A stretch of 41,188 nucleotides of DNA from Deinococci bacterium (GTDB lineage: Bacteria; Deinococcota; Deinococci; Deinococcales; Trueperaceae). Position 1 is the first letter of the stretch. Each line of letters starts with the position of its first letter. The notes below the pieces were generated by a model that searched no databases, was not told the origin of the DNA, and saw only the letters and a list, made by a program, of their open reading frames with translations. Where the stretch lies: contig JASBRS010000018.1 of the NCBI GenBank assembly GCA_030149325.1, positions 1 to 41,188 on the forward strand. The letters are read 5' to 3'. Both the position numbers and the translations under genes were made by a program. Below, piece after piece: positions 1 through 41,188 of this stretch.

Positions 1-428
1 CCGCCCGCCACCAGCACGGTGTTCACCTCGGGGTCGGCGAGCAGCAGGTCCTTGGCCTGCTTGAGGCCCAGCACGCTGGTGCCGCACTTCTGCCCGATGT
101 CGTAGGCGTAGGCGCGGTCGGCCCCGATGTCGTAGGCGAGCTTGATGCCCGCGGTCCACACCGGGTACTCCTTGTACTCCTCGGTGATGGAGATGACCAC
201 GTCGACGTCTTCGGCGTCGACGTCGGCGCGAGCCAGCGCCTCCAGGGCCGCGAGGGCGCCCATCGCCTCGGGCTGCTCGTCGGGGGCCGGCAGCACCTTG
301 GCCTGGATGCCGAGCTTGTCGCGCACCACCCACTCGGGGAGCCCGCTGGCGGCCGCGATCTCGGCGGCGTCCAGGCGTCCGGCGGGCACGTAGGCGGCCA
401 GCCCGGTCACGGCGACGGGGCCGCGCAT
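1..428 (-). CDS. 3-oxoacyl-ACP synthase III (FabH/KAS III)-like thiolase-fold enzyme, partial (N-terminal 142 residues)
   Basis: The frame reads out of the window at position 1, so only the N-terminal third is visible. The N-terminus (MRGPVAVTGLAAYVPAGRLD) and the segment YAYDIGQKCGTSVLGL, with Cys115 in the place of the catalytic nucleophile, fit the KAS III/HMG-CoA synthase branch of thiolase-fold enzymes, which condense an acyl-CoA with a malonyl- or acetyl-type acceptor. The ATG at 428-426 shares its A with the TGA of the upstream TetR gene (TGATG), so the two are translationally coupled and probably co-regulated. The motif around the Cys (QKCGTS) differs from the usual ACSG/ACAG of housekeeping FabH, so a specialised condensing enzyme is as likely as fatty-acid initiation. 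Which substrate it uses cannot be told from this fragment. Confidence 0.72.
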   Translation of the reverse strand, partial: MRGPVAVTGLAAYVPAGRLDAAEIAAASGLPEWVVRDKLGIQAKVLPAPDEQPEAMGALAALEALARADVDAEDVDVVISITEEYKEYPVWTAGIKLAYDIGADRAYAYDIGQKCGTSVLGLKQAKDLLLADPEVNTVLVAG

Positions 429-1024
429 CAGCCGGGCGCCTCCAGGCCGTGGAGGATCATGTCGAAGGCGGTCCGCATGACGTGTTCGGGGGGGACGCGA
501 TGGTCCCAGATGGTGTAGCGCAGCCCCAGGAAGTGGGCGACGCCCATCAGCGCCCAGGCCTGCGTCTCGGGGTCGCCCTCGCGGAACTCGCCGCTCGCCT
601 GGGCCTTGCGCAGACCGACGGCGTAGGCGTCGGCCAGGGTCTGGTAGTACTCGCGGTAGATGCTCTCGTCGACGAACTGCGACTCCATGACCACGCGGTA
701 GAGGTTCTTGTGGCCGAGGCTGAAGGTCAGGAACGCCTCGAAGCCGCGGCGCTCGATCTCGGTGCGGCTGGTGGCGCCCACGGTGGCGCGGCTGAGCGCG
801 TGCCGCAGCTCGCGTCCCATGTGGCGCACCAGCTCGCGCAGCGCGTCCTCCTTGCCGGGGAAGTAGAGGTAGAAGGTGCCCTGGCCGACGCCCGCTCGCT
901 TGGTGATGCTGGAGACCGAGGCACGGCTGTACCCCTTCTCCCCGATCTCGGCCTCGGCGGCCTGGAGAAGCTTCTGTCGCGTGGCCTCACCGCGCGCGGT
1001 GGTGGGCCGGGGTAGTTCCGACAC
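428..1024 (-). CDS. TetR/AcrR-family transcriptional regulator
   Basis: The protein has 198 residues if translation starts at the GTG at 1024, which has a good ribosome site (GAAGGGG) 4-5 nt upstream; the frame is open to an ATG at 1063 that has no comparable site. The N-terminal third is a typical TetR helix-turn-helix (ASVSSITKRAGVGQGTFYLYF, with the TFYLYFPGKE recognition-helix signature). The C-terminal helical part is the ligand-binding and dimer domain. Its stop overlaps the ATG of the KAS III-like gene, so it most likely controls that gene in answer to an acyl-CoA or related ligand (inference). An imperfect palindrome just upstream at 1087-1104 is a candidate autoregulatory operator. 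Confidence 0.88.
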   Translation of the reverse strand: MSELPRPTTARGEATRQKLLQAAEAEIGEKGYSRASVSSITKRAGVGQGTFYLYFPGKEDALRELVRHMGRELRHALSRATVGATSRTEIERRGFEAFLTFSLGHKNLYRVVMESQFVDESIYREYYQTLADAYAVGLRKAQASGEFREGDPETQAWALMGVAHFLGLRYTIWDHRVPPEHVMRTAFDMILHGLEAPG

Positions 1025-1086
1025 GGCGCCCCTTCGCGGATGCAGGTCGCGACCGCGCGCCACCGTGGCGACGGCCAGACCTGACG

Positions 1087-1104
1087 ACTGATTCAGGTGT
1101 CAGT
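1087..1104. promoter_or_regulatory. Candidate TetR operator palindrome
   Basis: ACTGA and TCAGT arms are separated by 8 nt, and a nested CTGATTCAG palindrome lies inside. The site sits 63 nt upstream of the TetR start, where an autoregulatory operator would be expected. No convincing -35/-10 pair was found next to it, so the assignment rests on symmetry and position only. Confidence 0.35.
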
Positions 1105-1166
1105 ACGATACGGCCACGCCGCTGGCGGTGTCAAGGACGACCTCGCGACGGGCCGTCACGACCGCA

Positions 1167-1188
1167 CCCCGCCCGGTCGCGGGCGGGG
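1167..1188 (-). terminator. Hairpin downstream of the DUF2239-DUF1330 operon
   Basis: Perfect 9-bp G+C stem (CCCCGCCCG / CGGGCGGGG) with a 4-nt GTCG loop, 26 nt after the DUF1330 stop codon. It lacks a U-tract, as is common for hairpins in this window. It also insulates the start of the tetR transcript. Confidence 0.55.
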
Positions 1189-1214
1189 CACAGACGGGGA
1201 GTGCCGGTCCAAGT

Positions 1215-1655
1215 TCAGCCGGGCAACGGCATCTCGCTGAGCGGCAACAACCGCGAGTCCTCGATCGCCGCCGTCCGATGCCCGATGCCGTCGAGGTACG
1301 CCTCGTGGCCGGCGAACGCCAGGAACGAGGCGGCGCTCGCCTGCCGGACCAGCATCGCCAGGTCCCAACGCTCACCCTCCGGGCCGATGAGGAAGGGCCC
1401 GCCCCGACCGAGGAAGGTCAGGTCGCCCCCCGACGCGCGGAGGTGCGGCAGGGTGTGCCGGATGTAGAGGTCGAAGGCCTCGGCCCCGCTGATCGGGGTG
1501 GCGGGGGTGAGCTCGGGCGTCGCGGCGTAGTCGGCGACGTCGCGGAAGCGCAGCAGGTTGAGCATCACGACCTCGCCCTGGAGGTCGCGCAGGACGAAGG
1601 CTCGGCCCGACTCCTGGGTGGGCTCGAGGAAGCGCTCGGGTTCGGTGTCGGTCAT
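1215..1655 (-). CDS. DUF1330-family protein
   Basis: 146 residues with the DUF1330 pattern: an early VVMLNLLRF beta strand, an FDLYIRHTLPHL helix, a LTFLGRGGPFLIGPE strand-turn and WDLAMLVRQASAASFLAF. This is the ferredoxin-like alpha/beta dimeric fold shared with the dimeric alpha-beta barrel superfamily; members are small cytosolic proteins of unknown function. The start ATG overlaps the stop of the upstream DUF2239 gene by 4 nt, so the two form a coupled operon with one promoter at 2330-2358 and a hairpin terminator at 1167-1188. There is no signal peptide. Confidence 0.8.
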   Translation of the reverse strand: MTDTEPERFLEPTQESGRAFVLRDLQGEVVMLNLLRFRDVADYAATPELTPATPISGAEAFDLYIRHTLPHLRASGGDLTFLGRGGPFLIGPEGERWDLAMLVRQASAASFLAFAGHEAYLDGIGHRTAAIEDSRLLPLSEMPLPG

Positions 1656-2302
1656 GGGGTCGCTCCTTCGGGGGCGGGGTCGGATGAGGTAGGGGTGGGG
1701 AAGGCGAGGCGGAGGGTGTGGTCGCGGACGTCGTCGGGCCAGGCTGCCGTCCGAGCGGCGAGGGCCTCACGGTCGTCGGCGAAGAGCGCGCGCGTGGCCT
1801 CCTCGAAGTCGGGCAGGTCGCCGCCGATCGCGAGCATGAAGCGGTAGGCGGCCTCCTGCGCCGTGCGGCGTCGGTGCTGCGGTGCGGTGCGCCGGCGTGC
1901 TTCGTCGACCAGGCGCCGGAGAGCGGCCGACGCTCCCGACGGTTGGGCGGCCAGCCACTCCCAGTGCCGCGGCAGCAGCGTGACCTCGCGGGCGACGACG
2001 CCGAGCTTGGGCCGGCCCGGGCCGCGCCGCTTGGGGGCAGGGCTCGAGCCCTCGCGATCGGGCTCCGCGCTGGGCGTCGTTGCCTGCTCCGGTCCCGCCA
2101 GTCGGCCGACGATATCGGCCTCGCTGCCGCGCAGATCGAGGTCGATGACGGCGCCGGTGGTGTCGTCGAAGACGAGGACGGTCTCGGTGGGGGCGTCCTC
2201 GGTGCGCGCCTTGACGGCCAGCGCGACCTCGGCCAGGGGGCCACGGCGCAGCAGGCGATGGCCGGCGAAGGCGGTGCTGGGTCTCGAGATGGTATCGGGC
2301 AT
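1652..2302 (-). CDS. DUF2239-family protein
   Basis: 216 residues. The N-terminal part (GHRLLRRGPLAEVALAVKAR, then VLVFDDTTGAVIDLDLRG) and the block GRPKLGVVAREVTLLPRHW with WLAAQPSGASAALRRLVDEAR are the hallmarks of DUF2239, an uncharacterised bacterial family. The middle (residues about 75-95) is a Pro/Arg-rich linker with an AT-hook-like RRGPGRPK, so contact with nucleic acid is possible but unproven. ATG at 2302 has a GGAG 7 nt upstream and follows a near-consensus promoter. DUF1330 follows with an ATGA overlap. Confidence 0.85.
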   Translation of the reverse strand: MPDTISRPSTAFAGHRLLRRGPLAEVALAVKARTEDAPTETVLVFDDTTGAVIDLDLRGSEADIVGRLAGPEQATTPSAEPDREGSSPAPKRRGPGRPKLGVVAREVTLLPRHWEWLAAQPSGASAALRRLVDEARRRTAPQHRRRTAQEAAYRFMLAIGGDLPDFEEATRALFADDREALAARTAAWPDDVRDHTLRLAFPTPTSSDPAPEGATP

Positions 2303-2329
2303 GGGTCCACTCCGTTCTTCCGAGTTCGG

Positions 2330-2358
2330 ATAATACCCGGGTAGAACTAGGGTGTCAA
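2330..2358 (-). promoter_or_regulatory. Near-consensus sigma70 promoter of the DUF2239-DUF1330 operon
   Basis: On the minus strand, TTGACA (2358-2353), a 17-nt spacer and TATTAT (2335-2330). Transcription would start near 2323, leaving a short leader of about 20 nt with a GGAG ribosome site before the ATG at 2302. The consensus match suggests strong constitutive expression. Confidence 0.8.
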
Positions 2359-2405
2359 TACAACCCGGACGAAGATGCGGCCCTCGGTCGCGCCCACGCC
2401 ACGAG

Positions 2406-2435
2406 GGAGCCCCGGACCGATCGGTCCGGGGCTCC
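2406..2435 (-). terminator. Perfect hairpin downstream of the DUF2680-like gene
   Basis: A perfect 30-nt palindrome (arm GGAGCCCCGGACC, centre GATC) lies 71 nt after the stop of the secreted protein gene at 2506 and before the promoter of the DUF2239 operon. It probably ends the upstream transcript. Confidence 0.6.
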
Positions 2436-2505
2436 GGGTAGCGGTGCCGGTGGGGTTGACCGTGGAGGGGGATCCCATCACCGGCGGGAGGCTAGCAGGA
2501 GCCGA

Positions 2506-3108
2506 TCAGCGGCGCCCTCGGGGACCCATGCGCTGGTTCTGGTTCTGGAGGTACTGCGGGGTGCAATCGCCGTTCTGCCAGCCCTGCATGCCGGTGCCGT
2601 AGCCGCCGGGCGATCCGGCGGGGCCGACCGCGCGGCCGGCCTTCTGGCCGTACGCCATGGCGCCGGCGGCGGGGCCGTAGGCGAACCCCGCGTTGGGGCC
2701 GATGGCCGCCTTCACCAACGCGGCGACGACGGCTTCCGTGCGCGTCTTCATCATGGTGGCCTGCGCCTCGGTCAGCTCACCGTTCTGGACGGCCTGGTCG
2801 ATGGCGGCGTTGCGGGCCTCGACGAGCTGCGCCTGGAACTGCGTGGGGTCCTGCCCCAGCTCGCTGGCGATATCGGCCAGGGTCTTGCCGTCCTGGCCGA
2901 GGGCGACCAGCTCGTCGGCGGTGATCCCGAGGAGCGCGGCCGCCTCGTCGTGCAGCGTCCCGGCGAAGATGGCCCCGCCGCGGGCCTGAGCCTGCGCGCC
3001 GAGCTGAGCCCGGGCCGCGGCGTCGGCCGCCTGGAAGCGGGGACCGTAGGCGAAGGCCAGCGACAGCGCGAGGGCGGCGACGATCGTGATGGCGAGGGTG
3101 CGTTTCAT
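2506..3108 (-). CDS. Secreted DUF2680-like helical protein
   Basis: 200 residues from the ATG at 3108, which has GGAGG 6 nt upstream; the longer open frame to 3276 has no such support. Residues 1-21 (MKRTLAITIVAALALSLAFA) form a signal peptide. Residues about 50-130 (AAALLGITADELVALGQDGK, LADIASELGQDP, AIDQAVQNGELTEAQATMM) resemble DUF2680/YckD-type domains, helical extracytoplasmic modules with a repeated 'helix-GKSLADIA-helix' plan. The C-terminus is Gly/Gln/Asn-rich and ends with a basic tail. Function is unknown; the export signal is clear and the family match is moderate. A strong palindromic terminator follows. Confidence 0.75.
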   Translation of the reverse strand: MKRTLAITIVAALALSLAFAYGPRFQAADAAARAQLGAQAQARGGAIFAGTLHDEAAALLGITADELVALGQDGKTLADIASELGQDPTQFQAQLVEARNAAIDQAVQNGELTEAQATMMKTRTEAVVAALVKAAIGPNAGFAYGPAAGAMAYGQKAGRAVGPAGSPGGYGTGMQGWQNGDCTPQYLQNQNQRMGPRGRR

Positions 3109-3326
3109 GGTGTCCTCCGTTCGATGATCCCGGTGGGTGCCGGAATGCCTCACGCTAGGCGCACCTGGTTGAACGGCGGGGGGAGGTTGTGTGAACGCTC
3201 CGAGAAGGCCTGCGCACGTGCGCCGGCAGCCCGGCAGCTTGTCCCGGACCTTCGTCGTCCCTTCGCGCGACCCCACCTCGCCCGACCTCGGCCCCGGACC
3301 CGACCGGAGGTCCGAAGGAGACGCCC

Positions 3327-3473
3327 ATGACGACAGCGAAGAAGACCCTTCTCCCCCTCCTCGCCCTCGCTCTCGTGACCGGCACCCCGCGGGCCACGAA
3401 CCGTGGAGCAGTTCACGGTAGGGAAGGTCGAGGGCCGACGCGATTCAGGGAAGCAGCAGCGCGACCGCGGTGA
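3327..3473 (+). CDS. Small ORF (48 aa) with a signal-peptide-like start; possible gene remnant
   Basis: ATG at 3327 has a strong ribosome site (GAAGGAG, 6-7 nt upstream). The first 19 codons encode MTTAKKTLLPLLALALVTG, a textbook n-region and hydrophobic core. After that the frame becomes Arg/Gly-rich and stops at 3473 without any recognisable domain. The last 29 nt overlap, in antisense, the end of the minus-strand membrane protein gene. This looks like the surviving 5' end of an exported protein gene whose body was lost, or a real small secreted peptide. Nothing in the sequence separates these two. Confidence 0.35.
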   Translation: MTTAKKTLLPLLALALVTGTPRATNRGAVHGREGRGPTRFREAAARPR

Positions 3474-3831
3474 GTGCGATGCCCACGGCCATCGACTTGA
3501 GCTGGACGCGCCGTGCCTGGGCGCGGACCTGAGCGAGCTCGGCGGCGTCCTCGATGCGCTCGGTGCGGCGCCCCAGCTTCCGCTCGCTGCGCGCCGCCAG
3601 CGCCACGCAGGTCTGATCGCGCCACTGGAAGTAGCCGGTGGCTGCCGGGAAGTAGAGCAGGATCAGCGGCAGCCGCCACCAGCGATCGGCGCCTGCGACC
3701 ATCAGCACGACGAGGACCGCCAGTCCCGCGGCCAGCGCCACCACCCCGAAGGCGAGCCGACGACGGCGCTCCCGTGGGCTGATGTTGGCGATGCAGGTGG
3801 GGCCGGCAGCTTCCGGACTCGGGTAGGCCAT
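3445..3831 (-). CDS. Small membrane protein of unknown function
   Basis: 128 residues. After a short N-terminus with a Cys (GPTCIANISPRERRRR) come two adjacent membrane helices (about 30-48 and 53-68), a loop with a second Cys (YFQWRDQTCVALAARSERKLG), a charged helix, and a final hydrophobic helix (about 110-128). The two Cys in equivalent juxtamembrane positions and the RDQTC segment resemble a conserved but unnamed family of small bacterial membrane proteins; I cannot give it a function. The ribosome site is weak (GCGCC before ATG). It stands alone between the 48-codon ORF and the terminator of the ABC importer operon. Confidence 0.65.
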   Translation of the reverse strand: MAYPSPEAAGPTCIANISPRERRRRLAFGVVALAAGLAVLVVLMVAGADRWWRLPLILLYFPAATGYFQWRDQTCVALAARSERKLGRRTERIEDAAELAQVRAQARRVQLKSMAVGIALTAVALLLP

Positions 3832-3972
3832 GGTGGCGCCAGTCTAGGGGGGTGCCGGCCACGGCGACGCGGCCGGGGCTACAGTTCGGCCGGTGGCGTC
3901 CGGGCCGGCGGGCCCGGGGACGGCACGGGCCGGGCCCACGACCGTGAGGTCGCGGGCCCGGGGGGATCGCGC

Positions 3973-3993
3973 GGGACCGTCGCGGACGGTCCC
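3973..3993 (-). terminator. Terminator hairpin of the NitT/TauT-type ABC operon
   Basis: Perfect 9-bp stem (GGGACCGTC / GACGGTCCC) with a 3-nt loop, 7 nt beyond the stop codon of the binding-protein gene. A second G+C-rich inverted repeat (CGGGCCC / GGGCCCG) lies just beyond it. Confidence 0.65.
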
Positions 3994-4000
3994 CGCCGAC

Positions 4001-5077
4001 TCAGTACTTCGAGGGGTCGACGGTGCCCACGTTCTTCAGGACGTCGTCGATCAACGAGGCGTCGATCGTCTGCTCGTAGCTCGGGATGGTGTCGATCTCG
4101 CCGAAGTCCTTGAGCTTCTGGGCCGTGTACTGGTACGACTCCTGGGTCGGCAGGCCCGCGTTCAGCGGCCAGATGTGGCCCTTGATCATCAGGTTGTAGG
4201 CGTACTCGATGGCGGCGGGGTCCTCACCGCTGGCCTTGGCGCCGTCGGCGATGACCTTGGCCTTGTTGGCCGGGTCGTACATCCAGCGGCTGGCGAGCAC
4301 CAGGGCGCGCAGGAAGCGCTTGACCTCGCCCTGGTTGGCCTTGACGTAGGCGTCGTTGGCCGCCAGCGCGCCGTACCACCAGTTGGGGATGGCCTCGTAC
4401 TCGTAGGCCAGCGCCGTCACGCCGGGGTCCTGCTGCAGCACCACGTAGGCGCCGTCGGCGTGGAACACGGCGGCGGAGATGCGGTGGCTGACCATGGCCG
4501 GAACGAAGCCGGAGCGCTGCATGTGGATCATGTGCACGCTGTCGAGCGACACGCCGGCGGGGGCGAGACAGGCCTGCAGGAGCGTCTGCGCGAAGCCGCC
4601 GGTGTCGGTGACGCCGACGTTCTTGCCCACCAGGTCCTTGGCGGTCTTGATGCCGTCGCCGCCGATGCACACCGTGTCGAGCTTGAGCCCGTACGACCAG
4701 ATCACGTGCGCTGCCTGGCCGTGCGAGGCGGCGATGATCGGGTCGGTGGCCGAGGTGAACGAGAACTTGGTCGAGCCGGCGACGGTGCTGAGGAAGGCCG
4801 GGACGCCGCTGGTCTCGGGGACGAGCTTGACGTGCAGGTGCTCGCGGTCGAAGAAACCTTCGGCCTGGGCGATGAACGGCACCAGGAACACGGCCTTCGG
4901 AGGCGACACGGCCACGGTGGCGCCGATGGTCCCCCAAGGCGTGGCGTCGGTGACGGTGGGCCAGTCGTTCGAGCCCTGAGCACTAGCCGTGCCGACCAGC
5001 AGCGCCGCGACGACGATGGCCGCGGCCGCCGCTGCCAGCGGCCCTCTCCGGAACGTTCTGTTGGTCAACCTGCTCAT
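4001..5077 (-). CDS. NitT/TauT-type ABC transporter substrate-binding protein
   Basis: 358 residues from ATG 5077 (GGGAGG 7-8 nt upstream). Residues 1-34 are a signal peptide (basic MSRLTNRTFRRG, then an Ala/Val-rich core ending GTASAQ). The mature part follows the TauA/SsuA/NMT1-like plan: an early strand-loop PPKAVFLVPFIAQAEGFFDRE, FSFTSATDPIIAASHGQ, GKNVGVTDTGGFAQTLLQA and SGFVPAMVSHRISAAVFHAD. This periplasmic (or lipid-anchored) receptor delivers small anions or heteroaromatics such as sulfonates, nitrate or pyrimidine precursors to the permease. It is the last gene of a minus-strand operon (ATPase-permease-receptor) that shares its regulatory region with the GntR gene. The ligand cannot be read from sequence; the neighbourhood favours a sulfonate or hydroxy-acid. 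Confidence 0.88.
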   Translation of the reverse strand: MSRLTNRTFRRGPLAAAAAAIVVAALLVGTASAQGSNDWPTVTDATPWGTIGATVAVSPPKAVFLVPFIAQAEGFFDREHLHVKLVPETSGVPAFLSTVAGSTKFSFTSATDPIIAASHGQAAHVIWSYGLKLDTVCIGGDGIKTAKDLVGKNVGVTDTGGFAQTLLQACLAPAGVSLDSVHMIHMQRSGFVPAMVSHRISAAVFHADGAYVVLQQDPGVTALAYEYEAIPNWWYGALAANDAYVKANQGEVKRFLRALVLASRWMYDPANKAKVIADGAKASGEDPAAIEYAYNLMIKGHIWPLNAGLPTQESYQYTAQKLKDFGEIDTIPSYEQTIDASLIDDVLKNVGTVDPSKY

Positions 5078-5160
5078 GTGCTGCCTCCCTAATCTCGTGC
5101 ACGGGACTGGACGGACTACGTCCCGGTGGCACCGATCGATCCGGCCTGCGCAGGCACGGC

Positions 5161-6003
5161 TCAACGCCCGGACTCCTTGTTGAACCAGGGCGCGAGGCGC
5201 TTGCGGAGCTCCTCGATGACGGTCCGGAAGGTGACCCCCAGGATCATCACGGTGAGGAGCACGGCCAGCATGTCCGCCGTCTTGTAGGCGTTGGCCGAGA
5301 AGGCCAGGATCTGGCCCATGCCCGACAAGGCGGTGTAGATCTCGGAGATGAACATCCCCACCAGCCCCATCGCCACGCCCTGGCTGAGGCCGGTGACGAT
5401 GTACGGCACGACGCTGGGGATGATGACGTGCCGCCACATGGCCATCTCGTTGGCTCGGAACGAGCGGGCCACCTCGACGAGCGCGGCATCGACGCTGCGA
5501 ACCCCGTTGTAGACGGCGATGGTGATGGGGAACAGCACGAACATCGAGATGATGATGAGCTGGGCCTCCACCCCGAAACCGAACCACAGCGAGATGAGCG
5601 GGATCAGCGCCACCAACGGGGTGGAGTAGATGGCGTAGACGTACATGCCGAGCGCGGCCTCGAACACGGCGAAGCGGCCCATCGCCACGCCCAGGATGAT
5701 GCCGACGATGCTGCCGATCACCAGGCCCCCCAGGAACATCGACAGGCTGTAGAGGATGGCGCCTCCGAGCGGCCCGTTCACCAGGAGCTCGAACAGATGC
5801 GCGATGACGGTCGTGAACGGCGTGAAGATGATCTCGAGCGTGCTGGCGCCGTAGATCTGCCATGCGCCGAGCACCACCACGAACGAGATCGCGCGGATCA
5901 ACAGGTAGCGATTGCGCTTGCGGCGCTCGTTCTGACGCCGCCGCGCCTTGACCCGTTCGCGCAGCGCGTTGCGGGCGTCGGGCAGACGGTTACCCACGTC
6001 CAT
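5161..6003 (-). CDS. NitT/TauT-type ABC transporter permease
   Basis: 280 residues. A basic N-terminal tail (residues 14-33, RERVKARRRQNERRKR) precedes the first of about six membrane helices. The EAA-loop signature of the SsuC/TauC family is present near residue 185-205 (ALVEVARSFRANEMAMWRHV followed by IIPSVVPYIVTG), which docks on the ATPase. Its ATG overlaps the TGA of the ATPase gene by one base (TGATG), so the two subunits are translationally coupled; the binding-protein gene follows after 83 nt. It imports the ligand of the adjacent receptor. Confidence 0.9.
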   Translation of the reverse strand: MDVGNRLPDARNALRERVKARRRQNERRKRNRYLLIRAISFVVVLGAWQIYGASTLEIIFTPFTTVIAHLFELLVNGPLGGAILYSLSMFLGGLVIGSIVGIILGVAMGRFAVFEAALGMYVYAIYSTPLVALIPLISLWFGFGVEAQLIIISMFVLFPITIAVYNGVRSVDAALVEVARSFRANEMAMWRHVIIPSVVPYIVTGLSQGVAMGLVGMFISEIYTALSGMGQILAFSANAYKTADMLAVLLTVMILGVTFRTVIEELRKRLAPWFNKESGR

Positions 6004-6788
6004 CAGACCGCCCTCCCGCTTCCCGCCAGCATGTCGTCCCAGATGGTCTGCCGCAGCGGCTCGTAGGCGGGATGCTTGCGCACGCTCTCGACCGTGCGGG
6101 GTCGTTCGATCGGGACGTCGAAGACGTGGTAGATCTCTCCGGGCTTGGCCTTCAGCACCACGATGCGATCGGCCAGCGTGATGGCCTCGTCGATGCTGTG
6201 GGTGACGAACACCACGGTCTGACGGAAGCGCTCCCAGATCGACAGCAGCTCGCCCTGGAGCAGCTCCCGGGTGTAGGCGTCGACCGAGGCGAACGGCTCG
6301 TCCATCAGCAGCATCTCCGGACCCACCGCGAGGGCGCGGGCGATGCCGACGCGCTGGCGCATCCCGCCCGAGAGGTTGTCGGGGAAGGCGTCCTCGAAGC
6401 CCTTCAGTCCGACCAGCTCGACCGCCCAGCGCACCTTCTCCGCGATGCTCGCCTGCGGCACGCGGGCCAGGACCATGGGGAAGGCGACGTTCTGGCTGAC
6501 GGTCTTCCAGGGGAAGAGCCCGAACTGCTGGAAGACCATCGCCGCCTGGCGCGGCGGGCCCTGGATGACCTCGCCGTCGAGGGAGACGGTGCCTTCGTCG
6601 GGCTGGATGAGTCCGTCGAGGATGCGCAACAGGGTGGTCTTGCCGCATCCGCTGGGGCCGAGCAGGCACAGGAACTCGTGCTGGTAGATCTCGAGGTTGA
6701 TGTCGTGGAGGACCTCGAGGTCTCCGTACCACTTGGAGATGTGCGACGCTACCGCCTTGGCTTGCCGCGTGGCCGTCGCAACGGTCAT
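6003..6788 (-). CDS. NitT/TauT-type ABC transporter ATP-binding protein
   Basis: 261 residues from the ATG at 6788; the frame is open further upstream to 6965 but that part reads through the promoter region and is Arg/Pro-rich noise. Walker A GPSGCGKTT at 44-52, Q-loop VFQQFGLFPW at 85-94, signature NLSGGMRQR at 138-146, Walker B MLLMDEP at 159-165 and switch His197 are all intact, as in SsuB/TauB. It is the first gene of the operon, reached by a leader of about 150 nt from the promoter at 6944-6972, which carries the shared GntR operator. The ribosome site is weak (GGGCAGAC). Confidence 0.9.
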   Translation of the reverse strand: MTVATATRQAKAVASHISKWYGDLEVLHDINLEIYQHEFLCLLGPSGCGKTTLLRILDGLIQPDEGTVSLDGEVIQGPPRQAAMVFQQFGLFPWKTVSQNVAFPMVLARVPQASIAEKVRWAVELVGLKGFEDAFPDNLSGGMRQRVGIARALAVGPEMLLMDEPFASVDAYTRELLQGELLSIWERFRQTVVFVTHSIDEAITLADRIVVLKAKPGEIYHVFDVPIERPRTVESVRKHPAYEPLRQTIWDDMLAGSGRAV

Positions 6789-6922
6789 GATGTCTGCCCG
6801 GCGCCGTCGATCAGGACGGTGCGTACCCTTCTTCGGAGAACCGTGGACCTGTGGATGTGCCACCTCCCGGCGTGGCGGCGCCGCCTGATCCCAGCCGGTC
6901 GCGCGGAGCCACGTACTTCCGG

Positions 6923-6936
6923 ATCGAATTGTCGAT
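6923..6936. repeat. Inverted repeat at the ABC-operon transcription start
   Basis: ATCGA-ATTG-TCGAT, with the AATTGTC motif of the main operator inside it. It lies just downstream of the -10 box of the minus-strand promoter, at about the predicted start point (near 6937), so a second regulator-binding site or roadblock is possible. It is weaker than the main operator. Confidence 0.35.
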
Positions 6937-6943
6937 GCCCGCA

Positions 6944-6972
6944 ATTCTAGGTCGCGGCTCGTCAATTGTCAA
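6944..6972 (-). promoter_or_regulatory. Promoter of the NitT/TauT-type ABC operon
   Basis: On the minus strand, TTGACA (6972-6967), exactly 17 nt, then TAGAAT (6949-6944). This is the same pair of boxes and the same spacing as the promoter of the lyase operon at 9054-9082. The -35 box overlaps that of the divergent gntR promoter almost base for base, so one bound regulator would block both. Confidence 0.75.
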
Positions 6973-6977
6973 TTTTC
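6963..6977. promoter_or_regulatory. GntR-type operator in the divergent control region
   Basis: The core AATTG-T-CAATT (6964-6974) is a perfect palindrome around one central base, inside the 15-mer CAATTGTCAATTTTC. The same 15-mer occurs in reverse orientation at 9049-9063 in front of the lyase operon. The site covers the -35 boxes of both divergent promoters (ABC operon and gntR), which is the expected place for an FCD-type GntR repressor that also regulates itself. Binding by this GntR protein is inference. Confidence 0.65.
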
Positions 6978-6994
6978 AATTTTTTGGGTAGACT
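6966..6994 (+). promoter_or_regulatory. Promoter of gntR, probably giving a leaderless transcript
   Basis: TTGTCA (6966-6971), 17 nt, then TAGACT (6989-6994). The predicted start point, about 7 nt after the -10 box, falls on the ATG at 7002. No Shine-Dalgarno sequence precedes that ATG or the one at 6996, which fits leaderless translation. Confidence 0.65.
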
Positions 6995-7001
6995 CATGAG
7001 C

Positions 7002-7697
7002 ATGGGGAACGCCAGATTGGGGAGGTTACAAGCCCCTGAACGCGACGTGCTGTCGCGTCAGGCGTACGACGCGCTGCGCGAGGGCATCCTGGCGCGCACG
7101 CTGCCGGCCGGCAGCAAGCTGGTGATGCGCGATCTGGTCGAGCAGCTCCAGCTCTCGCCGACGCCCATCAACCAGGCGCTCGCCGCGCTCGAGCGCGAGG
7201 GCCTGGTGGAGTCGCGCCCGCACCGCGGCTTCTACGTGATCACCCTGGACGCCGGCGACATCCACGATATCTACGCCCTGCGGGAGGTGCTGGAGAGCCT
7301 GGCGATGCGCCTGGCGGTCGAGCGCCGACCGGTCGAGCTGGCGAAGGCGCTCCACAAGATCCACGAGGAGCAGCGGACGTGCTGCGCCAAGGGCCGCAAC
7401 ATGGCCCGCTACGGCGACCTCGACGTGACCTTCCACCGCACGGTGTGGGAGATGTCGGGGAACCCGCGGCTGCTGCGGATGTCGGAGATGCTGATGGGCC
7501 AGGTGCGCCTGCTCATCGCCACCTCGGCGGAGGTGGAGGGTCGGCTGGGGGCGTCGTTGGCCGAGCACGAGACGATCCTCCGCCACGTCGATCGACGGGA
7601 GGCCGAGCTGGCGGCGGCCGCCATGGAGCGGCACGTGCGCAACGCCGGATCGGCGTTGCGGGAGCATATGGAGTCGGAGCCGGAACGACCGCGCTGA
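7002..7697 (+). CDS. GntR-family transcriptional regulator, FCD subfamily
   Basis: 231 residues from ATG 7002. A winged helix (about 17-80, with MRDLVEQLQLSPTPINQALA as helix-turn-helix and a PHRGFYVI wing) is joined to an all-helical FCD ligand domain (about 88-225). Asp141, His145, His189 and His211 lie where FCD proteins bind a metal that contacts carboxylate ligands. FCD regulators usually control sugar-acid or organic-acid pathways. Here the gene sits between the ABC importer and the dehydrogenase/lyase genes, and palindromes that fit it lie in its own promoter and before the lyase operon. The start at 7002 rather than 6996 or a TTG at 6966 was chosen because it coincides with the predicted transcription start. 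Confidence 0.9.
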   Translation: MGNARLGRLQAPERDVLSRQAYDALREGILARTLPAGSKLVMRDLVEQLQLSPTPINQALAALEREGLVESRPHRGFYVITLDAGDIHDIYALREVLESLAMRLAVERRPVELAKALHKIHEEQRTCCAKGRNMARYGDLDVTFHRTVWEMSGNPRLLRMSEMLMGQVRLLIATSAEVEGRLGASLAEHETILRHVDRREAELAAAAMERHVRNAGSALREHMESEPERPR

Positions 7698-7765
7698 ACG
7701 GCGCCGACCTCGAACGATCGGCGCGCCGAGGTGCCGCCGGAGAAGCGAGCGACCGGAGGTCAGGC

Positions 7766-8758
7766 ATGGTGGATGCGACGTCGGAACAGCGGCGGGTGGT
7801 GGCGTGCGGCGCACGCTTCGCCCCGCTCGACATCGAGGCAGGGGTGCTCGGGCCGCTCGGGATCGAGGTCGTCAAGGCCGAGCGCGATGGCGACGAGGAC
7901 GCCTTGATCGAGAGCTGCCGGGGCGCCGAGGCGGTGCTCGCCGGGTCCGCGCCGCGCTTCACGCGCCGCGTGCTCGAGGCGCTGCAGGGCACGAGGGCGC
8001 TGGTGCGCTACGGCATCGGCGTCGACCGCATCGACCTGGAGGCCGCGGCGGACGTCGGCATCACCGTCTGCAACGTGCTCGACTACTGCACCGACGAGGT
8101 GGCGCTGCACGCTGTCACGCTGGTGCTGGCGCTGACCCGGAAGATCGAGACCGCCGCGCGGCACGCACGCGCGGGCGGGTGGGGCGTGGCCGAGGTGATG
8201 CCGATCGCCGCGCCCGAAGCCTCCACCGTGGCGGTGCTCGGGCTGGGCCGCATCGGAAGGCGCGCGGCCGAGTTCCTGCACGGGCTCGGCTTCCGGGTGG
8301 TGGGCTACGACCCCTTCCTCACGGCCGATCCCACGGGCGGCGCCGTCACCCTGGCGGCCTCGGTCGACGAGGCGATCACGGGCGCGCAGGTGGTGAGCCT
8401 GCACCTGCCGCTGTCGGAGTCCACCCGCCACCTGCTCGGCGAGCGCGAGCTCGGCCTGCTCGCACCTGGCGCCGTGGTCGTCAACGTCAGTCGTGGGGGC
8501 CTCATCGATGAGGCCGCGCTGCTCCGGGCGCTCGACGCGGGCCACGTGGGCGGGGCCGGCCTCGACGTTCTCGAGAACGAGCCGCCGACCCCCGACGACC
8601 CGGTGGTGCGCCATCCGGGGGTGCTGGTGACGCCCCACATGGCCTGGTACTCGGTCCAGGCCCAGGTCCGCATGCGCCGCATGGCGGCGGAAGAGGTGGC
8701 GCGCTGCCTCCGCGGCGAGGCGCCGCTCAGCCCCGTGCGCCCGGCCGTGAAGGGGTAG
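7766..8758 (+). CDS. D-2-hydroxyacid dehydrogenase (phosphoglycerate dehydrogenase/SlcC-like), NAD(P)-dependent
   Basis: 330 residues, start ATG with GGAGG 7 nt upstream. The Rossmann motif VLGLGRIGRRA (157-167) with Asp182 at the end of the second strand favours NAD over NADP. The catalytic trio of the family is intact: Arg243 (SRGGLID), Glu272 (ENEPP) and His291 (TPHMAWYS). These enzymes interconvert a 2-hydroxyacid and a 2-oxoacid. Family members near SuyAB-type lyases and TTT transporters include (S)-sulfolactate dehydrogenase SlcC, so oxidation of sulfolactate to sulfopyruvate, or of another 2-hydroxyacid, is a reasonable guess; the substrate is not determined by sequence. It follows gntR by 68 nt and probably shares its transcript. 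Confidence 0.88.
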   Translation: MVDATSEQRRVVACGARFAPLDIEAGVLGPLGIEVVKAERDGDEDALIESCRGAEAVLAGSAPRFTRRVLEALQGTRALVRYGIGVDRIDLEAAADVGITVCNVLDYCTDEVALHAVTLVLALTRKIETAARHARAGGWGVAEVMPIAAPEASTVAVLGLGRIGRRAAEFLHGLGFRVVGYDPFLTADPTGGAVTLAASVDEAITGAQVVSLHLPLSESTRHLLGERELGLLAPGAVVVNVSRGGLIDEAALLRALDAGHVGGAGLDVLENEPPTPDDPVVRHPGVLVTPHMAWYSVQAQVRMRRMAAEEVARCLRGEAPLSPVRPAVKG

Positions 8759-8761
8759 ACC

Positions 8762-8983
8762 GTGTCCGATACCGCCCGCGATCCGAGCCACCGCTGCCGT
8801 CCGGAGACGGGCGCCATCGAGGGCATCGTGTTCTTCAGCTCCAAGAGCCGCAGTTGGGTGATGACGGTGGTGCCGCCGGGCGGCCCCCCGCGGCAGCAGC
8901 GCGTCGACGTGCGCTACTGCCCGTGGTGCGGCCGTGATCTCGAGGGCGTCACGCCCGACGAGGACGCCGACCTGCTGGAGTGA
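8762..8983 (+). CDS. Small zinc-ribbon-like protein of unknown function
   Basis: 73 residues, starting with a GTG 4 nt after the dehydrogenase stop; an AAGGGG ribosome site spans that stop. A C-terminal CPWCG knuckle (residues about 54-58) is preceded by a strand-rich segment (IVFFSSKSRSWVMTVVPP) and a possible partner Cys near residue 12 (HRCRPETG), so one metal site with only three Cys, completed by His11 or another residue, is possible. The operon position points to an accessory role, for example a metal or redox partner of the dehydrogenase, but nothing more specific can be claimed. Confidence 0.65.
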   Translation: MSDTARDPSHRCRPETGAIEGIVFFSSKSRSWVMTVVPPGGPPRQQRVDVRYCPWCGRDLEGVTPDEDADLLE

Positions 8984-8984
8984 G

Positions 8985-9007
8985 CCGCGAGGGGCGCGGC
9001 CTCTCGG
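8985..9007 (+). terminator. Weak hairpin between the gntR operon and the lyase operon
   Basis: CCGCGAGG / CCTCTCGG arms (7 of 8 paired) around a 7-nt loop, directly after the zinc-ribbon stop codon and about 45 nt before the next promoter. It may be a partial terminator, separating the two plus-strand transcripts. Confidence 0.35.
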
Positions 9008-9048
9008 GCCCGGGGGAGGGCGGGACCGCGCTTCCGCGAAAGAAAATA

Positions 9049-9063
9049 GAAAATTGACAATTG
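9049..9063. promoter_or_regulatory. GntR-type operator upstream of the lyase operon
   Basis: GAAAATTGACAATTG is the exact reverse complement of the 15-mer at 6963-6977, and the match continues with one mismatch through a further AAAAT. The palindromic core AATTG-A-CAATT (9052-9062) contains the -35 box, so a bound repressor would block RNA polymerase. Confidence 0.65.
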
Positions 9064-9082
9064 CTACAGCGCCACCTAGAAT
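9054..9082 (+). promoter_or_regulatory. Promoter of the lyase/transport operon
   Basis: TTGACA (9054-9059), 17-nt spacer, TAGAAT (9077-9082). The boxes and spacing are identical to the ABC-operon promoter. Transcription should start near 9089 and could run through to the cupin gene at 19278, as no strong terminator was seen in between. Confidence 0.78.
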
Positions 9083-9139
9083 GACCCAAACCCAGACCAG
9101 CCACCGGCGTGTCCCACGACCGGAGCACGTGGGCCTCGA

Positions 9140-9445
9140 GTGCCCACGCAGGGGAGGTGTGTCGTCATCCACAAGTTCCTGATCCACAACGAAGGGGACG
9201 ACGTCGGCGTCGCCACCGAGGACATCGCCCAAGGCGAGGACGTCGTCGGCATCTTCATGGACACCGGCGGCCAGGTGCAGGTCACGGCCAGGGGCGCGGT
9301 GCCGCTGAGCCACAAGATCGCCGTCCACGCGCTGCGCGAGGGCGACGAGGTCACCGAGTACGGGCTGCGGGTCGGCATCGCGACGGCCGACATCGAGCCC
9401 GGCTCGTACGTGCACACCCACAACATCCGTTCGGCGCGCTGGTAG
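9140..9445 (+). CDS. UxaA-type lyase small subunit (SAF domain; SuyA-like)
   Basis: About 92-101 residues comprising only the SAF domain found at the N-terminus of altronate/galactarate dehydratases: [27 protein letters not shown], then [20 protein letters not shown] and the closing [11 protein letters not shown]. In split enzymes such as (2R)-sulfolactate sulfo-lyase SuyAB this is the small subunit; the large subunit follows 14 nt downstream. The start is uncertain. The only standard in-frame start is GTG 9140, but homologues begin right before HKFL and the good ribosome site (GGGGAGG, 9151-9157) points to the ATC at 9167 or a neighbouring GTC. The call of a small lyase subunit is firm; the substrate is not. 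Confidence 0.85.
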
Positions 9446-9458
9446 GAGAGGGAGCAGC

Positions 9459-10613
9459 ATGGCATCCGGACTCACCGGTTACAGGCGGGCCAACGGCCGC
9501 GTCGGCATCCGCAACTACGTGGTCGTCATCCCCGTCGACGACATCTCCAACGCCGCCGCCGAGGGTGTGGCGCGGCTCGTCCCCGAGGCGCTCGCCATCC
9601 CGCACCCCTACGGGCGGCTGCAGTTCGGCGAGGACCTCGAGCTCCACTTCCGCACGCTGATCGGGGCCGGCTCCAACCCCAACGTGGCCGCCGCCGTCGT
9701 CATCGGCATCGAGCCGAACTGGACCGAGCGCGTCGTCGCGGGCATCCGCGCCCAGGGCACCCCCGTGGAGGGTTTCTCCATCGAGCGCCACGGCGACCTC
9801 GAGACCATCCGGGTGGCCGCCCGCGCTACCCAGAAGTTCGTGCAGGAGGCGGGCGAGCTCCAGCGCGAGCCGATCGAGCTGGGCGAGATCATGCTCAGCA
9901 TCAAGTGCGGTGAGTCCGATACCACCACCGGCCTGGCGTCCTGCCCCACCGTGGCGCAGGTCGTCGACAAGGTGGTCGACGCCGGCGGCACGGTGCTGTT
10001 CGGCGAGACCTCCGAGCTGACCGGCGGCGAGCACCTCATCGCCGAGCGCTGCATCGACGACGACGTGCGCCGGCGCTTCCAGGAGACCTACGACGCCTAC
10101 ATCCGCATGATCGACGAGCAGGACGCCGACCTCATGGGTTCGCAACCCACCCAGGGCAACATCCGCGGCGGCCTCAGCACCATCGAGGAGAAGGCGCTCG
10201 GCAACATCGAGAAGACGGGCACCAAGCCGGTGGTCGACGTGCTCGAGCCGGCGGTGGCGCCCACCAAGCCGGGCCTGAACTTCATGGACACCTCGTCGGC
10301 GGCCGCCGAGTGCATCACCCTGATGATGGCCGCCGGCGCCGTGATCCACCTGTTCCCGACCGGGCAGGGCAACATCGTCGGCAACCCCATCGAGCCCGTC
10401 ATCAAGCTCACCGGCAACCCCCTGACGGCGAGCACCATGACCGAGCACATCGACCTCGACGTCAGCGGACTGCTGCGCCGCGAGATCGACGTGGTCGGAG
10501 CCGGCGAGCAGCTCATGACCGTCGTCGAGAGCACCATCCGCGGGCGGCGCACCTGCGCCGAGGCGCTGGGGCACCGCGAGTTCGTGCTCACCAAGCTCTA
10601 CCGGAGCGCCTGA
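9459..10613 (+). CDS. UxaA-type lyase large subunit (SuyB-like hydro-/sulfo-lyase)
   Basis: 384 residues, ATG with GGAG 5-6 nt upstream. It matches the UxaA C-terminal domain throughout: [19 protein letters not shown], the conserved KCGESD box (149-154), [55 protein letters not shown] and [18 protein letters not shown]. These are iron-dependent enzymes that remove water, or in SuyB sulfite, from 2-hydroxyacids. The separation into two genes, the [14 protein letters not shown] segment and the neighbouring hydroxyacid dehydrogenase and TTT transporter agree best with the SuyAB group, which makes pyruvate and sulfite from (R)-sulfolactate. A sugar-acid dehydratase remains a serious alternative. 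Confidence 0.85.
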
Positions 10614-10653
10614 CGATGCCCTCCCGCTCCACTCCGGACGCCGGGGAGCCGCG

Positions 10654-11715
10654 ATGAGTCGACCCGTGCGCGTCGCTGCCGTGGGGTTGGGGCGCTGGGC
10701 CAACGTGCTCGCCGACGCCTACACCCGCAGCGACGAGGTCGAGCTGGTCAGTTGCTTCAGTCGCTCGCCGGGGAAGCGTGAGGCCTTCGCCAAACGGTAC
10801 GGCACGGGTCAGGACGCCAGCCTCGAGGCGTTGCTGGCGCGTGACGACCTCGACGGCGTCATCGTCACCGTGCCCAACGACCAGCACGCCGCCGTCATCG
10901 AGCAGGCGGCGGCGGCCGGCAAGCACGCCTTCGTGGAGAAGCCGATCGCCGTCACCCTCGAGGACGCCCGCCGCATCGAGCGCGCGGTCGAGCGTGCCGG
11001 GGTGGTGTTCACCTGCGGGCACTCGGCGCGTCGCCTGGGGGGCTTGCGCAAGATCAAGGCGATGATGACGTCGGGCGAGATCGGCGAGGTCTCGGTCATC
11101 GAGGCGGTGTTCGCCAACGAGCGCGGCCTCCAGATCGAACCCGGCAACTGGCGCGGCGACCCCGAGAAGGCGCCGGGCGGGCCCCTGACCCAGCTCGGCA
11201 TCCACCAGATCGACAACCTGCAGTACCTCCTCGGCCCGGTGGTGCGCGTCGCGACCTTCGGCAAGCCCATGTATACTCGCGTCGAGAACGACACGGTGAA
11301 CGTCACGGTGCTCGAGTTCGAGCGCGGTCCGATGGCCTACCTGGGGACGAACTGGGCCTGTCCAGGCGTCTTCTCGCTCAACGTCTACGGGACCACGGCC
11401 GACCTCTTCTACCAGCTCGACTTCAGCTGGTGGAGCAACTCCGACGTGACCGACCAGCACTCGAGCCTGACCAAGCGTGCGTTCGCCCGTGCCACCGACG
11501 ACCCCGACGACTTCGAGTTGACGGACGTCGCCGTCGACATCCCGCGCGTCGATCACCTGCGCGACGAGGTGGAGGAGTTCGCGCGGGCGGTGCGGGGCGA
11601 TACGGAGGCCGAGGTGGACGCGCGGGTGGCGACGCGCAACGTCGCGGTGATGCTGGCGGCCGTTCGCTCGAGTCGAGAGGGCCGCATCGTCGAGGTCGCC
11701 GAGCTGCTCGACTAG
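10654..11715 (+). CDS. Gfo/Idh/MocA-family oxidoreductase
   Basis: 353 residues, ATG with GGGGAG 7 nt upstream. The N-terminal Rossmann fold starts with RVAAVGLGRWANVLADAY and carries the family's HAFVEKPIAVTLEDA (EKP) motif near residue 95. The C-terminal alpha/beta domain has GGPLTQLGIHQIDNLQYLLG, with the Asp/His positions used for proton transfer. These enzymes oxidise or reduce a hydroxyl group of sugars, inositols or related polyols with NAD(P). In this operon it would act beside the 2-hydroxyacid dehydrogenase, perhaps on another position or stereoisomer of the substrate (inference). Confidence 0.87.
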   Translation: MSRPVRVAAVGLGRWANVLADAYTRSDEVELVSCFSRSPGKREAFAKRYGTGQDASLEALLARDDLDGVIVTVPNDQHAAVIEQAAAAGKHAFVEKPIAVTLEDARRIERAVERAGVVFTCGHSARRLGGLRKIKAMMTSGEIGEVSVIEAVFANERGLQIEPGNWRGDPEKAPGGPLTQLGIHQIDNLQYLLGPVVRVATFGKPMYTRVENDTVNVTVLEFERGPMAYLGTNWACPGVFSLNVYGTTADLFYQLDFSWWSNSDVTDQHSSLTKRAFARATDDPDDFELTDVAVDIPRVDHLRDEVEEFARAVRGDTEAEVDARVATRNVAVMLAAVRSSREGRIVEVAELLD

Positions 11716-11730
11716 AAGGGAGGCACGGGA

Positions 11731-13251
11731 GTGATCTCCGCCGCTGTGACGGGCCTGCTGGCGCTGTTCACGCCGCAGTCGATCCTCTTCATGATCGTCG
11801 GGGTGATCTACGGCCTGGTCATCGGCGTGCTCCCCGGCCTGGGTGGGATCGTCGCCATGGCGCTGGTCCTGCCGTTCACCTTCGGCTTCGAGCCGGCCGC
11901 GGCGCTGGCGTTGCTCCTCGGCGCCCACGCCGCCACCGTGTGGGGCGGCTCCATCACCGGCATCCTCTTCAACGTCCCCGGTGCCGCCAAGACCATCACC
12001 AGCGTCTTCGACGGCTACCCCATGACGCAGCGCGGCGAGGGCGCGCGGGCGCTGGGCGCCTCGGCCATGGCGGCGCTGCTGGGCGGCGTCATCGGCGCCG
12101 TCTTCCTGGTCGCGACCATCCCCATCGTGCGGCCGCTGATGCTCGCGCTGGGGCCCAGCGAGTACTTCATGATGGCGCTCTGGGGCCTCACCATCATCGC
12201 GACGTTCAGCGAGGGCTCCGTGATCAAGGGGCTGATCGCCGCGGGCCTGGGGATCCTGGTGGCCTTCATCGGCATGGACCCCGTCACCGGCACCGCCCGC
12301 TACACCTTCCACAGCCTCTTCCTGCTCGACGGCATCTCCTTCCCGGTCGCGATGATCGGGCTGTTCGCGGTGTCGCAGATGCTCAAGCTCTTCGTGAAGG
12401 GCGGCACGGTGGTGGAGGCGCAGGTCGACACCGAGGTCAGTACCGTGTGGGACGGCGTGCGTGACACCTTCGAACACTGGTGGCTGGTGCTGCGCTCGAG
12501 CCTGCTGGGCCTGTGGATCGGCGTGCTGCCGGGGGTGGGCGCCAGCGTCGGCGGCATCGCCGCCTACGCGCAGGCGGCGCAGACCTCGAAGCACCCCGAG
12601 CGCTTCGGCCACGGCGCCGTCGAGGGGGTCATCGGCCCCGACGCCACGCTGGCCGCCACCGAGGGGGGCGGGCTGCTCCCGACCCTGGCCTTCGGCATCC
12701 CCGGCGGTGAGAGCATGGCCATCCTGCTGGCCGCCTTCATCAACATGGGGATCACCCCCGGGCCGCAGATGCTCACCAGCAACCTCAGCCTGGTGTTCAC
12801 CATGGTGTGGATCATCGTGATCTCCAACATCCTGACCACCGTCATCGGGCTGATGACCTCCAAGACGCTGGCGCGCTCGGCCACCCTGCCGGCCCGCTAC
12901 CTGGTGCCGGTGGTGCTGGCGGTGTGCTTCATGGGCGCCTTCGCCACCCACGGTCGCGTCGGCGACGTGGTGGTGGCCGCCATCTTCGGCGTCGTCGGCT
13001 ACATCATGGACAAGTACAACTACTCCCGCGCCGACTTCGTCATCGGCATGGTGCTGGCCACCATGATCGAGCGCGACCTGCACATCTCGCTGACGCTCTA
13101 CGGACCCACGTTCATCTTCACGCGGCCCGTCACGCTGGCGATGTTCCTGTTCATCGTCTTCACCACCCTGCTGCCCATCGTGCGGCGGCGTCTGGCACGG
13201 GCGCGGGCCTCGGCAGCCGAGGGCTCGGGACCGGACGGGGGCGCCGCGTGA
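11731..13251 (+). CDS. tctA: Tripartite tricarboxylate transporter large membrane subunit TctA
   Basis: 506 residues, GTG start with AAGGGAGG upstream. It has about 12 membrane helices and both family signatures: the first half contains VIGVLPGLGGIVAMALVLPF and GGSITGILFNVPGAA, repeated in the second half as WIGVLPGVGASVGGIAAY with TLAFGIPGGESMAILLAAF. TctA forms the substrate channel of the TTT transporters that import di- and tricarboxylates and, in the SlcHFG case, sulfolactate, driven by ion gradients. Its stop overlaps the start of tctB. Confidence 0.93.
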   Translation: MISAAVTGLLALFTPQSILFMIVGVIYGLVIGVLPGLGGIVAMALVLPFTFGFEPAAALALLLGAHAATVWGGSITGILFNVPGAAKTITSVFDGYPMTQRGEGARALGASAMAALLGGVIGAVFLVATIPIVRPLMLALGPSEYFMMALWGLTIIATFSEGSVIKGLIAAGLGILVAFIGMDPVTGTARYTFHSLFLLDGISFPVAMIGLFAVSQMLKLFVKGGTVVEAQVDTEVSTVWDGVRDTFEHWWLVLRSSLLGLWIGVLPGVGASVGGIAAYAQAAQTSKHPERFGHGAVEGVIGPDATLAATEGGGLLPTLAFGIPGGESMAILLAAFINMGITPGPQMLTSNLSLVFTMVWIIVISNILTTVIGLMTSKTLARSATLPARYLVPVVLAVCFMGAFATHGRVGDVVVAAIFGVVGYIMDKYNYSRADFVIGMVLATMIERDLHISLTLYGPTFIFTRPVTLAMFLFIVFTTLLPIVRRRLARARASAAEGSGPDGGAA

Positions 13252-13781
13252 GCCGGCGCGCCCAGGAGAACGTCCTGGCTCTCGCCATCGCCGCCATCCT
13301 GATCGCCGTCATCGTGATCAGCTTCCACTACGGACCGCGCGCGAGGCTGGTGCCGATCCCGGTCGCCGCCTTCTCGCTGATCCTGGTCCTCGCGCAACTC
13401 GTGGTGCAGAACACCGGCTCCCCCGACGACCTGCACGTCGACGTGCTGGAGATGCTCACGCGGCGCAGCGCCCGTGAGGGGGTCGCGAGCACCGCAGCGG
13501 CGACCCGACAACGCCCCGCCAGCGAGCACCCGCCGGGCACGCGGGCGCGGCGAGAGGCCATCGCCTTCACGCTGCTGGCGGTGCTGCTGGGGCTGGTGCT
13601 GCTGCTGGGCCCCATCGTCGGCATCTTCCTGTTCGTGCTGGGCTACGGCGGCGCCGTCGGCCGCATGCGCTGGTCCAGCGCGCTGATGCTGTCCCTCGGC
13701 GTGAGCGGGGTGCTCTACCTGCTCTTCGTCGTGCTGCTGAACACCCAGATGTATCACGGGATCCTGCCGGGACCGCTGTGA
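13248..13781 (+). CDS. tctB: Tripartite tricarboxylate transporter small membrane subunit TctB
   Basis: 177 residues from a GTG that overlaps the tctA stop by 4 nt (GTGA). Four membrane helices are visible (about 8-25, 34-48, 104-132 and 143-162), with a Ser/Thr/Arg-rich cytosolic loop between helices 2 and 3, as usual for TctB. Sequence conservation is low in this family, so the call rests on size, topology and position between tctA and tctC. Confidence 0.85.
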   Translation: MSRRAQENVLALAIAAILIAVIVISFHYGPRARLVPIPVAAFSLILVLAQLVVQNTGSPDDLHVDVLEMLTRRSAREGVASTAAATRQRPASEHPPGTRARREAIAFTLLAVLLGLVLLLGPIVGIFLFVLGYGGAVGRMRWSSALMLSLGVSGVLYLLFVVLLNTQMYHGILPGPL

Positions 13782-13855
13782 GGGCGGTCGGGAAGGAGCG
13801 GAGCCGCAGAAGGAGACGACGTCACGCCAGACGACACCTGGGAACGGAGGACACT

Positions 13856-14875
13856 GTGGGACGGAAGGCACGTATGAGGATCATCGTGGGGCTCGTCGCC
13901 GTGCTCGCACTCGCGGGCGGGTTGGCGACGGCCCAGAGCAGCTCGGACTACTACGCCGGGAAGACGGTCACGCTGATCCTCCCGAACAGCCCGAGCGGTC
14001 AGATGACGCAGTACGCTCGCATGATCGCCCCCTACATCGCCAAGCACCTCGGTGCCAAGGACGTGCGCGTGCAGAACATGCAGGGCGGCGGCGGCGTGGT
14101 GGGTGCCAACTACCTGTGGCACGTCAAGCCCGACGGCATGACCATCGCCTTCACCAGCGTCCCGGCGTTGGTCCTGGCCCAGCTCTCGGGGAGCCAGGGC
14201 GTGGAGTTCGACGCCACCAAGTTCGTCTACCTGGGTCGCGCCGCCACCGAGGCGCGCGTGCTGGTGGTCGGCGGCAAGTCGAAGATCCAGACCATCCAGG
14301 ACGTCGAGAACCTGGGCCGCCCGTTCATCTTCCCGACGCAAGGCACGGACGAGGATTTCTACACCATGGCGGTGCTGGCCTACGCGCTGAACTTCGACCT
14401 CAAGGCGGTCACCGGCTACCAGGGCAACGCCGACACCACCTTGGCGGTCATCAAGGGTGAGGGCGACGGCCACATCACCGCCTGGCACTCCTCGCTGGCT
14501 GGCATCCAGGCCGGCGACCTGCGTCCGATCCTGACGATCGGCGACGCGCGCGAGGCGGGCTACCCCGACGTGCCGACCGCCGTCGAGGTGACGCAAGGCA
14601 ACGGCAAGGAGCTGGTGCAGGCGATCGTCAACATGATCACCATGCACCGCAGCTTCTTCGGGCCTCCGGGCATGCCCGAGGCCGCCGTGAGCGCCATGCG
14701 CTCGGCCGTCTGGGCTGCGCTGCACGACCCGGGCCTGCTGGCCGACGCCCAGAAGCAGGGGCTCATCATCGTTCCCATGCAGGGGGCCGAGGAGCAGCCC
14801 AAGGTCGAGCAGATCGCCGCGGCCGGTCAGCAGATCGTCCCGATCCTGAAGAAGGCGGTCGCCGCCATCCAGTAG
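13856..14875 (+). CDS. tctC: Tripartite tricarboxylate transporter substrate-binding protein TctC
   Basis: 339 residues from GTG 13856 (GGAGG exactly 5 nt upstream); the frame is open from 13778 but that stretch is Arg-rich and lacks a ribosome site. Residues 1-28 are a signal peptide (RKARMRIIVGLVAVLALAGG...). The mature protein shows the Bug/TctC pattern: YYAGKTVTLILPNSPSGQM, RVQNMQGGGGVVGANYLWHV and the late FFGPPGMPEAAVSAMR. It is the extracytoplasmic receptor that hands a carboxylate ligand to TctAB. The ligand loop is not typical of citrate binders enough to call a substrate. Confidence 0.9.
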   Translation: MGRKARMRIIVGLVAVLALAGGLATAQSSSDYYAGKTVTLILPNSPSGQMTQYARMIAPYIAKHLGAKDVRVQNMQGGGGVVGANYLWHVKPDGMTIAFTSVPALVLAQLSGSQGVEFDATKFVYLGRAATEARVLVVGGKSKIQTIQDVENLGRPFIFPTQGTDEDFYTMAVLAYALNFDLKAVTGYQGNADTTLAVIKGEGDGHITAWHSSLAGIQAGDLRPILTIGDAREAGYPDVPTAVEVTQGNGKELVQAIVNMITMHRSFFGPPGMPEAAVSAMRSAVWAALHDPGLLADAQKQGLIIVPMQGAEEQPKVEQIAAAGQQIVPILKKAVAAIQ

Positions 14876-14891
14876 GCGGACTAGGAGAGTC

Positions 14892-16013
14892 ATGGGTTTC
14901 GAGCTCCTCGGACGGCACGATCTCGGCGGCAAGGGCAGCACCATGCAGCTCATGTCGCACGGCAGCCACCTCTACGTCGGGAACATGCAGCCCGGCGTCG
15001 GTACCGCCGTGCTGGACGTCTCCGACCCGCGCGACCCCGTCCTGACGGGGTTCCTCCCGGGCTACGCCAACACCATGTCGCCCAAGGTGCAGGTCGCCAA
15101 CGACCTGCTCTACGTCAACTACGAGTGGCGTCAGGGGGAGCGCGCGGAGCGAACCGGCTTCGGGATCTTCGACCTGAGCGACCCGGGGCGGCCGCGTGAG
15201 GTGTCGTTCCACGACACCGGCGGCCGTGGCGTCCACCGCATGTGGATCGACGGGCAGAAGCCCACCCTCTACCTCTCGGCCGTGGCGCCGGGCTTCCGCG
15301 ACCGAATGCTGCTGATCGTGGACGTCTCCGACCCGACCCGACCCCACGAGACCGGCCGCTGGTGGCTGCCGGGGCAGTGGCACGAGGGCGGCGAGGTGCC
15401 GACCTGGTCCGACGCCGTCAGCCCCAAGCTCCACCACGCCATCGTCCACGGCGATCGCGCCTACGCCGGCGTGTGGGACGGCGGCCTGCGCATCCTCGAC
15501 GTCGCCGACCCATCGCGACCGCGGGTCGTCGGCTCGGCCCAGTGGGCGCCCGAGCGGGGCGGCCACACCCACACCGCCATGCCGTTGCCCGGCCGCGACC
15601 TGCTGGTCGTGACCGACGAGGCCAAGGCGACGCCCGAGACCGACCCCACGCCGAGGCTCGTGCGGATCTTCGACATCCGCGACGAAACCCGCCCCGTGGA
15701 GCTATCGACCTTCCCCGAGCCGCAGGGGCCCGTGCGCACGCACGGGCCCCGGTTCGGGCCCCACAACCTGCACGAGAACCGCCCCGGCGCGTTCTCCAGC
15801 GAGACGCTCGTGTTCGTGACCTATTTCAGCGCGGGCGTTCGGGCCTACGACATCTCCGACGCGCGCGCGCCCGTGGAGGTCGCGCGTCACGTCCCCCCCT
15901 CGTCGGGGGACGTCCACCCACAGACCAACGACGTGTACGTCCAGTCGGACGGCCTGGTGTTCACCAGCGACCGGGGGGGCGCAGGCATCGAGATCCTGCG
16001 GTACGACGGATGA
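14892..16013 (+). CDS. LVIVD-repeat beta-propeller protein
   Basis: 373 residues, ATG with TAGGAGAG upstream. At least six repeats of the form (I/V)xD(V/I)(S/A)D...(R/D)P can be seen: VLDVSDPRDPV, IFDLSDPGRPR, IVDVSDPTRPH, ILDVADPSRPR, IFDIRDETRPV and AYDISDARAPV. This is the LVIVD repeat, which folds as a blade of a beta propeller. There is no signal peptide, whereas many LVIVD proteins are exported. Its His-rich turns (GRGVHRMWID, PKLHHAIVHGD, GHTHTAM, GPHNLHEN) sit at propeller faces and could bind metal. A role as scaffold, or as an enzyme such as a lactonase or sulfatase-like hydrolase, is open. Confidence 0.8.
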   Translation: MGFELLGRHDLGGKGSTMQLMSHGSHLYVGNMQPGVGTAVLDVSDPRDPVLTGFLPGYANTMSPKVQVANDLLYVNYEWRQGERAERTGFGIFDLSDPGRPREVSFHDTGGRGVHRMWIDGQKPTLYLSAVAPGFRDRMLLIVDVSDPTRPHETGRWWLPGQWHEGGEVPTWSDAVSPKLHHAIVHGDRAYAGVWDGGLRILDVADPSRPRVVGSAQWAPERGGHTHTAMPLPGRDLLVVTDEAKATPETDPTPRLVRIFDIRDETRPVELSTFPEPQGPVRTHGPRFGPHNLHENRPGAFSSETLVFVTYFSAGVRAYDISDARAPVEVARHVPPSSGDVHPQTNDVYVQSDGLVFTSDRGGAGIEILRYDG

Positions 16014-16041
16014 CGGTGCAGGGCCCTGGAGGAGGGAAGCT

Positions 16042-17766
16042 GTGAGCGATTCGGTGATCCGGCTCGAGACCGACGTGGTCGTGGTCGGCGGCGGCGTCGC
16101 CGGGTGCATGGCCGCCATCCCGGCGCTCGAGGCCGGGATGGGCGTGGTCATCTGCGACAAGGGCAAGCTGCTGGAACGCAGCGGCTCGGTCGGCGGCGGC
16201 GTCGACCACTATCTGACGGTGATGGAGACGGGGCCCGAGTGGGACACCCCGGACTTCCTGCTCAAGCACATCCCCGAGCTGACCGACGGCATCGTCGACA
16301 TGGAGGTCACCGACCGCGTGGTCCGCGAGATGCCGCGCGTGTTGCGCAAGCTCGAGGAGCTGGGGGTCGACTTCAAGGACCCCCGGACCGGCACCTACGA
16401 CCGGCACCGCTCGTTCGGCCTGCCGGGCGCGTACCACATCAACTTCGACGGCACCCGCTTCAAGCACCACATCGGACAGCGCGTCCGGCGCGGCAAGGCC
16501 ACCGTGCTGGCCCGCACCATGGGGGTCCAGGTGCTGGTGGAGGACGGCCGCGCCTACGGCGTGCTGGCCTTCGACATCCGCGCCGGCACCTGGTACTACG
16601 TGCGCGCGCGGGCGGTGGTGCTCTCCACCGGCGACGTCAACCGGCTGTCGAAGAACGCCTCGGGGCTCGCCTTCGATAGCTGGCACTGCCCCTACAACAC
16701 CGGCGACGCCCAGGCCATGGGCTACCGTGCCGGCGCCACCCTGGCCAACATGGAGTTCACCGAGACCACCCTGACGCCCAAGGGCTTCTCGACCCAGGGC
16801 CTCAACGCCCTGGTCAGCCTGGGCGCCTACTTCCTCAACCGCCAGGGCGAGCGCTTCATGTTCCGCTACGACCCCAAGGGCGAGAACGCGCGCCGCGCGG
16901 TGCTCGCGGACGGCGTCATCAACGAGTACCTGGAGGGCAACGGCCCCATCTACCTCGACTGCCGCCACCTCCCGGCCGACGTGCTCGACCACATGGAGGA
17001 GACGCTGCAGATCGACCGCCACACGCTGCCGGCGTTCTACCGCCAGAAGGGCGTGGACTTCCGGACCGACCCCATCGAGGTGTCGATCTCCGAACTCAGC
17101 ATCCGCCGCAGCGGCCTCTACTTCCGCGGCAGCGGCATCGCCGTCGACGTCAACGCCGAGTCCTCGGTGCGGGGGCTGTTCTCGGCCGGCGACAGCGCCA
17201 CCGTCAGTGGCGGCATCGCCGGCGCCGCCACGCTGGGTCACATCGCCGGCGAGAGCATCGTGCAGTACCTCAAGGAGCCGCGGACCCTGCCCGACGTCGC
17301 CGCCGGGGAGCTTGCCGGCCTGACCGCGGCGGCGGCCGTCCATCTGGAGCAACCGGACGGCCCCTCGTGGCGCGCTTTCGAGGACCGCATCCGGGCCACG
17401 GTCACCGACCACGCCGGCGTGCGCCGCACCGAGAAGGGCTTGCGCCTGGCGCTCGACACGCTGCACGCGTTGGGCCGGGAGGAAGCGAACCTGGGCGCGG
17501 CCCACCATCACGACCTGATGCGCGTGCACGAGGCGCGCAACATCCGACTCAACGCCGAGCTGCTGGCCGAGGCCGCGCTCGAGCGCAAGGAGAGCCGTAC
17601 CGGCTCGGCCCACCGTCGCATGGATTTCCCGGGCACCGACGACGAGCACTGGCGTTCGTTCGTGCTGGTCGACCGGACCGACGACGGCCCGGGCGTACGC
17701 ACGCTCCCCGCGCGCGACCCGCTGTCGGCGGCGTTCCCGCGCAGCCGACAGCAGAACGGAGGCTGA
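16042..17766 (+). CDS. FAD-dependent oxidoreductase, AprA/fumarate-reductase flavoprotein family
   Basis: 574 residues, GTG start behind GGAGGAGGGAAG. The FAD-binding GGGVAG motif is at 16-21 and a second dinucleotide-fold segment (VVLSTGDVNRLS) near residue 190-205. The capping-domain region and the late GLFSAGDSATVSGG (about 375-390) complete an FrdA/SdhA/AprA-type fold. The next gene encodes an 8-Cys ferredoxin, as in adenylylsulfate reductase AprAB, where sulfite and AMP are turned into APS or the reverse. It is shorter than classical AprA (over 600 residues) and I cannot confirm the AMP/sulfite residues, so a different substrate is quite possible. In this operon it could process the sulfite or the oxidised product of the lyase pathway. 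Confidence 0.78.
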   Translation: MSDSVIRLETDVVVVGGGVAGCMAAIPALEAGMGVVICDKGKLLERSGSVGGGVDHYLTVMETGPEWDTPDFLLKHIPELTDGIVDMEVTDRVVREMPRVLRKLEELGVDFKDPRTGTYDRHRSFGLPGAYHINFDGTRFKHHIGQRVRRGKATVLARTMGVQVLVEDGRAYGVLAFDIRAGTWYYVRARAVVLSTGDVNRLSKNASGLAFDSWHCPYNTGDAQAMGYRAGATLANMEFTETTLTPKGFSTQGLNALVSLGAYFLNRQGERFMFRYDPKGENARRAVLADGVINEYLEGNGPIYLDCRHLPADVLDHMEETLQIDRHTLPAFYRQKGVDFRTDPIEVSISELSIRRSGLYFRGSGIAVDVNAESSVRGLFSAGDSATVSGGIAGAATLGHIAGESIVQYLKEPRTLPDVAAGELAGLTAAAAVHLEQPDGPSWRAFEDRIRATVTDHAGVRRTEKGLRLALDTLHALGREEANLGAAHHHDLMRVHEARNIRLNAELLAEAALERKESRTGSAHRRMDFPGTDDEHWRSFVLVDRTDDGPGVRTLPARDPLSAAFPRSRQQNGG

Positions 17767-17772
17767 AGCCCG

Positions 17773-18081
17773 ATGGACTCCCAGGGCGGCGCGCTCGCCG
17801 CGCACAACCCCATCCAGATCGACCCCAACAGCTGCATCCGCTGCACCCTGTGCGACTGGGTGTGCCCGGGCGACATCATCTACAAGGAGGAGGGCGACCG
17901 CGAGACGCTGCCGGTGGTGGCGTTCCCGGACGAGTGCTGGTACTGCGGCCACTGCGAATCGGTGTGCCCCACCGACGCCATCACCATCGTCTTCCCCGAA
18001 CGGATGCTGAACAACACCACCGATGTGCTGACGCTGCTGGGGACGATCGAGCCCGGCGACGTTCCGGCGATGGAGGGCTGA
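17773..18081 (+). CDS. Ferredoxin-like 2x[4Fe-4S] protein (AprB-like electron-transfer subunit)
   Basis: 102 residues, 6 nt after the flavoprotein stop. Two complete clusters are predicted: Cys21, 24, 27 and 31 (CIRCTLCDWVCP), and Cys55, 58, 61 and 65 (CWYCGHCESVCP), with the usual crossing of the fourth Cys. The long loop between the clusters and the Trp residues next to the Cys (CDWVCP, ECWYC) resemble AprB rather than free bacterial ferredoxins. It is shorter than AprB because the C-terminal tail that wraps around AprA is only about 35 residues here. It most likely carries electrons to or from the flavoprotein. Confidence 0.85.
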   Translation: MDSQGGALAAHNPIQIDPNSCIRCTLCDWVCPGDIIYKEEGDRETLPVVAFPDECWYCGHCESVCPTDAITIVFPERMLNNTTDVLTLLGTIEPGDVPAMEG

Positions 18082-18085
18082 GGCC

Positions 18086-18862
18086 TTGGCCGCACACCCG
18101 AACGACCTGATGGACATCACGCAGCCGGAGGCGGAGGCGCTGCTGCGGAGCAGCGGCACCGTCATCATCCCGACGGGCAGCGTCGAGCAGCACGGCCCGC
18201 ACCTGCCCTGTGGCACCGACTGGGTGGCCGCCCTGGTGTTCGCGCGTGCCGTGGCGGAGCGCCTCGGCGCGCTGGTGGTACCGTTCGCGCCGATGGGCAT
18301 CACGCCCTTCCACATGGGCTTCGCAGGCACCGTCACGCTGCGTCACGAGACCTTCGTGGAGGTCATGCTCGACCTGGCGACCAGCGTGGCCCGGCACGGC
18401 GCGCGCCGCCTCATCATCATGAACTGGCACGAGGGCAACTCCGACGCCATCGGCGTGGCGGCCAGCCGCATCCATCACGAGGTCGGCCTCGAGGTCCTGC
18501 GCGTGGAGACCTGCTACGTGGCGCGCGACCTCTTCGGCGACGAGACCGGCGGCCTCACCCACGGCGGCGAGCTGGAGGTGCTGCCGGTCCTGGCCTACGA
18601 CGCCTCGCTCGTGCATCTGGAGCGCGCGACCAACCCGTCGCCGCCGGGGCGAGGACGCAAGATCGACGCCGTGCGCCGCAACCGCAACGTGCGCCCCGTC
18701 CTCGACGACGTCCGTCAGATCGCGGCGACCGGTTGGTACGGCGATCCGCAGCCCGCCACCCTCGACAAGGCCGAGCGTGTCATCGCCGGCGTCGCCGAGC
18801 GCATCGCGGCCGACGTCGAAGCGGCCAGCGCGGCCATGGCGGAGCTCCCGGACGTGCCGTGA
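18086..18862 (+). CDS. Creatininase-family amidohydrolase
   Basis: 258 residues, TTG start with GGAGGGCTGAGG upstream, 4 nt after the ferredoxin stop. The metal-site motifs of the creatininase fold are intact: SVEQHGPHLPCGTDW (Glu, His and Asp ligands near 33-47), NWHEGNSD (near 113) and THGGELEVLPVL. Family members hydrolyse cyclic or linear amides (creatinine, formamidopyrimidines, mycofactocin precursor) using two divalent metals. Its place behind the AprAB-like pair suggests it cleaves an amide or activated ester in the same pathway, but the substrate is unknown. Confidence 0.88.
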   Translation: MAAHPNDLMDITQPEAEALLRSSGTVIIPTGSVEQHGPHLPCGTDWVAALVFARAVAERLGALVVPFAPMGITPFHMGFAGTVTLRHETFVEVMLDLATSVARHGARRLIIMNWHEGNSDAIGVAASRIHHEVGLEVLRVETCYVARDLFGDETGGLTHGGELEVLPVLAYDASLVHLERATNPSPPGRGRKIDAVRRNRNVRPVLDDVRQIAATGWYGDPQPATLDKAERVIAGVAERIAADVEAASAAMAELPDVP

Positions 18863-19278
18863 GCGCGACGATCCGCCGCATCGACGACCTCGCCGCCTTC
18901 CGGCTGCCCAACCGGTCGGTGCGCGAGGTGTTCTCCGCGCGCCTGGGGAACGCGACGAGCTGTTCGTTCCGCACCGTCGACCTCGAGCCTCAGGATCCTG
19001 CGTCCCCGCGCGTCCCGCACGTGCACGAGGCGATGGAGGAGGTCATCGTGGTCGCCACCGGGCACGGAGCCCTGTGGGTGGACGGGCAGTGGACGGCGGT
19101 CACCGCAGGCGACGCCTGGCTGGTGGAGCGAGGCACCCCGCACGCCACCGTCAACCCCGGACCCGAGGTCCTGAGGCTCCACTGCTTCTTCACCTCGGCG
19201 ACCCCCGAGGACGACTACCGCGAGCTGGCGGACCGACCGCTCACGGACTGGCCCGCCCCGGGGGGCGAGCCGACGTGA
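18859..19278 (+). CDS. Cupin-domain protein
   Basis: 139 residues from a GTG overlapping the creatininase stop by 4 nt. One conserved cupin barrel is visible: RVPHVHEAMEEVIVVATGHG carries the HxH...E metal ligands and GDAWLVERGTPHATVNPG carries the final His. Small single-cupin proteins of this kind act as isomerases, dioxygenases or sensors of small acids. It is the last gene of the long plus-strand operon; no strong hairpin follows before the next gene. Confidence 0.85.
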   Translation: MSATIRRIDDLAAFRLPNRSVREVFSARLGNATSCSFRTVDLEPQDPASPRVPHVHEAMEEVIVVATGHGALWVDGQWTAVTAGDAWLVERGTPHATVNPGPEVLRLHCFFTSATPEDDYRELADRPLTDWPAPGGEPT

Positions 19279-19311
19279 CGGGCGCTGGACGAAGGCTCAT
19301 CCGGCGTCGCC

Positions 19312-19317
19312 TATAGT
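19312..19317 (+). promoter_or_regulatory. Candidate -10 element for the 20-codon ORF and membrane protein
   Basis: TATAGT, about 95 nt upstream of the short ORF. No good -35 box is found at the standard spacing, so this is only a suggestion from position and match. Confidence 0.3.
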
Positions 19318-19410
19318 TGCTCCAGTCCGGCGTCGCATCGACCGCGGCCGCCGGCTCCGGGGGCGTGGGATCGACGTGGTCGCCGTACCCGGTGCGAACG
19401 GAGGACCGGC

Positions 19411-19473
19411 ATGGCGACCAGCGAGGCTCCGAGGAACGCCCCGAGGCGCACGCCTGCGAAGGCGGCCGCATGA
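19411..19473 (+). CDS. 20-residue coupled upstream ORF (leader peptide candidate)
   Basis: ATG 19411 has a strong ribosome site (CGGAGGA, 5-6 nt upstream). The frame encodes MATSEAPRNAPRRTPAKAAA and its TGA overlaps the ATG of the membrane protein gene (ATGA). The membrane gene itself has a weaker site (GAAGG). Such a layout usually means that translation of the large gene depends on ribosomes finishing the small one. The peptide is basic and Ala/Pro/Arg-rich. A role in its own right cannot be excluded. Confidence 0.5.
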   Translation: MATSEAPRNAPRRTPAKAAA

Positions 19474-20069
19474 GGCGGGCCGCGCCCAACGTCGCGGCAC
19501 TGGCCTTCTACGCCGTCGCCATGGGGCTGCTCGAAGCCGTGGTGGTGATCTACCTCAGGCGGCTGACCGGGGTCGGCGTGGGCAGCGTGGTGACGGCGCC
19601 GAGCGGGGCTGCGTGGGAGGCCGTCCGCAGCCTGGAGCTGGCACGCGAGACGGCGACGCTGGTGATGATCGCCTCGGTGGGGTGGCTGGCGGGCCGCTCC
19701 GTGCGCACGCGGTTCGGCGCGGTGGCCTTCGTGTTCGGCCTGTGGGACCTGGGCTACTACGCCTTCCTCGCGCTCGCCACCGGCTGGCCTGCGGGCCTGC
19801 TCGACTGGGACCTGCTGTTCCTCATCCCGACGCCGTGGTGGGGGCCGGTGGTGGCCCCCATGGCGGTCGCGGCCGCTCTGGTGGTCGGCGGCTGGCGCCA
19901 GCTCCGGGTCTCGCCCCGAAGCCGGGTGCGCGCCTGGGCGGTGGCCGTCGCTGCGCTGGGCGGGGCGCTGCTGCTGGTCGCCTTCCTGGTCTCCTACCCG
20001 CCCCACTTCCGGTGGGCGTGGTTCGTGCCGGGGCTGGTGCTGTTCGCCGCGGGTCTGCTCGAGGCCTGA
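19470..20069 (+). CDS. Six-helix membrane protein of unknown function
   Basis: 199 residues from ATG 19470. Six hydrophobic helices can be drawn (about 8-30, 56-74, 80-101, 120-138, 149-170 and 177-196), with a periplasmic-side Trp cluster (PTPWWGPVV) between helices 3 and 4. A charged, conserved-looking ELARETATLVMIASVGWLAG lies in helix 2, and YFxFxALATGWP-type residues follow helix 3. No family name is recognised. It is translationally coupled to the 20-codon ORF and converges with the FAH-type gene, whose stop lies 13 nt away. Confidence 0.7.
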   Translation: MRRAAPNVAALAFYAVAMGLLEAVVVIYLRRLTGVGVGSVVTAPSGAAWEAVRSLELARETATLVMIASVGWLAGRSVRTRFGAVAFVFGLWDLGYYAFLALATGWPAGLLDWDLLFLIPTPWWGPVVAPMAVAAALVVGGWRQLRVSPRSRVRAWAVAVAALGGALLLVAFLVSYPPHFRWAWFVPGLVLFAAGLLEA

Positions 20070-20082
20070 GGCGCGGGGCCGG

Positions 20083-20928
20083 CTAGGCCACGCGGTTGCG
20101 CAGCTCGCCGATGCCGTCGATGCGGCACACCACCTCGTCGCCGGGGCGGATGGGTACCGCGCCCGGGGTTCCCGTCGACAGCAGGTCGCCGGGCTCCCAG
20201 GTCATGCCGCGCGCGTGGAAGGCGATGAGCTCGGCGGGGCCGTAGGTCATGTTGGCGACCCGATCGGCGGGGCCCGGTCGGCCGTTGTGCTCGAGGCGGA
20301 CCGTGAGCGAGTTCAGGTCGTCGATCTCGTCGGCGGTCACCACCACCGGCCCGAAGCTGAAGAAGCCATCGAAGCTCTTGGCCCGCGTGAGGAAGCGCGG
20401 GTTGACGCGCAGGATGTCCTCGGCCGTCATGTCGAGCACCGTGGTGTACCCGAACACCGCGTCGAGTGGATGCTCGGAGGCTTCGCGGGCCCGCCGGCCG
20501 AACACCACGGCCAGCTCCGCCTCGGCCGTCACGCGCTGCGACACCGGCGGCAAGGGGATGACGTCGCCGGGACCGATGACGCTCGAGGCGGGCTTCATGA
20601 AGCTGGCGGGGGCAGGCGGCACCTCCTCGTCGAGGTCGTGCGCGTGGTCGCGGTAGTTGAGGCCGATGCCCCAGATCTTGCCGGGGGGACGGAAGGGCAC
20701 GGTGTAGGCCGCGCCGTCGGCGGGCGGCAGCCCGGCGGGGTCGTTCCCGGGCCGCCAGGTGGCGAGCGCCGCCCGGACCTCGTCGTCCCCGTCCACGACC
20801 AGCGACAGCAGGCTCCCCGGGAGCCGCCGTCCGGTGTCGCGGCCGAGGCGCTCCAGGGAGAGCAGACGGTCGTCGAGGATGACCACGGGCTCGGGCCCTC
20901 GGTCCGTCGATACGGTGGCGTAGCGCAT
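20083..20928 (-). CDS. Fumarylacetoacetate hydrolase (FAH)-superfamily protein
   Basis: 281 residues from ATG 20928 (GAGGGG 6 nt upstream); an upstream ATG at 20964 is less well placed. The conserved FAH fold starts with KIWGIGLNYRDHAHDL and includes the metal/active-site block RVTAEAELAVVFGR (Glu-x-Glu), GYTTVLDMTAEDI, RAKSFDGFFSFGPVVV and the closing GDLLSTGTPGAV with GDEVVCRIDGIGELRN. Members hydrolyse C-C bonds of acylpyruvates, decarboxylate oxaloacetate or hydrate oxopentadienoates. It could work on a 2-oxoacid made by the neighbouring island, but it lies on the other strand and outside the shared regulon. Confidence 0.88.
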   Translation of the reverse strand: MRYATVSTDRGPEPVVILDDRLLSLERLGRDTGRRLPGSLLSLVVDGDDEVRAALATWRPGNDPAGLPPADGAAYTVPFRPPGKIWGIGLNYRDHAHDLDEEVPPAPASFMKPASSVIGPGDVIPLPPVSQRVTAEAELAVVFGRRAREASEHPLDAVFGYTTVLDMTAEDILRVNPRFLTRAKSFDGFFSFGPVVVTADEIDDLNSLTVRLEHNGRPGPADRVANMTYGPAELIAFHARGMTWEPGDLLSTGTPGAVPIRPGDEVVCRIDGIGELRNRVA

Positions 20929-21157
20929 CTCGGTCCCCTCCCGCCCCGCAGGGGGGCGCGGCACGTTCCTGACCGATCAAACCACGGGCGGGGCGACGCT
21001 GTCGCGGGCGCGCGCTCGCGCGGACCCCCGCGCACGGCGGCCGCGAGGCGACCCTCACGCGCCGCCCACCGAAGCGAGGTAGCCTCCCTGCGAGCGCGCG
21101 CCGTGCCGCCAAGGGACGGCGTCGGCTTCGGACGGGACCAACGACGGAGGGAGCGCC

Positions 21158-22066
21158 GTGACCCACAGCATGAGGATCCTGGCAGCGTTGGCTGCCATCA
21201 CCGCGTGGACCGCGGTCGCGGCGCAGCCGGCCCCGCTGCGGCCCTTCGACCACCTCTTCCTGATCGTCCTCGAGAACCGCAGCTACGCCCAGGTGGCGAA
21301 GAACGCCGACATGCCCAACCTCAACGCCCTGGCCCGGACGTACGGCCTCGCGGCCGACGATCACGGCACCGCTCACCCCAGCCTGCCCAACTACGTCGAC
21401 CTGATCTCGGGTGGGAGCTGGGGCAGTCACTCCGACGACCCCTCGCAGACCTTCGACCGGCCCAACCTGGCCGACCAGCTCGAGGCCGCCGGCCTGACCT
21501 GGAAGGCCTACATGCAGGGCCTGCCGTCCCCCGGCTTCCTGGGGGATTTCGCGGGGACCGGCGGCCTCTACGCCAAGAAGCACGACCCCTTCCTGCTGTT
21601 CCCGAGCATCGCCCGCGATCCCGCCCGGGCGCGGCGGGTGGTGCCGCTCACGCAGCTCGCCACCGACCTCGCGCGTGGGGACGCCCCGACCTTCGCCTTC
21701 ATCGTCCCCGATCAGTGCCACGACATGCACGGCACCTCGGTGTGCCAGGATCACGCCGGCCTCGACCGCGCGGGCGACGCCTTCGTCGGTACCTGGGTCC
21801 GGACCATCATGGCCTCGAGCGCCTGGACCGGCAATTCGGCCATCGTCGTCACCTTCGACGAGGCCCCTCAGGGTCTCGCCACGCTGCTGGGGAAGGACGA
21901 CAATCCCATCTTCACGGTGGTGATCGCGCGGCAGGGGCCGCGTCACGCCGTCCTCCACAGCCGGAGCGATCACGACGCCCTGCTGCGGACGCTCGAGAAG
22001 GCGTGGGGCCTGCCCTACCTGGGTGCGGCCGCCTCGGCGGCCGACATGGAGGCGCTGTTCCACTGA
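21158..22066 (+). CDS. Secreted phosphoesterase (acid phosphatase/phospholipase C-like, PF04185 type)
   Basis: 302 residues, GTG start with GGAGGG 6-7 nt upstream. Residues 1-22 form a signal peptide (MTHSMRILAALAAITAWTAVAAQ). The mature part begins with the family motif HLFLIVLENRSYAQV, followed by MPNLNALARTYGLAADDHGTAHPSLPNYVDLISG, then VPDQCHDMHGTS and NSAIVVTFDEA with Asp and His metal ligands. It is close to exported phosphatidylinositol-3-phosphatase/acid phosphatases that release phosphate from sugar or lipid esters. It stands alone between divergent intergenic regions. Confidence 0.87.
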   Translation: MTHSMRILAALAAITAWTAVAAQPAPLRPFDHLFLIVLENRSYAQVAKNADMPNLNALARTYGLAADDHGTAHPSLPNYVDLISGGSWGSHSDDPSQTFDRPNLADQLEAAGLTWKAYMQGLPSPGFLGDFAGTGGLYAKKHDPFLLFPSIARDPARARRVVPLTQLATDLARGDAPTFAFIVPDQCHDMHGTSVCQDHAGLDRAGDAFVGTWVRTIMASSAWTGNSAIVVTFDEAPQGLATLLGKDDNPIFTVVIARQGPRHAVLHSRSDHDALLRTLEKAWGLPYLGAAASAADMEALFH

Positions 22067-22253
22067 GGCGCCGGTCCGGAAGACGCCGGCTCGACGCGCC
22101 GACGTCCGTGGGGTACGGTGTCGCTCGGCGGCCGCGGGCGCGCGCACGGCGACGTAGCATGGGGCGCGCGCCGAGCGCTCCCTGCGGCGGACGGCGGTCG
22201 AGGACCGCGGGTCCGGCCGGGCGACGCGGCGGCGTCGCGGGAGGGGACATCGG

Positions 22254-24341
22254 GTGACCGGACTGCAGGCCTTGGCACCTTGGGTGGCGCGGGCGACCCG
22301 CAGCCTGCTGCGGACCGTGCGGCCGGGCGGTGGGACCACGCTGCCGGGCTGGGTGGCGGTGCGCCTCGACCCCGACTTCGTACGCCGGACGGCCCGCCGC
22401 TACCCGCTGCGCGTGGTGATCACGGGGACCAACGGCAAGACCTCCACCATGACCCTGCTCAGGCACCTGCTCGAGGCCGGCGGGCGGCGCGTCGTCGCCA
22501 ACGAGGAGGGAGCCAACCTCCAGCAGGGCATCGCTGCGGCGCTCCTGGACGGACCCGGTGACGCGCTGGTGATGGAGGTCGACGAGGCCGCCTTCCCCAA
22601 GCTGGCGCCGGCGCTCGACCCCCACCTGGTCCTCGTCACCGGCCTGTTCCGCGACCAGCTCGATCGCTTCGGCGAGGTGCAGACCACGCGCCGCCACCTG
22701 CAGCGCGCGATCGACGCGCTGCCGGAGGCGCAGTTGCTGCTCAACGGGGACGATCCGCTGGTGGCGAGCCTGGCGATCGAGGGCCGGAGCCAGGCGTTCC
22801 GGGCCGCGCTCCCGGCCATGGAGGTCCCCAGCGACACCCCGTCGTGCCCACGCTGCGGCGGCGAGCTGGCGTACGCCGAGCGCTACTACGCCCACCTGGG
22901 GCGCTTCCACTGCGACGCCTGCGGCCTCACCAACCCCGACACCCCCTACCGGGCCGTCCTCGACGAGGCCGGGCTCGAGCTCGCCGGGGTCCGCTACCCG
23001 CCGCTGCCGCCCTACCTCCACCCGTACAGCGCCACCGCGGCGCTGGCGGCGGCGAGGATGCTGGGGGAGACGCCGCGGCTCGAGAGCTGGCCCGGTTCGG
23101 TGGGCGGGCGCGGCGAGTCGCGCCTGATCGAGGGCCGGCGCGTGAGCCTGGCGCTGGTCAAGAACCCTGCCAGCATGAGCTGGAACCTGGCCCAAGCGGC
23201 GGCCGACGCCACCGTGTTCCTCATCAACGACGGCGCCGCCGACGGCGTCGACGTGTCGTGGCTGTGGGACGCCCGTTACCGCGACGAGATGGGCGAGGTG
23301 GAGGTGAGCGGCACGCGTGCCCTGGAGATGCTCACGCGCCTGCGCTACCTCGAACCGCGGCCTTGCGCCCGCGCCCACGCCACCCCGCACGAGGCGCTGA
23401 CGGCCGCCGTGCGCGGGGTGCCGGAGGGCGGCCACGTGCTCGTCCTCTCGACCTACACGAACCTCAAGAACGCACACCAGCTCTTGGGGCGCCCGCTCGC
23501 GGAGGGCGTGGCCGCTCCCACGGAGCTGCCGGCCGACGGCGTTGGCGGGTCGGCTCCGGGGGAGCGGCGCGCCTCCGTCGCGCGCTCCGCGCGCCCCGTC
23601 CGGATCGCCTGGCTCTACCCCGACCAGATGGGGACCTACGGCGACGGTGGCAACCCCGTCGTGCTGGCGCGCCGGTTGAAGTGGCGCGGCCGCGACGCGG
23701 AGGTGCTACGGGTCGACGTCGGCGATGCCCTCCCGCGGGACGTCGATGCCGTGCTCATGGGCGGCGGCGAGGACCTGGCGCAGGGGCTCGTGCTCGAGGA
23801 CCTGCGGCGCCACCGCGCCGACCTCGCTGCTCTGTTGGACGACGGCGTCGCAGCCCTGATGGTGTGCGGCGGGTACCAGTTGCTGGGGGAGACCTTCGAG
23901 GTCGCCGACGGCACCCTGGAGGGCCTGGGCCTGCTGCCGGTGACGACCGTGCGCGGTGAGCCCCGGCTGGTGGGGCGGCTGCTCGTGGAGGGCCCGTGGG
24001 CGGCCGAGCCGCTGGTCGGCTTCGAGAACCACGGCGGCTTCACCCGCCTCCACGGCGGCGAGCCGCTCGGCACCGTCGCGCTGGGTCACGGCAACGCCTA
24101 CCAGGGGGCCGAGGGCGAGGGGGTGGTAGTCGGCCACGCCGTCGGGACCTACCTGCACGGTCCGGCGCTGGCACGCAACCCGTGGCTCGCGGACCGGCTG
24201 CTGGGCTGGATCGCCGAGCGGCGCGGCTGGCCCGCCCTGGAAGCGCTCGACGACGGCGTGGAGCGCGTGGCCGCGACGAGGCTCTACCCCAAGGGCTGGG
24301 AGCCCGGGGCCACCAAGGCGCCCGCGCCCGCAGTCCGCTGA
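22254..24341 (+). CDS. MurT-GatD fusion: lipid II isoglutaminyl synthase in one polypeptide
   Basis: 695 residues, GTG start behind GGGAGGGG. Residues 1-412 are MurT: P-loop GTNGKTS at 58-64, the LFRDQLDRFGE block, a four-Cys zinc ribbon (Cys198, 201, 220, 223) and the DUF1727 domain with DGVDVSWLWD (330-339) and STYTNLKNAHQLLG. A flexible linker (about 413-447) leads to a complete GatD glutamine amidotransferase (IAWLYPDQMGTYGDGGN, nucleophile Cys538 in VCGGYQLLG, His635 in GTYLHGP). MurT-GatD amidates the D-Glu of lipid II using ATP and glutamine. The subunits are normally two adjacent genes; here one chain carries both and all key residues, so the fusion should be active. Confidence 0.9.
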   Translation: MTGLQALAPWVARATRSLLRTVRPGGGTTLPGWVAVRLDPDFVRRTARRYPLRVVITGTNGKTSTMTLLRHLLEAGGRRVVANEEGANLQQGIAAALLDGPGDALVMEVDEAAFPKLAPALDPHLVLVTGLFRDQLDRFGEVQTTRRHLQRAIDALPEAQLLLNGDDPLVASLAIEGRSQAFRAALPAMEVPSDTPSCPRCGGELAYAERYYAHLGRFHCDACGLTNPDTPYRAVLDEAGLELAGVRYPPLPPYLHPYSATAALAAARMLGETPRLESWPGSVGGRGESRLIEGRRVSLALVKNPASMSWNLAQAAADATVFLINDGAADGVDVSWLWDARYRDEMGEVEVSGTRALEMLTRLRYLEPRPCARAHATPHEALTAAVRGVPEGGHVLVLSTYTNLKNAHQLLGRPLAEGVAAPTELPADGVGGSAPGERRASVARSARPVRIAWLYPDQMGTYGDGGNPVVLARRLKWRGRDAEVLRVDVGDALPRDVDAVLMGGGEDLAQGLVLEDLRRHRADLAALLDDGVAALMVCGGYQLLGETFEVADGTLEGLGLLPVTTVRGEPRLVGRLLVEGPWAAEPLVGFENHGGFTRLHGGEPLGTVALGHGNAYQGAEGEGVVVGHAVGTYLHGPALARNPWLADRLLGWIAERRGWPALEALDDGVERVAATRLYPKGWEPGATKAPAPAVR

Positions 24342-24398
24342 GCTAGAGCGAGGGCCCGCGCCGAGGCGGCGGCGGACCCGTCGGAGCACCCTAGAGAG

Positions 24399-24432
24399 GT
24401 ACGAGCCGCGCCTCGGAGGGCGCGGCTCGTAC
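24399..24432. terminator. Strong hairpin after the MurT-GatD gene
   Basis: Perfect 14-bp stem (GTACGAGCCGCGCC and its complement) with a 6-nt loop, 57 nt after the stop. It lies between convergent genes and may serve both strands. Confidence 0.65.
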
Positions 24433-24456
24433 GTTCCGGGAGGTGCGGGCTCCCGG

Positions 24457-24477
24457 GGGCCGCTCCGCGAGCGGCCC
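24457..24477 (-). terminator. Hairpin after the Ser-rich secreted protein gene
   Basis: Perfect 9-bp stem (GGGCCGCTC / GAGCGGCCC) with a CGC loop, 14 nt beyond the stop of the minus-strand gene. Confidence 0.6.
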
Positions 24478-24491
24478 GTCGAGGATGGGGA

Positions 24492-25145
24492 TCAGTCGTC
24501 CGTGGATGCCTTGACGTCGACGCTGGTGTCGGTCGAGGTCGAGCCGGTGGTGCCGCCGACGCTGGTGCCGACCTTGATGCTGTCGTCGCTGCTCGACTCG
24601 GACTCGTGGCCGCTGGTGTTGGCGCTCGAGGAGCTCGAGCTCTCGGATTCGCTCTCCTTCTCGTTGGAGCTGCTGTCCGAGCAGCTCGCCGTGGTGCCGG
24701 TGCCGCCGCTGGTGGCGGTGGTGGCCGGTCCCGTCGAACCGGTCGAGCCGGCCGACGAGGACTCGGACTCGGGGCAGGTGGCGTCCTTACTCGACGAGGC
24801 CTCGGTCGACTCCTTGACCTCGACCTTGTCGATGCCCGAACCCTTGGCGAAGTCGTCGAGCTTCTCGAAGCTGCCGTCGTGGACGACGGTGACCTGACTG
24901 CTGGCATCGACCATGGCCTGGAAGGTCTCCGTCTCCCCGTTCGAGGCGGTGACGGTGAGCGTGACCAGGCCGCTGGTGCCGGCATCGAGCGTCAGGGTCA
25001 GCTGGCCCTGGGCGATGGTGCCGGTGCCGACCTGGGCGCCGCTGTCGTTGGTCACGACGACGGTTCCGCTCTGGGGCAGCGAGCTGGCGAGGGCGACGGC
25101 GGCGAGGGACATCACGGCGAACAGTGCGATCAGGGTTCTCTTCAT
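24492..25145 (-). CDS. Secreted Ser/Glu/Thr-rich acidic protein
   Basis: 217 residues from the ATG at 25145; the longer frame to 25295 reads Gly/Arg noise with no ribosome site. Residues 1-21 are a signal peptide (MKRTLIALFAVMSLAAVALAS). Residues about 22-105 form a strand-rich module (SGTVVVTNDSGAQVGTGTI, LTLTLDAGTSGLVTLTV). From about 112 on, the chain is low-complexity Ser/Glu/Gly/Thr with two Cys (ATCPES, TASCSD) and only three Lys, strongly acidic. The N-terminal module looks like a small Ig-like/DUF-type surface domain followed by a flexible stalk or mineral-binding tail. No family is recognised. Confidence 0.65.
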   Translation of the reverse strand: MKRTLIALFAVMSLAAVALASSLPQSGTVVVTNDSGAQVGTGTIAQGQLTLTLDAGTSGLVTLTVTASNGETETFQAMVDASSQVTVVHDGSFEKLDDFAKGSGIDKVEVKESTEASSSKDATCPESESSSAGSTGSTGPATTATSGGTGTTASCSDSSSNEKESESESSSSSSANTSGHESESSSDDSIKVGTSVGGTTGSTSTDTSVDVKASTDD

Positions 25146-25253
25146 GGCTATCACCGGGGTAAGCATGCGCCGGATGCCTGAAGCCAACCTGAACACCATT
25201 CCGGATGGAAGCGGGTCGACGCGGCGGCCGAGGCGAGGACCCGTCCCATGGCC

Positions 25254-25286
25254 GGCGCCGCCCGGGGACGAGCCTCGGGCGGCGCC
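25254..25286 (-). terminator. Second hairpin downstream of the ribose operon
   Basis: Perfect 11-bp arms (GGCGCCGCCCG / CGGGCGGCGCC) around an 11-nt loop. It lies about 40 nt beyond the binding-protein stop and backs up the nearer hairpin at 25296. Confidence 0.5.
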
Positions 25287-25295
25287 GCCTGCCAC

Positions 25296-25316
25296 GGGGC
25301 GCGACCGACGCGCCCC
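25296..25316 (-). terminator. Terminator hairpin of the ribose-type operon
   Basis: 8-bp stem (GGGGCGCG / CGCGCCCC) with a 5-nt loop, 11 nt after the stop of the rbsB-like gene. Confidence 0.6.
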
Positions 25317-25327
25317 GACGGGCTAGG

Positions 25328-26314
25328 TCAAGGCAGGTTGTCCTTCGTCAACAGCTGCACCTCGACCGGCATGAACTGGCCGTTGCCGAGGGTGGAGAAG
25401 ATCAGGCTGTCGAGCGACAGCATGTAGGCGGCGTCGACCCCGAGCCTGCCCATGAGCTTGGGCTGTTGGGCCACGGTCGCGTCCATGGTCCCGGCCCGGA
25501 TCTGGGCCAGAGCCTGGTCGATGGCGTCGAAGCCGATCACCACGATGGGCTGGCCGTTGGGGCGCGTCGCGCCCGCCTGCTGGATCGCCTGCAAGGCGCC
25601 GACCGCCATCGAGTCGTTGGCGGCCACCACCGCGTCGATCTTGCCCTGCTGGGCCTGCAGGATGTTCTGCATGACGTCGAGGCCCTGAGCCTGATCGAAC
25701 CCGGCGGGCTGGTCGGCGAGGATGGTGATGCCCGGCGCCACCGTCTTCAGCTCGCTCTCGAAGCCGGACTTGCGGTCGATCGCGGCGGACGCGCCAGGGA
25801 TCCCCTCGAGTTCGACCACGTTGCCGCTGCCACCCAGCACCTGCGCCAGCCTGCGCGCCTGAAGCTTGCCTCCGAAGACGTTGTCCGACGCGATCTGCGC
25901 GACCACGTTGGCGCCGGAGCTGGTGTCGATGGCGCGATCGATGGCGAAGACAGGGATGCCGGCGGCGTTGGCCTGCTTGACGGCAGGCACGACGCCGGCG
26001 CTGTCGGTGGCGTTGACGAGCAGGACGTTGACGCCCTGCTGGATGAGGTCTTCGATGTCGGAGATCTGCTTGTTGAGGTCGTTCTGGGCGTCGGTGACGA
26101 CCAGCTTGATCCCGAGCAGTTGGGCTTCCTGCTGCGCCCCGTCCCTCACGTCCACGAAGAACGGGTTGTTGAGGGTCGAGAGCGACAGCCCCACCGTGAA
26201 GCCGGACTGTGCCACGGCCCCGCCCAGGACCAACGCCGCTACCAGCGCGAGCGGCCAGCGCCAGGCGCGTCCGCGCGATGCGAACCGCCACCTGCGAGTG
26301 CGTTCGAGTACCAT
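25328..26314 (-). CDS. rbsB: Ribose/monosaccharide ABC transporter substrate-binding protein (RbsB-like)
   Basis: 328 residues, ATG with GGAAAGG 6-7 nt upstream. A long basic N-terminus (RTRRWRFASRGRAWRW) precedes the signal-peptide core ending GGAVAQ at about 36. The mature chain is a type I periplasmic binding protein: VGLSLSTLNNPFFVDVRDGAQ, VTDAQNDLNKQISDIEDLIQQGVNVLLVN, IPVFAIDRAID, AANDSMAVGALQAIQ and VVIGFDAIDQALAQIRAG. The Asn and Asp of these blocks are the sugar contacts in RbsB. It is the last gene of the operon, unlike the usual D-A-C-B-K order, and would bind ribose or a closely related pentose. Confidence 0.88.
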   Translation of the reverse strand: MVLERTRRWRFASRGRAWRWPLALVAALVLGGAVAQSGFTVGLSLSTLNNPFFVDVRDGAQQEAQLLGIKLVVTDAQNDLNKQISDIEDLIQQGVNVLLVNATDSAGVVPAVKQANAAGIPVFAIDRAIDTSSGANVVAQIASDNVFGGKLQARRLAQVLGGSGNVVELEGIPGASAAIDRKSGFESELKTVAPGITILADQPAGFDQAQGLDVMQNILQAQQGKIDAVVAANDSMAVGALQAIQQAGATRPNGQPIVVIGFDAIDQALAQIRAGTMDATVAQQPKLMGRLGVDAAYMLSLDSLIFSTLGNGQFMPVEVQLLTKDNLP

Positions 26315-26403
26315 CCCAGCCCTTCCTTTCGCGGTCCCGTTCGGACCCCTCCTCTCCGAGGGCCCCGGGCGAGGGTCGCCGGGGACACGTCCAGACGGCG
26401 GGT

Positions 26404-27411
26404 CTACAGGCTCTCACCCCCTCTCGCGCGGCGCAGCGAGCGTTCCAGCAGGAGCGCCAGCAAGATCACGCCGCCCTTGGTGATCTGTTGCCAGTAGGCC
26501 TGGACGTTGAGCAGGTTCAGGCCGTTGGAGATGAGCTGCAGGATGATGGCGCCGACCAGGGTCTTGACGACCGAGCCGCGGCCGCCGTACAGGCTGGTGC
26601 CGCCGAGGACCACGGCGGCGATGACGTCGAGCTCCCAGCCGGCGGCCGCGGTGGGTTGCGCCGAGTCCAGCCGTGAGGTCAGGAGCACACCGCCCAGCCC
26701 GGCCAGGGCCCCGGCCAGCGCGAAGACGCCGAGCTTGAGGCGGTCGACGTTGATGCCGGCCAGGGCGACCGCCCGCCGGTTGGTCCCGGCCGCGTAGATG
26801 TAGCGACCCAGTTGGGTGGTGTGCAAGAACAGCGCGGCCAGGACGTAGAGGGTCACCAGGATCACGATGGGCACGGGGACGGTGGCGAGCCTCCCGTAGG
26901 CCAGGACCGAGAAGTCCGGCCCCAGCGCGAAGATGGGGCGGCCGCCGGTGTACAGCAGCGTGAGGCCACGGGCGATCGACAGCATGCCGAGGGTGACGAT
27001 GAACGAGGGGATGCCCCCCCGCACCGTGAGGACGCCGTTGATCGCTCCCAGCACGGTGCCGACGGCCAGGCCCGCTGCGATGGCGACGAGCAGCCCGACC
27101 ACGCCGCCGGCGGCGCCCCCCACCGCGAACTTCAGCACGCCGGCGGTGACGGCCCCGCTGAGCGCAGCGACCGAGCCCACCGAGAGATCGATCTCGGCCA
27201 GCAGGATGACCATGGTGGCGCCTACCGCGATGACGGCCACCGTCGAGGCCTGGACCGCGATGTTCAGGAGGTTGCCGGGGCGCAGGAAGTTCGGACTCAA
27301 CAGCGCCATGACGAGCACGAACAGGGCCAACACCAGGTAGATGCCGTAGCCGAGGGCCAGCTCGCGCCAGTCGCGGCGACGTTCGAGGGCCGGAGCGTCC
27401 GACTCAGGCAT
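26404..27411 (-). CDS. rbsC: Ribose/monosaccharide ABC transporter permease (RbsC-like)
   Basis: 335 residues. About ten membrane helices with the RbsC/AraH hallmarks: VILLAEIDLSVGSVAALSG near residue 68-86, GAINGVLTVRGGIPSFIVTLGM near 125-150 and the ATPase-contact loop LGRYIYAAGTNRRAVALAGI near 200. GGTSLYGGRGSVVKTLVGA closes the core. Its start lies 8 nt inside the end of the ATPase gene, so the two are translationally coupled. It forms the pathway for the pentose bound by the downstream binding protein. Confidence 0.9.
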   Translation of the reverse strand: MPESDAPALERRRDWRELALGYGIYLVLALFVLVMALLSPNFLRPGNLLNIAVQASTVAVIAVGATMVILLAEIDLSVGSVAALSGAVTAGVLKFAVGGAAGGVVGLLVAIAAGLAVGTVLGAINGVLTVRGGIPSFIVTLGMLSIARGLTLLYTGGRPIFALGPDFSVLAYGRLATVPVPIVILVTLYVLAALFLHTTQLGRYIYAAGTNRRAVALAGINVDRLKLGVFALAGALAGLGGVLLTSRLDSAQPTAAAGWELDVIAAVVLGGTSLYGGRGSVVKTLVGAIILQLISNGLNLLNVQAYWQQITKGGVILLALLLERSLRRARGGESL

Positions 27412-28177
27412 AGCCGGCCCCCCGCGTGCGCTCGCTGCCCACGATGTACGTCACCAGCTCCTCGAGGTCGGTGGCTCCGGTGTCGAGGTCGGCCACCTTC
27501 CGGCCCTTGCGTAGGACCACGATCCGGTCGGTCACGTCCAGCACGTCCTGCAGGGTGTGGCTGATGAGGATCACGGCGACCCCCTGCGCCACCAGCGTGC
27601 GGGGCATCTCCAGCACCTTGCGGGCCTCCGTTACGGCCAGGGCCGACGTCGGTTCGTCGAGGATCACCAGTTGGGGCCGCGTGTAGAGCGCCCGACTGAT
27701 CGCCACGCTCTGACGCTGGCCGCCCGAGAGCATGCCGACCTCGGTCCCGCTGGAGGGCAGCTCGAGGCCCAGGCGGCCCAGCAGCTCACGGGCCGAGCGC
27801 TGCATCGCGTGCTTGTTCAGCACCTTCACCGGACCGGCGCCGTAGCGGACGATCTCGCGTCCCAAGAAGATGTTGCCGGCGGCGTCGAGGGTGTCGACCA
27901 GCGCCAGGTCCTGGTAGACGGTCTCGATCCCGATGGTCTTGGCGTAGCGCGGGTTGACGATCCGGACCTGCTGGCCGTCGAAGCGGATCCGGCCGCCGTC
28001 CGGCTGGTAGGCGCCGGACACGACCTTGATGAGCGTCGACTTGCCCGCGCCGTTGTCGCCGATCAGGCCCAGGACCGTTCCGCGCTCCAGCGTCAGCGAC
28101 ACGCCGTCGAGCGCGAGCACACCGCCGAAGCGCTTGACGATGCCGTCGAGCTCGAGGAGCGGACCTTGGTTGGACAT
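27404..28177 (-). CDS. Monosaccharide ABC transporter ATP-binding protein, single nucleotide-binding domain
   Basis: 257 residues: Walker A GDNGAGKST at 40-48, signature MLSGGQRQ at 149-156, Walker B VILDEPTSAL at 171-180 and switch His207. Classical RbsA has two nucleotide-binding domains in tandem (about 500 residues); this one has only one, as in FrcA-type sugar importers, so it must work as a homodimer. The context (ribose permease, binding protein, RbsD, RbsK) still makes a pentose the most likely cargo. Confidence 0.88.
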   Translation of the reverse strand: MSNQGPLLELDGIVKRFGGVLALDGVSLTLERGTVLGLIGDNGAGKSTLIKVVSGAYQPDGGRIRFDGQQVRIVNPRYAKTIGIETVYQDLALVDTLDAAGNIFLGREIVRYGAGPVKVLNKHAMQRSARELLGRLGLELPSSGTEVGMLSGGQRQSVAISRALYTRPQLVILDEPTSALAVTEARKVLEMPRTLVAQGVAVILISHTLQDVLDVTDRIVVLRKGRKVADLDTGATDLEELVTYIVGSERTRGAGYA

Positions 28178-28241
28178 CCCGCGACCTCCTAGGGAGCGCC
28201 GATCTGGGCTGGAGGGTGCCGTGCCTCACGGAGCCGGCGGC

Positions 28242-28637
28242 TCAGAACGGCACGCCGCACTCCAGGATGACGTTGGCGTACGGCGAGGCCTCCCCGGTCC
28301 GCACGACGGCCCGTACCATCGGCAGCTCGTGCTTGAGTTGCTCGTGGGGCACCCGGTCGAGGGGAACCTCCGGGAAGGCCGAGCGCAGCACCTCCAAGGC
28401 GTCGGTGTTGTGATGGACGGCCTCCTCCGCGACCGTCAAGCGCTGGACGACGAGCTCGTCGGCCAGCGCCGCGACCACCTGGGCGAACGTCGGGACCCCG
28501 TGCACCAGGGCCAGGTCCACGACCGGCACGTCGGGTGGCACGGGCAGGCCGCAGTCGGCGATGACGAGCTGGTCGGTGTGACCGAGCGTGGCCACCACCT
28601 CACTCAGGTGGGCGTTCAGGATGCCGCGTCTCTTCAT
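28242..28637 (-). CDS. rbsD: D-ribose pyranase RbsD
   Basis: 131 residues, the family's usual length. The N-terminus MKRRGILNAHLSEVVATLGH has the conserved catalytic His20; DCGLPVPP, VDLALVHGVPTF and the C-terminal ASPYANVILECGVPF are the other family blocks. It converts the pyranose to the furanose form so that ribokinase can act on it. Its start lies 38 nt inside the end of rbsK, an unusually long overlap that implies coupled translation. Confidence 0.92.
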   Translation of the reverse strand: MKRRGILNAHLSEVVATLGHTDQLVIADCGLPVPPDVPVVDLALVHGVPTFAQVVAALADELVVQRLTVAEEAVHHNTDALEVLRSAFPEVPLDRVPHEQLKHELPMVRAVVRTGEASPYANVILECGVPF

Positions 28638-29610
28638 GCTGACCCCCCGGGCGACCGTCCGGCCTGCCCTGTTGTCCGGCTAGGAAGCGTTCGACCTCGC
28701 TCCGGCTCGCCATCGACGGTTGCGCGCCCGGTCGCGTCACCGTGATCGCGGCCGCGGCGTGCGCGAAGCGCACCGCGGCCGCGAGAGTGTCCGTGCCCTC
28801 GGACGGCTCCGCGAGCGCGCTGGCGAGGGCGCCGTTGAAGGCGTCGCCGGCCGCCGTGGTATCGACGGCCTCGACCGCGAACCCGGGCAGCTCCTCGAAG
28901 CCGTCGTCATCGAGGAGGTAGGCGCCTCGGGCGCCCGCCTTGGTGAGCACGCGTCGGATCCGCGTACGCTCCCGCAGTACGCTCGCGGCTCGTCGGATGT
29001 GATCGACCCCTTCGGTCGGGAGGCCGGTCAGCGTCGCCAGCTCGTGTTCGTTGGGGGTGATCATCCACACGCGCTCGAGGGGGAGAGCCTCGAGCGACCG
29101 GGCGGGCGCGGGGTCGAGCACCACGCGCGGGCCGCCGCTGTCGGGGAGCCGCCGGAGGAGGTGCGCCAGCGTTGCCAACGGCACTTCGAGCTGCAGCAGC
29201 AGGTAGCTCGCCCGGCCCAGGGCCTCGGCGTGGCGGTCGACGTAGTCGGCGTCGACCCGGCCGTTGGCGCCGGCGGCGATGGCGATCATGTTCTCGGCGG
29301 CGTCGTCGACCCAGATGTTCGCGGTACCGGTGGCGACGCCGTCGATCGCCGCCACGGCGCTCGCATCGACGCCGGCGCCGCCAAGCGAAGCGCGCAAGCG
29401 CTCGGCCAGGACGTCGGTGCCCAGGGCGCCGTACATCGACACCGCGCTACCCAAGCGGCCGCACGCGACCGCCTGGTTGGCGCCCTTGCCGCCCGGGTAC
29501 ATCGCGAACGAGCGCGCAGCCACCGTCTCGCCGGGGTGCGGGAAGTGCTCGAGGCGCGTGACCAGGTCGACGTTGAGGCTACCGAACACCGCGATGCTGC
29601 GGTCGTGCAT
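28600..29610 (-). CDS. rbsK: Ribokinase RbsK (PfkB family)
   Basis: 336 residues, ATG with GAGGGATG upstream. The first PfkB signature is FAMYPGGKGANQAVACGRLG near 35-55; the second, VDTTAAGDAFNGALASAL near 255-272, carries the catalytic Asp and the anion hole. NVDLVTRLEHFPHPGE at the N-terminus is the substrate strand of ribokinases. The C-terminal 25 residues are a Gly/Pro/Glu-rich tail that arises because the end overlaps rbsD. It makes ribose-5-phosphate from the imported pentose. It is the first gene of the operon. Confidence 0.92.
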   Translation of the reverse strand: MHDRSIAVFGSLNVDLVTRLEHFPHPGETVAARSFAMYPGGKGANQAVACGRLGSAVSMYGALGTDVLAERLRASLGGAGVDASAVAAIDGVATGTANIWVDDAAENMIAIAAGANGRVDADYVDRHAEALGRASYLLLQLEVPLATLAHLLRRLPDSGGPRVVLDPAPARSLEALPLERVWMITPNEHELATLTGLPTEGVDHIRRAASVLRERTRIRRVLTKAGARGAYLLDDDGFEELPGFAVEAVDTTAAGDAFNGALASALAEPSEGTDTLAAAVRFAHAAAAITVTRPGAQPSMASRSEVERFLAGQQGRPDGRPGGQHEETRHPERPPE

Positions 29611-29663
29611 GGCATCCCTCGCGTCCTAGGAAGAGCCCTTCGAGGAGCTGCGGAACGGCCTCC

Positions 29664-29669
29664 ATCATA
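29664..29669 (-). promoter_or_regulatory. Candidate -10 element for the rbs operon
   Basis: TATGAT on the minus strand, about 55 nt upstream of the rbsK ATG. The expected -35 position has no good match, so activation by a regulator or a weak promoter is possible. Confidence 0.3.
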
Positions 29670-29721
29670 GCCACGCCGCCGAACCCTCGATGCCCGGACG
29701 TCACGCGTCCGTCGGCGTCCC

Positions 29722-30171
29722 TCACGTGGTCGGGAGCGGGCGCAGGTCGGGCTCGAGGTAGCGCGTGCGCGCCTCGTCGCTCTCGAGGCGCTCCTGCGAG
29801 TAGTAGCTGCGGATGACCGAGGCGTGCCCGTAGCGTTCGAGGAGCGGCGCGATGCGGCGGTGCAGCGGAAGAGCCGGGTCGGTGCCCGCCAGTCCTGCCG
29901 CCAGGAGCCGGACCCAGAACACCGTCATGGTCTCGCGGTACTTCACGCGTGCCGCGGTCGGATCGCCGAGGGCCAGCTCCAGGAAGCGCAGCAACCCCGT
30001 GCGCATGTGCTCGATGGCGCCCTCCTCGCCGTAGCGATCGAGGTAGGCGAGCGCCACGGCGAGGTGGGCGCGATGGGAGAACCCACCTTCCGGGGCGATG
30101 CCATGCTCGAAGTCGTCCACCAGGCCGGCGAGGGCCGCGTCGCTGTCGAAGGGGGAGGGGGTCTGGGCCAT
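29722..30171 (-). CDS. Helical cytosolic protein of unknown function
   Basis: 149 residues, starting 11 nt after the UspA stop. The pattern FSHRAHLAVALAYLDRYGEE, with later KYRETMTVFWVRLLA and HASVIRSYYSQERLESDEAR, recurs in small unnamed bacterial proteins; I do not know a function. Several His and Tyr/Glu in helix positions (HRAHL, YRETMT) could form a ligand or metal site. It is the last gene of the long V-ATPase/UspA transcription unit; a small hairpin (GGACG/CGTCC, 29696-29710) follows. Confidence 0.6.
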   Translation of the reverse strand: MAQTPSPFDSDAALAGLVDDFEHGIAPEGGFSHRAHLAVALAYLDRYGEEGAIEHMRTGLLRFLELALGDPTAARVKYRETMTVFWVRLLAAGLAGTDPALPLHRRIAPLLERYGHASVIRSYYSQERLESDEARTRYLEPDLRPLPTT

Positions 30172-30182
30172 GGGCTCGGACC

Positions 30183-30650
30183 TCAGCTTACGCGCTCCGG
30201 CTCCTCGTGTTTGACGACCAGCACCGGGCAGTGGGCGAAGTCCAGAACGCGTTGCGTCACCGAGCCGAGCAGCACGCGCCGCGTGCCGCGCTGGCCGACG
30301 TGGCCCATCACGATCAGCTCGGCCCCGACCTCGCGGGCCAGGGCCACGATCTCCTCGAAGGGATCGCCCTCCCGCACCTGGCTGTCGACGTCCACGCCGA
30401 CCTCGCGTGCCTCGTGCTCCAGCAGCTCGAGATAGCGCCGGCCGTGGTCACGGAGCTCGCTCTCGACCTCGGCTTCGGTACGCTCCGCGAAGCGTCGCAA
30501 CTCGGCGAGCACGGCGCGGTCGACCACGAACAACAGGGTCAGGCGGCCATCGCCTCCCGACAGCATGCGGACGGCCAGCTGTCCGGCACGGATCGAGCCG
30601 AGCGAGCCGTCGGTCGGCACCAGGATGCTGCGGAACACGCTAGGGGACAC
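30183..30650 (-). CDS. Universal stress protein, UspA family (1)
   Basis: 155 residues from a GTG at 30650 that lies 11 nt inside the end of the ATPase D gene, with GGAGGAGGAC directly upstream; an internal GTG at 30638 (starting FRSILVPTDGS) is an alternative. The ATP-binding pattern G-x2-G-x9-G-S is intact in GHVGQRGTRRVLLGSVT near residue 120-135, so it should be an ATP-binding USP. Coupling to the ATPase suggests that the level of this protein follows that of the enzyme. Confidence 0.87.
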   Translation of the reverse strand: MSPSVFRSILVPTDGSLGSIRAGQLAVRMLSGGDGRLTLLFVVDRAVLAELRRFAERTEAEVESELRDHGRRYLELLEHEAREVGVDVDSQVREGDPFEEIVALAREVGAELIVMGHVGQRGTRRVLLGSVTQRVLDFAHCPVLVVKHEEPERVS

Positions 30651-31299
30651 CGTCCTCCTCCTTCCCTCGTTGGCGCCGCTTGACGCGCTTGCCGCGCAGG
30701 AACGTCTCACGGTCCTGCTCCTCGAGCGCCGCCTCGATGACGGCGATGGCGGCCTCGTAGCGGGGGACGATCAGGTTCTCGAGGGCGTTGACGCGACGCT
30801 GGGTGCGCGCCAGCTCGGCGCTCGCGCGCCACACCGAGCCGTAGGTCTCCGACCACGTCCCCAGCACCGCTCCGACCTCCAGCCAGCGCTGTCGGGCGAG
30901 GTCCATGGTGACGTCGGTACCGAAGGCGCTGTAGGGGAGGGGCAGCGGCTCGAGCCGCAGCCGCACCAACGGGAGCGCGACGCCCATCACCGACCGCGCC
31001 TCGAGCCGGCAGTCGGTGCGCGCCGCCGGTGCCAGCGCCGCCCAGGCGACCCCCTGGCTGCCCATGCTCAACCGCGCCTCCCGCAGCGCCGCGTACGCCC
31101 CCTCGAAGCGCTCGCGCACGTCGCCCTCGAGGTGGCCGAGCTCGCGCAGCAGCCCCCACACCTCGCGCTGCAGCACCTCGCGCTTGCGCTCGAGCATGGC
31201 GTGGCCCGCACGGGCCTCGGCCAGCCGGCGCCGCAGTTCCAGCAGCCGCGCGCGGGTGGGCGGGGCCGACCCGGAGGCGGCGTCAACGGCGCTCGCCAT
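30640..31299 (-). CDS. atpD: V-type ATP synthase subunit D
   Basis: 219 residues from ATG 31299 (GGAGG 3-5 nt upstream), starting 17 nt inside the end of atpB. The two long helices of the central shaft are plain: ARLLELRRRLAEARAGHAML and the Arg-rich EREVLQ-type continuation at the N-terminus, and RTQRRVNALENLIVPRYEAA at the C-terminus, which is the best conserved block of subunit D. The central shaft turns inside the A3B3 head and links it to the membrane ring. The tail is Lys/Arg/Glu-rich. Confidence 0.93.
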   Translation of the reverse strand: MASAVDAASGSAPPTRARLLELRRRLAEARAGHAMLERKREVLQREVWGLLRELGHLEGDVRERFEGAYAALREARLSMGSQGVAWAALAPAARTDCRLEARSVMGVALPLVRLRLEPLPLPYSAFGTDVTMDLARQRWLEVGAVLGTWSETYGSVWRASAELARTQRRVNALENLIVPRYEAAIAVIEAALEEQDRETFLRGKRVKRRQRGKEEDGVP

Positions 31300-32719
31300 C
31301 GTCCTCCTCGCCCGGCACCTCGGCGGCACCGACACGCCCGTGCAGGCGCCCGCGGTAGTGCGCCCTCAGCTCCTCCTCGCCGACACGCGTGAGCTCCTCC
31401 GCCGGCAGCTCGGAGAGCGCCTGCCAGCCCAGGTCGAGGCTGGCGTCGATCGACCGGATCTCGTCGCCGTCCTGTTGCAGCACGCGTTCCTCGAACGTCC
31501 GTCCGAAGGCCAGGTAGGTGCGATCGGTGGGCGTCAACGCCGCCTCGCCCACCACGGTGGCGAGGTTGCGCACCTCCTGCACGCGCGCGTAGGCGGCGTA
31601 CAGTTGCGCCGCCACGGCGGCGTGGTCGGCGCGGGTACGGCCCTCGCCGATGCCGTCCTTCATGAGGCGGGAGAGTGACAGCAGCACGTCGACCGGCGGG
31701 TAGAGGCCGCCGCGACTGAGGGCCCGGCCCAGCACCACCTGCCCCTCGGTGATATAGCCGGTGAGATCGGGAACGGGATGCGTGATGTCGTCGCCGGGCA
31801 TCGTCACGATGGGGATCTGGGTCAGCGAGCCGGCCCCGCCACGGAGGCGGCCGCAGCGCTCGTAGAGCGTGGCGAGATCGGTGTAGAGGTAGCCCGGGTA
31901 GCCCTTGCGGCCCGGCACCTCGTTCTTGCGCGCGGCCAGCTCGCGCAGCGCCTCGGCGTAGTTGGTCATGTCGGTCAGCAGCACCAGCACGTGGTAGTCG
32001 TGGTCGAAAGCCAGATGCTCGGCCAGCGACAGCGCCACGCGGGGCGTCACGATGCGCTCCATCGGGGCGTCGTCGGCGAGGTTGAGGAACAGCGCGGTGC
32101 GCGACAGCAGGCCCGACGCCTCGAAGCGTTCGCGGAAGAAGGCGGCGGTGTCGTGCGAGCTTCCCAGCGCCACGAACACTACCGCGAACCGCTCGTCGGG
32201 TTGGGCGACCCGGGCCTGCAGCGCGATCTGGGCCGCCAGCTCGTTGTGGGGCAGGCCGGCCCCCGACAGCAGGGGCAGCTTCTGGCCGCGCACCAGGGTG
32301 TTGAGCAGGTCGATGGCGGTGATGCCGGTGTGCACGGCGTCCTGCGGGTAGGCGCGCGCCACCGGGTTGATGGGCGAGCCGTGCACGTCGACGCGACGCT
32401 CGGCGACGGGCGGCGGCAGGCCGTCGCGAGGACGGCCCAGGCCGTCGAAGACGCGGCCGAGCATCTCGGTGGCGACCGGGACGCGCAGCGTCTCGCCACG
32501 GAAGCGCACCCGCAGGCGTTCGGGCGCCAGCCCGGCGGTGTCCCCCCACAACTCGATCACGGCGGCCTCGTCGGACGACGCCAGCACCTCGCCCAGGCGC
32601 GGCTCGCCGGCGCCGAGCACCTCCACCAGCTCGCCGTAGGCGGCGCGTCCGAAGCCCTCCAGGACCAGCAGCGGCCCCTCGATGCGGGAGGCGCCGAGGA
32701 CGTCGATACGGGCCCTCAC
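31283..32719 (-). CDS. atpB: V-type ATP synthase subunit B
   Basis: 478 residues from a GTG overlapping the atpA stop by 4 nt. It has the B-subunit blocks GSPINPVARAYPQDAVHTGITAIDLLNTL cut by the non-catalytic loop LLSGAGLPHNELAAQI (no Walker A lysine, as usual for B), VLLTDMTNYAEALRELAARK and PGRKGYPGYLYTDLATLYE. Three copies alternate with A in the head and carry the regulatory nucleotide sites. Confidence 0.95.
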   Translation of the reverse strand: MRARIDVLGASRIEGPLLVLEGFGRAAYGELVEVLGAGEPRLGEVLASSDEAAVIELWGDTAGLAPERLRVRFRGETLRVPVATEMLGRVFDGLGRPRDGLPPPVAERRVDVHGSPINPVARAYPQDAVHTGITAIDLLNTLVRGQKLPLLSGAGLPHNELAAQIALQARVAQPDERFAVVFVALGSSHDTAAFFRERFEASGLLSRTALFLNLADDAPMERIVTPRVALSLAEHLAFDHDYHVLVLLTDMTNYAEALRELAARKNEVPGRKGYPGYLYTDLATLYERCGRLRGGAGSLTQIPIVTMPGDDITHPVPDLTGYITEGQVVLGRALSRGGLYPPVDVLLSLSRLMKDGIGEGRTRADHAAVAAQLYAAYARVQEVRNLATVVGEAALTPTDRTYLAFGRTFEERVLQQDGDEIRSIDASLDLGWQALSELPAEELTRVGEEELRAHYRGRLHGRVGAAEVPGEEDDGERR

Positions 32720-34512
32720 GTCGGCACCTCCGCGTCGTCGCGCCCGCTCGGCGCCGGTGCGCCGGCGCGGAGGGCTGCGAGATCGCGCTCGAGCTCCGCC
32801 AGCGCCGCCGTGACGGCGGAGGGATCGTCGTTGGGGACGCTCTCCTTGAGCCGCAGCAAACGACGGGTGTCGAGGGCGCGGCGCAGCCGCACCAGCGGCA
32901 CGCCGGCGGCGACGAGGTCGCGGCCGAGCTCGAACAGGCGCACGAACAGCCGCAGTAGCTCGACCTGCTTGCGGGGCGGGCAGGCGGCGTCGACCGGATG
33001 GAGCGCGTTCTGCCTCAGGTAGCCCTCCTTGAGCAGGCGGGCCGCTTCCAGCACCCAGCGCTGCCGGTCGGGGAGCGCCTCGGAGCCCACCAGCCGCACA
33101 ATCGGCTCGAGCCGGGCGTCCTGCTCCAGCACCTGGGCGGCGGCGTGGCGCAGCTCCGTCCATCCCTCGCCGCCCTCCGCCTCCCACCATCCCGCGACGG
33201 CGTCGCCGTAGAAGCTGTAGCTCGCCTCCCAGCCGATGGCGGGGTAGTGGCGGGCGCTGGCCAGGTCGCGGCTCAGCGACCACAGCGCGCGCGTGAAGCG
33301 TTGGGTGTGCTGCGTCACCGGCTCCGTCACGTCGCCGGCCGGCGGGCTCACCGCGCCGATGATGGTGACCGAACCGCGGGCCCCCGAGAGGGTCTCCACC
33401 ACGCCGGCGCGTTCGTAGAAGGCGGCCAGCCGGCTCGGCAGGTAGGCGGGGTACCCCTCCTCGGCCGGCATCTCCTCGAGACGGCCGGCGATCTCGCGCA
33501 GGGCCTCGGCCCAGCGACTGGTGGAGTCGGCCATCAGCGCCACGTGGTAGCCCATGTCGCGGTAGTACTCGGCCATCGCCAGCCCCGTGAAGATGCTGGC
33601 CTCGCGCGCCGCCACCGGCATGTTCGAGGTGTTGGCGACGAGGATCGTGCGCTCCAGCAGGGGGCGGCCCGTGGCGGGATCGGTGAGGGCCGGGAACTCG
33701 GCCAGGACCTGGGCCATCTCGTTGCCGCGCTCGCCGCAGCCCACGTAGACGATGACCTGCGCGTCGCAGCCCTTGGCGAGGCTGTGTTGCAGCACCGTCT
33801 TGCCGGCACCGAAGGGACCCGGCAGGGCGGCGGCGCCTCCCACCGCGATCGGGAAGAAGGTGTCGAGCACGCGCTGCCCGGTGACGATGGGGCGCGTCGC
33901 GTCGAGGCGGCGGCGCACCGGTCGCGGTTCCCGCACCGGCCAGCGCTGCACCAGCCCGACCTCGTGCGCCGTGCCGTCGGGGGCGGTTAGGACGGCGACG
34001 GTCGCGTCGCGTGCGACCTCGCCGGCGGGGGCGATCCAGGTCAGGCGACCGCCGACGGCCGGCGGCACCAGCACGCGGTGTTCGATGAGCTCGGTCTCGC
34101 GTACCGCGCCCAGCAGCGCACCCCCCGGCAGCTCGAGGCCGGGCTCGACGCACGGCTCGAAGGGCCAGGCGCGCTCGGGCAGGGCGTCGGCGGCCGCCCC
34201 CCGGTCGATCCCGCGACCGCCGCGCAGCAGCCGCTCGAGCGGGCGCTGGATGCCGTCGAAGGTCTGCCCCAGCAGGCCCGGGCCCAGCTCCACCTCCAGC
34301 GGACGCCCGTCCGACCACACCGGTTCCCCCGGGCGCAGGCCGCTGGTCTCCTCGTAGACCTGCACGGTCGCCTCGCCGTGCTCGCTGGCGATGACCTCGC
34401 CGGCGAGCCGTTCGCCGCCCACCCAGACCTGCTCGAGCAGACCCAACGGGACCCGCAGGCGCGCCTTCACGACCGGACCGCTGACCCAGCGCACCCGTCC
34501 GACCTCCCTCAC
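32716..34512 (-). CDS. atpA: V-type ATP synthase catalytic subunit A
   Basis: 598 residues from a GTG overlapping the atpE stop by 4 nt. The catalytic P-loop GPFGAGKTV lies near residue 232, followed by VYVGCGERGNEMAQVL, MADSTSRWAEALREI and PAEEGYPAYLPSRLAAFYER. The non-homologous insert typical of A subunits (about 110-200) is present, separating it clearly from F-type beta. It hydrolyses or makes ATP in the head of the enzyme. The P-loop has Ala where eukaryotic V-ATPases have a regulatory Cys, so redox control through that Cys is not possible. Confidence 0.96.
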   Translation of the reverse strand: MREVGRVRWVSGPVVKARLRVPLGLLEQVWVGGERLAGEVIASEHGEATVQVYEETSGLRPGEPVWSDGRPLEVELGPGLLGQTFDGIQRPLERLLRGGRGIDRGAAADALPERAWPFEPCVEPGLELPGGALLGAVRETELIEHRVLVPPAVGGRLTWIAPAGEVARDATVAVLTAPDGTAHEVGLVQRWPVREPRPVRRRLDATRPIVTGQRVLDTFFPIAVGGAAALPGPFGAGKTVLQHSLAKGCDAQVIVYVGCGERGNEMAQVLAEFPALTDPATGRPLLERTILVANTSNMPVAAREASIFTGLAMAEYYRDMGYHVALMADSTSRWAEALREIAGRLEEMPAEEGYPAYLPSRLAAFYERAGVVETLSGARGSVTIIGAVSPPAGDVTEPVTQHTQRFTRALWSLSRDLASARHYPAIGWEASYSFYGDAVAGWWEAEGGEGWTELRHAAAQVLEQDARLEPIVRLVGSEALPDRQRWVLEAARLLKEGYLRQNALHPVDAACPPRKQVELLRLFVRLFELGRDLVAAGVPLVRLRRALDTRRLLRLKESVPNDDPSAVTAALAELERDLAALRAGAPAPSGRDDAEVPT

Positions 34513-35135
34513 GGCGCATCCCCCTCCTCGCCCAGGAGCCGCCGGGCGACCGTCTCCCGCAACGTCGTCCGCGCTTCGCTCAGGCGCGTCGCGAAGGTGG
34601 CGTCGCAGGCCAGACGGCCGGCGCGCGCCTCCACGCCGGGGGGTGTCGCCGGGTCGCCGGCCAGGCCGTAGCGCACGGCGTCCTCGCGGCCCCAGGCCTC
34701 GAGCCGCTCCGGCGTGAGGAGCGCGCGTCCGGCCTCGTCGGTGGCGAGCGTCACGTCGGTCGCCGCCAGCGTGGCCGCGGCCAGCCGTGCCAGCCGGCGC
34801 AGCGCCGCCAGGTAGCGCTCGGGGTCGGCGGCCAGCGCCGCCAACTCCCGCTCGGCGGCGCGCCACACCCGCCCCAGGAGCTCCTCGCGGGCCCGCAGGC
34901 TGGCCCGCTCGGCGTCCATCCGCGCCCGTGCCCGGCCGCGGGCGCGCAGCACCTCGACCTCCGAGCCGCTGCGCCGTGCGCGCTCGGCGACGGTGCGCGC
35001 GGCCTCCTCGTCGGCCCGCTCGAGCACCTCGCGGGCGCGGCGCTCCGCCATGCTGACGCGCTCGAGCGCCCGCTGTTCGACGCGGCGATGCACCTCGGTG
35101 ACGAGCGCGTCGAGATCGCCGTGGAGGTCGGACAC
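34509..35135 (-). CDS. atpE: V-type ATP synthase subunit E (peripheral stalk)
   Basis: 208 residues, GTG start with GGGGTGAG upstream. The N-terminal half is a long charged coiled coil (RRVEQRALERVSMAERRARE to RARMDAERASLRAREELLGRV), and the C-terminal half is a small globular domain, as in E subunits that pair with G/H to form the stator. Sequence similarity is low in this family, so the call depends also on position directly before atpA. Confidence 0.87.
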   Translation of the reverse strand: MSDLHGDLDALVTEVHRRVEQRALERVSMAERRAREVLERADEEAARTVAERARRSGSEVEVLRARGRARARMDAERASLRAREELLGRVWRAAERELAALAADPERYLAALRRLARLAAATLAATDVTLATDEAGRALLTPERLEAWGREDAVRYGLAGDPATPPGVEARAGRLACDATFATRLSEARTTLRETVARRLLGEEGDAP

Positions 35136-35142
35136 GGAGCGC

Positions 35143-35463
35143 TCACCCCTCCCAGGTCAGGCCGAGCACCCGCTCGACGCGGTCGCGCAGCGAGCCCGCC
35201 GCGACGCCCCGGCCGCCGGCGGGGATCTCGACCACCAGCGCCCCCTGAGGAGCGTCGGCGGCCTCAGCCAGAACGTCTGCCAGCGCGCTGCCGACGAGCT
35301 CGTCGAGCAGCACCAGGGCCGTGCTCGGGTCGTCCAGGGCGGCGACCAGCGCGCGGCGGGCCTCGCCGTCGTCGCGGACCTCGACGCCGTCGATCCCCAG
35401 CAACCCGAGCCCCAGCACGGCGTCGGCGCTGCCGATGACCACCACGCGGCCCTCGCCCGGCAT
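35143..35463 (-). CDS. atpF: V-type ATP synthase subunit F
   Basis: 106 residues, the usual length. The N-terminal strand-loop GRVVVIGSADAVLGLGLLGI and the VEVRDDGEARRALVAAL helix are typical of the Rossmann-like F subunit, which binds D in the rotor and modulates ATP hydrolysis through its mobile C-terminal helix. It follows atpK by 2 nt and precedes atpE by 7 nt. Confidence 0.88.
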   Translation of the reverse strand: MPGEGRVVVIGSADAVLGLGLLGIDGVEVRDDGEARRALVAALDDPSTALVLLDELVGSALADVLAEAADAPQGALVVEIPAGGRGVAAGSLRDRVERVLGLTWEG

Positions 35464-35465
35464 CG

Positions 35466-35825
35466 TCAGCCGGTCCCGAGGATGATGAAGGACACGATCA
35501 GCCCGTAGATGACGATGCCTTCGGCGAGGCCCACGAAGATGAGGCTGCGCCCCAGCAGCTCGGGTTTCTCGGCGATGGCGCCGATGGCCGCGGCCCCGGC
35601 GATACCGACGGCGATGCCGGCGCCGATGGCCGCCAGGCCGGTGGCGAGGGCGGCCGCCAGGAACGGGTTCTGGCCGGTCGTCGGGGCCGCCGCCTGGGCG
35701 GTCGGCGGCGGTTCCTGCGCCGCCGACCCTTGCCCGATTGCCAGTGGGCCGGCGAGAAGCGCCGCGCAGGCGGCGACCGCCCGCAGCGACGCGCGACCCC
35801 AGGAGCTAGCTGCGCGTGCGTGCAT
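35466..35825 (-). CDS. atpK: V-type ATP synthase proteolipid subunit K (c ring) with N-terminal extension
   Basis: 119 residues, ATG with GGGAGG 6 nt upstream. A first hydrophobic segment (about 13-30) with basic start and an Ala-rich end looks like a cleavable signal peptide. After a Pro/Ala/Thr-rich spacer come the two helices of a simple c subunit: NPFLAAALATGLAAIGAGIA and the second helix with the ion-binding Glu in FVGLAEGIVIYGLIVSF, joined by the polar loop AEKPELLGRS. There is no obvious sodium-site signature, so proton coupling is more likely. Confidence 0.92.
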   Translation of the reverse strand: MHARAASSWGRASLRAVAACAALLAGPLAIGQGSAAQEPPPTAQAAAPTTGQNPFLAAALATGLAAIGAGIAVGIAGAAAIGAIAEKPELLGRSLIFVGLAEGIVIYGLIVSFIILGTG

Positions 35826-37707
35826 CGTGACCTCCCTGGTACGAGATGGGAACGAAGGGGGTCCCGTCCCCGTGGAAGAAGCGGCCGAAGAACTCGAAGT
35901 ACTCCAGGCGAAGCGCCTGGATCCCTACGACCATGCCCTCGAAGCCGACGATCAGGGCGGTGCCGACGAGCAGCACGAACCAGCCGCCGGGCTCGCTGCC
36001 GTAGCGCAGCACCATCGCCGACAGCCCCTCGTGGGCTACCGCGAAGGCGCCCAGACGAACGAACGACAGGCTGTTGCTGGCGTAGCCGAGCACCGCTTCG
36101 AAGAGCTCGAAGAAGCCGGTGACCAGCGACTCGCCCAGGGGCTCCGCACGCCGCCGCGCGAGCCTCGCCATCAGCGGCTCGCGCAACCACAGCAGCGCCG
36201 CCAGCAGCGCCGCCGGCAGCAGCACCGCGCTCGCCGGCAGGCGACCCAGCAGCACCAGCCCCCCGCCGCCCAGCAGCGTCCAGTACAGCAGCCAGCCAGC
36301 TACGCCGCTCTTGTCGATCAGCAGGCCCTGCCAGTCGCGGGCCCGGGCGCGCCCGACCAGGTTCAGTGCGAACCCCACGTTCAGGACCACCACGCCGGCG
36401 GCGATGGAGGCGAGCAGGAGCTCCTGGATGCTGTAGAGCGGTCGCAGCCACAGGGCGGGCAAGCGCGGGGCGCCCAGCACCGTGCCGTAGAGCGTGCCGA
36501 AGACGGTGCCGCTGAGCCCGGCCGCGACGACGACCACCGCCAGCGGCGAGCGCGCGCGCAGCCACCAGACTCCGCCGAGCGCCGCCAGGATGAGGCCGTG
36601 GCCGACGTCGCCGAACATCATGCCGACCATGACGACGAAGGTGATGGCGGCGGGTGCGGTGGGGTCGAGCTCGCGGTAGCCGGACAGCCCGAAGGTGGTG
36701 ACCAGGCCGGTGAACGGCCGCAACCAGCGGGGCGTGCTCAGCAGCGTCGGCACGCCCTGGCGGGAGGCGCCCGGGGGAACCTGCTCCAGCACCACCGGCG
36801 CCTCGGCCGCCACGCGCACCGCGCCGGCGAAGGCGGCGAGCTGCCGCTCCGGCACCCAGCCGGCGATCAGGTAGACCTCGCCGCGGCTGGGGTAGCGGCG
36901 GATGGCGTCGGCGGCGGCGGCCGCCCGGCGCAGCCGTGCCTCCAGGGGTAGCAGGCGGTCGCGCAGCGCGTCGGCGAGGCGGTCGCGCTCGTGGCGTAGC
37001 TCGACCCCGTGGCGGCGGACCTCGTCGACGTAGCCGTCGAGGTCGGCCAGCGCCTGCTGCGGCAGCCCGCGGCGGTCGGTCGGCAGCGGAGCCGGCTCGA
37101 AGAAGGCGCTGCGCAGCGCCCGGTCGAGCACGGCGGCGTCCTCGAAGGTGCTGGCCGCCGCCACCAGCGCCCGGCCGGCACGCACCTGGACCGGCGTCAG
37201 CACGAAGGCGATGCTGAAGAGCGCGGCCGCCACCCGCGTGAGGTTCTCCGCCGGCATCGTCCCCAGCACCAGGTGGAGGTGGCGGAGGTCGCCGAGGCTC
37301 TCGACGGGCACCCGTACCGGGCTGAGGAGCTGGAGTTGCGAACGCGCCAGCTCCAGCGCATCGAGCTCGTTGCGCTGCGCCTCGAGGCGCTGGCGCAGCT
37401 CGGCGACGCGCACCTCGAGCGACGCCAGTTCCGCCTCCAGCCCGTCGAGCTCGCGACCGGGGCGCACCGGCTCGTCCGGGTCCTGGCCTGGCTCGAGGGC
37501 CAGGTCGTCGAGCAGGTCGCGCGCGCGGCGGGCCAGGGCCGAGGCGCGTCCGGCCAACTCGGACCAGCGGCGCTGCGGTGCCCAGGTCTCGCTCTCGACC
37601 TCCTCGAGGTGGAGGCTGGCGGAGCGAAGCACCACGTCGGTGACGGCCTCCACATCGCGCTCCAGGACGAAGAGGCTGACCTCCTGGAGGCGCTCGGGGA
37701 GCCACAT
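35806..37707 (-). CDS. atpI: V-type ATP synthase subunit I (stator a subunit)
   Basis: 633 residues, ATG with GGAGG 7 nt upstream. The N-terminal cytosolic half contains long helices (about 60-130 and 235-290) of the bent arm; the C-terminal half has about seven or eight membrane helices. The family blocks VMVGMMFGDVGHGLIL near 395 and SNSLSFVRLGAFAVAHEGLS near 550, with the essential Arg in the latter, are intact. Subunit I carries the ion half-channels against the K ring. Its end overlaps the start of atpK by 20 nt. Confidence 0.94.
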   Translation of the reverse strand: MWLPERLQEVSLFVLERDVEAVTDVVLRSASLHLEEVESETWAPQRRWSELAGRASALARRARDLLDDLALEPGQDPDEPVRPGRELDGLEAELASLEVRVAELRQRLEAQRNELDALELARSQLQLLSPVRVPVESLGDLRHLHLVLGTMPAENLTRVAAALFSIAFVLTPVQVRAGRALVAAASTFEDAAVLDRALRSAFFEPAPLPTDRRGLPQQALADLDGYVDEVRRHGVELRHERDRLADALRDRLLPLEARLRRAAAAADAIRRYPSRGEVYLIAGWVPERQLAAFAGAVRVAAEAPVVLEQVPPGASRQGVPTLLSTPRWLRPFTGLVTTFGLSGYRELDPTAPAAITFVVMVGMMFGDVGHGLILAALGGVWWLRARSPLAVVVVAAGLSGTVFGTLYGTVLGAPRLPALWLRPLYSIQELLLASIAAGVVVLNVGFALNLVGRARARDWQGLLIDKSGVAGWLLYWTLLGGGGLVLLGRLPASAVLLPAALLAALLWLREPLMARLARRRAEPLGESLVTGFFELFEAVLGYASNSLSFVRLGAFAVAHEGLSAMVLRYGSEPGGWFVLLVGTALIVGFEGMVVGIQALRLEYFEFFGRFFHGDGTPFVPISYQGGHDARTRS

Positions 37708-37709
37708 GC

Positions 37710-38735
37710 TCAGGCCTCCAGCCGGTGTCCGGGGCCGATCAGGCGAGCGGCCACGGCCTCGCGCTCGAGCCCCTCCGCCAGCCCCTCGATCAGCGTCACC
37801 AGGTCGGTCACCTCGACCTGGCGCAGCGTCAGCAGCGCCAGCACGGCCCCCAGGTCGAACACGGCGCGGTCGAACAGCCGCGCGGCTGCGGCGAAGCGGC
37901 GGCTCAGCGCGGCGCGTTGGAGACTGGCGAGGGCGGCCTCCTCCGGCAGCTCCGGGTCGATCCGGTACCCCAGACGCGCCGCCTCCTCGGCCACGCCGGC
38001 GCCGATGGCCACGCGGCGGACGGCCGCCAGGCCGGCGCCGAAGGCGCGGTGGAGGGTGTAGTTCACCGTCTCCTCGGGGGTCAGCCCCGCCAGACGGCGG
38101 TAGCGGAAGGCCCACGACAGGTTCTCCACGGCGATCCACTCGCCCAGGAAGACGCGTGCGCGGCGGCCATCGGTGCCGCCCAGCGCGAGCACGCGCCGCA
38201 CCAGGGTCTGCAGGTAGGCGAGGTCGAGCGCCACCTCCAGCGGGAAGGGCGTGGCCTCGCCCTGCTGCTCGAGCACCGTCCTGAGGGGCCTGGCGTAGGG
38301 CGTGGCCGCCAGCAGGTCCGCCACCTCCTCCACCGACCGTGCCGCCAGGATCGCCCGCCACGGCAGCACCGTGTGCGGCAGGGGGACCAGCATGGCCTCA
38401 CAGCGTTCGACCGCGACGCCGTGATGGCGCGCCCGTAGCAGCGTCTTGAGGTTGGCGAGCTCGAAGCGCCGGGCGAAGGCGCTCAGCAGACGGTGCGGCG
38501 CTCCCCACTGAAGGGCTGCCACGGCGTGCGTCTCCGCAGCCAGGCGCTGCTCGAGGAAGCGTTCGAGGGCGGCCGGCGAGGCCGGGAGCTCGACGTCGAG
38601 CGCCCGTCCCAGGCGCTCCGCCACGCCCTCCAGGCTGACCTCGGCCAACAGGGCCTGCCACGCCCCGGCATCGAGCAGGCTGGCGTGCCGCGCCCGCGCC
38701 TGCGCCTGGCTGGCCGCGTGCCGGAACGGACCCAT
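37710..38735 (-). CDS. atpC: V-type ATP synthase subunit C (d-type connector)
   Basis: 341 residues. ATG 38735 overlaps the stop of the G/H-like gene by one base (TGATG). The chain is almost all helical with the three-fold repeated plan of C/d subunits; FARRFELANLKTLLRARHHG near residue 88-107 and EWIAVENLSWAFRYRRLAGL near 200 are the best conserved blocks (the ENL motif repeats). It sits as a funnel between the D/F shaft and the K ring. Confidence 0.88.
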   Translation of the reverse strand: MGPFRHAASQAQARARHASLLDAGAWQALLAEVSLEGVAERLGRALDVELPASPAALERFLEQRLAAETHAVAALQWGAPHRLLSAFARRFELANLKTLLRARHHGVAVERCEAMLVPLPHTVLPWRAILAARSVEEVADLLAATPYARPLRTVLEQQGEATPFPLEVALDLAYLQTLVRRVLALGGTDGRRARVFLGEWIAVENLSWAFRYRRLAGLTPEETVNYTLHRAFGAGLAAVRRVAIGAGVAEEAARLGYRIDPELPEEAALASLQRAALSRRFAAAARLFDRAVFDLGAVLALLTLRQVEVTDLVTLIEGLAEGLEREAVAARLIGPGHRLEA

Positions 38736-39082
38736 CACGGCACCGGCTCCTCGTCGGCGGCGCTCACCCAACGCACGACCAGCTCGACAGCGGCGTCGAG
38801 GCGCCCGCGGGCGCGCTCGGCGAGGACGCGCTGGGCCGCTTCGGACCGTGCGAGGACGGCGTCGGCGTCGGACGTCATCTCCTCGCGCGCCGCCCGGGCC
38901 GCCTCCTCGGCGGCGCGTTCGGCGGCCTCCTCGGCTTCCCTGCGACGCCGCTCGGCCTCGGCGGCGGCGTCGCGCAGGCGCTGGCGCGCCTGACGCTCGG
39001 CCTCGTCGAGCCGCGATCGGGCACGCTCCTCGGCCTCCAGAAGGCGCTGGACGACATCGTGGGCGCGCCCGGGCTCGGCCAC
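38735..39082 (-). CDS. V-type ATP synthase subunit G/H-like (peripheral-stalk coiled coil)
   Basis: 115 residues from the GTG at 39082 (start 4 nt after the previous stop, weak ribosome site). Nearly the whole protein is a highly charged Ala/Glu/Arg helix (LLEAEERARSRLDEAERQAR onwards), with the regular small-residue spacing of the right-handed G/H-E stalk coiled coil. Its place at the head of the ATPase genes is that of subunit G in Thermus. Sequence alone would not separate it from other coiled coils. Confidence 0.8.
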   Translation of the reverse strand: MAEPGRAHDVVQRLLEAEERARSRLDEAERQARQRLRDAAAEAERRRREAEEAAERAAEEAARAAREEMTSDADAVLARSEAAQRVLAERARGRLDAAVELVVRWVSAADEEPVP

Positions 39083-39086
39083 GGCG

Positions 39087-40247
39087 CTACCAGCGCGTGA
39101 GCCCCGCCAGACCGTCGAACGCCTCGTGCAAGCGCGTCTCGTTGTCGCCGTGCATGACGGCCAGGCGCAGTCCATGGCGGGCCATCAGGGCGGGCAGAAC
39201 GTCGGCCAGGGGTACCTCGATGAGGTCCTCGCCGGGGCACAGGCGCTCGCCCTCCTCGCGGGTGGCGGTGACGCGGTAGCCGCTGCGGCAGTGGACGACC
39301 CGGGCGCGCATGCGCCACGGCACCGCCAGCACGTACACGCGCCCCTCCTCGACGGCCTCCAACGTGGGCCCGAAGCCCCACACCCCCTCCTCGCGGATGC
39401 GGTCGAGCAGGGCGGCCTCGTCGGCGGCCTCGACGCGTTCGATGGCGGCGCGGAACAGCGGCTCGAACTCGCTGGCCGGGGCGTCGGCGTTGGCCGGCAG
39501 CGGGAGCCGTTCCACCACCCGGGCCTGCAGCGCCGGCGGCAACGTCGCCTCGAGGGCGTTCACCTCGCCGGAGAGACCCATCAGGAGCAGGCGCGTGTCG
39601 CCGTCGAGCGCCTCCAGGGTGCGCTCCAGGTGCTGTGCGGTGTCGCGATGGAAGCGCCGGCGCCAGTCGGCGACGCGCTTCTCGAAGAGGTCCTTGCCGG
39701 CTCCGCCCCGCGCGGGTACGCCGGGCATGCCGGTAGAGTGCTCGCGCATGGGTCGCCAGCCCTGGGCATCGAGGGGCTGGATGATGGCATCGAGCTCCGC
39801 CACCTCGTCGAGGTAGAGCTCGAACAGCCGTACCCGGTCGGTCGCCAGCAGCAGTGCCAGGTAGCGCCGATGCTCGTGGACGGTGAGCAGCAGCGGCGCC
39901 ACGTAGGGTTCGCCCCAGCGCGCCAGCACGCCCTCGCCTGCATCGATCAACGGGATCGAGGGCCTCAGGGCGTAGCTCTCGAAGAAGGTGTCGGGTTCGT
40001 CGCCGGCGAAGACCACCAGCGTGCGTGCGTCGGGCAGGCCGTGGTCCTGGCGGAGGCGCTGAATCAGGCGCCGCGTGTAGTGCTTGGGGAGCCCCAGCTC
40101 CTCCATGGCGGCGCGGGCGCGTAGGGCGTACGCCTTGCGGGCGTTCTCGGGGCGGGACGGGTCGACGTCGAGGTAGAGGGAGAGAACGGGGGAGGGGTGG
40201 GGGGCGACCTCGCTCTGGAGAGCGCGGATCCGGTCGGTGCGGATCAT
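39087..40247 (-). CDS. baeRF/VLRF1-like protein (archaeo-eukaryotic release-factor fold)
   Basis: 386 residues. The N-terminal VLSLYLDVDPSRPENARKAY, the middle LLTVHEHRRYLALLLATDRVRLFEL and RFHRDTAQHLERTLEAL, and a C-terminal L7Ae-like part are the pattern of the bacterial eRF1-like (baeRF) proteins, thought to act on ribosomes or peptidyl-tRNA. A catalytic GGQ motif is not seen. Two Cys (HCRSGY, RLCPGE) in the C-terminal domain may bind a metal. It starts the run of coupled ATPase genes and follows a UspA gene by 25 nt, so translation quality control, stress and energy genes share a transcript here. Confidence 0.65.
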   Translation of the reverse strand: MIRTDRIRALQSEVAPHPSPVLSLYLDVDPSRPENARKAYALRARAAMEELGLPKHYTRRLIQRLRQDHGLPDARTLVVFAGDEPDTFFESYALRPSIPLIDAGEGVLARWGEPYVAPLLLTVHEHRRYLALLLATDRVRLFELYLDEVAELDAIIQPLDAQGWRPMREHSTGMPGVPARGGAGKDLFEKRVADWRRRFHRDTAQHLERTLEALDGDTRLLLMGLSGEVNALEATLPPALQARVVERLPLPANADAPASEFEPLFRAAIERVEAADEAALLDRIREEGVWGFGPTLEAVEEGRVYVLAVPWRMRARVVHCRSGYRVTATREEGERLCPGEDLIEVPLADVLPALMARHGLRLAVMHGDNETRLHEAFDGLAGLTRW

Positions 40248-40272
40248 GTCACTCGGCCTCCTTGCCGGCGGC

Positions 40273-40737
40273 TCAGGTCTCCGGGCCGGCGTCGTCCTGG
40301 ACGCAGCGGACCACGAGGTGGGGGCGGTGCGAGCGCCGGAGTACGCCTTCGGTCACCGAGCCGAGCACGAAGCGATCGACGCCATGGCGGCCGTGCGTAC
40401 CCAGCACCGTGAGGTCGTGGTCGGCTTCGGCCTGCAGGATCGCCTCCGTCGGAGTCTGCTCGCGCACCAAGCGCGTCTCGGCGTCGAGGCCGGCCTCGCG
40501 GGCGGCGGCGGCTCCGCGTTCGAGCGCCGCGGTGGCCGCGCGCTCCAGCGCCTCGAAGACGTCGCCGTAGTAGCCGATCCCCTCGGAGTAGCCGTACAGC
40601 CCCCGCAACGGGTTGTCGACGACCGCCAGGAAGGTGAGGGTGCTGCCGAAGACCGTCCCCAGGTCCACGGCCTCGCGAACGGCACGTTCGCTGCACGGGC
40701 TGCCGTCGACCGGCACCAGGATGCGCCTGAACTCCAT
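40273..40737 (-). CDS. Universal stress protein, UspA family (2)
   Basis: 154 residues, ATG with GAGGAGG 6 nt upstream. It opens with FRRILVPVDGSPCSERAVRE and has the ATP-binding G-x2-G-x9-G-S block in GTHGRHGVDRFVLGSV near 117-132. It heads the ATPase transcription unit, while the other UspA ends it; the two share the fold but differ enough not to be a recent duplication. Confidence 0.9.
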   Translation of the reverse strand: MEFRRILVPVDGSPCSERAVREAVDLGTVFGSTLTFLAVVDNPLRGLYGYSEGIGYYGDVFEALERAATAALERGAAAAREAGLDAETRLVREQTPTEAILQAEADHDLTVLGTHGRHGVDRFVLGSVTEGVLRRSHRPHLVVRCVQDDAGPET

Positions 40738-40887
40738 CGTCGCCTCCTCGCCAGCGAAGGGGCGCTGCACCCGACTACGAGTCCAGTATCCCGTCCCCGT
40801 AAACGCGCCGTCAGGTGCGAATGTCCTCTCGCAGACGCGAGGGACGGGCGCCTGGGGCGGCTCGGCGGGGCGCCGGGAGCCACGACG

Positions 40888-40924
40888 GAGCGACGCTCCG
40901 GTGCCTTCGACCGGAGCGTCGCTC
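40888..40924. terminator. Long perfect hairpin between the ferredoxin and UspA genes
   Basis: 14-bp perfect stem (GAGCGACGCTCCGG and its complement) with a 9-nt loop. It lies 113 nt downstream of the ferredoxin stop and 150 nt upstream of the UspA start, so it may end the ferredoxin transcript or mark the UspA leader. The 300-nt gap (40738-41037) holds this hairpin and the tandem repeat below; no gene is seen in it. Confidence 0.5.
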
Positions 40925-40976
40925 GCGCGTATCGGTGGGTGCCCGCGGCCCCCTCGGGCGGCGGGAGGCTAGCGGG

Positions 40977-41037
40977 TCTTCACAGACCCGAAAGCGGCTC
41001 TCCGGCCCTCACAGACCGGAGAGCGGCTCTCCGGCCC

Positions 41038-41053
<16 letters not shown>
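40977..41053. repeat. 29-bp tandem duplication of the ferredoxin 3' end with its hairpin
   Basis: Units at 40977-41005 and 41006-41034, and a partial third at 41035-41053 that is the ferredoxin 3' end itself. On the coding (minus) strand each unit repeats the last codons and stop of the gene (CTCTCCGGTCTGTGAGGGCC) followed by GGAGAGCCG. Together they create a CCGGAGAG-CGG-CTCTCCGG hairpin at each junction. The unit farthest from the gene differs by 5 of 29 positions, the middle copy is exact over the shared part, so the duplication is older on one side. Confidence 0.8.

Positions 41054-41188
<135 letters not shown>

Follow-up and report, generated by a model that had tools for sequence, protein, structure and literature searches.

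Gene organization of the locus

The window, by which the whole stretch of 41,188 nucleotides analysed here is meant, contains a gene for an FCD-type GntR regulator (positions 6996 to 7697, plus strand), followed in the same direction by a gene for a D-2-hydroxyacid dehydrogenase (7766 to 8758), a candidate enzyme of the sulfolactate dehydrogenase type, and by a small open reading frame of 73 amino acids without family match (8762 to 8983), the product of which carries a Cys-x2-Cys motif (YCPWCG). The GntR protein consists of an N-terminal GntR winged helix (Pfam, 8e-17) and a C-terminal FCD domain (1.1e-24), both above the Pfam cut-off, and its recognition helix reads SPTPINQAL.

The next genes on the plus strand form the lyase operon, encoding a SuyA-like small subunit with SAF domain (9140 to 9445; SAF, 4.3e-5), a SuyB-like large subunit with the second and C-terminal GD_AH domains (9459 to 10613; GD_AH_C, 2.3e-81), a Gfo/Idh/MocA oxidoreductase (10654 to 11715), and the large permease TctA (11731 to 13251) and the solute-binding protein TctC (13778 to 14875) of a tripartite tricarboxylate transporter. 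A gene for a FAD-binding fumarate reductase-like flavoprotein, located beside a gene for a 2x4Fe-4S ferredoxin-like protein and followed by a creatininase-family gene (16042 to 18862), possibly represents the end of this operon. On the minus strand, an ABC importer operon (4001 to 6788) encodes an ATPase (likely start at 6788), a permease, and a binding protein of the NMT1/SsuA type.

Promoters and the repeated 15-mer

Three promoters were recognized: that of the ABC operon (TTGACA-17-TAGAAT, 6944 to 6972, minus strand; TTGACA at 6972 to 6967 and TAGAAT ending at 6944), that of gntR (TTGTCA-17-TAGACT, 6966 to 6994, plus strand; TTGTCA from 6966 and TAGACT ending at 6994), and that of the lyase operon (TTGACA-17-TAGAAT, 9054 to 9082, plus strand; TTGACA from 9054 and TAGAAT ending at 9082). 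The identity of boxes and spacing between the ABC and lyase promoters, pointed out in a preceding sequence-only reading, was confirmed. The -35 boxes of the ABC operon (6967 to 6972) and of gntR (6966 to 6971) occupy almost the same bases on opposite strands, face to face, and as judged from this position, the two promoters should therefore be mutually exclusive and a single bound protein should cover both. The gntR -10 box (6989 to 6994) lies 1 to 7 bases 5' of the ATG start codons at 6996 and 7002, and the gntR transcript is probably leaderless, an arrangement with the -10 box adjoining the open reading frame that is common in Deinococcus-Thermus (PMC12340547). The transcription starts of the ABC operon, gntR, and the lyase operon are predicted at about 6937, 7001, and 9089, respectively. 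An RNA element within the leader of the ABC operon was considered and rejected, as the window has no match to Rfam.

The 15-mer CAATTGTCAATTTTC is located at 6963 to 6977 on the plus strand (site 1), and its exact copy at 9049 to 9063 on the minus strand (site 2). Its core, AATTGTCAATT (6964 to 6974 in site 1, 9052 to 9062 in site 2), is palindromic and follows the pattern AATTGNCAATT. As the sequence-only reading had claimed, each 15-mer overlaps the TTGACA of a TTGACA-17-TAGAAT promoter: site 1 extends across the -35 boxes of ABC and gntR, divergent promoters whose boxes overlap, and is common to both, and site 2 extends across that of the lyase operon. The two sites are 2.1 kb apart, flanking gntR and its two downstream genes. 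By pattern search of the 3.04-Mb genome, AATTGNCAATT was found at these two places only, both within promoters, while the reversed pattern gave no match; 0.06 to 0.23 sites are expected from composition alone at 66 to 72% GC. When one mismatch was allowed, a single additional copy was found in the whole genome, at 6971 to 6981, overlapping site 1. Dinucleotide shuffles of the window gave 0.03 matches even with up to three mismatches.

Site 1 also includes an array of heptad direct repeats, TCAATTG-TCAATTT-TCAATTT (6962 to 6982, plus strand), unremarked before, in which TCAATT recurs at 6962, 6969, and 6976 with an exact spacing of 7 bases. At site 2 the heptads are degenerate (GCAATTG-TCAATTT-TCTATTT on the minus strand). 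The inverted repeat that had been proposed at the ABC start point (6923 to 6936) is present as ATCGA-4-TCGAT, but arms of 5 bases are in themselves no evidence. A longer inverted repeat, GAATTG-N10-CAATTC (6926 to 6947; arms 6926 to 6931 and 6942 to 6947), extends across the ABC -10 box and start point, and is a possible auxiliary site.

The three promoters are conspicuous for their match to the consensus: in a region of 20 kb, five promoter-like sites were detected against 0.7 in shuffles. A total of 32 TTGACA-17-TANNNT sites were identified in the genome (reversed control, zero), and TAGAAT as the -10 box was found only at the two sites in the window. Strong promoters of this genome commonly take the form TTGACA-17-TANNNT, and the sharing of boxes by unrelated genes therefore means little in itself. 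Another promoter of this class, TTGACA-17-TATTAT (2330 to 2358, minus strand), is located 5' of the DUF2239 gene (1652 to 2302). Aligned on the -35 box, the ABC and lyase promoters are identical at 36 of 66 bases, including the 15-base run around the -35 box and ACCTAGAAT at the -10 box. When 29 of the TTGACA-17-TANNNT promoters of the genome were compared pairwise, 22 of 38 bases outside the boxes were identical in these two, the highest of all pairs (mean 11.0, sd 3.4). Shuffling under local composition gave a probability of about 0.0014 for an identity this high and of 4e-5 for the unbroken run. A run of this length alone is not decisive, because another, GC-rich promoter pair also has a 15-base identical run around its -35 box. 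In addition, the regions upstream of the -35 box of the ABC and lyase promoters are the most A+T-rich among the 29, and part of the likeness may therefore be due to an UP element.

Probable identity of the lyase

The small SAF subunit and the large GD_AH subunit of the lyase are encoded separately, as in SuyAB. The large subunit, present as a single copy in the genome, is 72% identical to a protein encoded on a Rhodococcus plasmid and 60 to 62% identical to those of Paracoccus, Methylobacterium, and others. Around the genes of these relatives are those for a putative sulfate exporter, TauE/SafE, a 2-hydroxyacid dehydrogenase, and an Ldh-family oxidoreductase, neighborhoods that resemble the SlcC/ComC/SuyAB/exporter set by which sulfolactate is mineralized (PMC12421959). 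The enzyme is thus probably SuyAB, with putative sulfolactate sulfo-lyase activity, the reaction of which is the splitting of (R)-sulfolactate into pyruvate and sulfite. Galactarate/altronate dehydratase was rejected as its identity on the score of the galactarate dehydratase equivalog (142.9 bits against a cut-off of 730.85) together with the neighbors of the relatives.

From the SuyB-like identities and neighborhoods, the galactarate model below its cut-off, and the SsuA/NMT1-like ABC binding protein, the locus is read as one for uptake and cleavage of sulfonate or sulfolactate. The genes behind the two like promoters had been taken as unrelated, a view that the present assignment would reverse: a sulfonate uptake system, a sulfolactate-type hydroxyacid dehydrogenase, and a SuyAB-type sulfo-lyase probably belong to a single pathway. 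Membership of the dehydrogenase in the 2HADH family is certain, but the protein shares only 32% identity with the 2HADH encoded at the Rhodococcus locus and 30 to 33% with the Thermaceae-type one, and is not demonstrably SlcC. A sulfite exporter gene was not recognized adjoining this lyase operon; TauE-family genes are present elsewhere in the genome, but this family is near-universal (14 of 14 control genomes). The SuyAB loci of Paracoccus, Rhodococcus, and Methylobacterium are similar to this locus in having the SAF small and UxaA-type large subunits and neighbors for uptake and hydroxyacid dehydrogenation, but differ in that the linked GntR has a quite different HTH and the palindromes are others than those found here.

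Orthologous regulators and their palindrome

The regions around 20 gntR orthologs were compared. In 16 of them, with 48 to 56% identity of the regulator, gntR is divergent from the genes for SAF, UxaA2, and 2-hydroxyacid dehydrogenase; 15 of these 16 belong to one family, which we infer from gene content and sequences to be the Thermaceae (Meiothermus and relatives), and one to another family. On the same grounds, the window is read as Trueperaceae-like. Among the remaining four, one region ends at a contig edge and three are from more distant orthologs without the lyase. When the genome collection was scanned with the GntR protein, a single distant relative was returned.

The gntR/lyase intergenic regions of the relatives contain a conserved 18-bp palindrome, GATTTTATATCTAAAATC or close variants of it, which overlaps the lyase promoter and adjoins a TTGAC -35 box directed at the lyase gene. 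Across 111 genomes of the order, the palindrome (pattern GATTTTANATCTAAAATC) occurs almost only in genomes with the gntR ortholog, and the further copies are located mainly directly 5' of a Gfo/Idh gene (several loci examined) or of the gene for a TauE sulfite exporter (two loci examined). In four genomes of relatives, GATTATAAATCTAAAATC ends 5 to 8 bases before the start codon of the conserved Gfo/Idh gene, where it forms a probable further operator on a likely leaderless promoter. In two Meiothermus-like genomes, the palindrome between gntR and suyAB has a close variant directly upstream of the TauE/SafE exporter gene. One genome also has the palindrome, in exact form, inside a CRISPR-like repeat array. 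Given its recurrence 5' of the Gfo/Idh and TauE genes, it is plausible that the ancestral regulator governs several promoters as a regulon for the same pathway. The lyase operon in the window also includes a Gfo/Idh gene, the product of which is only distantly like that of the relatives (31% identity over 99 residues).

The Thermaceae-type locus agrees with that in the window in having an orthologous FCD-GntR beside the same lyase genes and a palindrome overlapping the lyase promoter. The gene order is different, as gntR and the dehydrogenase gene precede the lyase operon here instead of gntR being divergent from it, and so is the palindrome, GATTTTATATCTAAAATC at the spacer and -10 box there and AATTGNCAATT at the -35 box here. 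By pattern search, GATTTTANATCTAAAATC is absent from the genome under study. Conversely, AATTGNCAATT was detected in 22 of the 111 genomes, in high numbers only in a few of these, but in none of the short ortholog loci compared, including those with the adjacent lyase. The D. peraridilitoris ortholog has kept a palindrome of the ancestral type, but beside other genes.

Proposed regulation of the pathway

The sequence-only reading had placed two transport systems, the dehydrogenase, and the lyase in one GntR/FCD regulon. This is partly supported, and a GntR/FCD regulator with one site common to its own, the ABC, and the lyase promoters is the best reading. The link of the regulator with the lyase is supported, indirectly, by the divergent synteny and the intergenic palindrome conserved in the relatives, but their palindrome differs in sequence from the one in the window and is missing here. 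On balance, and with moderate confidence, the two 15-mers are considered to be copies of one candidate operator for the FCD-GntR encoded between them, through which the ABC importer, gntR itself, and the lyase operon would be controlled. The location of gntR between the two sites and the finding of the core in no other promoter of the genome are in favor of an operator, and the regulon reading is independently supported by the small regulon around the lyase in relatives; the different conserved motif next to the lyase in orthologs is against it, and the AT-rich site might be a feature of the promoters instead.

For the model below, we infer GntR binding, the sign of control, the effector, and the substrate. 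The effector is probably sulfolactate, or else a C3 sulfonate or hydroxyacid related to it. In its absence, a GntR dimer would bind to AATTGNCAATT and, by covering the -35 box, keep RNA polymerase away. A single dimer at site 1 would shut off the two divergent promoters, so that gntR would be autoregulated and the ABC importer of the sulfonate type controlled as well; a dimer at site 2 would shut off the suyAB, gfo/idh, and tripartite transporter genes. Upon binding of the effector, GntR would be released and the whole uptake-and-cleavage pathway induced as one.

The strongest competitor, to which we give about one chance in four, is that the shared 15-mer is not an operator but belongs to a core promoter of high strength combined with an UP element of the A-tract type, generated by convergence or by local copying of a promoter, and that GntR binds elsewhere, for instance at the GAATTG-N10-CAATTC repeat, or regulates only one operon. 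The identity does cover promoter elements, namely the -35 box, the A-rich upstream stretch, and ACCTAGAAT flanking the -10 box, and both the A+T content noted above and the other palindrome of the orthologs fit this explanation. The ATTG just 3' of the -35 box, however, is a part of the palindrome and not of a promoter, is identical at both sites, and follows the -35 box in none of the 30 other listed TTGACA-17-TANNNT promoters; the uniqueness of the pair in the genome and its position on both sides of the regulator gene also argue for the operator.

As a sub-variant of the operator reading, cooperative binding of GntR to the heptads, (TCAATTK)n, instead of one dimer on the palindrome is unlikely, although it would account for the exact 7-base spacing of the three TCAATT at site 1. 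NanR, an FCD GntR likewise with a tandem repeat at a promoter, ranks among the closer regulators in NCBIfam (E 4.8e-20), and three NanR dimers bind to a triple-repeat operator, (GGTATA)3 (PMC8012715). At site 2, however, intact heptads are limited to the first two, leaving two clean repeats, and the GntR protein lacks the long N-terminal extension, as its HTH domain begins after about 18 residues (if translation starts at 6996), against the 32-residue extension needed for NanR cooperativity (PMC8012715). Least probable, at roughly one chance in nine, is the binding of a different transcription factor to the shared site, such as the TetR-family protein (428 to 1063) or one encoded elsewhere, with GntR acting on other targets: no copy of the ancestral GntR palindrome occurs in the genome, which has four GntR-type matches in all, and the TetR gene is on the same contig, but gntR alone is bracketed by the sites, its partnership with suyAB is conserved in two families, and its recognition helix is changed where a changed operator would predict.

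Possible change of regulator and operator

Under the reading of the 15-mers as GntR operators, the differences from the relatives can be considered together. The recognition helix is SPTP[IV]KEAL in the relatives, and S[PA]TP[IVF]K is found in 21 of 21 aligned relatives, D. peraridilitoris included. The changed K/R position of the helix is, by analogy with FadR, presumably one that contacts bases. Since the genome lacks the palindrome of the relatives and has a different recognition helix in GntR, the comparison suggests that regulator and operator have changed together; for the same absence and difference of the palindrome, the identity of the operator is not simply transferable from the relatives. 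The full proposal, which we put forward tentatively and as having somewhat better than one chance in three, is that the sulfolactate regulon was rewired, with K-E of the helix replaced by N-Q, and GATTTTANATCTAAAATC replaced by AATTGNCAATT in the -35 region of all target promoters, including the face-to-face pair.

This type of regulation is already known, and the possible operator switch is its most interesting aspect. Atu1419, one of the FCD GntR repressors of catabolic operons (VanR/FadR groups), has three identical ATGTATACAT palindromes at promoters (PMC7797058). FCD-GntR repressors including Atu1419 share with the system proposed here the GntR HTH and FCD domains and identical short palindromes that overlap the boxes of divergent and separate promoters; the present case would differ from the Atu1419 type in that the candidate operator AATTGNCAATT lies within the -35 box and is common to two face-to-face promoters, and in the helix SPTPINQAL. 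In the literature searched, no described regulator of sulfolactate degradation in Deinococcota was found. The likely function of the locus is herein corrected, since by family models it would be named galactarate dehydratase. If true, the proposal would provide the degradation of sulfolactate in Deinococcota with a specific regulator and its operator, and would supply a small natural case of a paired change in recognition helix and operator.
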